Source of the DNA: Oscillospiraceae bacterium
GTDB taxonomy: Bacteria > Bacillota > Clostridia > Oscillospirales > Oscillospiraceae
NCBI GenBank assembly: GCA_017938625.1
Contig: JAGBBD010000018.1
Coordinates: 1 to 40,648, forward strand
Direction of reading: 5' to 3'
Length of the DNA stretch: 40,648 nucleotides
Below, one piece after another: positions 1-40,648 of the stretch (within the stretch, counting starts at the first letter, position 1; every line of letters begins with the position of its first letter). The notes under the pieces were generated by a model. It did no database searches, had not been told where the DNA came from, and saw only the letters and a program-made list of their open reading frames with translations. The translations under genes were made by a program, and so were the position numbers.

Positions 1-34
1 AAAATGGGGGCCGGCGGCGCCGACGACATTTTAT

Positions 35-57
35 GCGGGCGACCAATGGTCGCCCGC
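35..57. terminator. Perfect GC-rich hairpin, possible terminator of an upstream gene
   Basis: Bases 35-44 and 48-57 form a perfect 10-bp GC-rich inverted repeat with a 3-base loop. No clear T-run follows on either strand, so an intrinsic terminator is only possible. An open frame from base 1 to the stop at 76-78 crosses the hairpin and could be the tail of an upstream gene, but the short piece cannot be judged. Such palindromes can also be dispersed intergenic repeats. Confidence 0.35.
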
Positions 58-87
58 TTACTCTGTATGCACGCATAAATCAAGAAA

Positions 88-140
88 AATTACTCAGTGT
101 TTGAGTAATTTCAACACATCTTCTTTTTATGTGCTACAAT
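88..140 (+). promoter_or_regulatory. Palindrome plus extended -10 upstream of the Cys-rich gene
   Basis: A perfect 9-bp inverted repeat with a 5-base spacer (arms 88-96 and 102-110, AATTACTCA and its complement) lies upstream of an extended -10 element, TGCTACAAT (132-140). No good -35 is present, which fits an extended -10 promoter. The palindrome would be centred about 48 bases upstream of the predicted start, where an activator or MarR/TetR-type regulator could bind. No regulator gene is adjacent, and the palindrome could instead be a weak terminator. Confidence 0.4.
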
Positions 141-168
141 CTGCGTATCAACAAGGAGGCGGCACATT

Positions 169-426
169 TTGGAACAAACAGTCTGTAAACAATGTAGGTT
201 TTTTATTCAGCACTATGTACTGACAAATGAAGGAAAACTGGCGGCTGCCTATTGTGGGCATTGCTTAAAAGCACATCTGAAATGCAGAAAACCGGACAGA
301 AAAAGTTGTGAGGAGTTTTTGCCCGGAGAGGAACAGAAAGCGCATTACGTGACCAGACAGTATCTGCGCAGGGCTTTGCTGCAGCGTGTGTTGGATATGG
401 AGCTGATGCCGGAGGAACTGCTGTAA
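169..426 (+). CDS. Small Cys-rich protein of unknown function (85 aa)
   Basis: I do not recognise this gene. It starts with TTG at 169, supported by a full AAGGAGG ribosome site at 153-159 and a 9-base spacer. Six cysteines lie in the first 50 residues, with two CxxC pairs (C6/C9 and C29/C32) followed by C39 and C47. This suggests a small zinc-binding or redox fold. The C-terminal third is charged and probably helical, with no cysteines. There is no signal peptide or membrane segment, so the product is probably cytosolic. It stands alone ahead of the transketolase genes, about 100 bases upstream, and I see no convincing separate promoter for those, so they could be co-transcribed. The strong ribosome site and clean end support a real gene; function is unknown. 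Confidence 0.7.
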   Translation: MEQTVCKQCRFFIQHYVLTNEGKLAAAYCGHCLKAHLKCRKPDRKSCEEFLPGEEQKAHYVTRQYLRRALLQRVLDMELMPEELL

Positions 427-527
427 TAGTTTTTTGCAGAAAATTATAAATAGGACTGGAAAAATTGCGCCGTATGCGGTATCATACTAAGTGGAAAACA
501 ATAAAAAGCAAAGGAAGGATTTTACTT

Positions 528-1370
528 ATGGATGCATCCAAGCGCAAACTCCTTGCACTGAATGCCGCCAAGGCTCGTCTGCTGGCTGTGCAGATGGTCC
601 ATGGCGCTGCCTCCGGCCATCCCGGCGGCTCTCTCAGCTGTCTGGACGTGCTGACCACTTTGTATTTTGACGTCATGAATGTGGACGTCAACGACCCCCG
701 TAAGGAGGACCGTGACCGTTTCGTCATGTCCAAGGGTCACTGCTCTCCCGCCGTCTATCCTGTGCTGGCTCTGAAGGGCTTCTTCCCTGTGGAAGACCTG
801 AAGATGTTCCGCCGTATCGACGGTCATATGTCCGGCCACGTGGAAATGAACCACGTCAAGGGCGTTGATATGTCCACCGGCTCTCTGGGCCAGGGCATCT
901 CCGTTGCTGTCGGCATGGCACTTGCCGGCAAGCAGAACAAGAAGGACTACCGTGTCTACTCCATCCTGGGCGACGGCGAGATCGCTGAAGGTCAGGTCTG
1001 GGAGGCATTCATGTCCGCTGCCAAGTACGGTCTGGACAACCTGTGCGCCTGCATCGACGTCAACGGTCTGCAGATCGACGGCCGCACCTGCGATGTTATG
1101 CCCTCCGAGCCTCTGGATAAGAAGCTGGAAGCTTTCGGCTGGCATGTGATCAAGGTCGATGGCCACAACTACGACGAGATCTCTGCTGCTTACGCAGAGG
1201 CTGCCGCCACCAAGGGCAAGCCCACCATGATCCTGGCAAAGACTGTCAAGGGCAAGGGCGTTTCCTTCATGGAAGACAATGCCGGCTGGCACGGCAAGGC
1301 CCCCAACGATGAGCAGATGGCTCAGGCAAAGGCCGAGCTGGAAGCAGCGATCAAGGAACTGGAGGGTTAA
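528..1370 (+). CDS. Transketolase, N-terminal (TPP pyrophosphate-binding) subunit
   Basis: This is the first half of a split transketolase (280 aa), which moves two-carbon ketol units between sugar phosphates in the non-oxidative pentose phosphate pathway. The ATG at 528 is preceded by AAGGAAGG at 511-518; an in-frame TTG at 465 has no ribosome site. The thiamine-diphosphate motif starts at GDGE (about residues 148-151) and runs to the downstream VNG. His31 in SGHPGG and His71 in SKGH are the usual substrate and cofactor histidines. The length matches the N-terminal subunit of the two-gene form common in Clostridia and archaea, so this is not a truncation. The C-terminal subunit gene follows after 3 bases, and the two products are expected to form a heterotetramer in the cytosol. 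Confidence 0.95.
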   Translation: MDASKRKLLALNAAKARLLAVQMVHGAASGHPGGSLSCLDVLTTLYFDVMNVDVNDPRKEDRDRFVMSKGHCSPAVYPVLALKGFFPVEDLKMFRRIDGHMSGHVEMNHVKGVDMSTGSLGQGISVAVGMALAGKQNKKDYRVYSILGDGEIAEGQVWEAFMSAAKYGLDNLCACIDVNGLQIDGRTCDVMPSEPLDKKLEAFGWHVIKVDGHNYDEISAAYAEAAATKGKPTMILAKTVKGKGVSFMEDNAGWHGKAPNDEQMAQAKAELEAAIKELEG

Positions 1371-1373
1371 ATC

Positions 1374-2321
1374 ATGGGTGAAAATATTGCAACTCGTGCC
1401 GCGTACGGCAAAGCGCTGGTAGAACTGGCTGAGAAGTACCCCGAACTGGTGGTCTTTGATGCTGACCTGGCAGGCGCCACCATGACCAATGGTTTCATGA
1501 AGGCTTATCCCGAGCGTTTCTTCGACATGGGCATCGCAGAGTGCAACATGGTCGGCGTTGCAGCCGGCATGGCTACCTGCGGCTTCAAGCCCTTTGTCAA
1601 CACCTTCGCCATGTTCGCTGCAGGCAGAGCATGGGAGCAGGTGCGCAACACCGTTTGCTATCCCGGCCTGAATGTGAAGGTCGTCGGCTCTCACGGCGGT
1701 CTGTCCGTCGGTGAAGACGGCGCTACCCATCAGTGCATCGAGGACTTCGCCATCATGCGTGCCATCCCCGGCATGACCGTTCTGTGCCCCTGTGACGGCA
1801 ACGAAATGCGTCTGGCTACCGAGGCTCTGCTGAACTACGACGGCCCTGCTTATATGCGTCTGGGCAGACTGGCTGTGGATACTGTCACCGATACCATCGA
1901 TGGCTACAAGTTCGAGATCGGCAAGGGCTGCACCCTGGTCGACGGCACCGATGTGACCATCATCGCTGTTGGTATGAATGTGCAGATGTCTCTGAAGGCT
2001 GCTGAGCTTCTGAAGGCAGAGGGCATTTCCGCCCGTGTCATCGACATGCACACCATCAAGCCTCTGGACACTGAGCTGGTGCTGAAGGCTGCCAAGGAGA
2101 CCGGCTGCATCGTCACCACCGAAGAAGCCAACGTTATGGGCGGTCTGGGCGCTGCTGTTTGTGAGTACCTGGCAGAAGCTTGCCCCGTTCCCGTTGTGCG
2201 TCATGGTGTCAACGACGAGTTCGGCCGTTCCGGCAAGGCTCCCGCCGTTCTGGAAGCTTACGGCATCACCGCCGAGAAGATCGCAGAATGTGCCAAGAAG
2301 GCTGTCAGCCTGAAGAAGTAA
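1374..2321 (+). CDS. Transketolase, C-terminal (pyrimidine-binding) subunit
   Basis: The second half of the split transketolase (315 aa) carries the pyrimidine-binding domain and the C-terminal domain. The ATG at 1374 lies 3 bases after the upstream stop, and its ribosome site GGAGG overlaps the end of that gene, so translation is probably coupled. The glutamate that activates the thiamine ring is Glu56 in MGIAECN. The expected conserved pieces follow: an AMFAAGRAWEQ-type stretch, SHGGLSVGEDGATHQ, and a C-terminal domain with ARVIDMHTIKPLD. Length and order match the family. Codon use is strongly biased, as in the upstream subunit and groEL, suggesting high expression. The pair ends at a strong bidirectional hairpin at 2333-2369. 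Confidence 0.95.
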   Translation: MGENIATRAAYGKALVELAEKYPELVVFDADLAGATMTNGFMKAYPERFFDMGIAECNMVGVAAGMATCGFKPFVNTFAMFAAGRAWEQVRNTVCYPGLNVKVVGSHGGLSVGEDGATHQCIEDFAIMRAIPGMTVLCPCDGNEMRLATEALLNYDGPAYMRLGRLAVDTVTDTIDGYKFEIGKGCTLVDGTDVTIIAVGMNVQMSLKAAELLKAEGISARVIDMHTIKPLDTELVLKAAKETGCIVTTEEANVMGGLGAAVCEYLAEACPVPVVRHGVNDEFGRSGKAPAVLEAYGITAEKIAECAKKAVSLKK

Positions 2322-2332
2322 ACAGAGTATTT

Positions 2333-2369
2333 AAAAAACCGTGCAGGAAGTTTTCCTGCACGGTTTTTT
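2333..2369. terminator. Bidirectional intrinsic terminator, first hairpin of the repeat array
   Basis: A perfect 17-bp stem (2333-2349 with 2353-2369) with a 3-base loop has six A at its left foot and six T at its right foot, so it can terminate on either strand. It ends the transketolase operon. The same hairpin recurs at about 2603 and 2866 as the leading element of each repeat unit. Confidence 0.9.
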
Positions 2370-2602
2370 GACTGTCGAGAAACTTTGCGATGCGGAAAAA
2401 CAAAGCCTCGCAGAGTTCCGCCACCGCAGTGGCGGAAAAAAGTGACAATCATATTTTCCGGGGACATGCGCCTCGGAAAATTTTCTTCTATCGTGCAAGT
2501 GTGCGACTGAAAGGCGTGCGCGCAGCACGATGCGAGTTTCTTTTCAAAAAATATCGCTGATATTTTTTGAGTTTGCCGAAAATACTTTTCGGCAAGCAGA
2601 AG
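2339..2602. repeat. Tandem hairpin-rich repeat, unit 1 (264 bp)
   Basis: This is the first full unit of a direct repeat. It is built almost wholly from inverted repeats: the leading terminator-like hairpin; a 9-bp stem at 2416-2424/2429-2437; 7-bp arms 2454-2460/2474-2480; arms 2490-2496/2525-2531; an 11-bp stem 2545-2555/2559-2569; and a 10-bp stem 2573-2582/2586-2595. It is not coding in any convincing sense: the open minus-strand frames through it have no ribosome site and simply read the repeat. It is either a dispersed intergenic element duplicated in place or a structured RNA. Confidence 0.9.
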
Positions 2603-2865
2603 CCGTGCAGGAAGTTTTCCTGCACGGTTTTTTGACTGTTGAGAAACTTTGCGATGCGGAAAACAAAGCCTCGCAGAGTTCCGCCACCGCAGTGGCGGAA
2701 AAAAGTGAAAATCAAATTTTCCGGGGATATGCGCCTCGGAAAATTTTCTTCTATCGTGCAAGTGTGCGACTGAAAGGCGTGCGCGCAGCACGATGCGAGT
2801 TTCTTTTCAAAAAATATCGCTGATATTTTTTGAGCTTGCCGAAAATACTTTTTGGCAAGCAGAAG
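2603..2865. repeat. Tandem hairpin-rich repeat, unit 2 (263 bp)
   Basis: This second unit is nearly identical to unit 1 and one A shorter. Several of the few differences keep base pairing. In the last hairpin, a T-G wobble becomes C-G, and a C-to-T change in the other arm leaves a G-T wobble. The pair closing the leading hairpin changes from A-T to G-T. Confidence 0.9.
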
Positions 2866-2898
2866 CCGTGCAGGAAGTTTTCCTGCACGGCTTTTTTT
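2866..2898. repeat. Tandem repeat, unit 3 (leading hairpin only)
   Basis: Only the leading hairpin of the unit is present here, followed by seven T. The closing pair is now G-C (2865 with 2891), completing the series A-T, G-T, G-C over the three copies. The hairpin plus T-run is itself a good terminator and insulates the VanW promoter just downstream. Confidence 0.85.
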
Positions 2899-2916
2899 AA
2901 CATTCTTACCGCCGAC

Positions 2917-2945
2917 TTGCAAAAAGGAAGAAAATAGCGTATGAT
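2917..2945 (+). promoter_or_regulatory. Sigma-70-type promoter of the VanW gene
   Basis: TTGCAA (2917-2922) and TATGAT (2940-2945) are separated by 17 bases, a good housekeeping promoter about 45 bases upstream of the VanW start codon. Confidence 0.75.
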
Positions 2946-2989
2946 ATGAAATACGAGAGGGAAGTACGCACTCGAAAAGAGGTACATAC

Positions 2990-4744
2990 ATGGCAAAAGG
3001 AAAATTTGAAAAAGGAAAGGCATCTGCCGCGACCAAGGCAGTGGCACGATCCGGCGCACAAGGGAAAAAACGCGCATGGATCATTGCCGCCATTTCCGGC
3101 GGTACCGTTTTAGCGCTGTTTCTGACGGTGCTCATCTGGGGCGCTGTGCTCAATGGCGGAAAGAAGATCTATCCCAATGTCCGCGTAGCAGGTGTGGAAG
3201 TGGGCGGCATGACCTTGTCCGCTGCCACCGGTGAGGTGGAGGGTGTTCTGGAAGAGGCATACGATCAGACCTTGGAAGTCCGTCTGCCGGACAGAACGCT
3301 GCAGTTTGCGCCCGATGATGTGAATGTGTCCATCGATGTGGGCGAGGCTGTGGAGAAAGCCATGGGCTATGGACGTGGCAAGGGCGCTCTGCGTGCATGG
3401 GCAAACTGGCTGGCTGCTGCGTTCAAGGAGCATGATATTGAACTGGAGCTGGCGCTGGAGCTGGACAGGGAGCACATTGAGGATGTGGCTGCCGTGACGG
3501 CGAAGGACGTGTTCACCAAGCCTCAGAACACCAAGACCGAGGTGGAAGAGGACAGGATCGTTCTCACCAAGGGCGCCCACGGTGTGACGCTGGATGAAGA
3601 AGGTTTGGTGGCAGCTGTCTGCACCGCCTTTGAGACCTGTGATTTTACCCCCATTGACTGGGAGTACGAGCACACACCTTATGTGGAGGCAGATCTGGAG
3701 GCACTTTACGAATCCATATCCCAGCAGACCAAGGATGCCTATTATGACGAGGAAAACCATGTGATCGTGGAAGAAGTGATCGGTCATGGCTTTGACTATG
3801 TGGCACAGGGAGCCAAGCTGGCTGCCGCAGAAGCTGGCAAAAAGCTGACCATCATGCTGGAGGAGATCCTGCCGGAGGTGACGGCGGAGCAGCTCAATGC
3901 CGAGATGTTCGGTGAAAAGCTGGAGAGCCGTTCCAGCCCTTACGTCAACAATGCCAACCGCACGGAAAATCTGCGCATCGCCTGTGAGAGCATCAACGGC
4001 ATGATCATCAATCCCGGCGAGGTGTTCTCTTTCAACACGGCAGTAGGGGAGCGCACGGAAGAGCGCGGCTTCAAGCCTGCCACCATCTATGGCGGCGAGG
4101 GCGAGAGCGTGGATGGCATTGGCGGCGGCATCTGTCAGGTGGCGTCCACCATCTACTATACCACCTTGTATATGGACCTTGAGCAGGTCATGCGCGAGCC
4201 TCATATGTATCAGGTCACCTATGTGCCCAGCGGCATGGATGCCACCGTTTACTGGGACAGCGGTCTTGACTACAAGTTCCGCAACAACCGGGAAAACCCC
4301 ATCAAGATTCAGGCAAATGTGGACGGCGGTCATGTGAACATCACCTTCTGGGGTGTCAAGGAAAACGACAATTATGTGGAAATGACATACAAGGTGTTGG
4401 AGACCTTTACCTCTGAGGATGAAGAGGAAGTAGATGAAACCAAGGAACCCGGCTTCCGCGAGCTGAAGCAGACTGCATATGTGGGCGCCAAGGTGGAAGC
4501 TTATCAGAAGGTCTTTGACGGTGATGGGAAGCTTATCAAGGAAAACACCATCAAGAGCACCTATAAGTCAAGACCCAATATCTACATTGTAGGCCCCACG
4601 GAGGAAGAAGAGGAACTGCCCGACCCCAACGATCCCAGTTTTGATCCGGATGATCCCAACTTTGACCCGGACGATCCCTTCGGCTCTTACGATCCGGAGG
4701 ATGACGATCTGCCCTGGCCCGGTGAGGATGAATTCTGGCCATAA
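2990..4744 (+). CDS. VanW family cell-surface protein with peptidoglycan-binding-4 and G5-like domains
   Basis: This membrane-anchored, cell-envelope protein (584 aa) starts at ATG 2990 behind AGAGG. A basic N-terminus is followed by one membrane segment at about residues 29-53, so most of the protein lies outside. A PG_binding_4-type region follows, then the VanW domain at about residues 315-450, with the typical INPGEVFSFN, GGGICQVAST and NNRENPI motifs. Next is a G5-like segment and an acidic, proline-rich tail with repeated DPDDP motifs. VanW proteins are widespread in Clostridia; vanW lies in some vancomycin-resistance clusters, but its biochemical role is unknown, and no van genes are nearby. 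The gene is monocistronic, with its own promoter and a terminator. Confidence 0.92.
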   Translation: MAKGKFEKGKASAATKAVARSGAQGKKRAWIIAAISGGTVLALFLTVLIWGAVLNGGKKIYPNVRVAGVEVGGMTLSAATGEVEGVLEEAYDQTLEVRLPDRTLQFAPDDVNVSIDVGEAVEKAMGYGRGKGALRAWANWLAAAFKEHDIELELALELDREHIEDVAAVTAKDVFTKPQNTKTEVEEDRIVLTKGAHGVTLDEEGLVAAVCTAFETCDFTPIDWEYEHTPYVEADLEALYESISQQTKDAYYDEENHVIVEEVIGHGFDYVAQGAKLAAAEAGKKLTIMLEEILPEVTAEQLNAEMFGEKLESRSSPYVNNANRTENLRIACESINGMIINPGEVFSFNTAVGERTEERGFKPATIYGGEGESVDGIGGGICQVASTIYYTTLYMDLEQVMREPHMYQVTYVPSGMDATVYWDSGLDYKFRNNRENPIKIQANVDGGHVNITFWGVKENDNYVEMTYKVLETFTSEDEEEVDETKEPGFRELKQTAYVGAKVEAYQKVFDGDGKLIKENTIKSTYKSRPNIYIVGPTEEEEELPDPNDPSFDPDDPNFDPDDPFGSYDPEDDDLPWPGEDEFWP

Positions 4745-4748
4745 TCAG

Positions 4749-4783
4749 AAAAGGACAAGTTTCTGTCGAAACTTGTCCTTTTT
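4749..4783. terminator. Bidirectional terminator between the VanW and glutamine synthetase genes
   Basis: A perfect 15-bp stem (4749-4763 with 4768-4782), a 4-base loop, A4 on the left and T5 on the right serve both converging genes. Confidence 0.9.
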
Positions 4784-4795
4784 CATATGTGTCTG

Positions 4796-6886
4796 TTATA
4801 CGCCAAAGAGCAGATCCACATAAGTGGGGAAGGGCCAGAAGTCGGCTGCAACCAAGGTTTCCAAGTGGTCAATGATGGCGCGGGTCTTTTCCATCTGCAC
4901 GAAGACCACATCGTGGAAGTAGCGAAGTCTTGCTTCACCCACGGCATCGGCAGGAATGGTGTTGACCGCAGTCTTCAGATCTGTGCAGGCATCCAGAAGC
5001 TCTGCGTTGAGATGGCAGATGCTCTCAGCCAAAGCCTCCTCTACGCGGCAGGAGATGTCGGGCAGGGCTTTGCGCTTGTCGTTGATGGTGGCGCACAGCT
5101 TTGCCGAGTAGTGGCTGGCTGCATTGAGGATATGGTGCTGGATCATGTCGATCAAGGTGTTGGCTTCAATGTTGACCACCTTGCAGTAGCTCTCCATATG
5201 GATCTCATGACGGGCGCGCATTTCGCTTTCCGTGTAAACGCCGTGCTTGGTAAACAGCTCGATGTTTTTAGGCAGCATGTAGGTAGGCAGCGCCTCTGCA
5301 CAGTTGGGCAGATTGGCAAGACCGCGGCGCTTGGCTTCTTGCACCCAGCTTTCATCGTAGCCGTTGCCGTCAAAAATGATGCGCTTGTGATCGGTCAGCG
5401 CCTGCCGGATCAGCTCATGCAGGTCGTGCTGGAAGTCTGTAGAGCCTTCCAGCCGGTCAGCAAACCAGCACAGAGCCTCCGCCATAATGGTGTTGAGCAC
5501 CACGTTGTGGCCGGAAACAGACTGGTTGGAGCCGGGCATACGGAATTCAAATTTGTTGCCGGTGAAGGCAAGGGGCGATGTACGGTTGCGGTCGGTGGTG
5601 TCCTGCGGGATGGTGGGCAGGATATCCACACCGATGCGCAAAGAACGCTTGCTGACTTCCACATAGTCGATGCCTTCGGTGATGGCATGGATGATGTCGT
5701 CCAGCTCCTTGCCAAGGTAAATGGAAATAATGGCAGGGGGCGCTTCGTTGCCGCCGAGGCGATGATCGTTGCCTGCAGTAGCGGTGGAGGTGCGCAGCAG
5801 CTCCTGATAATCGTCCACACCCTTGATAAAGGCAGCAAGGAACAGCAGGAACTGGGCGTTCTGGCTGGGGGTCTTGCCGGGAGAGAACAGGTTTTTGCCT
5901 GTATCGGTCGCCAGAGACCAGTTGTTGTGCTTGCCGGAGCCGTTGACACCGGCAAAGGGTTTCTCATGGAGCAGGCACACCAGATCGTGACGGGACGCAA
6001 CACGCTTCATAATGTCCATGGTCAGCTGGTTGTGGTCACAGGCGATATTGGACTCGGTATATACCGGTGCCATTTCGTGCTGCGCAGGTGCGGCTTCGTT
6101 GTGCTTGGTCTTGGAGCAGACACCGAGGCTCCACAGCTCTTCGTCCAGATCCTTCATGTAGGCAGCCACACGGGGCTTAATGACACCGAAATAGTGGTCA
6201 TCCAGCTCCTGCCCCTTGGGGGGCTTGGCACCAAACAGCGTTCTGCCGCACAAACGCAGATCCTCTCTGCGGTCATAGAGGGCTTTGTCTACCAAAAAGT
6301 ATTCCTGTTCGGGGCCTACATTGGAAATGACCTTAGTGGTCTGGGTGTCACCGAACAGACGCAGTACGCGCAGCGCCTGCTTGCCCACAGCATCCAGAGA
6401 GCGGAGCAGGGGCGTTTTCTTGTCCAGCGCTTCGCCGGAGTAGGAACAGAACACCGTGGGGATGCACAGGCTGCCGTCTTTGATGAAGGCAAATGCTGTG
6501 GGATCCCATGCAGTGTAGCCTCGTGCCTCAAAAGTGGCACGCAGACCGCCGGAGGGGAAGGAAGAGGCGTCCGGCTCACCGCGGACAAGCTCCTTACCGG
6601 AGAAGTCCATCATGACCTTGCCGTGACCGCAGGGGCTGACAAAGCTGTCATGCTTTTCTGCGGAAAGACCGGTCATGGGCTGGAACCAGTGGGTGAAGTG
6701 GGTCGCGCCGTGCTCCAATGCCCAGGTCTTCATACCCTCGGCAATGTCGTTGGCAGTGTCCAGCTGCAGAGCCGTGCCATCAGCAAGGCATTTTTTCCAT
6801 GCTGCCAGCGCAGAGGATGAAATATATTTTTCCATGGCGTCTTCATTGAAGACCATGGAGCCAAAGTAATTGGGAAGCTGCTTCAT
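4796..6886 (-). CDS. glnN: Glutamine synthetase type III
   Basis: This enzyme makes glutamine from glutamate, ammonia and ATP in the cytosol. It is about 696 aa, the usual length for the large type III enzymes of Bacteroidetes and Clostridia, well above the ~450 aa of type I. The start is ATG 6886, with AAGGAG 8 bases upstream; an earlier in-frame TTG is too close to that site. Type III landmarks are clear: an N-terminal domain beginning with NYFGSMVF, then NEAAPAQHEMAP, the NGSGKHNNWS loop, GNEAPPAIIS and the RTSPLAFTGNKFEFRMPGS block that builds the ATP and glutamate sites. A long helical C-terminal region follows. The gene is alone, divergent from the Na/Pi gene, and ends at the shared hairpin. 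No PII or GlnR gene is in view. Confidence 0.96.
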   Translation of the reverse strand: MKQLPNYFGSMVFNEDAMEKYISSSALAAWKKCLADGTALQLDTANDIAEGMKTWALEHGATHFTHWFQPMTGLSAEKHDSFVSPCGHGKVMMDFSGKELVRGEPDASSFPSGGLRATFEARGYTAWDPTAFAFIKDGSLCIPTVFCSYSGEALDKKTPLLRSLDAVGKQALRVLRLFGDTQTTKVISNVGPEQEYFLVDKALYDRREDLRLCGRTLFGAKPPKGQELDDHYFGVIKPRVAAYMKDLDEELWSLGVCSKTKHNEAAPAQHEMAPVYTESNIACDHNQLTMDIMKRVASRHDLVCLLHEKPFAGVNGSGKHNNWSLATDTGKNLFSPGKTPSQNAQFLLFLAAFIKGVDDYQELLRTSTATAGNDHRLGGNEAPPAIISIYLGKELDDIIHAITEGIDYVEVSKRSLRIGVDILPTIPQDTTDRNRTSPLAFTGNKFEFRMPGSNQSVSGHNVVLNTIMAEALCWFADRLEGSTDFQHDLHELIRQALTDHKRIIFDGNGYDESWVQEAKRRGLANLPNCAEALPTYMLPKNIELFTKHGVYTESEMRARHEIHMESYCKVVNIEANTLIDMIQHHILNAASHYSAKLCATINDKRKALPDISCRVEEALAESICHLNAELLDACTDLKTAVNTIPADAVGEARLRYFHDVVFVQMEKTRAIIDHLETLVAADFWPFPTYVDLLFGV

Positions 6887-6927
6887 GTGCAAGACTCCTT
6901 GTTTCGAGTAAATTCTGCTATGGAGAT

Positions 6928-6956
6928 ACTATATAATAATTGCCCTCAAAATGCAA
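6928..6956 (-). promoter_or_regulatory. Promoter of the glutamine synthetase gene
   Basis: On the reverse strand, TTGCAT (6956-6951) and TATAGT (6933-6928) are 17 bases apart, about 40 bases upstream of the start codon. Confidence 0.65.
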
Positions 6957-6965
6957 TTATTTTTC

Positions 6966-6994
6966 TTGCGAAGGCCCTGCTCATGTGGTATGCT
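6966..6994 (+). promoter_or_regulatory. Promoter of the Na/Pi cotransporter gene
   Basis: TTGCGA (6966-6971) and TATGCT (6989-6994) are 17 bases apart, giving a leader of about 55 bases. It lies back to back with the glutamine synthetase promoter. Confidence 0.65.
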
Positions 6995-7055
6995 AAAATA
7001 GAGGAAATGGGGCGCTGCCCCAAGATGCTACATTAAAAGAACAGGAGTAAAAGAG

Positions 7056-8813
7056 ATGAATTTTTTTAATGTACTGACACTTTGCTGTGGCCTTGCGTTC
7101 TTCCTTTTTGGCATGCAGACCATGAGCAACAATCTGGAGCGCTTGGCAGGCGGTAAGCTGGAAGGCTCTTTGAAGAAAATGACCGCTAATCCCGTTGTCA
7201 GCTGCACCCTCGGCGCGGTGATTACCATTGCCATGCAGTCATCCTCCGCCTGTACGGTCATGCTGGTGGGTCTTGTAAACTCCGGCATCATGCATTTTTC
7301 CCAGACGCTGAACGTGATCTTTGGTGCAAACATCGGCACCACGCTGACGGCTTGGATCCTCAGCTTGTCCGGCATTGAGAGCGATGCGTTCTTCCTGCAG
7401 ATGCTCAAGCCTGTGAATTTCTCTCCCATTTTGGCAGTCATCGGTGTGTTTATGACCATGCTTGCCAAGAAGGAACGCAACAAATCTCTGGGCAACATCC
7501 TTGTGGGCTTTGCTGTTCTGATGTACGGCATGAGCTTCATGTCCGATGCTGTCAGCCCTCTGGCAGATATGCCGGAGTTTGGCTCTCTGATGGTCAAGTT
7601 CAACAACCCTGCCATCGGTGTCATCGTAGGCGCTCTGTTTACGGCTTTGATCCAGTCCTCTGCCGCCTCTGTGGGTATTCTGCAGGCGCTGGCTATGACC
7701 GGCTCTGTGACCTATGGCATGGCGATCCCCATCATCATGGGTCAGAACATCGGTACCTGCATCACAGCTGTGATCTCCTGCATCGGTGCCAACACCGGCG
7801 CAAAGCGTGTGGCGATCATGCATACGCTGATCAATATGCTGGGCACCGTCATCATCCTGCCCGTGTATCTGATCCTCAATGCGATCTTCCATTTCCCCAT
7901 CACCAATTCTCCCATCGATGCCATGGGCATCGCTCTGTGCCATACCTTGTTCAATTTGCTCGCCACGGCGCTGCTCATGCCCAACGGCAAGCTGATCATC
8001 CGTCTGACCGAGTGGCTGAGCAGAGAAAAAGAAACCAAGAAGACTTCGGAAAAAGAGCAGGTCTGTATGCTCGACGAAAGACTGCTTCGTTCTCCCTCCA
8101 TCGCCGTGCAGGAATGTGCGGAATATACTGTGGAGATGTGCCGCCTGACCAAGCTTACGCTGGAAAAGGCCATGAGCCTGTTCGACAACTATGACGAAGC
8201 TGTGGCGCAGGAAGTGGTGGATCTGGAAAACACCGTGGACCTGTATGAAGACCGTCTGGGCACCTTCCTTGTGAAGCTGTCCTCTCAGGCGCTTTCTCAG
8301 AAGGCAGCCAACGAAGTGTCTGTTATGCTCCATACCATCGGTGATTTTGAACGTATGGGCGACCATGCGGTCAATATCAAGGATGTTGTGGAAGAACTGC
8401 GTGAAAAGTCCCTGTTCTTCTCCCAGGATGCACAGGCAGAGCTGAATGTGCTCACCGGTGCCATTACAGAGATCCTGTCCCTGACAGAAAAGGCCTTTAT
8501 AGACAACGATACCTTCACTGCTTCTCAGGTCGAGCCTTTGGAGCAGGTGGTGGACAAGCTGATCACCAAAATCAAGGCACACCACATCTCCCGTCTGCAG
8601 AAGGGCGAATGCAGCATCGTCATGGGATTTATCCTCTCTGACCTGCTGAACAACTACTCCCGTGTTTCCGACCACTGCTCCAACGTAGCAGTCGCTGTCA
8701 TCGAGGTCGAGCACAACAGCTTCGATACCCACCAGTATCTGAACAACGTTAAGTATGGCAGCGATGAATTTGCCGAAATCTATAAAGAATTCTCTAAGAA
8801 GTATCATCTGTAA
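7056..8813 (+). CDS. Na/Pi cotransporter family protein with C-terminal PhoU-like domain
   Basis: A predicted sodium-dependent phosphate carrier of the inner membrane (585 aa). The N-terminal ~330 residues are hydrophobic and contain the two inverted-repeat signatures of the NptA/PNaS family: QSSSA near residue 61 and QSSAAS near residue 200. GANIGTT and GQNIGTC motifs follow each one. The C-terminal ~230 residues are soluble and helical and resemble PhoU, with paired ExxxLxxxL-like helices and the GDFERMGDHAVNI segment typical of the PhoU fold. The start is ATG 7056 behind AGGAG. The AI-2E family gene follows after 14 bases, so the two are probably one transcript. Phosphate is the usual substrate but this is family knowledge, not shown here. 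Confidence 0.93.
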   Translation: MNFFNVLTLCCGLAFFLFGMQTMSNNLERLAGGKLEGSLKKMTANPVVSCTLGAVITIAMQSSSACTVMLVGLVNSGIMHFSQTLNVIFGANIGTTLTAWILSLSGIESDAFFLQMLKPVNFSPILAVIGVFMTMLAKKERNKSLGNILVGFAVLMYGMSFMSDAVSPLADMPEFGSLMVKFNNPAIGVIVGALFTALIQSSAASVGILQALAMTGSVTYGMAIPIIMGQNIGTCITAVISCIGANTGAKRVAIMHTLINMLGTVIILPVYLILNAIFHFPITNSPIDAMGIALCHTLFNLLATALLMPNGKLIIRLTEWLSREKETKKTSEKEQVCMLDERLLRSPSIAVQECAEYTVEMCRLTKLTLEKAMSLFDNYDEAVAQEVVDLENTVDLYEDRLGTFLVKLSSQALSQKAANEVSVMLHTIGDFERMGDHAVNIKDVVEELREKSLFFSQDAQAELNVLTGAITEILSLTEKAFIDNDTFTASQVEPLEQVVDKLITKIKAHHISRLQKGECSIVMGFILSDLLNNYSRVSDHCSNVAVAVIEVEHNSFDTHQYLNNVKYGSDEFAEIYKEFSKKYHL

Positions 8814-8827
8814 GAAAGGAAATTGCT

Positions 8828-9946
8828 GTGAAGCTGACTTGGAATGCATGCCTCAAGGTGGGCGTCAGCGCCTTTGCGCTGTATCTGTGTATCCACTTCT
8901 GGCCTGCGGCGGTCACTCTGCTGGGTACCGTTCTCAGCGCGGCAACGCCTCTGTTTGTGGGCTTTGTGATCGCCTATATCGTCAATATCCCTATGAGTGC
9001 CATGGAGCGGCGCTTCTTTCCCAAAAGTGAAAAGAAGGCAGTCAAAAAGCTTCGCAGACCTCTGTGCCTGGTAGGTGCGGTGCTGTCCCTCATCGCCATT
9101 GTGGCGCTGGTGGTCTGGCTGGTCGTGCCCCAGTTGGTGTCGTGCGTTCAGCTGATCATTGATGAGTTGCCCGATTTTATCAATCGTCAGGTGGCACGGG
9201 CAAAGGAGCTTGGTATTTTCTCTCCCGAGACCATCGGTATGCTGGAAAATATCGACTGGCCCTCAAAACTGGGACAGTTTGCCCAGATCATCACCTCCGG
9301 AATCGGGGATGTGGCAACGGCGGTGTTCTCTGCCGTATCGTCTGTGTTCTCCGGCATCGTCACCGCTGTGATCAGCGTGATCTTCTCTGTGTACCTGCTT
9401 ATGGGCAAGGATAGACTGAAGCGCCAGTACCACAAGCTGGCAGGCCGCTATCTGAAGCGTTCCTGGTGTGAGAAGATCGACTATGTTGCCGTCATCGTCA
9501 ACAAGTGCTTCCGCCGCTTCATCGTCGGTCAGTGCACAGAAGCCATGATCCTCGGTGTGCTGTGTATGCTGGGTATGTGGATCTTACGTCTGCCCTATGC
9601 CTCCATGGTGGGAGCCTTGATCGCATTTACGGCGCTGATCCCTGTAGCAGGTTCATTCATCGGCGGCGCTGTGGGTGCGTTCATGATCCTGACCGTGTCC
9701 CCGGTAAAGGCGCTGGTGTTCCTGATCTTCCTTGTGATCCTGCAGCAGCTGGAGGGCAACATCATCTATCCCAAGGTGGTGGGCACTTCCATGGGACTTC
9801 CCTCCATCTGGGTGCTGGCAGCTGTTACCGTGGGCGGCAGCGTGATGGGGATCGGTGGTATGCTTTTGGGCGTCCCCTTAGCCGCGGCAGTCTATCGTAT
9901 CATCCGCGAACATGTAAATAAAAAACCTGCTCAAGAACAAGAATAA
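8828..9946 (+). CDS. AI-2E family transporter (PerM/YdiK-like permease)
   Basis: A multi-pass inner-membrane protein (372 aa) with the usual layout of the AI-2E/PerM (former UPF0118) family: two N-terminal helices, a further helix, a soluble stretch (about residues 110-165), then a run of C-terminal helices. The C-terminal signature includes GVPLAAAVYRI and the LQQLEGNIIYPKVVG motif. It starts with GTG 8828, with AAAGGA 7 bases upstream. Members export diverse solutes (AI-2 in E. coli TqsA, Na+/Li+ in others), so the substrate is open. It is probably co-transcribed with the Na/Pi gene. Its TAA stop lies inside the left arm of the shared terminator. Confidence 0.92.
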   Translation: MKLTWNACLKVGVSAFALYLCIHFWPAAVTLLGTVLSAATPLFVGFVIAYIVNIPMSAMERRFFPKSEKKAVKKLRRPLCLVGAVLSLIAIVALVVWLVVPQLVSCVQLIIDELPDFINRQVARAKELGIFSPETIGMLENIDWPSKLGQFAQIITSGIGDVATAVFSAVSSVFSGIVTAVISVIFSVYLLMGKDRLKRQYHKLAGRYLKRSWCEKIDYVAVIVNKCFRRFIVGQCTEAMILGVLCMLGMWILRLPYASMVGALIAFTALIPVAGSFIGGAVGAFMILTVSPVKALVFLIFLVILQQLEGNIIYPKVVGTSMGLPSIWVLAAVTVGGSVMGIGGMLLGVPLAAAVYRIIREHVNKKPAQEQE

Positions 9947-9985
9947 AACAAAAGGAAGTGCGTTGCACTTCCTTTTGTTTTATTC
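9941..9985. terminator. Bidirectional terminator containing both convergent stop codons
   Basis: A perfect 21-bp stem (9941-9961 with 9965-9985) with a 3-base loop and A- and T-rich feet. The stop codon of the AI-2E gene (9944-9946) lies in the left arm and that of the ribbon-helix-helix gene (9980-9982) in the right arm. Confidence 0.92.
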
Positions 9986-10174
9986 TTCTATTTTCACAAT
10001 ATCTACAGCGGCGGTCAACAGGAGATTGATTAGTTCGTTTCTGGAACGATTTGAACGGATTGACAAATCATCAAGTTTTTCAATAAGTTCGTCTTTCATT
10101 CTCACAGATACGACTTTGTATCCGTCGTCACCTTTATTGGGGCGTTTTTTTGTAATACGAATTTCTTCTGCCAT
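9980..10174 (-). CDS. Ribbon-helix-helix (CopG/Arc-type) DNA-binding protein (64 aa)
   Basis: A small predicted transcriptional regulator. After a basic N-terminus, residues ~19-26 (YKVVSVRM) form the expected beta strand. Helix A (KDELIEKLDDLSIRS) and helix B (RNELINLLLTAAVDIV) follow, separated by the turn NRS. This is the classical CopG/Arc layout, which dimerises through the strand and reads DNA with it. The start is ATG 10174, with GAGGTGA upstream. It is divergent from the zinc-ribbon/TM2 gene. Two palindromes in the intergenic region fit a ribbon-helix-helix operator, so autoregulation and control of the neighbour are likely but inferred. No toxin gene is adjacent in the same operon, so a toxin-antitoxin role is not supported. 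Confidence 0.85.
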   Translation of the reverse strand: MAEEIRITKKRPNKGDDGYKVVSVRMKDELIEKLDDLSIRSNRSRNELINLLLTAAVDIVKIEE

Positions 10175-10193
10175 GCTATCACCTCATTTACAG

Positions 10194-10268
10194 TTATAGT
10201 TTAGCTTGACAGAATTGGCTTTTATATATTATAATTTTATAGTCACTACAAAACTATAAAATTATAGT
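10194..10268. promoter_or_regulatory. Consensus promoter overlapped by paired palindromic operators
   Basis: For the forward gene, a perfect -35 TTGACA (10206-10211) and perfect -10 TATAAT (10230-10235) are 18 bases apart. Two 16-base sites follow the pattern ACTATAA-NN-TTATAGT: one at 10253-10268 with both half-sites perfect, and one at 10228-10243 with a single mismatch. Their centres are 25 bp apart. The left site covers the -10 and the right one covers the early transcript just before the ribosome site. A further half-site TTATAGT lies at 10194-10200, toward the regulator gene. The whole arrangement is what a repressor-controlled promoter would look like; the ribbon-helix-helix protein is the obvious candidate. 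Confidence 0.75.
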
Positions 10269-10284
10269 TAAAGGAGAGATGAAG

Positions 10285-10686
10285 ATGGATACAACGGTAA
10301 CACCCAATGAAGTGCAGGAACGAACAAAATTCTGCAAACACTGCGGCACAAAAATTGCGGAAGCTGCAGTCATCTGTCCCCATTGTGGATGTCAAGTGGA
10401 AGAAATGAAGAAAGCGGAGCAACCCAGTATAGTGATCAACAATGCGAACACCAATACCAATACCAACACGAACATGAACGGTATGGGATATATGGCTCGC
10501 ATGAAAAACAAGTGGGTGGCATTCTGCCTGTGTTTCTTCCTTGGTATGTTGGGGGCACATAAGTTTTATGAGGGGCGAGCCGGTATGGGAATTCTGTACC
10601 TGTTTACCGGTGGGTTATTTGGTATTGGTTGGCTTGTCGATTGCATTGTGTTACTGTGCAAGCCTAATCCGTACTATGTGAGGTAG
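10285..10686 (+). CDS. Zinc-ribbon and TM2 domain membrane protein
   Basis: A small membrane protein (133 aa). The N-terminus has a zinc ribbon, CKHCG followed 13 residues later by CPHCG. Then come an Asn/Thr-rich linker with an NTNTNT run and a C-terminal TM2 domain. TM2 has two membrane helices joined by a short loop with the signature GAHKFYEGRAG and a following GIGWLVDCI helix. ATG 10285 is preferred because AAGGAG (10271-10276) is 8 bases upstream; the ATG at 10279 is only 2 bases from it. TM2 proteins are of uncertain function. The gene is led by a very strong promoter with overlapping operators and is followed after 4 bases by a DUF4190-like gene. Confidence 0.88.
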   Translation: MDTTVTPNEVQERTKFCKHCGTKIAEAAVICPHCGCQVEEMKKAEQPSIVINNANTNTNTNTNMNGMGYMARMKNKWVAFCLCFFLGMLGAHKFYEGRAGMGILYLFTGGLFGIGWLVDCIVLLCKPNPYYVR

Positions 10687-10690
10687 AATT

Positions 10691-10984
10691 ATGGCAACGG
10701 CATCCTTAGTTTTAGGGATATTATCCATTCTTTGCGGAACAATAGGAATTGGGATGCAGCCTGGTGGTATTGTTCTTGCGGTGATTGGTATAGTGCTGAG
10801 CAAGAAAAACAAAGAAGCAGATAAAGCGGCAACAGCAAAAGCCGGGAAAGTTTGTTGTGTAATTGGTTTGATTCTTTGCCTTGTGACACTAACCGTTTCA
10901 ATCATTTTTGTAGGAATATTCCATACAATCGTAGGTGCGGAGCTTTTGGAAGAACTGCTGAATTACTTACGTCAAATTCTGTAA
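10691..10984 (+). CDS. DUF4190-like small membrane protein (97 aa)
   Basis: Two hydrophobic segments (about residues 4-35 and 54-80) flank a short charged loop rich in Lys and Ala. The start ATASLVLGILSILCG followed by a G-rich first helix is typical of DUF4190-type proteins, often found with zinc-ribbon/TM2 proteins. The start is ATG 10691, with GAGG overlapping the end of the upstream gene, so translation is probably coupled. It is the second gene of a two-gene operon behind the operator region, and its function is unknown. Confidence 0.8.
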   Translation: MATASLVLGILSILCGTIGIGMQPGGIVLAVIGIVLSKKNKEADKAATAKAGKVCCVIGLILCLVTLTVSIIFVGIFHTIVGAELLEELLNYLRQIL

Positions 10985-10985
10985 A

Positions 10986-11020
10986 TAAAAAGAGAAGTGG
11001 GAAATCCACTTCTCTTTTTA
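10986..11020. terminator. Bidirectional terminator, DUF4190-like gene and MFS gene
   Basis: A 15-bp stem (10986-11000 with 11006-11020) with a 5-base loop and A5/T5 feet. The stop codon of the reverse MFS gene (11018-11020) is the last three bases of the right arm. Confidence 0.9.
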
Positions 11021-12271
11021 TGCTTCTTGTTCTTTGCGAATCTTATGGGCTGTACTGATGCAGTATTGCATGGCGATGGAAACAGCGATCATAATGCCGC
11101 CAAGTGCCAGCATAACAGAAACATAGCTGCCTGTCAGGTCGTAGAACAGATTGATGACCGGGCCGCCTACAGCATAACCCAGTGTGTTGAACGATACCAG
11201 AAGACCCATCATGTGGGCATAGGACTTTCTGCCGAACAGCTCCGCTGCGATAAGCGGCAGCATAATGGTTTCCAGCGGCAGAGAGAGCGCCTTGAAGATG
11301 CCGGAGGCATACGCCGTAGCGGGGCCTTGAACAAATGCCAGCAGGACGATGGCAACAACAGCAAACAAGTTGCAGATCGTCATGGTGAAGCGAAGCCCGA
11401 ACTTGTCAAAGCTGATACCGGTGAGCATTTTGGAGCACAGCAGTACCAGAGAACTGATGCTGGAAATGTTGGTGATGATCGCGGCGGAAATCCCACGGTC
11501 TTCCATGTGGGCAGCGGAAACATTGCCGGTTGCATGCAGTAGCATGCCTGTCAGAAACACGCATACGGCGCACACATAGAAGTAGGAACTGCGGAAGATT
11601 TCTTCTGAGGAAACGCCTGCCCAATCTCTGCCGCGCTGCTTATGGGGCTGAACCTGTCCGGAACCCAAGGGCGTCATGCCTTTGTCCTTTGGCTCGGTGC
11701 GCAAAAACAGCACGACCAGTATCGCAAGGCCTGTCATGATGGCGGCGCATACCAGATAGGAGGTGCGCCAGGCTTCGTTGGGGCCATAGATCATGGGGGA
11801 AAGGATCTGCACTGAAATGGCACCGAGCAGCCCGTTGGAGGCAAGAATGAGACCCATGATGGTACCTTTTTTGCTGGAGAACCATTTTTCAACCACATAG
11901 CCCACCATGGTGGTACAAGTCCAGCTGAAGCCGATACCTTGGAGAACGCCGCCCAAATACAGCATAAACAAACCCTTGGCCTGGGCGCTGACGAGGCAGG
12001 ATGCTGCCAAAGCCAAAAGACCTGCAGTCCCCAACTTTCTTGCGCCGAATTTTGTGATCAGTTTGCCAAAGAAAATATTGACCAGCGCTGTGGTAATAAA
12101 CCGCATACTGTTGCGGACGGCGTAAGCGGCGCGGGAGATTTGCAGTGAGTCGGAAATCGGCTTGAGATACAGCCCGACGGGAGTGCTGATAAAACCAAGA
12201 GAACAACCTGCCATCAGGAAACAGACCACAAAAATGACCCATGCGTAATGGAGCCTCTTTTTTTGTTTCAT
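11018..12271 (-). CDS. MFS transporter (oxalate/formate antiporter-like group)
   Basis: A 12-helix secondary carrier (417 aa) of the inner membrane. The first loop contains GKLITKFGARKLG, the standard MFS loop 2-3 motif. Helix 4 carries GIGFSWTCTTMVGYVVEKWF, resembling the monocarboxylate/oxalate-formate branch; that branch often moves small organic acids. The start at ATG 12271 is chosen because the upstream gene stops at 12273 and GGTGAG lies at the right distance; the frame stays open further upstream only because it reads through that gene. It is the last gene of the operon M20 peptidase - amidohydrolase - MFS and probably imports or exchanges the substrate of the pathway. The substrate is not deducible. 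Confidence 0.9.
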   Translation of the reverse strand: MKQKKRLHYAWVIFVVCFLMAGCSLGFISTPVGLYLKPISDSLQISRAAYAVRNSMRFITTALVNIFFGKLITKFGARKLGTAGLLALAASCLVSAQAKGLFMLYLGGVLQGIGFSWTCTTMVGYVVEKWFSSKKGTIMGLILASNGLLGAISVQILSPMIYGPNEAWRTSYLVCAAIMTGLAILVVLFLRTEPKDKGMTPLGSGQVQPHKQRGRDWAGVSSEEIFRSSYFYVCAVCVFLTGMLLHATGNVSAAHMEDRGISAAIITNISSISSLVLLCSKMLTGISFDKFGLRFTMTICNLFAVVAIVLLAFVQGPATAYASGIFKALSLPLETIMLPLIAAELFGRKSYAHMMGLLVSFNTLGYAVGGPVINLFYDLTGSYVSVMLALGGIMIAVSIAMQYCISTAHKIRKEQEA

Positions 12272-12272
12272 A

Positions 12273-13334
12273 TCACTCACCGTAAATCGACTTTCTTGCT
12301 GCCTTGACCATGTCCATGGCATTGTTGTAAAGAATGTCTTCCACATCCTGCTTTGTCAGCTGCAGCTTCTGCGCCACACGCTTGAAGGACAGCAGTTCTT
12401 CGTAGGCAAAGAAGGTGATCTTCTTGGCTTCTTCCTCGCTGACCTCCCGCAGATGGGGATCGTCCTGCTCCGTGCCGTACAGGCCGGGGGGGACAAGATT
12501 GATGTAGGTGCCGTTTTCTTCAATGCGGTGGGTGCGCATTCTCAGAATGGGCATGTCTGTGCCGAACATGACCTTTTTTGTTCCGGCATGACGAATCACC
12601 GCCTCAATGGCTGCGTCACAGCAGTTGGCGGAAAAATCATACAGCAGTCCCGGTGCATCCTTGAGCACTTCAAAGGCATTCCCCAGATCCTCTTCGGTGT
12701 AGGCTCTGCCCACATGGGCAACGATGAAGCGAATGTTGGGGAATTCATTGGCGATCTCCACCAGCTGATACAGGTTGACGGGATCCTTCAGTCTGCCGTC
12801 ACGGGGAATGTGGCACATGACAATGGCGCCCATCTCATCCATGCGCTTTAACTGATACTTGGGGAAAAAGTCCAGAATGCGGCGCTCTTTTACAGGGATG
12901 TAGGCAGGGGATTGGGAAAGATAGGACTTCAGCCCCAGAAAACCGCCCTTGCGGATATAGTCCTCCACCTCGTCGGCAGACTGGTGGAACTTGGAATAGT
13001 ACAGAGCAGGCCAGCCGTGCTTGGCGGAGACGTCGCGGACATAGTCATTGTTGGCGTCGGACAGCCCGTTGCAGAACATGAGAGCTTTTACATCCTTACC
13101 GGGGAACATGAGGGCGTAAGTCTCCATCAGATCCTCAATGGGATTGTCGATGGCGACTCTTGCCACCCAGGTGTTGGAGGTGCGCTTGATCTGACCGTCT
13201 ACCACCCAGGGCTGCGGACGCAGAGAGTCCTTGTACACATGGGTATGGACATCCAGCATTTTGTCGGGAAGAAAATCTTTCAGTTCTTCCTCATAGACCT
13301 TTTTGTCGTATTCGGTAACTTCAAACAGTGCCAT
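12273..13334 (-). CDS. Amidohydrolase family metal-dependent hydrolase (amidohydrolase-2 type)
   Basis: A TIM-barrel metal hydrolase or decarboxylase of 353 aa, cytosolic. The first metal motif is DVHTH (His30 and His32). The later strands carry MCHIPRDG, VAHVGRAY and FGTDMPI, where the histidines and the aspartate complete the usual amidohydrolase site. This subgroup includes hydrolases and non-oxidative decarboxylases, so the reaction is open. The start is ATG 13334, with AAGGAG 6 bases upstream. It sits 11 bases after the M20 gene and 1 base before the MFS gene, in one operon. In context it may act on the product of the M20 enzyme. Confidence 0.88.
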   Translation of the reverse strand: MALFEVTEYDKKVYEEELKDFLPDKMLDVHTHVYKDSLRPQPWVVDGQIKRTSNTWVARVAIDNPIEDLMETYALMFPGKDVKALMFCNGLSDANNDYVRDVSAKHGWPALYYSKFHQSADEVEDYIRKGGFLGLKSYLSQSPAYIPVKERRILDFFPKYQLKRMDEMGAIVMCHIPRDGRLKDPVNLYQLVEIANEFPNIRFIVAHVGRAYTEEDLGNAFEVLKDAPGLLYDFSANCCDAAIEAVIRHAGTKKVMFGTDMPILRMRTHRIEENGTYINLVPPGLYGTEQDDPHLREVSEEEAKKITFFAYEELLSFKRVAQKLQLTKQDVEDILYNNAMDMVKAARKSIYGE

Positions 13335-13345
13335 GGTGTTCTCCT

Positions 13346-14677
13346 TTACAGGGTGACGGTGATCGTGTCATTTTCGTAGGAAACAAGATCCTTGTCGTTC
13401 ATCAGCTGGTCGATATCTTCAAAGAAGGCTTCTTTGCTGGGATAGCGCAGATCTGCATTGGCAATGACTTCCTTGGCGAGCTTGGCATCGTCAGACAGCA
13501 GCTTCTGTGCCAGACCTACCTGCACGGAGGCGGCGCCGAGGCAGGCCTTCACAGGATCGGTGACCAGATAGTCATCGCCGTGGCTGTTGCCAGAGCAGCC
13601 TGCCATATGGGGATGGATGGAGGGCATGACGCAGCTCAGATCGCCCATATCTGTGGAGCCGGTGCCCCACTTGCCGTGGTTGTTGACGCGGTCTGCGCCG
13701 AAGTATTCGCTTGCCACTTCCTCTGTCAGCCGGATCAAGGTGGCGTCGTTGATCAGAGGGGAGTAACCGGGTCTGTCCACCACCTTGACCTTGGCGCCGA
13801 GAGACACGGCAGCGCCTGCCATGACGCGGTTGAGCTTGCGGTTGGTTTTCTTCATGCTTTCCAGCGTCTTGCCGCGGACGAAGGTGGAAAGAGACGCTGC
13901 GCTGGGGATGATATTCACCGTCTGACCGCCATCGGTCATAATGGGATGCACGCGCACATGTTCGTCATCCACAAAGGTCTCGCGGATGGCGTTGAGAGCG
14001 TTGAGCCCCATGTTGGCGGCATACAGAGCGTTGATGCCGTTCTGAGGACTGCCGCCTGCGTGAGAAGCGACGCCTTCGTAATGGATCTCCTTTGCCATGC
14101 AGCCGTTGCTGCCTGCGGAAATAAAGAAGTCACCGTCCTGTCTGGGGGTGGCATGGACCATGTAGGAAATGTCGCAGCCGTCCATGTAGCCTCGATAGAG
14201 GAATTCCACCTTGCCGCCCATGTAGCGGATGATACCGTCGCGGCGCAGACCTTCGCGGAAGGAGATCTCGATGAGTTCCTCGGCAGGCACAGCCATGAGG
14301 CGGACAGAGCCGCACAGACCGTCCAGAGCGCCCGGCTCTTTTAGTGCAAGGGCGGTGCCCACCAAGGCGGCGCACTGCACATTGTGGCCGCAGGCATGGG
14401 CATTGCCGTTGGTGCACTCTATATGATTGGGCGCGCCCAGTGCGTCCATTTCGCCCATGATCAGGATCTTGGGACCGGGTCTGCCGGTGTCAAGATCGGT
14501 GTAAAAGCCGGGAATGTTGCCGGCATAAGTCAGCTCATACCCGGCATCTTCAAAGACCTTGGCCAGATACTTCTGGGTCTCCCATTCCTTGAAGCCTGTT
14601 TCGGGGTGGTTCCAAACATAGCGCTCTGTTTCCAGAATGGTATCGCGGTGCTTTTCTACCAAATGATGAAACTTCAT
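13346..14677 (-). CDS. M20 family metallopeptidase/amidohydrolase (AbgB/HmrA-like)
   Basis: A two-domain zinc hydrolase (443 aa) that probably cleaves an amide or dipeptide bond in the cytosol. Asp78 (in MGEMDAL), Cys96 and His98 (in HACGHN), and Glu133/Glu134 (in VPAEE) form the expected metal and catalytic set. A dimerisation domain with ASHAGGSPQNGINAL lies in the middle, and GSTDMGDLS near the end is typical of the aminobenzoyl-glutamate hydrolase branch. The start at ATG 14677 has GGAGG 8 bases upstream; further in-frame upstream codons lack a site. It is the first gene of the operon with the amidohydrolase and MFS genes, divergent from an AraC regulator. The real substrate is unknown. 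Confidence 0.9.
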   Translation of the reverse strand: MKFHHLVEKHRDTILETERYVWNHPETGFKEWETQKYLAKVFEDAGYELTYAGNIPGFYTDLDTGRPGPKILIMGEMDALGAPNHIECTNGNAHACGHNVQCAALVGTALALKEPGALDGLCGSVRLMAVPAEELIEISFREGLRRDGIIRYMGGKVEFLYRGYMDGCDISYMVHATPRQDGDFFISAGSNGCMAKEIHYEGVASHAGGSPQNGINALYAANMGLNALNAIRETFVDDEHVRVHPIMTDGGQTVNIIPSAASLSTFVRGKTLESMKKTNRKLNRVMAGAAVSLGAKVKVVDRPGYSPLINDATLIRLTEEVASEYFGADRVNNHGKWGTGSTDMGDLSCVMPSIHPHMAGCSGNSHGDDYLVTDPVKACLGAASVQVGLAQKLLSDDAKLAKEVIANADLRYPSKEAFFEDIDQLMNDKDLVSYENDTITVTL

Positions 14678-14707
14678 AAAGCTCCCTCCAAAATCGATCA
14701 TAATCTA

Positions 14708-14736
14708 ACTATATACTACTCTTTTCCCATTGGCAA
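14708..14736 (-). promoter_or_regulatory. Promoter of the M20-amidohydrolase-MFS operon
   Basis: On the reverse strand, TTGCCA (14736-14731) and TATAGT (14713-14708) are 17 bases apart. Transcription would start near 14702, about 25 bases before the start codon. Confidence 0.7.
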
Positions 14737-14758
14737 GTATATGCTTTTTTGTCGCATG

Positions 14759-14774
14759 AATTTATACTTTTGTT
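14759..14774 (-). promoter_or_regulatory. Shared 16-base motif, copy 1 (probable activator site)
   Basis: The reverse strand reads AACAAAAGTATAAATT. The identical 16 bases occur at 19470-19485 upstream of the aldo/keto reductase operon. Here the motif ends 22 bases before the -35, centred about 64 bases upstream of the predicted start, a classical AraC activator position. A partial second copy (ACAAAAAA) lies 21 bases further on, next to the -35. The site also lies within the upstream region of the divergent AraC gene, so the regulator may control itself. Confidence 0.65.
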
Positions 14775-14840
14775 CAATAATTGACGGAATATAATGCAGG
14801 AAGTCAAAACGAAGGGTATAATGCGGGCGAGGGTGATTCT

Positions 14841-15764
14841 ATGTTCGGGTATGAAAAGTACAAGCTTTCCAGAATAGTCACCGTGCAGGAGATCGTCTCG
14901 GCAGACTTGATGCGTGTGCCGAGGAAGCGCTCTTTGCGCCATACCCATGCGGAGGCCTGGGAGCTTTGCTGCTGCATCCGCGGGCAGATGGAGGTGGAGC
15001 GGGGCGAAACGGTCACCATTGTGCAGGAGGGAGAAGTTCTTCTGATCTCTCCCGGTGTGGAGCATGCCCCTGTCACCAAATGCAAGGGCGATGTGGCGCT
15101 GGTGGTGTCCTTCACCTGCACCAACTCAGAGCACCTGCGCCCTTTGCAGGAAGTCATCTCCGATATGGCAGAGGAGAGCATCCCCATTGCCAACAAGATC
15201 GTGGCGGAGCTGGAAGCGTCCTTTATGCACAACCGCGGGGCCTATAGGCTGCATTTACTCCACTTTGTGCCGAGTCTGGATACGCCCCTTGGAGCGGAGC
15301 AGCTGGTTTGCTGCTATTTGGAGCAGCTTCTGATTCTGCTTTTGCGGCAGGTGACCATGGAAAAAGGCGCTGTGGTGCGCACGGATTATTTCAAGAAAGC
15401 CATGCAGGGCTATCTTGTGGAGCAGGTGGATGATTATATCGTCCGGCATATCAGAAAGCGGCTGACCGTGGAGGAGATCGCGGAGTATTTTCACTACAGC
15501 CGCACACGGCTATCCACGGTCTATAAGCAGATCAAGGGCATCGGCATCAATGACTCCATCACCCAGGAGCAGCTGCGGCAGGCAAAGATCCTGCTGACCA
15601 ACACGGATAAATCCATTACCCAGATCGCGGAGGAGTTGGGGTTCTCTTCGCCTCAGTATTTTTCCAGAAAGTTTACCAAAAAGGTGGGCGTTGCGCCATC
15701 CCATTACGCCCAGAACCGTTCTCTCCATGACCGCCCTCTGGTGGAAGAGCACACAACGGAATAA
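14841..15764 (+). CDS. AraC family transcriptional regulator with N-terminal cupin domain
   Basis: A predicted DNA-binding activator (307 aa). The N-terminal half is a cupin-like sensor starting at LRHTHAEAWEL, with a glycine-rich turn at IRGQMEV and SPGVEHAP. The C-terminal ~100 residues hold two helix-turn-helix units, LTVEEIAEYFHYSRTRLSTVYK and ITQIAEELGFSSPQYFSRKFTK, followed by the VAPSHYAQ end motif. The start ATG 14841 is chosen because GAGGGTGA lies just upstream; an earlier TTG at 14781 has none. TATAAT sequences occur at 14790 and 14817, but no clear -35 pairs with them. The gene is divergent from the M20 operon and convergent with the glycyl-radical genes, so it is the likely local regulator of the catabolic island, sensing an unknown small molecule. 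Confidence 0.9.
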   Translation: MFGYEKYKLSRIVTVQEIVSADLMRVPRKRSLRHTHAEAWELCCCIRGQMEVERGETVTIVQEGEVLLISPGVEHAPVTKCKGDVALVVSFTCTNSEHLRPLQEVISDMAEESIPIANKIVAELEASFMHNRGAYRLHLLHFVPSLDTPLGAEQLVCCYLEQLLILLLRQVTMEKGAVVRTDYFKKAMQGYLVEQVDDYIVRHIRKRLTVEEIAEYFHYSRTRLSTVYKQIKGIGINDSITQEQLRQAKILLTNTDKSITQIAEELGFSSPQYFSRKFTKKVGVAPSHYAQNRSLHDRPLVEEHTTE

Positions 15765-15765
15765 G

Positions 15766-15824
15766 AAAAAGCCACGGATCAGGCGGTTACGCTTAGGGAT
15801 AAACCGCCTGATCCGTGGCTTTTT
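15766..15824. terminator. Long bidirectional terminator between AraC and the GRE activase
   Basis: A perfect 23-bp stem (15766-15788 with 15802-15824), a 13-base loop and A5/T5 feet. It begins one base after the AraC stop codon, and its last base is the final base of the activase stop codon. Confidence 0.93.
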
Positions 15825-16729
15825 TAAAAACTGCAGGGGATGCCGCAGATGCGCTCCAGAAAAGAAGAGAGCGCTTCCATTTGTGCATCGGACTGGGTGT
15901 GATCGGAAAATGCCGAAAAGGGTTTTTCCAGAGCCTCATATTTGGAGGCGGCAAGGAAGTTGTATTTCAGCAGCTCCACCTGCCTGACACCGGGGCCAAG
16001 GGATTGGAGGATTTCCCCAAAACCCATAAAATCCGCTTCTGTGTCATTCACCCCGGGAATGACCGGGATGCGCACGATGATATTGTGGTGACACCTTGAA
16101 AGCTTTTGGAGGTTTTCCAGGATCAGCCCATTGGACTGCCCGGTGAAACGGCGGTGCTTTTCTGCATCAGCAAGCTTCAGATCAGCATAGAACAGATCTA
16201 TGTGGGGCAGAACTTTTTGGATGTTTTCCCACGGGACGAACAAGGCGCTCTCCAAGGCGGTGGAGATCCCAAGGTCGTGACACTTGGCGGCTGCCTGTGC
16301 CACGGAATCTGCCTGCAGCAGACATTCACCGCCGGAAAAGGTCACGCCGCCGCTGGAGGCTTCATAATAGGCGCGATCCTTTTGGATCTCTGCAAGCAAT
16401 TCCTCTGTGGTCAGTTCCTCCCCGCAGACAGTAAGCGCCAGAGAGGGGCAAGAGGCGGCGCAGCTGCCGCAGCGGGCGCAGCCATCGCGGGAAAAGACCA
16501 TATCATTGCCGACCACCGTGTGATGGGCGGGACAGATTTCCACGCAGGCGCCGCAGTGGATGCATTTGCTTGGGTGATAGAGAAGCTCCTTTTTCGGTGA
16601 CAGAGTCTCCGGGTTGTGGCACCAGCTGCAGCGGAGCAAGCAGCCTTTATAATAGATCACAGTTCTGACGCCCGGCCCATCGTGCAAAGAACCGCGGGAG
16701 ATGTTGGTGATCAGGGCGGTTACAGACAT
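15824..16729 (-). CDS. Glycyl-radical enzyme activating enzyme (radical SAM)
   Basis: A 301-aa radical SAM protein that should install the glycyl radical in the GRE encoded next to it. Cys30, Cys34 and Cys37 (CLLRCSWC) bind the catalytic [4Fe-4S] cluster. A ferredoxin insert follows with two further clusters: CIHCGACVEICP (C56-C66) and CARCGSCAASCP (C84-C94). This insert is usual for activases of non-PFL GREs such as dehydratases and decarboxylases. GGVTFSGGECLLQ is the glycine-rich SAM-binding motif. ATG 16729 overlaps the GRE stop codon by 10 bases, which implies translational coupling. The pairing with an intact GRE makes the role secure, although the GRE substrate is unknown. Confidence 0.95.
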   Translation of the reverse strand: MSVTALITNISRGSLHDGPGVRTVIYYKGCLLRCSWCHNPETLSPKKELLYHPSKCIHCGACVEICPAHHTVVGNDMVFSRDGCARCGSCAASCPSLALTVCGEELTTEELLAEIQKDRAYYEASSGGVTFSGGECLLQADSVAQAAAKCHDLGISTALESALFVPWENIQKVLPHIDLFYADLKLADAEKHRRFTGQSNGLILENLQKLSRCHHNIIVRIPVIPGVNDTEADFMGFGEILQSLGPGVRQVELLKYNFLAASKYEALEKPFSAFSDHTQSDAQMEALSSFLERICGIPCSF

Positions 16730-19368
16730 GTGTGCTTTGTCCTTCCGATGATATGATCCTGCAGCTCCTCCGACAGGAGATTGAACTTCTGGCTGAAGCC
16801 GGAAACACGGACAGCCAGATTGTTGTATTTTTCCGGATACTTTTTGGCGTCGATCAGGGTGTCTGCATCAATGGTGTTAAACTGCACATTTTCAAGCCCG
16901 TTTGCCGCCGCGCCAAGGAGAATGTCGGCCAGCAGAGGGATGTTCCTGTCTGTAAACAGTTTTGGATCCACTTCCACAATGGCGGAGGTCGTGCCCGGTG
17001 TGCGTGTGGTGGGGAGCTTTGCGATGGAATTGAGCAGAGCCGTCAGTCCATTGAAATCCCGCCCCTGCATGGGAGAGACGCTGTAAGCAATGATCTCGCC
17101 GCTGCGTCTGCCGTCCGGTGTGGCGGCGGTTTCTCTGCCGCGATCGACCATCCACCAGAAGGTAAAGGGCTGGGCGTGGAAGGACAGCTCATATTTGCGG
17201 GAGAGTTCATCCAGCGCGTCGCAGGCCGTATGGATCAGCTCTGTGGCAAGAGAATCGACACTTTCGATGTCATTGCCGAATTTTGCTGCTTTGTTCATAA
17301 ACTCCATCCGAACGCGCTCGTCCGGATAGTTCTGCTGCAAAATATCCTTCAGCTCCTGCAGGGTGTATGTTTTCTGCTTATATACAAATTCCCGGATGAC
17401 CTCCAGCGAATCGGCAAGATTGGGGATGCCGTCAAGCATGATCTGATAGTAGTCGTAGACGGCGCCTGCATCGTTGAAATCCCGTCCGCTTTCCAGACAC
17501 CCCCGGGTCAGCAGGGACTTATAGGGCTTGGGGGACCGATGCACAGAGTATTCCCTGTATTTTTTCACCTTGGAGCAGGTCAGGTCCAGCAGATGATACA
17601 TCTGTGCTTTGACAGCAGTGAAGAATTTCTCAAAGGTGTCAAAGGATGAAAGACAGCCTGTTTCCGCGCCGGGGAACAAATCGGGGTGCAGCATACTGTG
17701 ACCGTTGCAGAAAACATATTCCAGGGTTTTCAGAACATTGGCTTCGCCGGTGACGGCATGGGGGTTGGACTTGCCGGGGATCACCGTTTCCACGCAGCCG
17801 ATCTGGGTGTAGTCATGGGCGTCTTCTTTGCTGATACCCTTACTCATGAGCGCCGGGATCATCACGTCGTCATTGAAGAAAAAGGGAACACCCTTCTGTA
17901 CATGACCGACTACCTCCAGCGCGCGCTTGATAAATTCCTTTTCCGTGTTTTTGGAAAAACGCACGGACATACACCGGATGATGTTGAGCTGTTCTGTGGC
18001 TTCCAGCATCATGTAGGAAAGCTCATTGACATCGCTGCTGCCGTCGGGAGCTGTGCCGCCCACGCAGGACTGCTGCACGTCGTAGTTCCGGTACAGCTTC
18101 AGCCACAGGCAGCAGATCAGCTCAAAGGCTTCTTCCTTTGTCAGGATTCCTTGTTCCAGATCCCGCTTGTAGTAGGGGTAGAGGATCTGATCCAGTCTGC
18201 CGAGGGAGTTGGCGTTGATAAAGTCCTCCCAGGTGTTGACGATATGGGCAAACCACAGAGCCTGCACAGCTTCCCGGAAGGTGGTCGCAGGATGCTCCGG
18301 AACACGGGAGCAGGTTTCTATGATCTGCTCCAGATCTTTTTGCTGATAGGCATCGCTGCCGGCATCTTTCAGCTCCTTTGCAGCCTGTGCGTACTTATGG
18401 CCCATCTGGCAGGCAGCTTCGCAGATGCACTTCATGGTGGCGTACATGGGATTTTCGCCGTTCTTCGCCTCGAATGCTTCCACCCTTTCCAGAAGGCCCC
18501 GGAAGCCGAGCCGCAGCACCTGCTCATAGCCGATGACTGTGTGGTTGGAATCGATGTTTCGCACGATGGAGGAAAAATCCTCGGTGGAATCCAGTTCCTG
18601 CTGCGTGGGCGGGGTACTGACCGTATGAGCAAAATCGATCAGAGGCTTTCTGTATTCAAACAGCAGCTCCTTACTGGGGTCTTTCTGATATTGGAAGTAT
18701 TCCTCCAGCACCTGCTCCCTGATGCCGTTTTCTTTGGCAAGGGCACGATGCTCCGGTGTATCCTGTGGGGCAAAGCGCTCTTCATATTTTGTATCGGGGT
18801 GGTTGAAGCCGACGATCAGCTCACCGGGGATGATCACAGGAGAAAACTCCCGCAAAATGCTGCAAAGACCTTCGCCGATGATCTGCATTTGCGTGCAGCC
18901 GCGCTCTGCGGCATGGATCCTGCCAAGGGTGGAATATACCTGCCGCTGGATGCAGTATTTGTCCTCATAGTCATTGCATGAGGTCACAAGCTGCCGCAGC
19001 AGCTCACAGCGGTCTGTCAGAGGGTACATGGTATCCTTTCTCCTTTCGTAATATTGCTTTGTCTGCTGCTCAAGCCGTTTGTATTCCCGGGGCAGACAGC
19101 CGTATTGGGCAAGAAACGCTTTGTCGAAACCGCCCAGTGTGTCATAGCCGTAGGCCGTGGCCACATCCGTCACCTTTTTGCCGGAGAGAATATCCACGGC
19201 AGCCAGCTGCAGGCGGTAATGCCGCACGTATTTTACAAAGGACTTTCCGGTGTATTCATGGAATTTCGAACAAAAATGCCACTTGGAATAGCCGAAACGG
19301 TCAGCCAGTTCTGTCAAATTCAAGGTATCGCCAATATGATCGTGGATATATTTCAGCACTTCAAACAT
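16720..19368 (-). CDS. AraC-type DNA-binding domain fused to a glycyl-radical enzyme
   Basis: An 882-aa fusion. Residues 1-~100 are a complete AraC/XylS DNA-binding domain with two helix-turn-helix units (LNLTELADRFGYSKWHFCSKF, residues ~16-36, and VTDVATAYGYDTLGGFDKAF, ~66-85). After a short linker, residues 114-882 are a full-length GRE. Its active-site motif is GCVE (Cys525 for the thiyl radical, Glu527 as general base), and the C-terminal radical motif is RVSGF, with Gly857 as radical site. GCxE is typical of eliminase-type GREs (dehydratases, C-N or C-S lyases) and some decarboxylases rather than pyruvate formate-lyase. ATG 19368 has GGAGGTG upstream. An internal ATG at 19029 (Met114) is also preceded by AAGGAG, so a GRE-only product of 769 aa may be made too. 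The family substrate is not assigned. Confidence 0.93.
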   Translation of the reverse strand: MFEVLKYIHDHIGDTLNLTELADRFGYSKWHFCSKFHEYTGKSFVKYVRHYRLQLAAVDILSGKKVTDVATAYGYDTLGGFDKAFLAQYGCLPREYKRLEQQTKQYYERRKDTMYPLTDRCELLRQLVTSCNDYEDKYCIQRQVYSTLGRIHAAERGCTQMQIIGEGLCSILREFSPVIIPGELIVGFNHPDTKYEERFAPQDTPEHRALAKENGIREQVLEEYFQYQKDPSKELLFEYRKPLIDFAHTVSTPPTQQELDSTEDFSSIVRNIDSNHTVIGYEQVLRLGFRGLLERVEAFEAKNGENPMYATMKCICEAACQMGHKYAQAAKELKDAGSDAYQQKDLEQIIETCSRVPEHPATTFREAVQALWFAHIVNTWEDFINANSLGRLDQILYPYYKRDLEQGILTKEEAFELICCLWLKLYRNYDVQQSCVGGTAPDGSSDVNELSYMMLEATEQLNIIRCMSVRFSKNTEKEFIKRALEVVGHVQKGVPFFFNDDVMIPALMSKGISKEDAHDYTQIGCVETVIPGKSNPHAVTGEANVLKTLEYVFCNGHSMLHPDLFPGAETGCLSSFDTFEKFFTAVKAQMYHLLDLTCSKVKKYREYSVHRSPKPYKSLLTRGCLESGRDFNDAGAVYDYYQIMLDGIPNLADSLEVIREFVYKQKTYTLQELKDILQQNYPDERVRMEFMNKAAKFGNDIESVDSLATELIHTACDALDELSRKYELSFHAQPFTFWWMVDRGRETAATPDGRRSGEIIAYSVSPMQGRDFNGLTALLNSIAKLPTTRTPGTTSAIVEVDPKLFTDRNIPLLADILLGAAANGLENVQFNTIDADTLIDAKKYPEKYNNLAVRVSGFSQKFNLLSEELQDHIIGRTKHTCL
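19029..19045 (-). promoter_or_regulatory. Internal ribosome site and start for the GRE-only product
   Basis: On the reverse strand AAGGAG (19045-19040) lies 10 bases before an in-frame ATG at 19029, with a second AAAGGA (19039-19034) 4 bases before it. The ATG is exactly at the linker between the AraC domain and the start of the GRE fold, as expected for a former separate gene start. Confidence 0.65.
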
Positions 19369-19469
19369 ACGGACACCTCCAATTGTAATTAAAACAAAGA
19401 TCCAAAGAAAAATCTACTCCGGAATTGCTGCTCTTTATGAAAGTTTGCAGGGTGTCATTGCAGGCGTGA

Positions 19470-19485
19470 AACAAAAGTATAAATT
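19470..19485 (+). promoter_or_regulatory. Shared 16-base motif, copy 2 (probable activator site)
   Basis: This is an exact copy of AACAAAAGTATAAATT at 14759-14774, in the same orientation relative to transcription. It ends 24 bases before the -35 of the reductase operon, centred about 67 bases upstream of the predicted start. A partial repeat ACAAAAAA begins at 19499, next to the -35. The intergenic region also precedes the divergent AraC-GRE gene, for which I cannot see a convincing -35/-10 pair. Confidence 0.65.
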
Positions 19486-19509
19486 TGGAAATCTGGAAAC
19501 AAAAAATTC

Positions 19510-19538
19510 TTGACCATAGAGGGCATGGCGCGTACACT
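19510..19538 (+). promoter_or_regulatory. Promoter of the aldo/keto reductase operon
   Basis: TTGACC (19510-19515) and TACACT (19533-19538) are 17 bases apart. The weak -10 fits a promoter that needs an activator. Confidence 0.7.
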
Positions 19539-19560
19539 ATAAGTAAAAGGAGGCGATCTT

Positions 19561-20718
19561 GTGATCTACAATGATTTTAAGGGACTGTCCCTGTCTCGGC
19601 TTGGCTTCGGCACCATGCGCCTGCCTATGGCAGACGGGAAAATAGACGAAGCACAGGTGCAGCAGATGGTGGACTATGCCATGGCCAATGGCGTCAACTA
19701 TTTTGACACGGCCTATCCCTACCACGAGGGTGAGTCGGAGCGGGTCATCGGCAGGTGTCTTGCCAAGTATGACAGAAGCAGCTACTATCTTGCCACCAAA
19801 TATCCCGGTCATCAAATCGCCGAGCGGTACGATCCGGCGGAGATCTTTGAAAAGCAACTAAAAAAGTGCGGTGTGGAGTATTTTGACTTCTATTTGCTGC
19901 ACAATATCTACGAAAAATCCGTCGATGTGTATCTGGATCCCCAGTGGGGTATCGTGGAGTATTTTGTGGAGCAAAAGCGCCTCGGACGCATCAAGCATCT
20001 TGGCTTCAGCACCCATGCAAGACTGGATACGCTGGAGCGCTTCCTGGATGCCTGCGGTGAGCATATGGAGTTCTGCCAGATTCAGCTCAACTATGTGGAC
20101 TGGACGCTGCAGAAGGCAAAGTCCAAATGTGCTCTGCTCCGTCGGCGCGGCATCCCGGTCTGGGTCATGGAACCTGTCCGCGGCGGCAAGCTGGTGAGCC
20201 TGCCGGGAGAGGAGAAGCTCCATGCCCTGCGTCCCGAGGAAAAAACGGTTGCATGGGCATTCCGTTTCCTGCAGGGTCTGGATGAAGTGAAAATGACCCT
20301 GAGCGGGATGTCCAATATGCAGCAGATGATGGAAAATATTGCGACCTATGAAGAGGCAAAGCCTTTGACCCGGGAAGAGCAGCAGGTGCTGCTGGAGCTG
20401 GCAGAGGGCATCAAGGGCAGCATTCCCTGTACCGCCTGCCGCTATTGCTGCGACAGCTGTCCCCAGGGGCTGGATATTCCGCTGCTCATGAATGTGTGTA
20501 ACGACCTGCAGGTGCAGGAGAGCTTCAACGTGACCATGGCGGTGGAGGCACTGCCGGAGGACAAGCGGCCTCAGGCATGCATCGCCTGCGGCGCATGTAA
20601 AAAGATGTGCCCCCAGAATATTGATATCCCCAAGTACATGGATCAGATCACCCAGGCAATGAAACGCATTCCCAGTTGGGAAGCCATCTGTCGCCAGAGA
20701 GCTGCGGCACAGGAATAA
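19561..20718 (+). CDS. Aldo/keto reductase with C-terminal two-[4Fe-4S] ferredoxin domain
   Basis: A cytosolic oxidoreductase (385 aa). The N-terminal ~270 residues are an aldo/keto reductase barrel with the catalytic tetrad Asp49, Tyr54, Lys80 and His114. The C-terminal part adds two ferredoxin-like cluster motifs, starting at Cys290 (CTACRYCCDSCP) and Cys340 (CIACGACKKMCP). This architecture is known from anaerobes (COG1453 type) and suggests electron exchange with ferredoxin. It starts with GTG 19561, with AAAGGAGG 7 bases upstream. It is the first of three genes with the alcohol dehydrogenase and the Gfo/Idh/MocA enzyme. In context it may reduce, or rearrange the redox state of, the carbonyl product of the neighbouring GRE pathway. 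The substrate is not known. Confidence 0.92.
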   Translation: MIYNDFKGLSLSRLGFGTMRLPMADGKIDEAQVQQMVDYAMANGVNYFDTAYPYHEGESERVIGRCLAKYDRSSYYLATKYPGHQIAERYDPAEIFEKQLKKCGVEYFDFYLLHNIYEKSVDVYLDPQWGIVEYFVEQKRLGRIKHLGFSTHARLDTLERFLDACGEHMEFCQIQLNYVDWTLQKAKSKCALLRRRGIPVWVMEPVRGGKLVSLPGEEKLHALRPEEKTVAWAFRFLQGLDEVKMTLSGMSNMQQMMENIATYEEAKPLTREEQQVLLELAEGIKGSIPCTACRYCCDSCPQGLDIPLLMNVCNDLQVQESFNVTMAVEALPEDKRPQACIACGACKKMCPQNIDIPKYMDQITQAMKRIPSWEAICRQRAAAQE

Positions 20719-20730
20719 GGAGGAATTTCT

Positions 20731-21927
20731 ATGAGCAACATTTTCGGATACTATTCTCCCACCAAAGTGGTCTTTGGAAAGGACGCCCATCTGCAGGTGG
20801 CGCAGCTGATCAAGGAACAGGGCTGCAAAAAAGTGCTGCTGCACTACGGAAGCCAGTCCGCCAAAAAGACCGGACTTCTCGATACCATTGAAAACTGCCT
20901 CCGCGAGGGCGGTGTTGACTATGTGGAGCTGGGAGGCGTCGTGCCAAACCCCAGACTGGGCAAGGTCTATGAAGGCATCGAGCTTTGCAGAAAAGAGGGG
21001 GTGGACTTTATCCTTGCCGTGGGCGGCGGCAGCACCATCGACAGCGCCAAGGCCATTGCCTACGGTCTTGCCAATGAGGGCGATGTGTGGGATCTGTACC
21101 GCCATGTGAAGCATGCAACGGCATGCCTGCCTGTGGCGTCCGTCCTGACCATTGCGGCAGCCGGCAGCGAGACCAGCAACGGCAGTGTCATCACCAACGA
21201 GAAGACCGGCGAAAAGAGAGCCTATGACAGCGATCTGAGCCGCCCCAAATTTGCCATTATGAACCCGGAGCTGACCATGACCCTGCCCGACTACCAGACC
21301 CAGTCCGGCTGCGTGGATATCCTCATGCACACCATGGAGCGCTGGTTCAGCGGCGCGCCGTGCATGGAGATCACCGATCGTGTGGCAGCGGCTGTTTTGA
21401 AGACGGTCATGGAAAATGCAAAGATCCTGTACAAGGATCCCAAGAACTATGCCGCCCGTGCCGAGGTCATGTGGAGCGGCAGTATCTCCCACAACGGTCT
21501 GACCGGCTTCGGCAATGACGGCGGTGACTGGACCTGCCACAATATGGAGCATGAGCTGGGCGGTATGTTCGATGTTGCCCACGGTGCAGGTCTTGCAGCT
21601 GTCTGGGGCAGCTGGGCAAGATATGTGTGCAAATATAATCTGCCCAGATTTGTCAAGTATGCCCTCCATGTGATGGGTGTAGAGCCGGGTGCTACCGACG
21701 AAGAAACCGCTCTGCGCGGCATCGAGGCACAGGAAGACTTCTATCGCAGCATCGGCATGCCCACCAATCTGAAGGAGCTGGGCGTCGCCCCCACCGAAGA
21801 GCAGATGCACGTGATGGCAAAGGGCTGCGCCGAAGCAGGCGGCGGACAGCAGGGCTCCATTAAAGTTCTGTATGAAGAGGATCTGTTTGAGATCTACAAG
21901 CTGGCAAACAAGGAGAATGAAGCATGA
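20731..21927 (+). CDS. Iron-type (group III) alcohol dehydrogenase
   Basis: An NAD(P)-dependent alcohol/aldehyde oxidoreductase (398 aa), cytosolic. The nucleotide-binding loop is GGGSTIDSAK (residues 98-107). The metal ligands are Asp196, His200, His270 and His284, in GCVDILMH, TCHNMEHE and VAHGAG. It resembles the butanol dehydrogenase/YqhD branch. ATG 20731 has GGAGG upstream, 12 bases after the aldo/keto reductase, and its stop overlaps the next start (ATGA). Many GRE loci carry such an enzyme to reduce the aldehyde released by radical elimination, so this is its likely role here. Confidence 0.93.
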   Translation: MSNIFGYYSPTKVVFGKDAHLQVAQLIKEQGCKKVLLHYGSQSAKKTGLLDTIENCLREGGVDYVELGGVVPNPRLGKVYEGIELCRKEGVDFILAVGGGSTIDSAKAIAYGLANEGDVWDLYRHVKHATACLPVASVLTIAAAGSETSNGSVITNEKTGEKRAYDSDLSRPKFAIMNPELTMTLPDYQTQSGCVDILMHTMERWFSGAPCMEITDRVAAAVLKTVMENAKILYKDPKNYAARAEVMWSGSISHNGLTGFGNDGGDWTCHNMEHELGGMFDVAHGAGLAAVWGSWARYVCKYNLPRFVKYALHVMGVEPGATDEETALRGIEAQEDFYRSIGMPTNLKELGVAPTEEQMHVMAKGCAEAGGGQQGSIKVLYEEDLFEIYKLANKENEA

Positions 21928-22895
21928 GTATGGTCAATTGGGGCGTTCTTGGCACAGCCGGTATTGCCAGAGGCTGTACCATTCCGGGTATGCAGCAGGC
22001 AGAGCATTGCAATCTGTATGCCATTGCCGGAAGAAGCATGGAAAAGGCACAGGCCTATAAAGAAGAGTTTGGCTTTGAAGTAGCCTATGACAGCTACGAG
22101 GCCTTGCTGGCAGACCCGGCTGTGGAGGCAGTCTATATCCCGCTGCCCAACCAGCTGCACTATGAGTGGGCCATCAAAGCCATGCAGGCAGGACTGCACG
22201 TTCTGTGCGAAAAGCCTCTTGCCCCCACAGCCGCCCAGATCGAGGAAATGTTCCGCGTGGCGGAGGAGAACGGCGTGTATCTCATGGAGGCATTTGCCTA
22301 TCTGCACAGCCCTCTGATGGCTGCCATCAAGGAGGATCTGCCCTCTCTGGGCAAGCTCCTGCGTGCAGAGAGTGCGTTCATCACCTCCGATTATGATCTT
22401 TCCAACATCCGTATGCGCCGGGAGACTTACGGCGGCAGCGTCTATGACCTTGGCTGCTACTGCACAAGCCAGATCCTGTGGCTTCTGGAGGAAACCCCTG
22501 AGGCTGTGCAGGCTATGGGCACCTTTACCAAGGAGAAGATCGATAACTTTGCAGCGGCGCTTCTGACCTATCCCGATGGCAAGCATGCCATGCTCCAAAG
22601 CGGTATGGTGCTGGCAACGGAGCAGGACAAGCGCATCGACCGTCTGCAGCTGCACGGTGAAAAGGGCAAGATCGTCTGCCACTGCCGGTTTAACCAGTCC
22701 GGCGATCTGACCTATTCCATCACCACGGATGAGGGGCGTACCGTCCGGGAGGTCCCCACACCGGACAACTATATGCTGGAAACAGAAAACATGAGTCTGT
22801 GCGCCATGGGAAAGGCGAAGCCTCATGTGACCAAGGAGTTTTCCCTCAAAAACGCAAAGCTGCTGGAGCAGATTCTGGAAAAGATCGGCTACTGA
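21924..22895 (+). CDS. Gfo/Idh/MocA family oxidoreductase
   Basis: An NAD(P)-dependent dehydrogenase (323 aa). The N-terminal Rossmann fold starts with WGVLGTAGIARG. The family signature is the lysine of CEKPLA near residue 97, and the C-terminal beta-sheet domain includes GGSVYDLGCYC. ATG 21924 overlaps the upstream TGA stop (ATGA), with AAGGAG 8 bases before, so translation is coupled to the alcohol dehydrogenase. Members usually act on sugars, polyols or inositols. Its place at the end of the reductase operon hints at a polyol- or sugar-like intermediate, but the substrate cannot be read from sequence. Confidence 0.92.
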   Translation: MSMVNWGVLGTAGIARGCTIPGMQQAEHCNLYAIAGRSMEKAQAYKEEFGFEVAYDSYEALLADPAVEAVYIPLPNQLHYEWAIKAMQAGLHVLCEKPLAPTAAQIEEMFRVAEENGVYLMEAFAYLHSPLMAAIKEDLPSLGKLLRAESAFITSDYDLSNIRMRRETYGGSVYDLGCYCTSQILWLLEETPEAVQAMGTFTKEKIDNFAAALLTYPDGKHAMLQSGMVLATEQDKRIDRLQLHGEKGKIVCHCRFNQSGDLTYSITTDEGRTVREVPTPDNYMLETENMSLCAMGKAKPHVTKEFSLKNAKLLEQILEKIGY

Positions 22896-22899
22896 AGAA

Positions 22900-22931
22900 A
22901 ATGCCGGCGAACGATCTTGTTCGCCGGCATT
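22900..22931 (+). terminator. Hairpin terminator after the catabolic operon
   Basis: A perfect 13-bp GC-rich stem (22900-22912 with 22919-22931) with a 6-base loop. The following AAAATTTT is only a weak T-run, so termination may be incomplete. Confidence 0.65.
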
Positions 22932-22941
22932 AAAATTTTGG

Positions 22942-22969
22942 TTACATCGGCGCGTTTGTGTGATACAAT
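22942..22969 (+). promoter_or_regulatory. Promoter of the rimM operon
   Basis: TTACAT (22942-22947) and TACAAT (22964-22969) are 16 bases apart, about 35 bases before the rimM start. Confidence 0.55.
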
Positions 22970-23002
22970 AAGAAAAATACTCTGTGCAGGAGCGCGTTTT
23001 AT

Positions 23003-23500
23003 ATGAAAGATAATTTTCTCCCCACCGGTCAGATCGTCAACACCCACGGATTGCGCGGCGATGTCAAGGTCATGCCGTGGGCAGATGATCCGGATGACCT
23101 TTTGGATTTTGATCGATTTTTTATTGACGGCAAGGAGTATGCCGTGCAGCACAGCAGCCGTCAGAAGTCTATGATTCTTTTGAAGCTCAAGGGCGTGGAC
23201 AGCATCGATGATGCCATGAAGCTGCGCAATAAGGAGCTGATGATCTGCCGCGATGACATTGAGCTGGAAGAAGGCGTCATGTTCATTGCCGATATGATCG
23301 GCCTGCCTGTGGAGGCAGATGGTGTGGTCATCGGCAAGCTGACCGATGTGCTCACCATGCCCGGCAACGATGTGTATGTGGTAAAGGGCGAGCATGAATA
23401 CATGATCCCTGCCGTGCAGGAATATGTGGAGCCTCTGAACGCAGGCGACGGCGTGATCAGAGTCCACCTCATTGAAGGGATGCAGACCGATGCGGATTGA
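23003..23500 (+). CDS. rimM: 16S rRNA processing protein RimM
   Basis: A ribosome maturation factor (165 aa) that helps assemble the 30S head, with the expected two-domain layout. The N-terminal beta-barrel begins FLPTGQIVNTHGLRGDVK, the RimM signature. The C-terminal PRC-barrel contains MIGLPVEADG and ends with the MIPAVQEYV...IEGM stretch. The start is ATG 23003, with GCAGGAGC upstream. The stop overlaps trmD by 11 bases. In most Firmicutes rimM and trmD lie between rpsP and rplS; here neither flanks them, and the pair has its own promoter. Confidence 0.96.
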   Translation: MKDNFLPTGQIVNTHGLRGDVKVMPWADDPDDLLDFDRFFIDGKEYAVQHSSRQKSMILLKLKGVDSIDDAMKLRNKELMICRDDIELEEGVMFIADMIGLPVEADGVVIGKLTDVLTMPGNDVYVVKGEHEYMIPAVQEYVEPLNAGDGVIRVHLIEGMQTDAD

Positions 23501-24269
23501 TATTATGACCCTGTTCCCCGATACAGTGGGGGACATGATGAATGAGAGCATTCTGGGGCGAGCCCAGGAGCGGGATCTGATCCGTATCGAAGCGTGGCAG
23601 ATCCGGGATTATACCACCAACAAGCAAAACCAGGTGGATGACTATCCCTACGGCGGCGGGCACGGCGCTGTGATGCAGGCCGATCCTCTGTATAACTGCT
23701 GGCAGGCGATCTGCGATGAGGTGGGCGCACCGGTGCATACCATCTATATGTCTCCCTGCGGTGTGACCTTTGACCAGTCCCACGCAAGACGTCTGCGGGA
23801 CAACTATGAAAACATCATTCTGGTCTGCGGTCATTATGAGGGCATCGATCAGCGCTTTATCGATGAATGTGTGGATGAAGAGATCTCCATCGGCGACTTT
23901 GTTCTCACCGGCGGTGAGATTCCCGCCATGGCGGTGGCGGATGCGGTGTGCCGTCTTGTGCCCGGTGTGCTGGGGGACGAGGAGTGCTTCACCGATGAGA
24001 GCCATTGGGACGGGACGCTGGAATATCCCCAGTATTCCAGACCTGAGCTGTGGCACGGTCTTGCCGCGCCCAAGATCCTGCTTTCCGGAAACCACCAGAA
24101 TGTGGCGCGCTGGCGCAGAAAGCAAAGTCTGCTCAGAACCTTTGAACGCAGACCCGATATGTACCGCAAGCTCCGCTTTGAGACCAAGCAGGAGAAAAAA
24201 CTCCTGCGTGAAATGGAGGAAGAGTATGGACAGCCTCTCGACCCTGCAAAGATGGATCAGGGAAAGTGA
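23490..24269 (+). CDS. trmD: tRNA (guanine-37-N1)-methyltransferase TrmD
   Basis: This enzyme methylates G37 next to the anticodon using SAM, preventing frameshifts (259 aa; a homodimer with a knotted SAM site). It starts MRIDIMTLFP and contains PYGGGHGAVMQADP and the knot-forming LVCGHYEGIDQR...ISIGDFVLTGGE region. The start ATG 23490 lies inside rimM, with GAAGGG upstream; an earlier in-frame TTG is less likely. The 3' end overlaps the sirtuin gene by 44 bases. Confidence 0.96.
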   Translation: MRIDIMTLFPDTVGDMMNESILGRAQERDLIRIEAWQIRDYTTNKQNQVDDYPYGGGHGAVMQADPLYNCWQAICDEVGAPVHTIYMSPCGVTFDQSHARRLRDNYENIILVCGHYEGIDQRFIDECVDEEISIGDFVLTGGEIPAMAVADAVCRLVPGVLGDEECFTDESHWDGTLEYPQYSRPELWHGLAAPKILLSGNHQNVARWRRKQSLLRTFERRPDMYRKLRFETKQEKKLLREMEEEYGQPLDPAKMDQGK

Positions 24270-24948
24270 TAATATCGTATTTTTCGGCGGTGCCGGTGTA
24301 TCCACAGAGTCGGGACTGAAAGACTTCCGCAGCGTGGATGGACTGTACCACCAGAAATTTGACTACCCTCCGGAAGAGATTCTCAGCCACAGCTTTTTCT
24401 TCCGCAATACCGGGTATTTCTATGATTTTTACAGAGAAAAGATGCTTGCGCCCCATGTGCAGCCCAACCGCGCCCACAAAGCGCTGGCAAAGCTGGAGCA
24501 GCAGGGCAAGCTGAAAGCTGTGGTGACGCAGAACATTGACGGATTGCACCAAATGGCAGGGAACAAGACGGTCTATGAGCTTCACGGCTCGGTCCACCGC
24601 AATACCTGCATGAACTGCGGTGCGTTTTACGGTGTGGACAGGATCCTGCAGACACAGGGTGTTCCCAAGTGCAGCTGCGGCGGCATCATCAAGCCCAATG
24701 TGGTCTTGTATGAAGAGGGACTGGACGATGACTGCGTCATGGGCGCGGTGGATGCCATTGCGGCGGCACAGGTACTCATTGTCGGCGGCACCAGTCTGAC
24801 GGTGTATCCGGCAGCAGGTCTGCTGCGCTACTACCGCGGAAACAAGCTGGTGCTCATCAATCGTGATGAAACACCCTATGATGACCGGGCGGATCTGATC
24901 TTCCGCCAAAGCATCGGAGAAGTTTTGGAACAAGCGATCGGAGGATAA
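24226..24948 (+). CDS. cobB: NAD-dependent protein deacetylase (Sir2 family)
   Basis: A cytosolic sirtuin (240 aa) that removes acetyl or other acyl groups from protein lysines, using NAD. GAGVSTESGLKDFRS (from residue 22) and TQNIDGLH (101-108) are the NAD-binding motifs, His120 in ELHG is the catalytic base, and the zinc ligands are Cys128, Cys131, Cys149 and Cys151. ATG 24226 is set by GGAGG 6 bases upstream and by homology; the frame reads open far upstream only as a shadow of trmD. The length matches the bacterial CobB/class U group. It overlaps trmD by 44 bases and is followed 2 bases later by the rRNA methylase, so it is firmly in this RNA-modification operon. Confidence 0.94.
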   Translation: MDSLSTLQRWIRESDNIVFFGGAGVSTESGLKDFRSVDGLYHQKFDYPPEEILSHSFFFRNTGYFYDFYREKMLAPHVQPNRAHKALAKLEQQGKLKAVVTQNIDGLHQMAGNKTVYELHGSVHRNTCMNCGAFYGVDRILQTQGVPKCSCGGIIKPNVVLYEEGLDDDCVMGAVDAIAAAQVLIVGGTSLTVYPAAGLLRYYRGNKLVLINRDETPYDDRADLIFRQSIGEVLEQAIGG

Positions 24949-24950
24949 GC

Positions 24951-26123
24951 ATGGAATACGGAAAAGTCTGCCTGCGCCGCGGAGAAGAAAAGGATGTACG
25001 CGGCGGCAGCTTCTGGATCTTTGACAACGAGATCGACTGGTACGATGATATCTGCCCCTATGGCGGCATCGTGGATGTGATCGACAGCCGTATGAAATTT
25101 GCGGCAAGAGGGTATTTTAATCCTGCCTCCAAGATCGTGGTTCGTATTCTGACCAGAGATCAGAATGAGGATATTGATGAAGCCTTCTTTCGCAGAAAGC
25201 TGGAGGCGGCATGGCAGTTCCGCAGACAGCTTGGATTTGAAAACTCCTGCCGTGTGGTCTTTGGTGAAAGCGACGGCTTGCCGGGACTGACGGTGGATAA
25301 GTTTGGCGATTACCTGTCTTTCCAGATCGTTTCTCTCGGAATGGAGCGCTGGAAACAGACCATCATAAAGCTGTTGATCGAGCTCTTTGCGCCCAAGGGC
25401 ATCTATGAGCGCGGCGATGTGCCTGTCCGTGAAAAGGAAGGGCTTCCGCAGATCACAGGCTGCGTCTATGGTACTGTGCCGCAGCAGGTGGAGATCTTGG
25501 AGCATGATGCCAGAATGCTGGTGGATATTCCCAACGGACAGAAAACGGGTCACTTCCTCGACCAGCAGGAGAACCGAGGCAGGATCAAGCCCTACTGCAA
25601 GGACAGAAGCGTTCTGGATCTGTGCTGCCACACAGGCGGCTTTGCCATCCATGCAGCCCTCTACGGCGCATCAAGGGTGGAAGCGGTGGATGTATCGGAA
25701 GATGCCCTTGCCATGGTGCGGGAAAATGCCGCGCGCAACGGCGTAGAAGTGACCACCACCTGCGAAAATGTATTTGATCTGGTCAAGCGCTACAGCGAAG
25801 AAGGCAGACAGTACGGTCTTGTCATCTGCGATCCGCCTGCCTTTGCCAAGAGCCGCAAGGCGCTGGAGGCAGCCTATCGCGGCTATAAGGAGCTGAATCT
25901 GCGCTCCATGAAGCTGACGAAGCCGGGCGGCTTCCTTGTCAGCTGTTCGTGCAGCCAGTACATGACGCCGGAACTGTTTTTGCAGATGCTCAAAGAGGCT
26001 GCCATGGACTGCGGCAGACAGGTTCGTTTGTTGGAAACTCTGGTGCAGTCCAGAGATCATCCTGCCTGCCTCAATGCCGAGCAGGCGCTGTATCTGAAGG
26101 GCTATATCCTGCAGGTACTGTAA
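24951..26123 (+). CDS. rlmI: Class I SAM-dependent rRNA methyltransferase, RlmI-like
   Basis: A probable 23S rRNA m5C methyltransferase (390 aa). The N-terminal PUA domain starts VCLRRGEEKDVRGGSFWIF. A central domain and a Rossmann methylase fold follow, with VLDLCCHTGGFAIHAA (SAM site) and VICDPPAFAKS (catalytic DPPxF motif), preceded by the family block NGQKTGHFLDQQENR. The length and order fit RlmI (E. coli C1962). ATG 24951 has GGAGG 6 bases upstream, and the gene follows the sirtuin after 2 bases. The specific target base is assigned by family only. Confidence 0.92.
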   Translation: MEYGKVCLRRGEEKDVRGGSFWIFDNEIDWYDDICPYGGIVDVIDSRMKFAARGYFNPASKIVVRILTRDQNEDIDEAFFRRKLEAAWQFRRQLGFENSCRVVFGESDGLPGLTVDKFGDYLSFQIVSLGMERWKQTIIKLLIELFAPKGIYERGDVPVREKEGLPQITGCVYGTVPQQVEILEHDARMLVDIPNGQKTGHFLDQQENRGRIKPYCKDRSVLDLCCHTGGFAIHAALYGASRVEAVDVSEDALAMVRENAARNGVEVTTTCENVFDLVKRYSEEGRQYGLVICDPPAFAKSRKALEAAYRGYKELNLRSMKLTKPGGFLVSCSCSQYMTPELFLQMLKEAAMDCGRQVRLLETLVQSRDHPACLNAEQALYLKGYILQVL

Positions 26124-26141
26124 TATAAAGGAGATGCGCGT

Positions 26142-26867
26142 ATGGGATATCTGGGATTTTATGCGGCGGCAGCGGTGTGCATGCTGCTGTCGGTGTGGGC
26201 AAGCAGTCGTGTGAAAAGCACCTATGCCAAATATGACAAGGTGCGCAATCGTCTGGGTGCCACAGGCTATGATACGGCAGTGCGTCTTTTGCGCATGGGC
26301 GGTGTGACGGATATTTCCGTGGGGAAAGTGGGCGGCACACTTTCCGACCACTATCACCCAACAAAAAAAGTGGTCAATCTTTCCGAAACAACCTATTCAA
26401 GCGCCTCTGTGGCGGCAGTCGCCGTGGCTGCTCACGAGATCGGTCATGTGATGCAGAATAAAACAGGCTACCTGTTCTACCGCATCCGCACAGCCATCGT
26501 GCCGGTGGTGAATATCGGCTCCCGCCTGTCTTTCCCTCTGGTGCTGCTGGGTGTGTTTTTGGAGGTCTATGTGTCTGCCACGCAGAACAGCGGCATTGGC
26601 TTTGACCTTGCCATGCTGGGTGTGATCCTCTATGGGCTGTCCTTCCTGTTTGCGCTTGTGACCATGCCTGTGGAGCTCAATGCCAGCCGCAGAGCGGAAA
26701 AGCTGCTGCTACAGTCCGGCATTGTCAACGAAGCCGAGCTTCCCGGCGTTCGCAAGGTGCTCTCCGCGGCAGCTATGACCTATCTTGCGTCCTTGCTGAC
26801 ATCCTTGGTATATCTGCTGCGATTTTTCTTCTGGGTGCTGTCCATGTTTGGACGGCGCAGAGATTAA
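26142..26867 (+). CDS. YugP-type zinc metallopeptidase, membrane-bound
   Basis: A membrane protein (241 aa) of the Zn_peptidase_2/YugP family. A first hydrophobic segment (residues 3-22) is followed by LSDHYHPTKKVVNLS, the family's conserved loop, and the zinc motif HEIGH (His98, Glu99, His102). Two or three further hydrophobic stretches follow (about residues 125-170 and 210-235). The start is ATG 26142, with AAAGGAG 8 bases upstream. It is the last gene of the rimM operon and ends one base before the terminator. Its substrates are unknown. Confidence 0.92.
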   Translation: MGYLGFYAAAAVCMLLSVWASSRVKSTYAKYDKVRNRLGATGYDTAVRLLRMGGVTDISVGKVGGTLSDHYHPTKKVVNLSETTYSSASVAAVAVAAHEIGHVMQNKTGYLFYRIRTAIVPVVNIGSRLSFPLVLLGVFLEVYVSATQNSGIGFDLAMLGVILYGLSFLFALVTMPVELNASRRAEKLLLQSGIVNEAELPGVRKVLSAAAMTYLASLLTSLVYLLRFFFWVLSMFGRRRD

Positions 26868-26903
26868 AAAATGAGATCCGTTGTTGTCAACGGATCTCAT
26901 TTT
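26868..26903. terminator. Bidirectional terminator, YugP gene and MATE gene
   Basis: A perfect 16-bp stem (26868-26883 with 26888-26903) with a 4-base loop and A4/T4 feet. The stop codon of the reverse MATE gene (26887-26889) lies at the loop. Confidence 0.9.
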
Positions 26904-28242
26904 GTTTTAGGATCTTGTCAAAGCTTGTGAAAAACACAACGGTGGTAATGGCGGCTGCGATCACATCGCTGACCGGCTCTGCAAAAAACACGGCAAAGAC
27001 CTTGTTTTCAAAGAAATGGGGAAGAATGAAGATCAGAGGGATCAGCAGCACGATCTTTCTCAGGCATGCCAGCAGCAGACTGATCTTGGCCTGACCCAAT
27101 GCCACAAAGCTTTGCTGGCAGCAGGTCTGGAAGCCGTGAGAAAAGGCGCAGGCAAAATAGATGCCGATCGCCCAGACTGCCCGCTGGGCAAAGGCTTCGT
27201 CGGAAACAAACAGCCCGGCAAACAGGGAAGGCGCAGCCAGCAGCGCCAGCCAGAACAAGGTGGAGTAACCCACACAGACGGCAAAAATGGTGTAGAAGGT
27301 CTGTTTCACCCGGTCATACCGGCCGGCACCGAAGTTGTAGCTGATGAGAGGCTGAGAGCCTTGACAAAGACCGGACAGGGGCATGGTGATCAGCATGACG
27401 AGGCTGTTGAGCACGGTCATGGCGCCCACATCCAGATCAGTACCGTATTTGGCAAGGGAATTGGTGAAGCTGACCGACAAAAGACTTTCTGTGGAAAGCA
27501 TGACAAAGGTGGAAACACCAAGCGCCAGACACGGCAGCACCGTGGCGGAGGAAAGTCGAAGATCCTGCCTGCACAGGCGTAGCACTGTGCGGTCGGAAGT
27601 CAAAAAGCGAAGGATCCACAGGGCGCTGACCAGCTGGCTGAGCACCGTTGCAATGGCGGCTCCGCGGACACCCAGATCAAACACAAACATAAAGATGGGG
27701 TCGAGAACAATGTTGATCACAGCGCCAATGACCGTGGTGAGCATACTGATTTTTGCAAAGCCCTGTGTGGTGATAAAGGGGTTCATACCCATGACCATGA
27801 GCACGCAGATGGTGCCGAGGATATAGATCCTGCTGTAATCCAGCGCGTAAGGCAGCGTGTCGTTACTGGCTCCGAAAAAGATCAGAAGCTGCGGCGCGAA
27901 TATATAGAATACCACCGTCAGCACCAAGGAGAGGAAAAACAGCGCGGTGAAGCAGTTGCCCATGATGCGCTGCGCTTTTTCTTTGTCTCCCTTTCCCATG
28001 GCAATGGCAGCCAGGGGTGCGCCGCCGGAGCCGATGAGCATGGCAAAGGCATTGAGCAGCATCAGAATGGGAGCAAACAGCCCCACACCGGTCAGAGCGG
28101 CAGGGCCGATCCGGGGGATATGACCGATATAGATCCTGTCCACAATGTTGTAAAGCAGGTTGACGACTTGAGCCAGAACGGCAGGCGCGGCAAGGCGGAA
28201 CAGCAGTTTCTTGACGCTGCCGCTGCCTAAATCATGGGACAT
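26887..28242 (-). CDS. MATE family efflux transporter
   Basis: A 12-helix multidrug or toxin exporter (451 aa) driven by Na+ or H+. The N-terminal half shows VVNLLYNIVDRIYIGHIP, the typical MATE helix 1, and the NxxLDPIFMF motif appears as VINIVLDPIFMFVFDLGVRG. The second half repeats the fold, with MPLSGLCQGSQPLISYNFGAG. The start is placed at ATG 28242 because AGGAGGTG lies 7 bases upstream; the frame remains open for a further 40 codons without a site. The gene stands alone, divergent from the RlmL-like methylase, and the substrate is unknown. Confidence 0.93.
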   Translation of the reverse strand: MSHDLGSGSVKKLLFRLAAPAVLAQVVNLLYNIVDRIYIGHIPRIGPAALTGVGLFAPILMLLNAFAMLIGSGGAPLAAIAMGKGDKEKAQRIMGNCFTALFFLSLVLTVVFYIFAPQLLIFFGASNDTLPYALDYSRIYILGTICVLMVMGMNPFITTQGFAKISMLTTVIGAVINIVLDPIFMFVFDLGVRGAAIATVLSQLVSALWILRFLTSDRTVLRLCRQDLRLSSATVLPCLALGVSTFVMLSTESLLSVSFTNSLAKYGTDLDVGAMTVLNSLVMLITMPLSGLCQGSQPLISYNFGAGRYDRVKQTFYTIFAVCVGYSTLFWLALLAAPSLFAGLFVSDEAFAQRAVWAIGIYFACAFSHGFQTCCQQSFVALGQAKISLLLACLRKIVLLIPLIFILPHFFENKVFAVFFAEPVSDVIAAAITTVVFFTSFDKILKQNEIR

Positions 28243-28267
28243 AAAGACACCTCCTGAAAATATCTCC

Positions 28268-28324
28268 ATTATAGCATTTTCTTGATGGAAATCCATTGCT
28301 ATTTTGTAAACTATCGCATATAAT
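28268..28324. promoter_or_regulatory. Divergent promoters with a palindrome between MATE and RlmL-like genes
   Basis: Forward: TTGCTA (28296-28301) and TATAAT (28319-28324), 17 bases apart, for the methylase. Reverse: an extended -10 TGCTATAAT (28276-28268), with ATGGAT (28296-28291) 17 bases upstream, for MATE. The palindrome ATGGAAATCCAT (28285-28296) covers the reverse -35 and touches the forward -35, so it could be a shared operator. Confidence 0.6.
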
Positions 28325-28353
28325 GTCAAAAGATCAAATATAATGGTGATAGT

Positions 28354-29466
28354 ATGGAACATTTTACTTTTGCAGTACCGTGCCTGTTCGGTCTTGAGGG
28401 ACTGGTGGGTGATGAGCTTCGGAGAATGAAGCTGGATAATGTCCGTGTGGAAGACCGCAGAGCCTTCTTTACCGGCGGTTTTGATGCCATGGCAAAGGCA
28501 AATCTGCGCCTTCGCATGGGTGAGCGTGTGATGATCCTGTTGGGGCGGTTTCCGGCAAAGACCTTTGAAGAGCTATATCAGGGAGTCAAGGCGCTGCCTC
28601 TGGAGGATGTGATCCCCAAGGAGGGGCAGTTCCCTGTCAAGGGCTATAGCCTTGACAGTCAGCTCCACTCTGTGCCGGACTGTCAGAGCATCGTGAAAAA
28701 AGCGGCGGTGGATCGTCTTGGTGCCAAGTACGGTCTGAGCTGGCTGCCGGAAACAGGCCATATCTATCAGATCCGTTTCTCTTTGATGAAGGATATCTGC
28801 GAGGTATTCCTCGACACCTCTGGCTTGAGCCTGCATAAGCGCGGCTACCGCGCCGTGGGCAACGATGCGCCGCTCCATGAGACCATGGCAGCTGCCATGG
28901 TGAACCTTTCCAGATACCGCGGCAGAGAGTTCTTCTGGGATCCCTTCTGCGGCAGCGGTACCATCTGCATCGAGGCGGCACTTGCAGCCATCAACCGCGC
29001 CCCCGGTCTTGGCAGAGGCTTCGGCGCAGAACGCTGGGAAGTGGTGCCCAAGGAGGTCTGGACGCAGGCAAGGGAAGAGGCAAAGGATCTGGAATATCGC
29101 GGCGAATACCGCATCCTCGGAACGGATATCGATCCGGAGTCTTTGGAGATCGCCAAGTCCAATGCCCAGAAAGCAGGCGTTGCCAAGTATATCGAATTCC
29201 GTCAGGGCGATGCCACCAAGCTGCCTCTGCCCTGTGACCAGGGGCTGATCGTTTCCAACCCACCCTACGGTGAGCGTATGCTGGAGCAGCGCAGTGCCCA
29301 GAGATTGTACCAGCAGCTGGGCAGGCACTTGAAGTTTGCTGATGGCTGGAAAAAGTATATCATTTCTTCCGAGCCGGAATTTGAGCACTATTTTGGCAAA
29401 CAGGCGACCAAAAAGAGAAAGCTTTACAATGGCCGTCTGCAGTGCAACGTGTATATGTATTACTGA
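28354..29466 (+). CDS. THUMP domain 23S rRNA methyltransferase, RlmL N-terminal-like
   Basis: A predicted SAM-dependent m2G methyltransferase of rRNA (370 aa, cytosolic). The N-terminal ~160 residues are a THUMP-type RNA-binding region. The central loop LHKRGYRAVGNDAPLHETMAAAMV is conserved in the YcbY/RlmL and YpsC group. The methylase fold follows, with DPFCGSGTICIEAAL (SAM site), TDIDPESLEIA and the catalytic SNPPYGERM motif. The length is that of the single-domain Firmicute form (YpsC-like) rather than the fused E. coli RlmKL. ATG 28354 has a moderate GGTGAT site. The lipid kinase follows after 12 bases. Confidence 0.92.
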   Translation: MEHFTFAVPCLFGLEGLVGDELRRMKLDNVRVEDRRAFFTGGFDAMAKANLRLRMGERVMILLGRFPAKTFEELYQGVKALPLEDVIPKEGQFPVKGYSLDSQLHSVPDCQSIVKKAAVDRLGAKYGLSWLPETGHIYQIRFSLMKDICEVFLDTSGLSLHKRGYRAVGNDAPLHETMAAAMVNLSRYRGREFFWDPFCGSGTICIEAALAAINRAPGLGRGFGAERWEVVPKEVWTQAREEAKDLEYRGEYRILGTDIDPESLEIAKSNAQKAGVAKYIEFRQGDATKLPLPCDQGLIVSNPPYGERMLEQRSAQRLYQQLGRHLKFADGWKKYIISSEPEFEHYFGKQATKKRKLYNGRLQCNVYMYY

Positions 29467-29478
29467 TTTGGAGATACT

Positions 29479-30429
29479 ATGAAGCATATTTTTATCGTAA
29501 ATCCCGCTGCCGGCAAGTGTGATCGCACAGTGCAGATCAAGGAAACTGTGGCGCAGCTGCTGGGCGGCAGGGGATTGGACTATGAGGTGCTGGTGTCCAA
29601 GGGTCCCGGTGACTGCATCCGTCTTGCCAAAGAAGCTGCCGAAACAGGGGAAATGATCCGCCTGTATGCCTGCGGCGGTGACGGTACGCTCAACGAGGTC
29701 ATCAATGGCAGTGTGGGCTATGACAATGTGGAAGTGACCCACTTCCCGGCAGGCTCCGGCAATGATTTCGTCAAGCTTTTTGACCGTCCGCAGCTGTTCA
29801 GAAACCTTGAAAATCTGCTTGATTGCGAAACAGCGCAGTTGGATCTGATCGAGTGCCGTACCGATGAACACACCTGCTACTGCGCCAATATCGTATCCAT
29901 TGGTCTGGATGCCAGAATAGCGGCTCAGATGGGGCAATACCGCCGCCTTCCTCTGGTCACGGGCAACGGCGCCTATTATATGTCCATCCTTTCCAATCTG
30001 TGCAAGGGCATCAGCAGACCCTTCCAGATCATGGTGAACGGTGAGGTCATTTCCGGTGAAAAGACCATGGTCAGCGTCTGTAACGGACGTTTTTACGGCG
30101 GCTCCTTCAATCCGGTGCCGGACGCAGAGCCGGATGACGGGATGTTGGATGTGCTGATTGTGGAGAAGGTCAATGTGGTGCAGGTGGCGCAGATCATCGG
30201 CAAGTATCAGGCAGGCAAATACCGGGAATTCCCGGATCTGATCCGCCATATCCGCACCGACTGCATCGAGATCGTAACACCGACAGAATCCGTGCTGCAG
30301 CTGGACGGCGAAGCCCTGTGCGCGTCGGATATCACCATGAAGATCTCGGAACATAAGCTGCGATTTTTCTATCCCAGGGGTGCATCCTACCGCGTTTGCG
30401 GGCAGGAAATGGCGGCAAGTGCAAAATAA
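29479..30429 (+). CDS. Diacylglycerol/lipid kinase family protein (YegS/DgkB/BmrU-like)
   Basis: An ATP-dependent lipid kinase (316 aa) acting at the membrane surface. It begins HIFIVNPAAGK, and CGGDGTLNEVING (around residue 74) is the nucleotide-binding motif. PAGSGNDFVK follows, and the C-terminal beta-rich lobe includes VCNGRFYGGSFNPVPDAEPDDG, which holds the regulatory metal site in DgkB-like enzymes. The start is ATG 29479, with GGAG 7 bases upstream. It follows the RlmL-like gene closely and is probably co-transcribed. Diacylglycerol recycling is the usual function of the DgkB branch; the exact lipid is not shown. Confidence 0.92.
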   Translation: MKHIFIVNPAAGKCDRTVQIKETVAQLLGGRGLDYEVLVSKGPGDCIRLAKEAAETGEMIRLYACGGDGTLNEVINGSVGYDNVEVTHFPAGSGNDFVKLFDRPQLFRNLENLLDCETAQLDLIECRTDEHTCYCANIVSIGLDARIAAQMGQYRRLPLVTGNGAYYMSILSNLCKGISRPFQIMVNGEVISGEKTMVSVCNGRFYGGSFNPVPDAEPDDGMLDVLIVEKVNVVQVAQIIGKYQAGKYREFPDLIRHIRTDCIEIVTPTESVLQLDGEALCASDITMKISEHKLRFFYPRGASYRVCGQEMAASAK

Positions 30430-30500
30430 GGCAAGATCCCTTCCCTGTTTGCTACAAGAGCCCAAGGGCAAATATTCATAAATTTGTTACATTTGACCTC

Positions 30501-30564
30501 TTGCATAATTGGAGCAAGTGGTCTATGATATACCGTGTTAGCACTCAAAGCAAAAGAGTGCTAA
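30501..30564 (+). promoter_or_regulatory. groESL promoter with a perfect CIRCE operator (HrcA site)
   Basis: TTGCAT (30501-30506) and TATGAT (30524-30529), 17 bases apart, form a strong promoter. It is followed at once by a perfect CIRCE element: TTAGCACTC (30538-30546), a 9-base spacer, and GAGTGCTAA (30556-30564). HrcA bound here represses groESL until heat or misfolded protein ties up GroEL. hrcA itself is not in the window. Confidence 0.95.
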
Positions 30565-30613
30565 AACGACAGACATCAACGAGTCACATCTCGTATATTA
30601 GGAGGATATCAAC

Positions 30614-32543
<1,930 letters not shown>

Positions 32544-32552
32544 GAAATAACC

Positions 32553-32586
32553 AAAAGAGGTGTTCACCACGGTGAACACCTCTTTT
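32553..32586. terminator. Bidirectional terminator, groEL and asparaginase
   Basis: A perfect 16-bp stem (32553-32568 with 32571-32586) with a T6 run on the right and A4 on the left; the two innermost pairs probably open as part of the loop. Confidence 0.9.
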
Positions 32587-32595
32587 TTGTGTTTT

Positions 32596-33603
32596 TTATT
32601 CTGTGTCGCCGGTGAGAATGTCTTTTGCCACCGGGGTATAGAAGCCTTCCCGAATCAGCGCGGGATCTTTTGTCTGTCCCAGCAGCCACATAAGCTTGGT
32701 GACGGCTGCCTCGATGGTCATGTCGTAGGCCTGCAGCAGATCGTAACGGCTCATGGCGCGTCTGCCTACCTCATAGGTGGCAGCATCGCTTCCTTCCCGC
32801 AGTACTTGTGTTGCAATGACAATGATCCGTCCGTTTTTGGACAGGTTTTCCAGCTTCTCCAGAAAGTTTCGCTGATCCATAAAGGGCAGACCGCCTACAC
32901 CGTAGCTTTCAATGATGATGGCGTCGTAGTGGTCACAGATATAGTCCAGAATATCCGGCTCCATGCCGGGGATCAGCTTGAGAACAAACACGCGGGGCAC
33001 CAGCGTGTGATAGAACCTAGGCAGCTGCTCGGCAGAGGACTGATCCATATAGCGGATCACACGGGAGCCGTCAATAAATGCCGCCACAGGATAGTTGATG
33101 CTGGCAAAGGCGGCATAGCTTTTTGAGCGTACCTTCTTTGCCCGTGTGCCCAAAATGGCTTCGCCGGAAAACACCAGATATACACCGCTCACATCCTTTT
33201 GACAGGCAAAGCGCAGCGCGTCCATCAAATTCTTTTTGGCATCGGTGATGGGGGAGAGCAGAGGCTTCTGAGAGCCGGTGAGGACGATGGGCTTGCCCGG
33301 ATTTTGGATGAGATAGGACAGGGCAGCCGCCGTATATGCCATAGTGTCGGTGCCGTGGGTGATGACAAAGCCGTCATAGTCGGCAAAGTGTTTTTCCACA
33401 GTCTGTACCATCATGAGCCAGTGCTCCGGCTGGATGTTGGTGGAATCAATATTCAGTAGCTGGATGGCATCCAGGGTGCAGAACTCGCCTGCCTCCGGCA
33501 CGCTGTCACGCAGCGCCTGCGAGGACACCCCGGGCACCAAGCCTTCTGCCGTCTGGCGGGAGGCGATGGTGCCGCCTGTGGCAATGATCAAAATCTTCTT
33601 CAT
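32596..33603 (-). CDS. ansA: L-asparaginase, type I
   Basis: Hydrolyses asparagine to aspartate and ammonia in the cytosol (335 aa). The first catalytic motif is ATGGTIAS, with the nucleophile Thr12, and the second is HGTDTMAYTAA, with the Thr-Asp pair. No signal peptide is present, which fits the low-affinity cytosolic type I form. ATG 33603 overlaps the upstream gene's stop (ATGA), with AGAAGGA as ribosome site. It is the last gene in the operon nitroreductase - HD - GtrA - asparaginase, with which it has no obvious biochemical link. Confidence 0.93.
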   Translation of the reverse strand: MKKILIIATGGTIASRQTAEGLVPGVSSQALRDSVPEAGEFCTLDAIQLLNIDSTNIQPEHWLMMVQTVEKHFADYDGFVITHGTDTMAYTAAALSYLIQNPGKPIVLTGSQKPLLSPITDAKKNLMDALRFACQKDVSGVYLVFSGEAILGTRAKKVRSKSYAAFASINYPVAAFIDGSRVIRYMDQSSAEQLPRFYHTLVPRVFVLKLIPGMEPDILDYICDHYDAIIIESYGVGGLPFMDQRNFLEKLENLSKNGRIIVIATQVLREGSDAATYEVGRRAMSRYDLLQAYDMTIEAAVTKLMWLLGQTKDPALIREGFYTPVAKDILTGDTE

Positions 33604-34019
33604 ACGGTTTCCTTCTTCTTGGCTGTGTCGATGCTGCTGCCGAAAACAAAAAAGCGCTGATACAAAAATTCTGTGACAAAGTTGGTCAGCATGGAGATCA
33701 CAAAGACCACGTATTCATTCCAGCCAATGGCGATCAGCTTATCACCACCCCATGTGGACAACGGTGTAAAGACCAGATAGTAGGCAGCCACCTTCAGCAT
33801 GGCAATGGGCACATTGTTGGCCGAGTGGAAGGTGATCTTCCGGTTGAGAGTGAAGTTCCACAGAACGGATAAAACAAGGGACGTCAGATAGCACACCCAG
33901 TAATTGAGCTGGGTCAGTTCCGTCATAAGGGTAAAGACGACAGTCTGGATGATACCTGCGCTGATGGAAAAGAGGGTAAACTTCACAGCGCGGATGAGTT
34001 CTTTCTTTTTTTCGCTCAT
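33600..34019 (-). CDS. GtrA-like membrane protein
   Basis: A four-helix inner-membrane protein (139 aa) of the GtrA family, which often serves as a flippase or accessory for polyprenyl-linked sugars in envelope glycosylation. The family motif WNFTLNRKITF ends the second helix, and a related TEFLYQRFFVFG ends the last one. The start is ATG 34019, with AAAGGAG 7 bases upstream, and the stop overlaps the asparaginase start. No glycosyltransferase lies beside it, so the partner is not known. Confidence 0.9.
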   Translation of the reverse strand: MSEKKKELIRAVKFTLFSISAGIIQTVVFTLMTELTQLNYWVCYLTSLVLSVLWNFTLNRKITFHSANNVPIAMLKVAAYYLVFTPLSTWGGDKLIAIGWNEYVVFVISMLTNFVTEFLYQRFFVFGSSIDTAKKKETV

Positions 34020-34022
34020 GTC

Positions 34023-34586
34023 TTACTCCTTTGCACCAAGCTGCAGCTCGTCTGCATGGGCTTTCATGGCTTCGATGCAGATGGCGGCAACGTCACGCAC
34101 TTCCATTCCCAGCAGCTCACAGCCCTTTTTGATGACCTCCCGGTCACACTTTGCCGCAAACTTCTTGTCCTTAAATTTCTTCATGAAGCTGGAAACTTCC
34201 ATATCGGTGATGCCGGCGGGACGCATTCTGGCAGCGGCCTGAATGATACCGGTCAGCTCGTCCACGGTGTACAGGCTTTTTTCAAGGGTAGTCACAGGCT
34301 CCACATCGTTGCAGTGTCCCCAGCCGTGGGAGAGGATGGCGCGGACTTCCTCCGCGGTCAGCCCTGCTTCCAGAAGGGGCTTTTCCGTGTGCTGCAGGTG
34401 CTCCTCCGGGTGCTGCTCATAATCATAGTCGTGCAGGTAGCCGATGGCCTCCCAGTGGGCAGCATCTTCACCAAAATGCTTTGCCATGCCGCCCAGAGCG
34501 ACAGACACATTTTTTGCGTGCAAAAACAGGTGATCTTCCGTGGTTGTGGTGCGCAGAAGCTCTGCAGCGCGATCCATCGTAAGCAT
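34023..34586 (-). CDS. HD domain-containing protein
   Basis: A predicted metal-dependent phosphohydrolase (187 aa, cytosolic). The metal site is suggested by HLFLHAKNV, followed by GYLHDYDYEQHPEEH, where HD (in LHDYD) is the family signature, and a later SHGWGH. The rest is helical. ATG 34586 has AGGAG 7 bases upstream. It sits between the nitroreductase and GtrA genes with short gaps, so it is co-transcribed. HD proteins act on nucleotides or phosphate esters, but the substrate is unknown here. Confidence 0.88.
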   Translation of the reverse strand: MLTMDRAAELLRTTTTEDHLFLHAKNVSVALGGMAKHFGEDAAHWEAIGYLHDYDYEQHPEEHLQHTEKPLLEAGLTAEEVRAILSHGWGHCNDVEPVTTLEKSLYTVDELTGIIQAAARMRPAGITDMEVSSFMKKFKDKKFAAKCDREVIKKGCELLGMEVRDVAAICIEAMKAHADELQLGAKE

Positions 34587-34600
34587 AGTATGTCTCCTTT

Positions 34601-35128
34601 TTAAATAAAAGTTACAAGTTCTTCCGTGGTTTTTCTCTTCTTTTCCCGCAGCTTGTCATCTTCTGCGGCGTAGCCCAGCACGATCACAAGGCGCACGGGA
34701 TGGGAAAGACCGCAGATGGCGCGGATCTTTTCATCATCAAACCAGCCGAGAATGCAGGAGCCAAGCCCCTGCGCGGCGGCTTCCGCGGTGAGGTAGGCAG
34801 CGGCAATGCCGATGTCGATGGAACGGTAGTCGTTGCCCTTGAGCTTGGCACCCACGGCAGCCGATTTGACGTAAGGCTCTTCAGAAATGACCAGCATGAC
34901 AGGCACCTGCCTGGCAAACTTGTTCATGCCCATGCCGCCGCAGGCGGCCGCGACTTTTTCGGCGGCTTCTCCACGGCAGACCGTAAAGTGATAGGGCTGC
35001 CCATTGCAGGCAGAAGGTGCAAGCCTGCCTGCCTGCAGCACCGCGTTCAGCACTTTGTCCTCCACGGCTCTGTCTGTGTCAAACTTCCGGCATGACTGCC
35101 GGTTTTTTGCAATGGTCATAAAATCCAT
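34601..35128 (-). CDS. Nitroreductase family protein (FMN-dependent)
   Basis: A small flavoprotein oxidoreductase (175 aa). The FMN-binding features are RQSCRKFDTDRAV at the N-terminus, a following LAPSACNGQPYHF and, later, AAAQGLGSCILGWFDD. Two ATG codons are adjacent (35131 and 35128); 35128 is preferred because GGAGG is then 7 bases away. The length is typical for the short nitroreductases of Clostridia. It is the first gene of the four-gene reverse operon. The natural substrate is unknown. Confidence 0.93.
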   Translation of the reverse strand: MDFMTIAKNRQSCRKFDTDRAVEDKVLNAVLQAGRLAPSACNGQPYHFTVCRGEAAEKVAAACGGMGMNKFARQVPVMLVISEEPYVKSAAVGAKLKGNDYRSIDIGIAAAYLTAEAAAQGLGSCILGWFDDEKIRAICGLSHPVRLVIVLGYAAEDDKLREKKRKTTEELVTFI

Positions 35129-35182
35129 CATAAGACCTCCTGTAGATCAGACGGTGTATCCCCGGTATGCGTTGAGCTTCTA

Positions 35183-35212
35183 AATATATCAGGAAACACC
35201 TATTTGTGACAA
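35183..35212 (-). promoter_or_regulatory. Promoter of the nitroreductase-asparaginase operon
   Basis: On the reverse strand, TTGTCA (35212-35207) and TATATT (35188-35183) are 18 bases apart, about 50 bases before the start. The remaining bases up to 35333 contain no convincing gene. Confidence 0.6.
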
Positions 35213-35333
35213 TGGAAAATTCAGATTATGCATGGCATGATGATATCAGAAATCAAAGACCGTGTAAAGGAAGAATTCTCAAAGGGGTATTGCAGGGGAC
35301 GGCATCTTCGACGTCCCGTGTGCAGGCATTTTC

Positions 35334-36032
35334 TCAATGGGTGTGGCTTAGTTTGTTCCTTGCGGCAGGGAAACGGTCTCGGAAGGCCCAGAAATGGTCA
35401 AAGAACTTTGTGCACACATGGATCAGTGCCCCATTGAACAGGGCGCAGAATACTGTGCCCAGCTTTACGCCTTCAAAGTGCCACAGACCGAAGAACAGGA
35501 AGGAGAGCACCACAGCTACCAGACAACTGACACAGTCATAACAGGTCTTGCACTTGTGAATATCCCAACCGAATTTGGCAGACAGTTCCTTGACGAACAG
35601 CTCATAGACCTCCGGGGGAATGTAAGTCTGAAACAGCAGACACACACCAATGGAACAAAGAAGCATGCCCGGCAGGAAATTGAGCAGCTGACCCACAAGA
35701 CCTGCAGGGACAGGCAGCAGCGCCGCCAGGGCGATGGCGCCATCCAGGGTGAAACCGTAGATCACCGCGGTGACAAAGGAAAACAGATAATACAGCCGTG
35801 CCTTCCGCAGTACGGCGATCATAAGCAGCAGCACCACAGCCTGCAAGGTGTATTCCGCCATGCCAAAGCTAAAGAAAGGGAAGATCTGCACCAGTTTCAG
35901 ATGCAGCAGGTAGGCAGGTGCCACCACCATGGAAACGCCAAGATCGGCGCGTTCCATGAGGGCTGTGCCTAAGGCAAGGATCACAATGCCCAGAACATAG
36001 GCAAGCTCTGTGTAAAAGGTAGATTTTTTCAT
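35334..36032 (-). CDS. YczE/YitT-like membrane protein (DUF6198-type)
   Basis: A six-helix inner-membrane protein (232 aa). The first helix is followed by GTALMERADLGVSMVVAPAYLL, the conserved stretch of the YczE/YyaS/YitT-like group (DUF6198). A Cys-rich segment KCKTCYDCVSCL lies near residues 170-182, unusual for a membrane protein. ATG 36032 has GGAGG 5 bases upstream, and the frame stays open upstream without a site. The function is unknown. The mRNA leader contains a large terminator-like hairpin, so expression may be controlled by attenuation. Confidence 0.82.
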   Translation of the reverse strand: MKKSTFYTELAYVLGIVILALGTALMERADLGVSMVVAPAYLLHLKLVQIFPFFSFGMAEYTLQAVVLLLMIAVLRKARLYYLFSFVTAVIYGFTLDGAIALAALLPVPAGLVGQLLNFLPGMLLCSIGVCLLFQTYIPPEVYELFVKELSAKFGWDIHKCKTCYDCVSCLVAVVLSFLFFGLWHFEGVKLGTVFCALFNGALIHVCTKFFDHFWAFRDRFPAARNKLSHTH

Positions 36033-36047
36033 ATTTCCTCCAAACAA

Positions 36048-36092
36048 AAGGCAGCTTTCCGTGTTTGATACAGAAACACGAAAAGCTGCCTT
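36048..36092 (-). terminator. Terminator-like hairpin in the leader of the YczE-like gene
   Basis: 19-base arms (36048-36066 with 36074-36092) pair with one mismatch around a 7-base loop. On the reverse strand the stem is followed by TTTTGTTT and at once by the GGAGG ribosome site. It can end the AraC transcript, but it also lies downstream of a promoter and therefore inside the YczE-like leader. Confidence 0.75.
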
Positions 36093-36102
36093 GACTTTCG
36101 TT

Positions 36103-36131
36103 ACTATAGCAGAAAATGCCGGAAAAGGCAA
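36103..36131 (-). promoter_or_regulatory. Promoter of the YczE-like gene
   Basis: On the reverse strand, TTGCCT (36131-36126) and TATAGT (36108-36103) are 17 bases apart. The start site near 36096 puts the whole hairpin into the leader. Confidence 0.65.
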
Positions 36132-36140
36132 TCTCGTATT

Positions 36141-36956
36141 TTAAGTTCTTCCCATCAGGCCGATCTGCTTGACCACATTCTGGTCGGTTCTTGCCTTCCA
36201 GTCTGTGGGGCTGAACCCGTGCTCCCGTTTAAAGAGCTTGGAAAAAATGGGGGCGGAGCTGTAGCCGCACAAGGTGGCTGTTTCTTTCACAGAGTACCCC
36301 ATGCGCAGATAGCGGCAGCCCTCGTACATCCGCACACGCAGAATGTAATCCTGAATGGTGCAGCCGATCTTCTTTTTAAACTGCCGTGTCAGATGTCTGC
36401 GGTCAAGACCATACTGCCGGGCGAAGGCTTCCACAGAGAGCTTTTCCATGTAAAACAGCTGTACATGGTCGAGGATCTCCTGCACATAGTCCACCTTTTT
36501 TGCCTGCGGACGCAGAACTTTGGCATAAAACAGCAAAAGATCTGTGGCGAGCTGGTAGCCCCAGTATTCATCCATCTGTGTCCAGTCAAAGGGTGTGCGC
36601 AGATGGAGGAACATATCCTCCGGCACATCAAATACAGGCGGCAGGGAAGAAAACTTATCAGACAGTGCTCCGGTGAAACCAACCCATGCGTAGACCCAGG
36701 GGTCTTTCTTGTCGGCAACATAGGCAACGTTTGTACCCGGAATGATAATAAATGCCTGACCGGCATGAACAGGATAGGCGGTATCATCCAAATAGAAGAT
36801 GCCGCAGCCGCTGCGGACATAGTGAATGATAATGCATTGATAATTGTCTTTGGCGGAAGTGTGGGTTTCCTCCGGGGGACAGGCGGCCTCTCCTGTGAAA
36901 ATGGGATTGAGATCGTGCAGATGTGGGTTGAGCCGCTTTTGCAGGGCGTAATACAT
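36141..36956 (-). CDS. AraC family transcriptional regulator with cupin-like N-terminus
   Basis: A predicted DNA-binding regulator (271 aa). The N-terminal cupin sensor covers about residues 40-85 (CGIFYLDDTAYPVHAGQAFIIIPGT). The C-terminal part holds two helix-turn-helix units, LSVEAFARQYGLDRRHLTRQFKK and VKETATLCGYSSAPIFSKLFKREHG, ending with FSPTDWKA. ATG 36956 has AAAGGCGGTG upstream. It lies divergent from the large secreted protein and upstream of the YczE-like gene on the same strand, so either could be its target. The effector is unknown. Confidence 0.9.
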   Translation of the reverse strand: MYYALQKRLNPHLHDLNPIFTGEAACPPEETHTSAKDNYQCIIIHYVRSGCGIFYLDDTAYPVHAGQAFIIIPGTNVAYVADKKDPWVYAWVGFTGALSDKFSSLPPVFDVPEDMFLHLRTPFDWTQMDEYWGYQLATDLLLFYAKVLRPQAKKVDYVQEILDHVQLFYMEKLSVEAFARQYGLDRRHLTRQFKKKIGCTIQDYILRVRMYEGCRYLRMGYSVKETATLCGYSSAPIFSKLFKREHGFSPTDWKARTDQNVVKQIGLMGRT

Positions 36957-36984
36957 TTGAACACCGCCTTTCTAAGATGGTTAC

Positions 36985-37014
36985 AATATATCACGCCCAA
37001 GGCACTTTATGCAA
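36985..37014 (-). promoter_or_regulatory. Promoter of the second AraC gene
   Basis: On the reverse strand, TTGCAT (37014-37009) and TATATT (36990-36985) are 18 bases apart. I see no equally good forward promoter for the large secreted-protein gene in 36957-37175. Confidence 0.6.
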
Positions 37015-37175
37015 TGGACAAAAACAACGGGATTATTGTATCATTTTTGTAACACATCCATGAAACACCATGAAAGTACTGCAGACTTCTTGGGCAAAAT
37101 TCATGGATTTGCCGCGAAAATATCCGGGCGGCAAAAAGTCACTTTCCTGTACGATATTACAAGGAGGAACACACT

Positions 37176-40100
37176 ATGAAAAAACGGATCGTAAGTCTGC
37201 TGCTGGCAGTGGTGATGGTGCTGAGCCTGATGCCTGCTGCGCTGGCTGCCGACTGTCAGCATGCCAACACCACGTCTCAGGTGGTTGCCGGCAGTGACAA
37301 GACTCATACCACCACAGTCACCTGTGATGACTGCGGAGTGGTGGTCAATGCTGATGCATCTGCCGATGTGATCGCCATTGACTTCAAGGAAGATGCCAAG
37401 GCTATGGCGCAGCAGGACTTCTGGAGCGCACTGTCTTCTGTGTCCACACAGGACGGCAACGATGCCAAGCGTCTGGGCGCTATGAGAAACAGCGCCATGT
37501 CCGACGAAGAAACAACTGCTTACAATGCTATGCAGGCATGGCTGAACGAAAACTCCAATTGGAGCTTCGCCATGCCCGAGTGGGAGGATAACACCAACCA
37601 GTCCGCCACCACCGGCAAGCGTGTCTATCTGAGCGCAGATGAGGATCTGGCTTGGGGTATCAGCCTGCACACCTATGTGATCAATGCAGGTTCCGGCAGT
37701 CAGATCAGTTTGAACGTACAGGTTCCCGAAGCCGGTTACTACGATCTGGCTCTGGACATCATTCCTCAGACCAACGAGGCCTCCGACTGCCCCGATGATA
37801 CTGCCGTGTTCCCCGGCGGCGCCACCATCGATGTGTATGTCAATGACGCTCTGGTCATGGATGACAGCACTGCCCCCAAGGGGGATGAGGGCGCTCAGAC
37901 CACAGCGCAGGATGTATATCTGGAAGAGGGCAGCAACACCGTTACCATCGATATCGTCAGCAACTACGCCAACATTTCCGGTTACGGCAATCGTGTCAAC
38001 GTGCCTCTGGCAGGTCTGAGCTTCTCCAAGCCTGCCGACTGTACCGATGAAAACGGCGACGGCAAGTGCGATGTGTGTGGCACTGTGATCGGTGAGTGCC
38101 TGCATATGGGAGATACGGTGTCCTCCACCGTGTCCAACAATGACGGTACCCATACGACTTCTGTCACCTGTGCAGGCTGCGGCGCGGTGGTCAATGCCGA
38201 TGCCTCTGCCGATGTGATCGCCATTGACTTCAAGGAAGATGCCAAGGCCATGGCGGAGCAGGACTTCTGGAGCGCACTGTCTCCTGTGTCCACCCAGGAC
38301 GGCAATGATGCCAAACGAGTGGGCGCTATGAGAAACAGCACCATGTCCGATGAAGAAACAGCTGCTTACAATGCCATGCAGACATGGCTTTCTGAAAATG
38401 CCGCCTGGAGCTTTTCTATGCCCGAGTGGGCAGACAACACCAACCAGTCTGCCACCGATGGCAAGCGTGCCTATCTGAGTGCCGATGAAGATCTGGCATG
38501 GGGCTTGAGCCTGCACACCTATGTGATCAATGCAGGTTCCGGCAGTCAGATCAGACTGAATGTGCGTGCACAGAAGGCAGGCTATTACGATTTGGCTCTG
38601 GACATTGTTCCCCAGACCAACGAATCTACCGACTGCCCCGATGATACTGCCGTGTTCCCCGGCGGCGCCACCATCGATGTGTATGTAAACGGCGCTCTTG
38701 TTCTGGATGACAGCACTGCCCCCAAGGGAGAAGAGGGTGCTCAGACCACGGCACAGGACGTGTATCTGGAAGCGGGAAGCAACACCGTTACCATCGATAT
38801 CGTCAGTAATTACGCCAATATTTCCGGCTACGGCAACCGTGTCAATGTGCCTCTGGCAGGTATGAGCTTCTCCAAACCTGCCGCCTGCGCCGATGAAGAC
38901 GGCGACGGCAAGTGCGATGTTTGCTCCTATGTGACAGGCCAGTGCCAGCATAAGGGCGAGACTACCTCCCAGGTGGTCAGCAACGGCAACGGCACCCACT
39001 CTACCGTTCTGACCTGCGCCAACTGCGGCGAGACCGCAGCAGAAGACAGCACCGAAAAGCTGGTGCAGATCGACTTCAAGGAAGCTGCCAAGGCCATGGC
39101 ACAGCAGGATTTCTGGAATGACCTGAGCTCCGTTTCCACCCTGAACGGCAATGATGCCAAGCGTGTCGGCGTCATGTGGAACTCTCTCATGTCCGAAACA
39201 GAAAAGGCTGCCTATGACGATATGCAGGCATGGCTGGCTGAAAACGAAAGCTGGAGTTTCCATATGCCCGCATGGGATGCCAATGAAGATACTCAGATCG
39301 GCAGACGTGCTTATCTGAGTGCAGACGAGGATGTGGCATGGGGCCTGAGCCTGCATACCTTTGTCATCGGTACGGAAGGCTACAGCGATCTGGCGCTGAA
39401 TGTGACCGTTCCCGAGACAGGTTATTATGATCTGACTTTGGATGTCATTCCTCAGACCAACGAATCCACCGACTCTGTGGAGGATACCTCTGTGTTCCCC
39501 GGCGGCGCCACCATTACGGTTTATGCCAACGGCACCGCGATTCTGGAAAACAGCGACATCTGCAAGGGGACAGAGCGTACTCAGCTGACCCTTGAGAATG
39601 TGTATCTGGAAAAGGGAGCGGAGAACGAGATCAAGTTCTTCATCGTCACCAACTGGGCAGGCACAACCAGCCCCTTTGGTAACCGTGTCAATGTGCCTCT
39701 GCGCGGCATGAGCATGAGCAAGGCAGCATCCTGCTGTGATTTTGACGGCGACGAAGTATGCGATGTCTGCGGCGGTGCGTTCGTCTGCGAGCATCTGGAT
39801 ACCGAAAAGACCTATGAGACTGCAGAAAACGAGACCCACAACGTCAGCGGTGTCTGCGAGACCTGCGGTGAAGAACTGGCATGGACGGAAGAATGTACCG
39901 ATGCCGATAAGGATCGTGTCTGCGACCTGTGCGGCGGTGGTGTTGCCTGCAAGCACACGGCTGTGGAAGTCAGCTATGTGACAGCCGGTAATGGTACTCA
40001 CAGCAAGAACGTTGTCTGCCGCAGCTGCGGCAATACGGTCAGCCAGGATGTGGTGACCTGTATCGATGAGGATGCCAATGATGCCTGTGATCTGTGCGGC

Positions 40101-40648
40101 GGCACCATGTCCTGCAGCCACACCCAGACCACGGTTTCCTATGTGTCCAACGGCAATGGCACCCATGATAAGACAGAAGTTTGCATCTGCGGTGAGGAAG
40201 TCGATGTGACCACCGAAACCTGCGTTGATGAGGATGAAGACGGCTACTGCGACGGCTGTGAAGATCCTGTGGAAGCTGCCTGCGATCATGCAGAAACCAC
40301 TTCCGAGACCGTTTACAACGGCGATAAGACTCACACCACCACCGTCACCTGCGTCTGCGGCGAAGTCGTTTCCACCGAAACCGCTGACTGCGTGGACGAG
40401 GATAAGGACTGCGCTTGCGACACCTGCGAAGGCGTCATCAAGACTGTCACCAAGACCACCGTTGCCGGCTCCAACATGAACCTTGGCAACGAGCTGCAGG
40501 TCAACTTCATCATCAACGATCCCAAGGTGGCAGGCGACTATGTTGCTTACATCCATCAGGATACCGACGATGAGGGCGGCGTGACCTACGAGATCCCCTC
40601 CTCCGATTGGGAATTCTTCAGCACCGGCAGAAGCAAGGTTGGTGTCCG
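37176..40648 (+). CDS. Large repetitive secreted protein (5' part, runs off the window)
   Basis: The gene starts at ATG 37176, with AAGGAGG 8 bases upstream; 1157 codons are visible with no stop. A classical signal peptide (basic start, hydrophobic core, cleavage after ALA near residue 24) shows export. Three tandem modules of 281-282 residues follow (about residues 27-307, 308-589, 590-870). Each has a Cys/His-rich head (C-x-H, then GTH, then TCxxCG), a beta-rich domain with YYDL and FPGGATI, and a DxDGDxKCDVC-type end. Then come four short Cys-rich units, starting near residues 871, 925, 980 and 1036, each with C-x-H...GTH...C...D-x-D-x-x-CDxC. A new domain starts near residue 1088. Function is unrecognised; a surface or matrix protein is likely, and a C-terminal anchor would lie beyond the window. 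Confidence 0.9.
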   Translation, partial: MKKRIVSLLLAVVMVLSLMPAALAADCQHANTTSQVVAGSDKTHTTTVTCDDCGVVVNADASADVIAIDFKEDAKAMAQQDFWSALSSVSTQDGNDAKRLGAMRNSAMSDEETTAYNAMQAWLNENSNWSFAMPEWEDNTNQSATTGKRVYLSADEDLAWGISLHTYVINAGSGSQISLNVQVPEAGYYDLALDIIPQTNEASDCPDDTAVFPGGATIDVYVNDALVMDDSTAPKGDEGAQTTAQDVYLEEGSNTVTIDIVSNYANISGYGNRVNVPLAGLSFSKPADCTDENGDGKCDVCGTVIGECLHMGDTVSSTVSNNDGTHTTSVTCAGCGAVVNADASADVIAIDFKEDAKAMAEQDFWSALSPVSTQDGNDAKRVGAMRNSTMSDEETAAYNAMQTWLSENAAWSFSMPEWADNTNQSATDGKRAYLSADEDLAWGLSLHTYVINAGSGSQIRLNVRAQKAGYYDLALDIVPQTNESTDCPDDTAVFPGGATIDVYVNGALVLDDSTAPKGEEGAQTTAQDVYLEAGSNTVTIDIVSNYANISGYGNRVNVPLAGMSFSKPAACADEDGDGKCDVCSYVTGQCQHKGETTSQVVSNGNGTHSTVLTCANCGETAAEDSTEKLVQIDFKEAAKAMAQQDFWNDLSSVSTLNGNDAKRVGVMWNSLMSETEKAAYDDMQAWLAENESWSFHMPAWDANEDTQIGRRAYLSADEDVAWGLSLHTFVIGTEGYSDLALNVTVPETGYYDLTLDVIPQTNESTDSVEDTSVFPGGATITVYANGTAILENSDICKGTERTQLTLENVYLEKGAENEIKFFIVTNWAGTTSPFGNRVNVPLRGMSMSKAASCCDFDGDEVCDVCGGAFVCEHLDTEKTYETAENETHNVSGVCETCGEELAWTEECTDADKDRVCDLCGGGVACKHTAVEVSYVTAGNGTHSKNVVCRSCGNTVSQDVVTCIDEDANDACDLCGGTMSCSHTQTTVSYVSNGNGTHDKTEVCICGEEVDVTTETCVDEDEDGYCDGCEDPVEAACDHAETTSETVYNGDKTHTTTVTCVCGEVVSTETADCVDEDKDCACDTCEGVIKTVTKTTVAGSNMNLGNELQVNFIINDPKVAGDYVAYIHQDTDDEGGVTYEIPSSDWEFFSTGRSKVGV
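37254..39785 (+). repeat. Three tandem ~846-bp in-gene repeats
   Basis: The same landmark (the GACTTCAAGGAAG region) is at 37380, 38226 and 39072, an exact spacing of 846 bases. Units 1 and 2 are nearly identical over long DNA stretches; unit 3 is more diverged. Each unit head (C-x-H) starts at 37254, 38097 and 38943. Recent duplication of unit 1/2 is likely. Confidence 0.9.

Follow-up and report, generated by a model that had tools for sequence, protein, structure and literature searches.

Glycyl-radical enzymes (GREs) are dimers, and AraC proteins of the Rob/RamA/SoxS type carry their helix-turn-helix domain at the N-terminus or alone. PutA is a trigger enzyme with a DNA-binding domain, i.e., a catabolic enzyme that controls its own gene. 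The MocR/GabR regulators are described, in the abstract of PMC5320631, as combining a GntR DNA-binding domain with an aminotransferase-like domain, and the E. coli regulator CsqR (YihW) occurs, according to an excerpt of PMC10991401, in a long and a short form, the latter starting at Met25. No fusion of an AraC-type or other helix-turn-helix domain to a GRE appears in the titles and abstract openings of the matches listed from the open-access literature, a body of work outside which most subscription journals lie.

The AraC-GRE fusion gene and its relatives

The gene considered here occupies positions 16720..19368 on the minus strand of the window (the whole stretch of DNA that was analysed, 40,648 nt); it begins with the ATG at 19368 and encodes 882 aa, the stop codon being included in the coordinates. 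The first-pass annotation had described it as an in-frame fusion of an AraC domain to a complete GRE, and Pfam bears out both the fusion and the full enzyme; the strand had to be corrected to minus, as translation of both strands revealed stops interrupting the plus-strand reading of 16720..19368. Residues 1-98 (19075..19368, minus strand) form the AraC-type DNA-binding domain, in which Pfam HTH_18 at residues 21-98 (67 bits vs a cut-off of 33.6) identifies the AraC/XylS double helix-turn-helix, with an HTH_AraC match at residues 8-48. A linker of residues 99-113, ending in ..YYERRKDT (19030..19074, minus strand; from alignment A1 and codon counts), leads to the enzyme part, assigned to the GRE superfamily by a PFL-like domain at residues 164-736 (415.9 bits, cut-off 24.3) and a Gly_radical domain at residues 763-863 (75.6 bits, cut-off 22.2), both over their Pfam cut-offs. 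The catalytic Cys525-Val-Glu527 (GCVET, 17788..17796) and Gly857, the predicted glycyl radical site (RVSGF, 16798..16800), both on the minus strand and placed by translation and alignment A1, are found at the residues given in the first-pass annotation, and Cys525 and Gly857 are invariant in both alignments, A1 with 18 rows and A2 with 10.

The substrate family of the enzyme part was approached by comparison with NCBIfam equivalogs. TIGR01774 (PFL2/glycerol dehydratase) scored 405.1 bits, below its cut-off of 678.2, and among the matches listed, which cover 25 of 29 families, the equivalogs for HypD (355.8 vs 1100), CutC, sulfopropanediol dehydratase, indoleacetate/hydroxyphenylacetate decarboxylase and formate C-acetyltransferase were likewise below cut-off. 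Opposite GHSIS and WHD, which are substrate contacts in 1r8w, the sequence reads INANS and HAV. Because these aligned positions differ and the score is below the cut-off, the identity of a diol/glycerol dehydratase was rejected and no substrate is assigned.

A scan of genome contigs yielded 31 related loci: 19 fused in one frame, 10 free GREs, and two in which the junction was not covered. Together with loci from a further genome search and the window itself, the fused loci number 27, near-identical L010 and L011 both being counted, and are spread over nine families of the class Clostridia; the A2 model, run across the phylum at E <= 1e-200, matched the window's own genome alone (1/398). The frames are uninterrupted in 25/27 fused loci, and the other two (L012 and L013) contain a single in-frame TAG within the enzyme part. 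At E <= 1e-3 the AraC part finds no match in the 12 non-fused or uncovered loci of the contig scan, so no layout of two genes and a stop is seen there. The two outcomes named beforehand as fatal to the fusion, separate genes with a stop in close relatives and restriction to one assembly, thus did not occur, the former being absent from the contig scan. The MAG origin of all 19 named fused loci, and the stop within the enzyme part at two loci, would suit an assembly or sequencing artefact joining two genes, but the in-frame junction recurs in 27 loci and holds down to 36-38% identity, and no close relative has a stop between the parts; the artefact can be considered ruled out, its probability being practically nil.

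Purifying selection acts on the AraC part, as its dN/dS values for nine pairs indicate: 0.05-0.13 in six, 0.20 for the window and L027, 0 for the near-identical L010 and L011, and not computable for the window and L010. In the gene tree, comprising 26 fused and 13 free members with L084 left out, fused and free branches are mixed, which amounts to seven changes, at least five of them forced by starred branches. Early fusion followed by later losses is the authors' reading of this mixture rather than a result.

Internal start, promoter motif and gene neighbourhood

Within the linker lies a Shine-Dalgarno-like sequence, GAAAGGAG (19040..19047, minus strand), whose pairing with a 16S tail reaches -12.9 kcal/mol, a value that none of 16 further in-frame ATGs in the gene attains. 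It precedes the ATG of codon 114 at 19029, from which a free GRE of 769 aa is predicted (16720..19029, minus strand). M114 is invariant in the 18/18 fusions aligned in A1, and free relatives begin at the matching position. The AraC start and the internal start are 113 codons apart in 18/19 fused loci of the contig scan and seven codons closer, with the frame kept, in the nineteenth, L026; conservation of the fusion, which had been proposed as a check, is seen both in the 27 loci and in a mostly constant spacing. Residue 109 or 110 is encoded by AGG in 17/18 rows of A1, although in the enzyme part of the 20 genes counted its share among Arg codons is 0-44% (<=17% in 18 of them). The best Shine-Dalgarno of the junction Met ranges from -9.7 to -13.4 kcal/mol in 23/23 fusions with CVE and RVSGF, so that a conserved internal in-frame start with a ribosome-binding site is present in 23/27 fusions, window included, by an energy threshold chosen after the data were seen; the remaining four are those with altered motifs. 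The fusion's own start is preceded by a Shine-Dalgarno in most fusions, GGAGG in the window (19376..19380, minus strand). Given the strong ribosome-binding site ahead of the codon-114 ATG and the start of free relatives at this position, both products are expected, and the gene very probably yields the fusion as well as the free enzyme.

This start had been missed in the first-pass annotation, according to which the enzyme takes the position of the sensor; with a free enzyme also made, it would not be a sensor domain in every molecule. The contrast drawn there with cupin-type AraC proteins was too strong, as the AraC domain is by sequence nearest to the Rob/RamA/SoxS type (NCBIfam and PDB sequence comparison, the NCBIfam scores being under the curated cut-offs).

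The strength of the internal start could also mean that the free GRE is the useful product and the AraC part a DNA tether or relic within a tolerated fusion. Some free relatives look like fusions minus AraC, with linker remnants (KERRDTM in L030, ..REER.. in L031 and L033), which indicates that some lineages can do without the AraC part. However, the AraC-part dN/dS of 0.05-0.20, the Shine-Dalgarno that most fusions have before their own start, a conserved operator, and the retention of the AraC part, not of the internal start, in the altered-motif fusions make such a tether or relic very unlikely.

Upstream of the -10-like TTTAAT (19388..19393, minus strand) an operator-like motif, CAGCAATTCCGGAGTAGATTTTT, is located at 19408..19430 of the same strand, the first G of GGAGT being 27 nt from the -10 sequence, a spacing found at 20/27 fused loci. 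The GCAAnnnnGGAGTnG core with at most one mismatch is present near a -10 box at 22/27 fused loci vs 1/13 free promoters, hence its designation as a probable operator. The 22 include L019, whose site sits before the preceding gene and, left out of matrix building, scores 30.9 by the weight matrix; the L016 site scores 16.7, and in 510,093 shuffled bases four matches of at least 13 were obtained. Ahead of the fusion gene no match of at least 13 was found for L079, L081, L082 and L084, the L079 site having two core mismatches and the 27-nt spacing. Genome matches to the strict pattern away from the fusion promoter did not exceed the reversed control. A loose pattern, swamped by chance matches, was discarded, having merely pointed to a second site in G811 that was then matrix-scored. 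The second site, at L091 before a gene for an ABC solute-binding lipoprotein, scores 17.9, no better than five chance-like matches elsewhere (13.6-19.0).

Clustering of neighbour genes identified one widely recurring neighbour, the glycyl-radical activating enzyme. In the window this radical SAM protein of 301 aa (15824..16729, minus strand; TIGR02494, 319.3 bits, cut-off 174.35) is encoded by a gene that shares 10 nt with the 3' end of the fusion gene, and an activase adjoins the fusion in 18/27 fused loci; among intact fusions, L016, L018, L024, L025 and L026 have no adjacent activase. The divergent AKR, Fe-ADH and GFO/IDH genes (19561-22895) were rejected as partners, AKR and Fe-ADH being beside no other clustered locus.

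It is also worth mentioning that one window gene of 19561-22895 clusters with an L026 gene far from the fusion of L026, and that L009, 80% identical, shares with the window cupin-AraC, amidohydrolase and MFS genes beyond the activase.

A link to carbohydrate use is perhaps suggested by other neighbours: a 49% homologue of the L091 lipoprotein follows the altered fusion L069, glycosidase-like genes adjoin L081 and L084, and in L090 a single strand run comprises GH38, aldolase, URO-D-like, fusion and activase genes.

Fusions with altered catalytic motifs

Both motifs, CVE and RVSGF, are kept in 23/27 fusions, and four are altered: L069 (CAG/GVSGF), L081 (NVSGF), L082 (CSG/AVSGF) and L084 (NISGY). 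All four remain intact frames with the AraC domain retained, and all of them combine altered motifs with the absence of an adjacent activase and of the internal start or the ribosome-binding site in front of it. L069 has retained the ATG behind a site of just -4.8 kcal/mol, and the genome shared by L081 and L082 has no activase match at E <= 1e-30. The sister of L069, L077 (GRE 70% identical), retains motifs, internal start and activase; the GRE dN/dS of this pair is 0.087 with dS near saturation, and the L069 MAG has 7% contamination. Fisher's test gives p = 5.7e-5 for the association with motif loss, descent being ignored, for four loci that represent two or three independent events, as L081 and L084 are close and L081 and L082 come from one genome. 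The altered motifs and the loss of internal start and activase, with AraC kept, suggest a regulatory job for the fusion, and this role seems separable from catalysis.

The four divergent fusions might instead be live enzymes of a different radical chemistry that need no free form, and the motif changes would then be uninformative on regulation. Cys525 and Gly857 are kept in L069, L081 and L082 (alignment A2), L084 reads GCIEP and NISGY, and Cys-x-Glu is retained in two of the four; against this stand the loss of the RVSGF Arg and of the adjacent activase, the genome without any activase match at the above threshold, and L082, in which no Pfam Gly_radical match is found at E <= 1e-3. Such a chemistry is judged rather unlikely.

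Nor is it probable, to about the same degree, that dose alone is sensed, the GRE part being a dimer platform and the free enzyme titrating the long form into heterodimers, so that enzyme level sets transcription. The dimeric nature of GREs, the availability of both forms from one gene, and an operator at the fusion's own promoter with other genome matches at control level agree with this scheme. However, with no free form in L081, L082 and L084, nothing is available for titration there, and the long GRE part is still kept, which points to more than a platform, a function hardly needing that part, and the solute-binding and glycosidase genes beside some fusions hint at a ligand-linked regulon.

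Proposed mechanism and comparison with known systems

The reading preferred here, held with somewhat better than even confidence, is that in some gut Clostridia one gene provides a trigger-enzyme regulator and its own enzyme under ligand control. From the upstream start a one-chain regulator would be made, with the AraC-type DNA-binding domain borne by a GRE fold that dimerises and binds a substrate or product of the pathway; the start at codon 114 would give the free enzyme, in which the neighbouring activase would install the glycyl radical. We infer that both products are made and that the target of the long form is the GCAAnnnnGGAGTnG site, a sequence overlapping the -35 region of the gene's own promoter, with promoters of carbohydrate-uptake genes perhaps being bound as well in some genomes. 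The ligand on the enzyme domain of the long form, possibly sugar-derived, would set transcription, and activation appears likelier than repression from the position of the site. The trigger-enzyme idea of the first-pass annotation thus gains support from the constrained AraC domain, the operator-like motif and the uninterrupted frames of some fusions with altered sites; its further element, substrate sensing, is what we infer.

A more tentative proposal, given slightly less than an even chance, is that the GRE fold is the sensing domain and that at least two lineages gave up catalysis, internal start and activase, leaving a pure sensor for carbohydrate genes, comparable to MocR as its abstract presents it (PMC5320631). 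The ancestral gene would have supplied a sensor, the fusion, and a catalyst, from the internal start, the regulator reading the substrate or radical state of the enzyme. Accounts of how an enzyme evolves into a regulator mostly start from completed examples. In this gene family the stages seem to coexist, with the enzyme occurring free, as a fusion accompanied by the free form from one gene, and as a fusion whose active site is altered. That altered motifs go with loss of the internal start is a prediction open to direct test. Should the long form act as a sensor, the GRE substrate could be found by screening ligands for an effect on DNA binding, which would be a new handle on uncharacterised glycyl-radical enzymes.

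With GREs of the glycerol/diol dehydratase type (PDB 5i2a/5i2g, 1r8w/1r9d) the fusion shares Cys-x-Glu, the glycyl-radical loop and the adjacent activase, but its GRE falls far under the TIGR01774 cut-off and has INANS and HAV instead of GHSIS and WHD. Unlike the fusion, AraC proteins of the Rob/RamA/SoxS type have no enzyme domain. PutA-type trigger enzymes are similar in that a catabolic enzyme also controls its own gene, but they have another DNA-binding fold and one product, whereas here a GRE and two predicted products are involved. MocR/GabR resemble the fusion in having a DNA-binding domain and a whole enzyme fold, as sensor, in one chain; they differ in DNA-binding family and enzyme fold, their abstract names no internal start giving a free enzyme (PMC5320631), and in contrast both catalytic motifs are kept in 23/27 AraC-GRE fusions. 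CsqR, as outlined in the excerpt of PMC10991401, likewise has two in-frame starts in one regulator gene and a conserved internal Met, but its short form lacks 24 regulator residues, whereas here the whole DNA-binding domain would be omitted, the product being a predicted free enzyme.

The fusion gene and its distribution

The fusion gene of the window, which runs on the minus strand from 19368 down to 16720, encodes 882 aa and has a Shine-Dalgarno sequence, GGAGG, upstream of its own start. The in-frame fusion of an AraC domain to a glycyl-radical enzyme (GRE), proposed in the first-pass annotation, is confirmed by four Pfam domains above cut-off, HTH_AraC (residues 8–48), HTH_18 (21–98), PFL-like (164–736) and Gly_radical (763–863), and by a total of 27 fused loci, the window included. 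The next gene on the strand (16729–15824, minus), sharing 10 nt with the 3' end of the fusion, encodes a GRE activating enzyme (TIGR02494). Just past it a conventional cupin-AraC regulator gene (14781–15764, plus strand) has a homologue at the same place in the related locus L009. The divergent run at 19561–22895 encodes an aldo/keto reductase with a ferredoxin-like C-terminus, an iron alcohol dehydrogenase, and a GFO/IDH oxidoreductase; the first two did not turn up next to any of the other fused loci compared. The genome from which the window comes, at 2.25 Mb in 68 contigs and 71% complete, contains one further GRE match of 30% identity, L002 (G000:C63:114880-117463), a distant second GRE with a TCVEI motif and an activase match beside it.

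Six peptide patterns, scanned against genome contigs, picked out 31 related loci, of which 19 are fused, 10 are free (a GRE without the AraC part), and 2 leave the junction uncovered. The AraC start lies 339 nt upstream of the codon equivalent to M114, an internal ATG of the window fusion, in 18 of the 19 fused loci; in the remaining one, L026, the distance is 21 nt shorter and the frame is kept. Sampled genomes added seven more distinct fused loci (L068, L069, L077, L079, L081, L082, L084). Within the class the fusion is rare yet widespread: with the window's own genome taken in at each level, the samples held 3 fused per 400 genomes plus one distant GRE (family), 4 fused and 1 free per 394 (order), 9 fused and 2 free per 391 (class), and 1 per 398 (phylum). 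Fused genomes belong to families f1, f15, f24, f30, f33, f40, f43, f53, and f64. The sample from the family of genome G1098 held 2 fused per 16; G1098 itself carries two fused paralogues, L081 and L082, with GRE parts only 37% identical. All 19 named fused loci come from MAGs, the sample titles naming ruminant gut in 13 and no host in 6. A single in-frame TAG interrupts the enzyme part of two otherwise conserved fusion genes (L012:7234-7236 and L013:1189-1191), relatives of which have intact copies; the stop may reflect decay, sequencing error, or recoding.

Pairwise dN/dS over the AraC part (residues 1–98) is 0.05 for window/L009 and L014/L028, 0.11 for L024/L025, 0.12 for L020/L021 and L015/L018, 0.13 for L017/L018, and 0.20 for window/L027; L010/L011 show zero amino-acid changes, and window/L010 has reached saturation. 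For the GRE part the computable pairs range from 0.07 to 0.24.

The internal start and the catalytic motifs

The sequence of the linker DNA is GAAAGGAGAAAGGATACCATG. M114, the predicted start of a free GRE product, is invariant in 18/18 intact fusions (alignment A1); free relatives start at the equivalent place or a few residues from it. In the window its pairing energy with the 16S tail is −12.9 kcal/mol, equalled by none of the 16 other in-frame ATGs. AGG codes residue 109 or 110 in 17 of the 18 aligned fusions despite its low use elsewhere (among enzyme-part Arg codons its share is at most 17% in 18 of the 20 genes counted, and 24% and 44% in the remaining two), which points to selection on the DNA as well as the peptide.

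The 27 fusions were compared for three features: the strongest start close to the junction, the state of the Cys-x-Glu and RVSGF motifs, and whether an activase gene is adjacent. An internal ATG whose site is at least as strong as −9.7 kcal/mol is present in every one of the 23 fusions that carry CVE and RVSGF. The other four carry altered motifs: CAG and GVSGF in L069, CVE and NVSGF in L081, CSG and AVSGF in L082, which the Gly_radical model no longer matches, and CIE and NISGY in L084. L069 keeps the internal ATG with a site of only −4.8 kcal/mol; L081, L082, and L084 have no Met near the junction (Fisher's p = 5.7e-5, with a threshold set post hoc, 2–3 events only, and descent uncorrected). 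None of the four has an adjacent activase, a feature also missing in five intact fusions and thus not diagnostic alone. G1098 (85% complete) gave no activase match at E ≤ 1e-30, while six other genomes compared with it did; in those of L069 and L084 the match lies on other contigs than the fusion. In the GRE tree L069 groups (support 100) with L077, which retains the motif, the internal start, and the activase. Read together, these sequence features indicate that intact catalytic motifs go with the predicted free form and that the fusion persists without them, some relatives looking like regulators with an altered active site in the enzyme part. The earlier proposal of a trigger enzyme, in which a ligand bound by the GRE could change transcription, is partly supported and sharpened: a regulator and its free enzyme are probably both made from one gene.

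A promoter motif of the fused genes

The operator-like motif GCAAnnnnGGAGTnG lies upstream of most fused genes, with a −10 box following it 27 nt from GGAGT; a script found exactly this spacing in 20/27 fused loci. Its core, with at most one mismatch, occurs in 22/27 fused loci versus 1/13 free promoters, and in L019 the site precedes the gene ahead of the fusion. A perfect TTGACA-TATAAT promoter is present in three free loci (L029, L037, L039), whereas fused promoters have at best 1 mismatch to it (L013, L082) and otherwise 2–5. The motif overlaps the −35 region, a position resembling that of activator sites of MarA-type proteins; by this analogy, our guess is that transcription would be activated via the predicted operator.

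A weight matrix built from 21 sites, which by construction score 16.7–33.1, gave the L019 site, outside its training, 30.9; at a threshold of ≥13 it had 4 hits in 510,093 bases of block-shuffled control and five (13.6–19.0) away from fusion promoters. A strict pattern had 25 hits in 20 genomes versus 17 for the reversed control. By position 12 of the 25 lie at the fusion's own or operon promoter, leaving no excess over chance, so the regulator looks local. A second site in L091 (genome G811), ahead of an extracellular solute-binding lipoprotein gene, scores 17.9, within the range of chance-like hits, and is thus a lead to a candidate target; judged by eye, some 27 nt separate it from a −10 box. 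The lipoprotein has no Pfam family; its partial PDB sequence matches are family 1 solute-binding proteins and AlgQ1, and a 49% homologue is encoded directly behind L069.

Enzyme type, origin, and known systems

The nearest solved sequences to the window GRE are diol and glycerol dehydratases. Its INANS and GCVETVIPGKSNPHA stretches differ at the dehydratase substrate positions, and no NCBIfam GRE model among those shown reaches its cut-off, so no reaction is assigned. Gene context hints at a carbohydrate setting and does not fix the substrate: MGH1/trehalase-like glycosidase genes (63% identical) lie downstream of L081 and L084, L079 belongs to a row of genes on one strand that also encodes a GH38 mannosidase, a class II aldolase, and a URO-D-family protein, and the free GRE of L023 adjoins RpiB and GH92 genes.

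The GRE tree mixes fused and free forms, with 7 changes needed. Linker remnants in free L030, L031, and L033 favour the view that two lineages or more have lost the AraC part. In L030 (5950-6055) the promoter, the one free promoter with the motif core, holds a near-match of the fusion operator that scores below 13 in the matrix. Since its leader encodes KERRDTM, as in fused L022, L030 looks like a former fusion that lost its AraC part.

Text searches of an open-access library, judged by title and abstract start, found no description of an AraC/HTH-GRE fusion, nor did the parts consulted of PMC5874301 and PMC4207490. The known systems that come nearest in concept are MocR (PMC5320631) and CsqR (PMC10991401).
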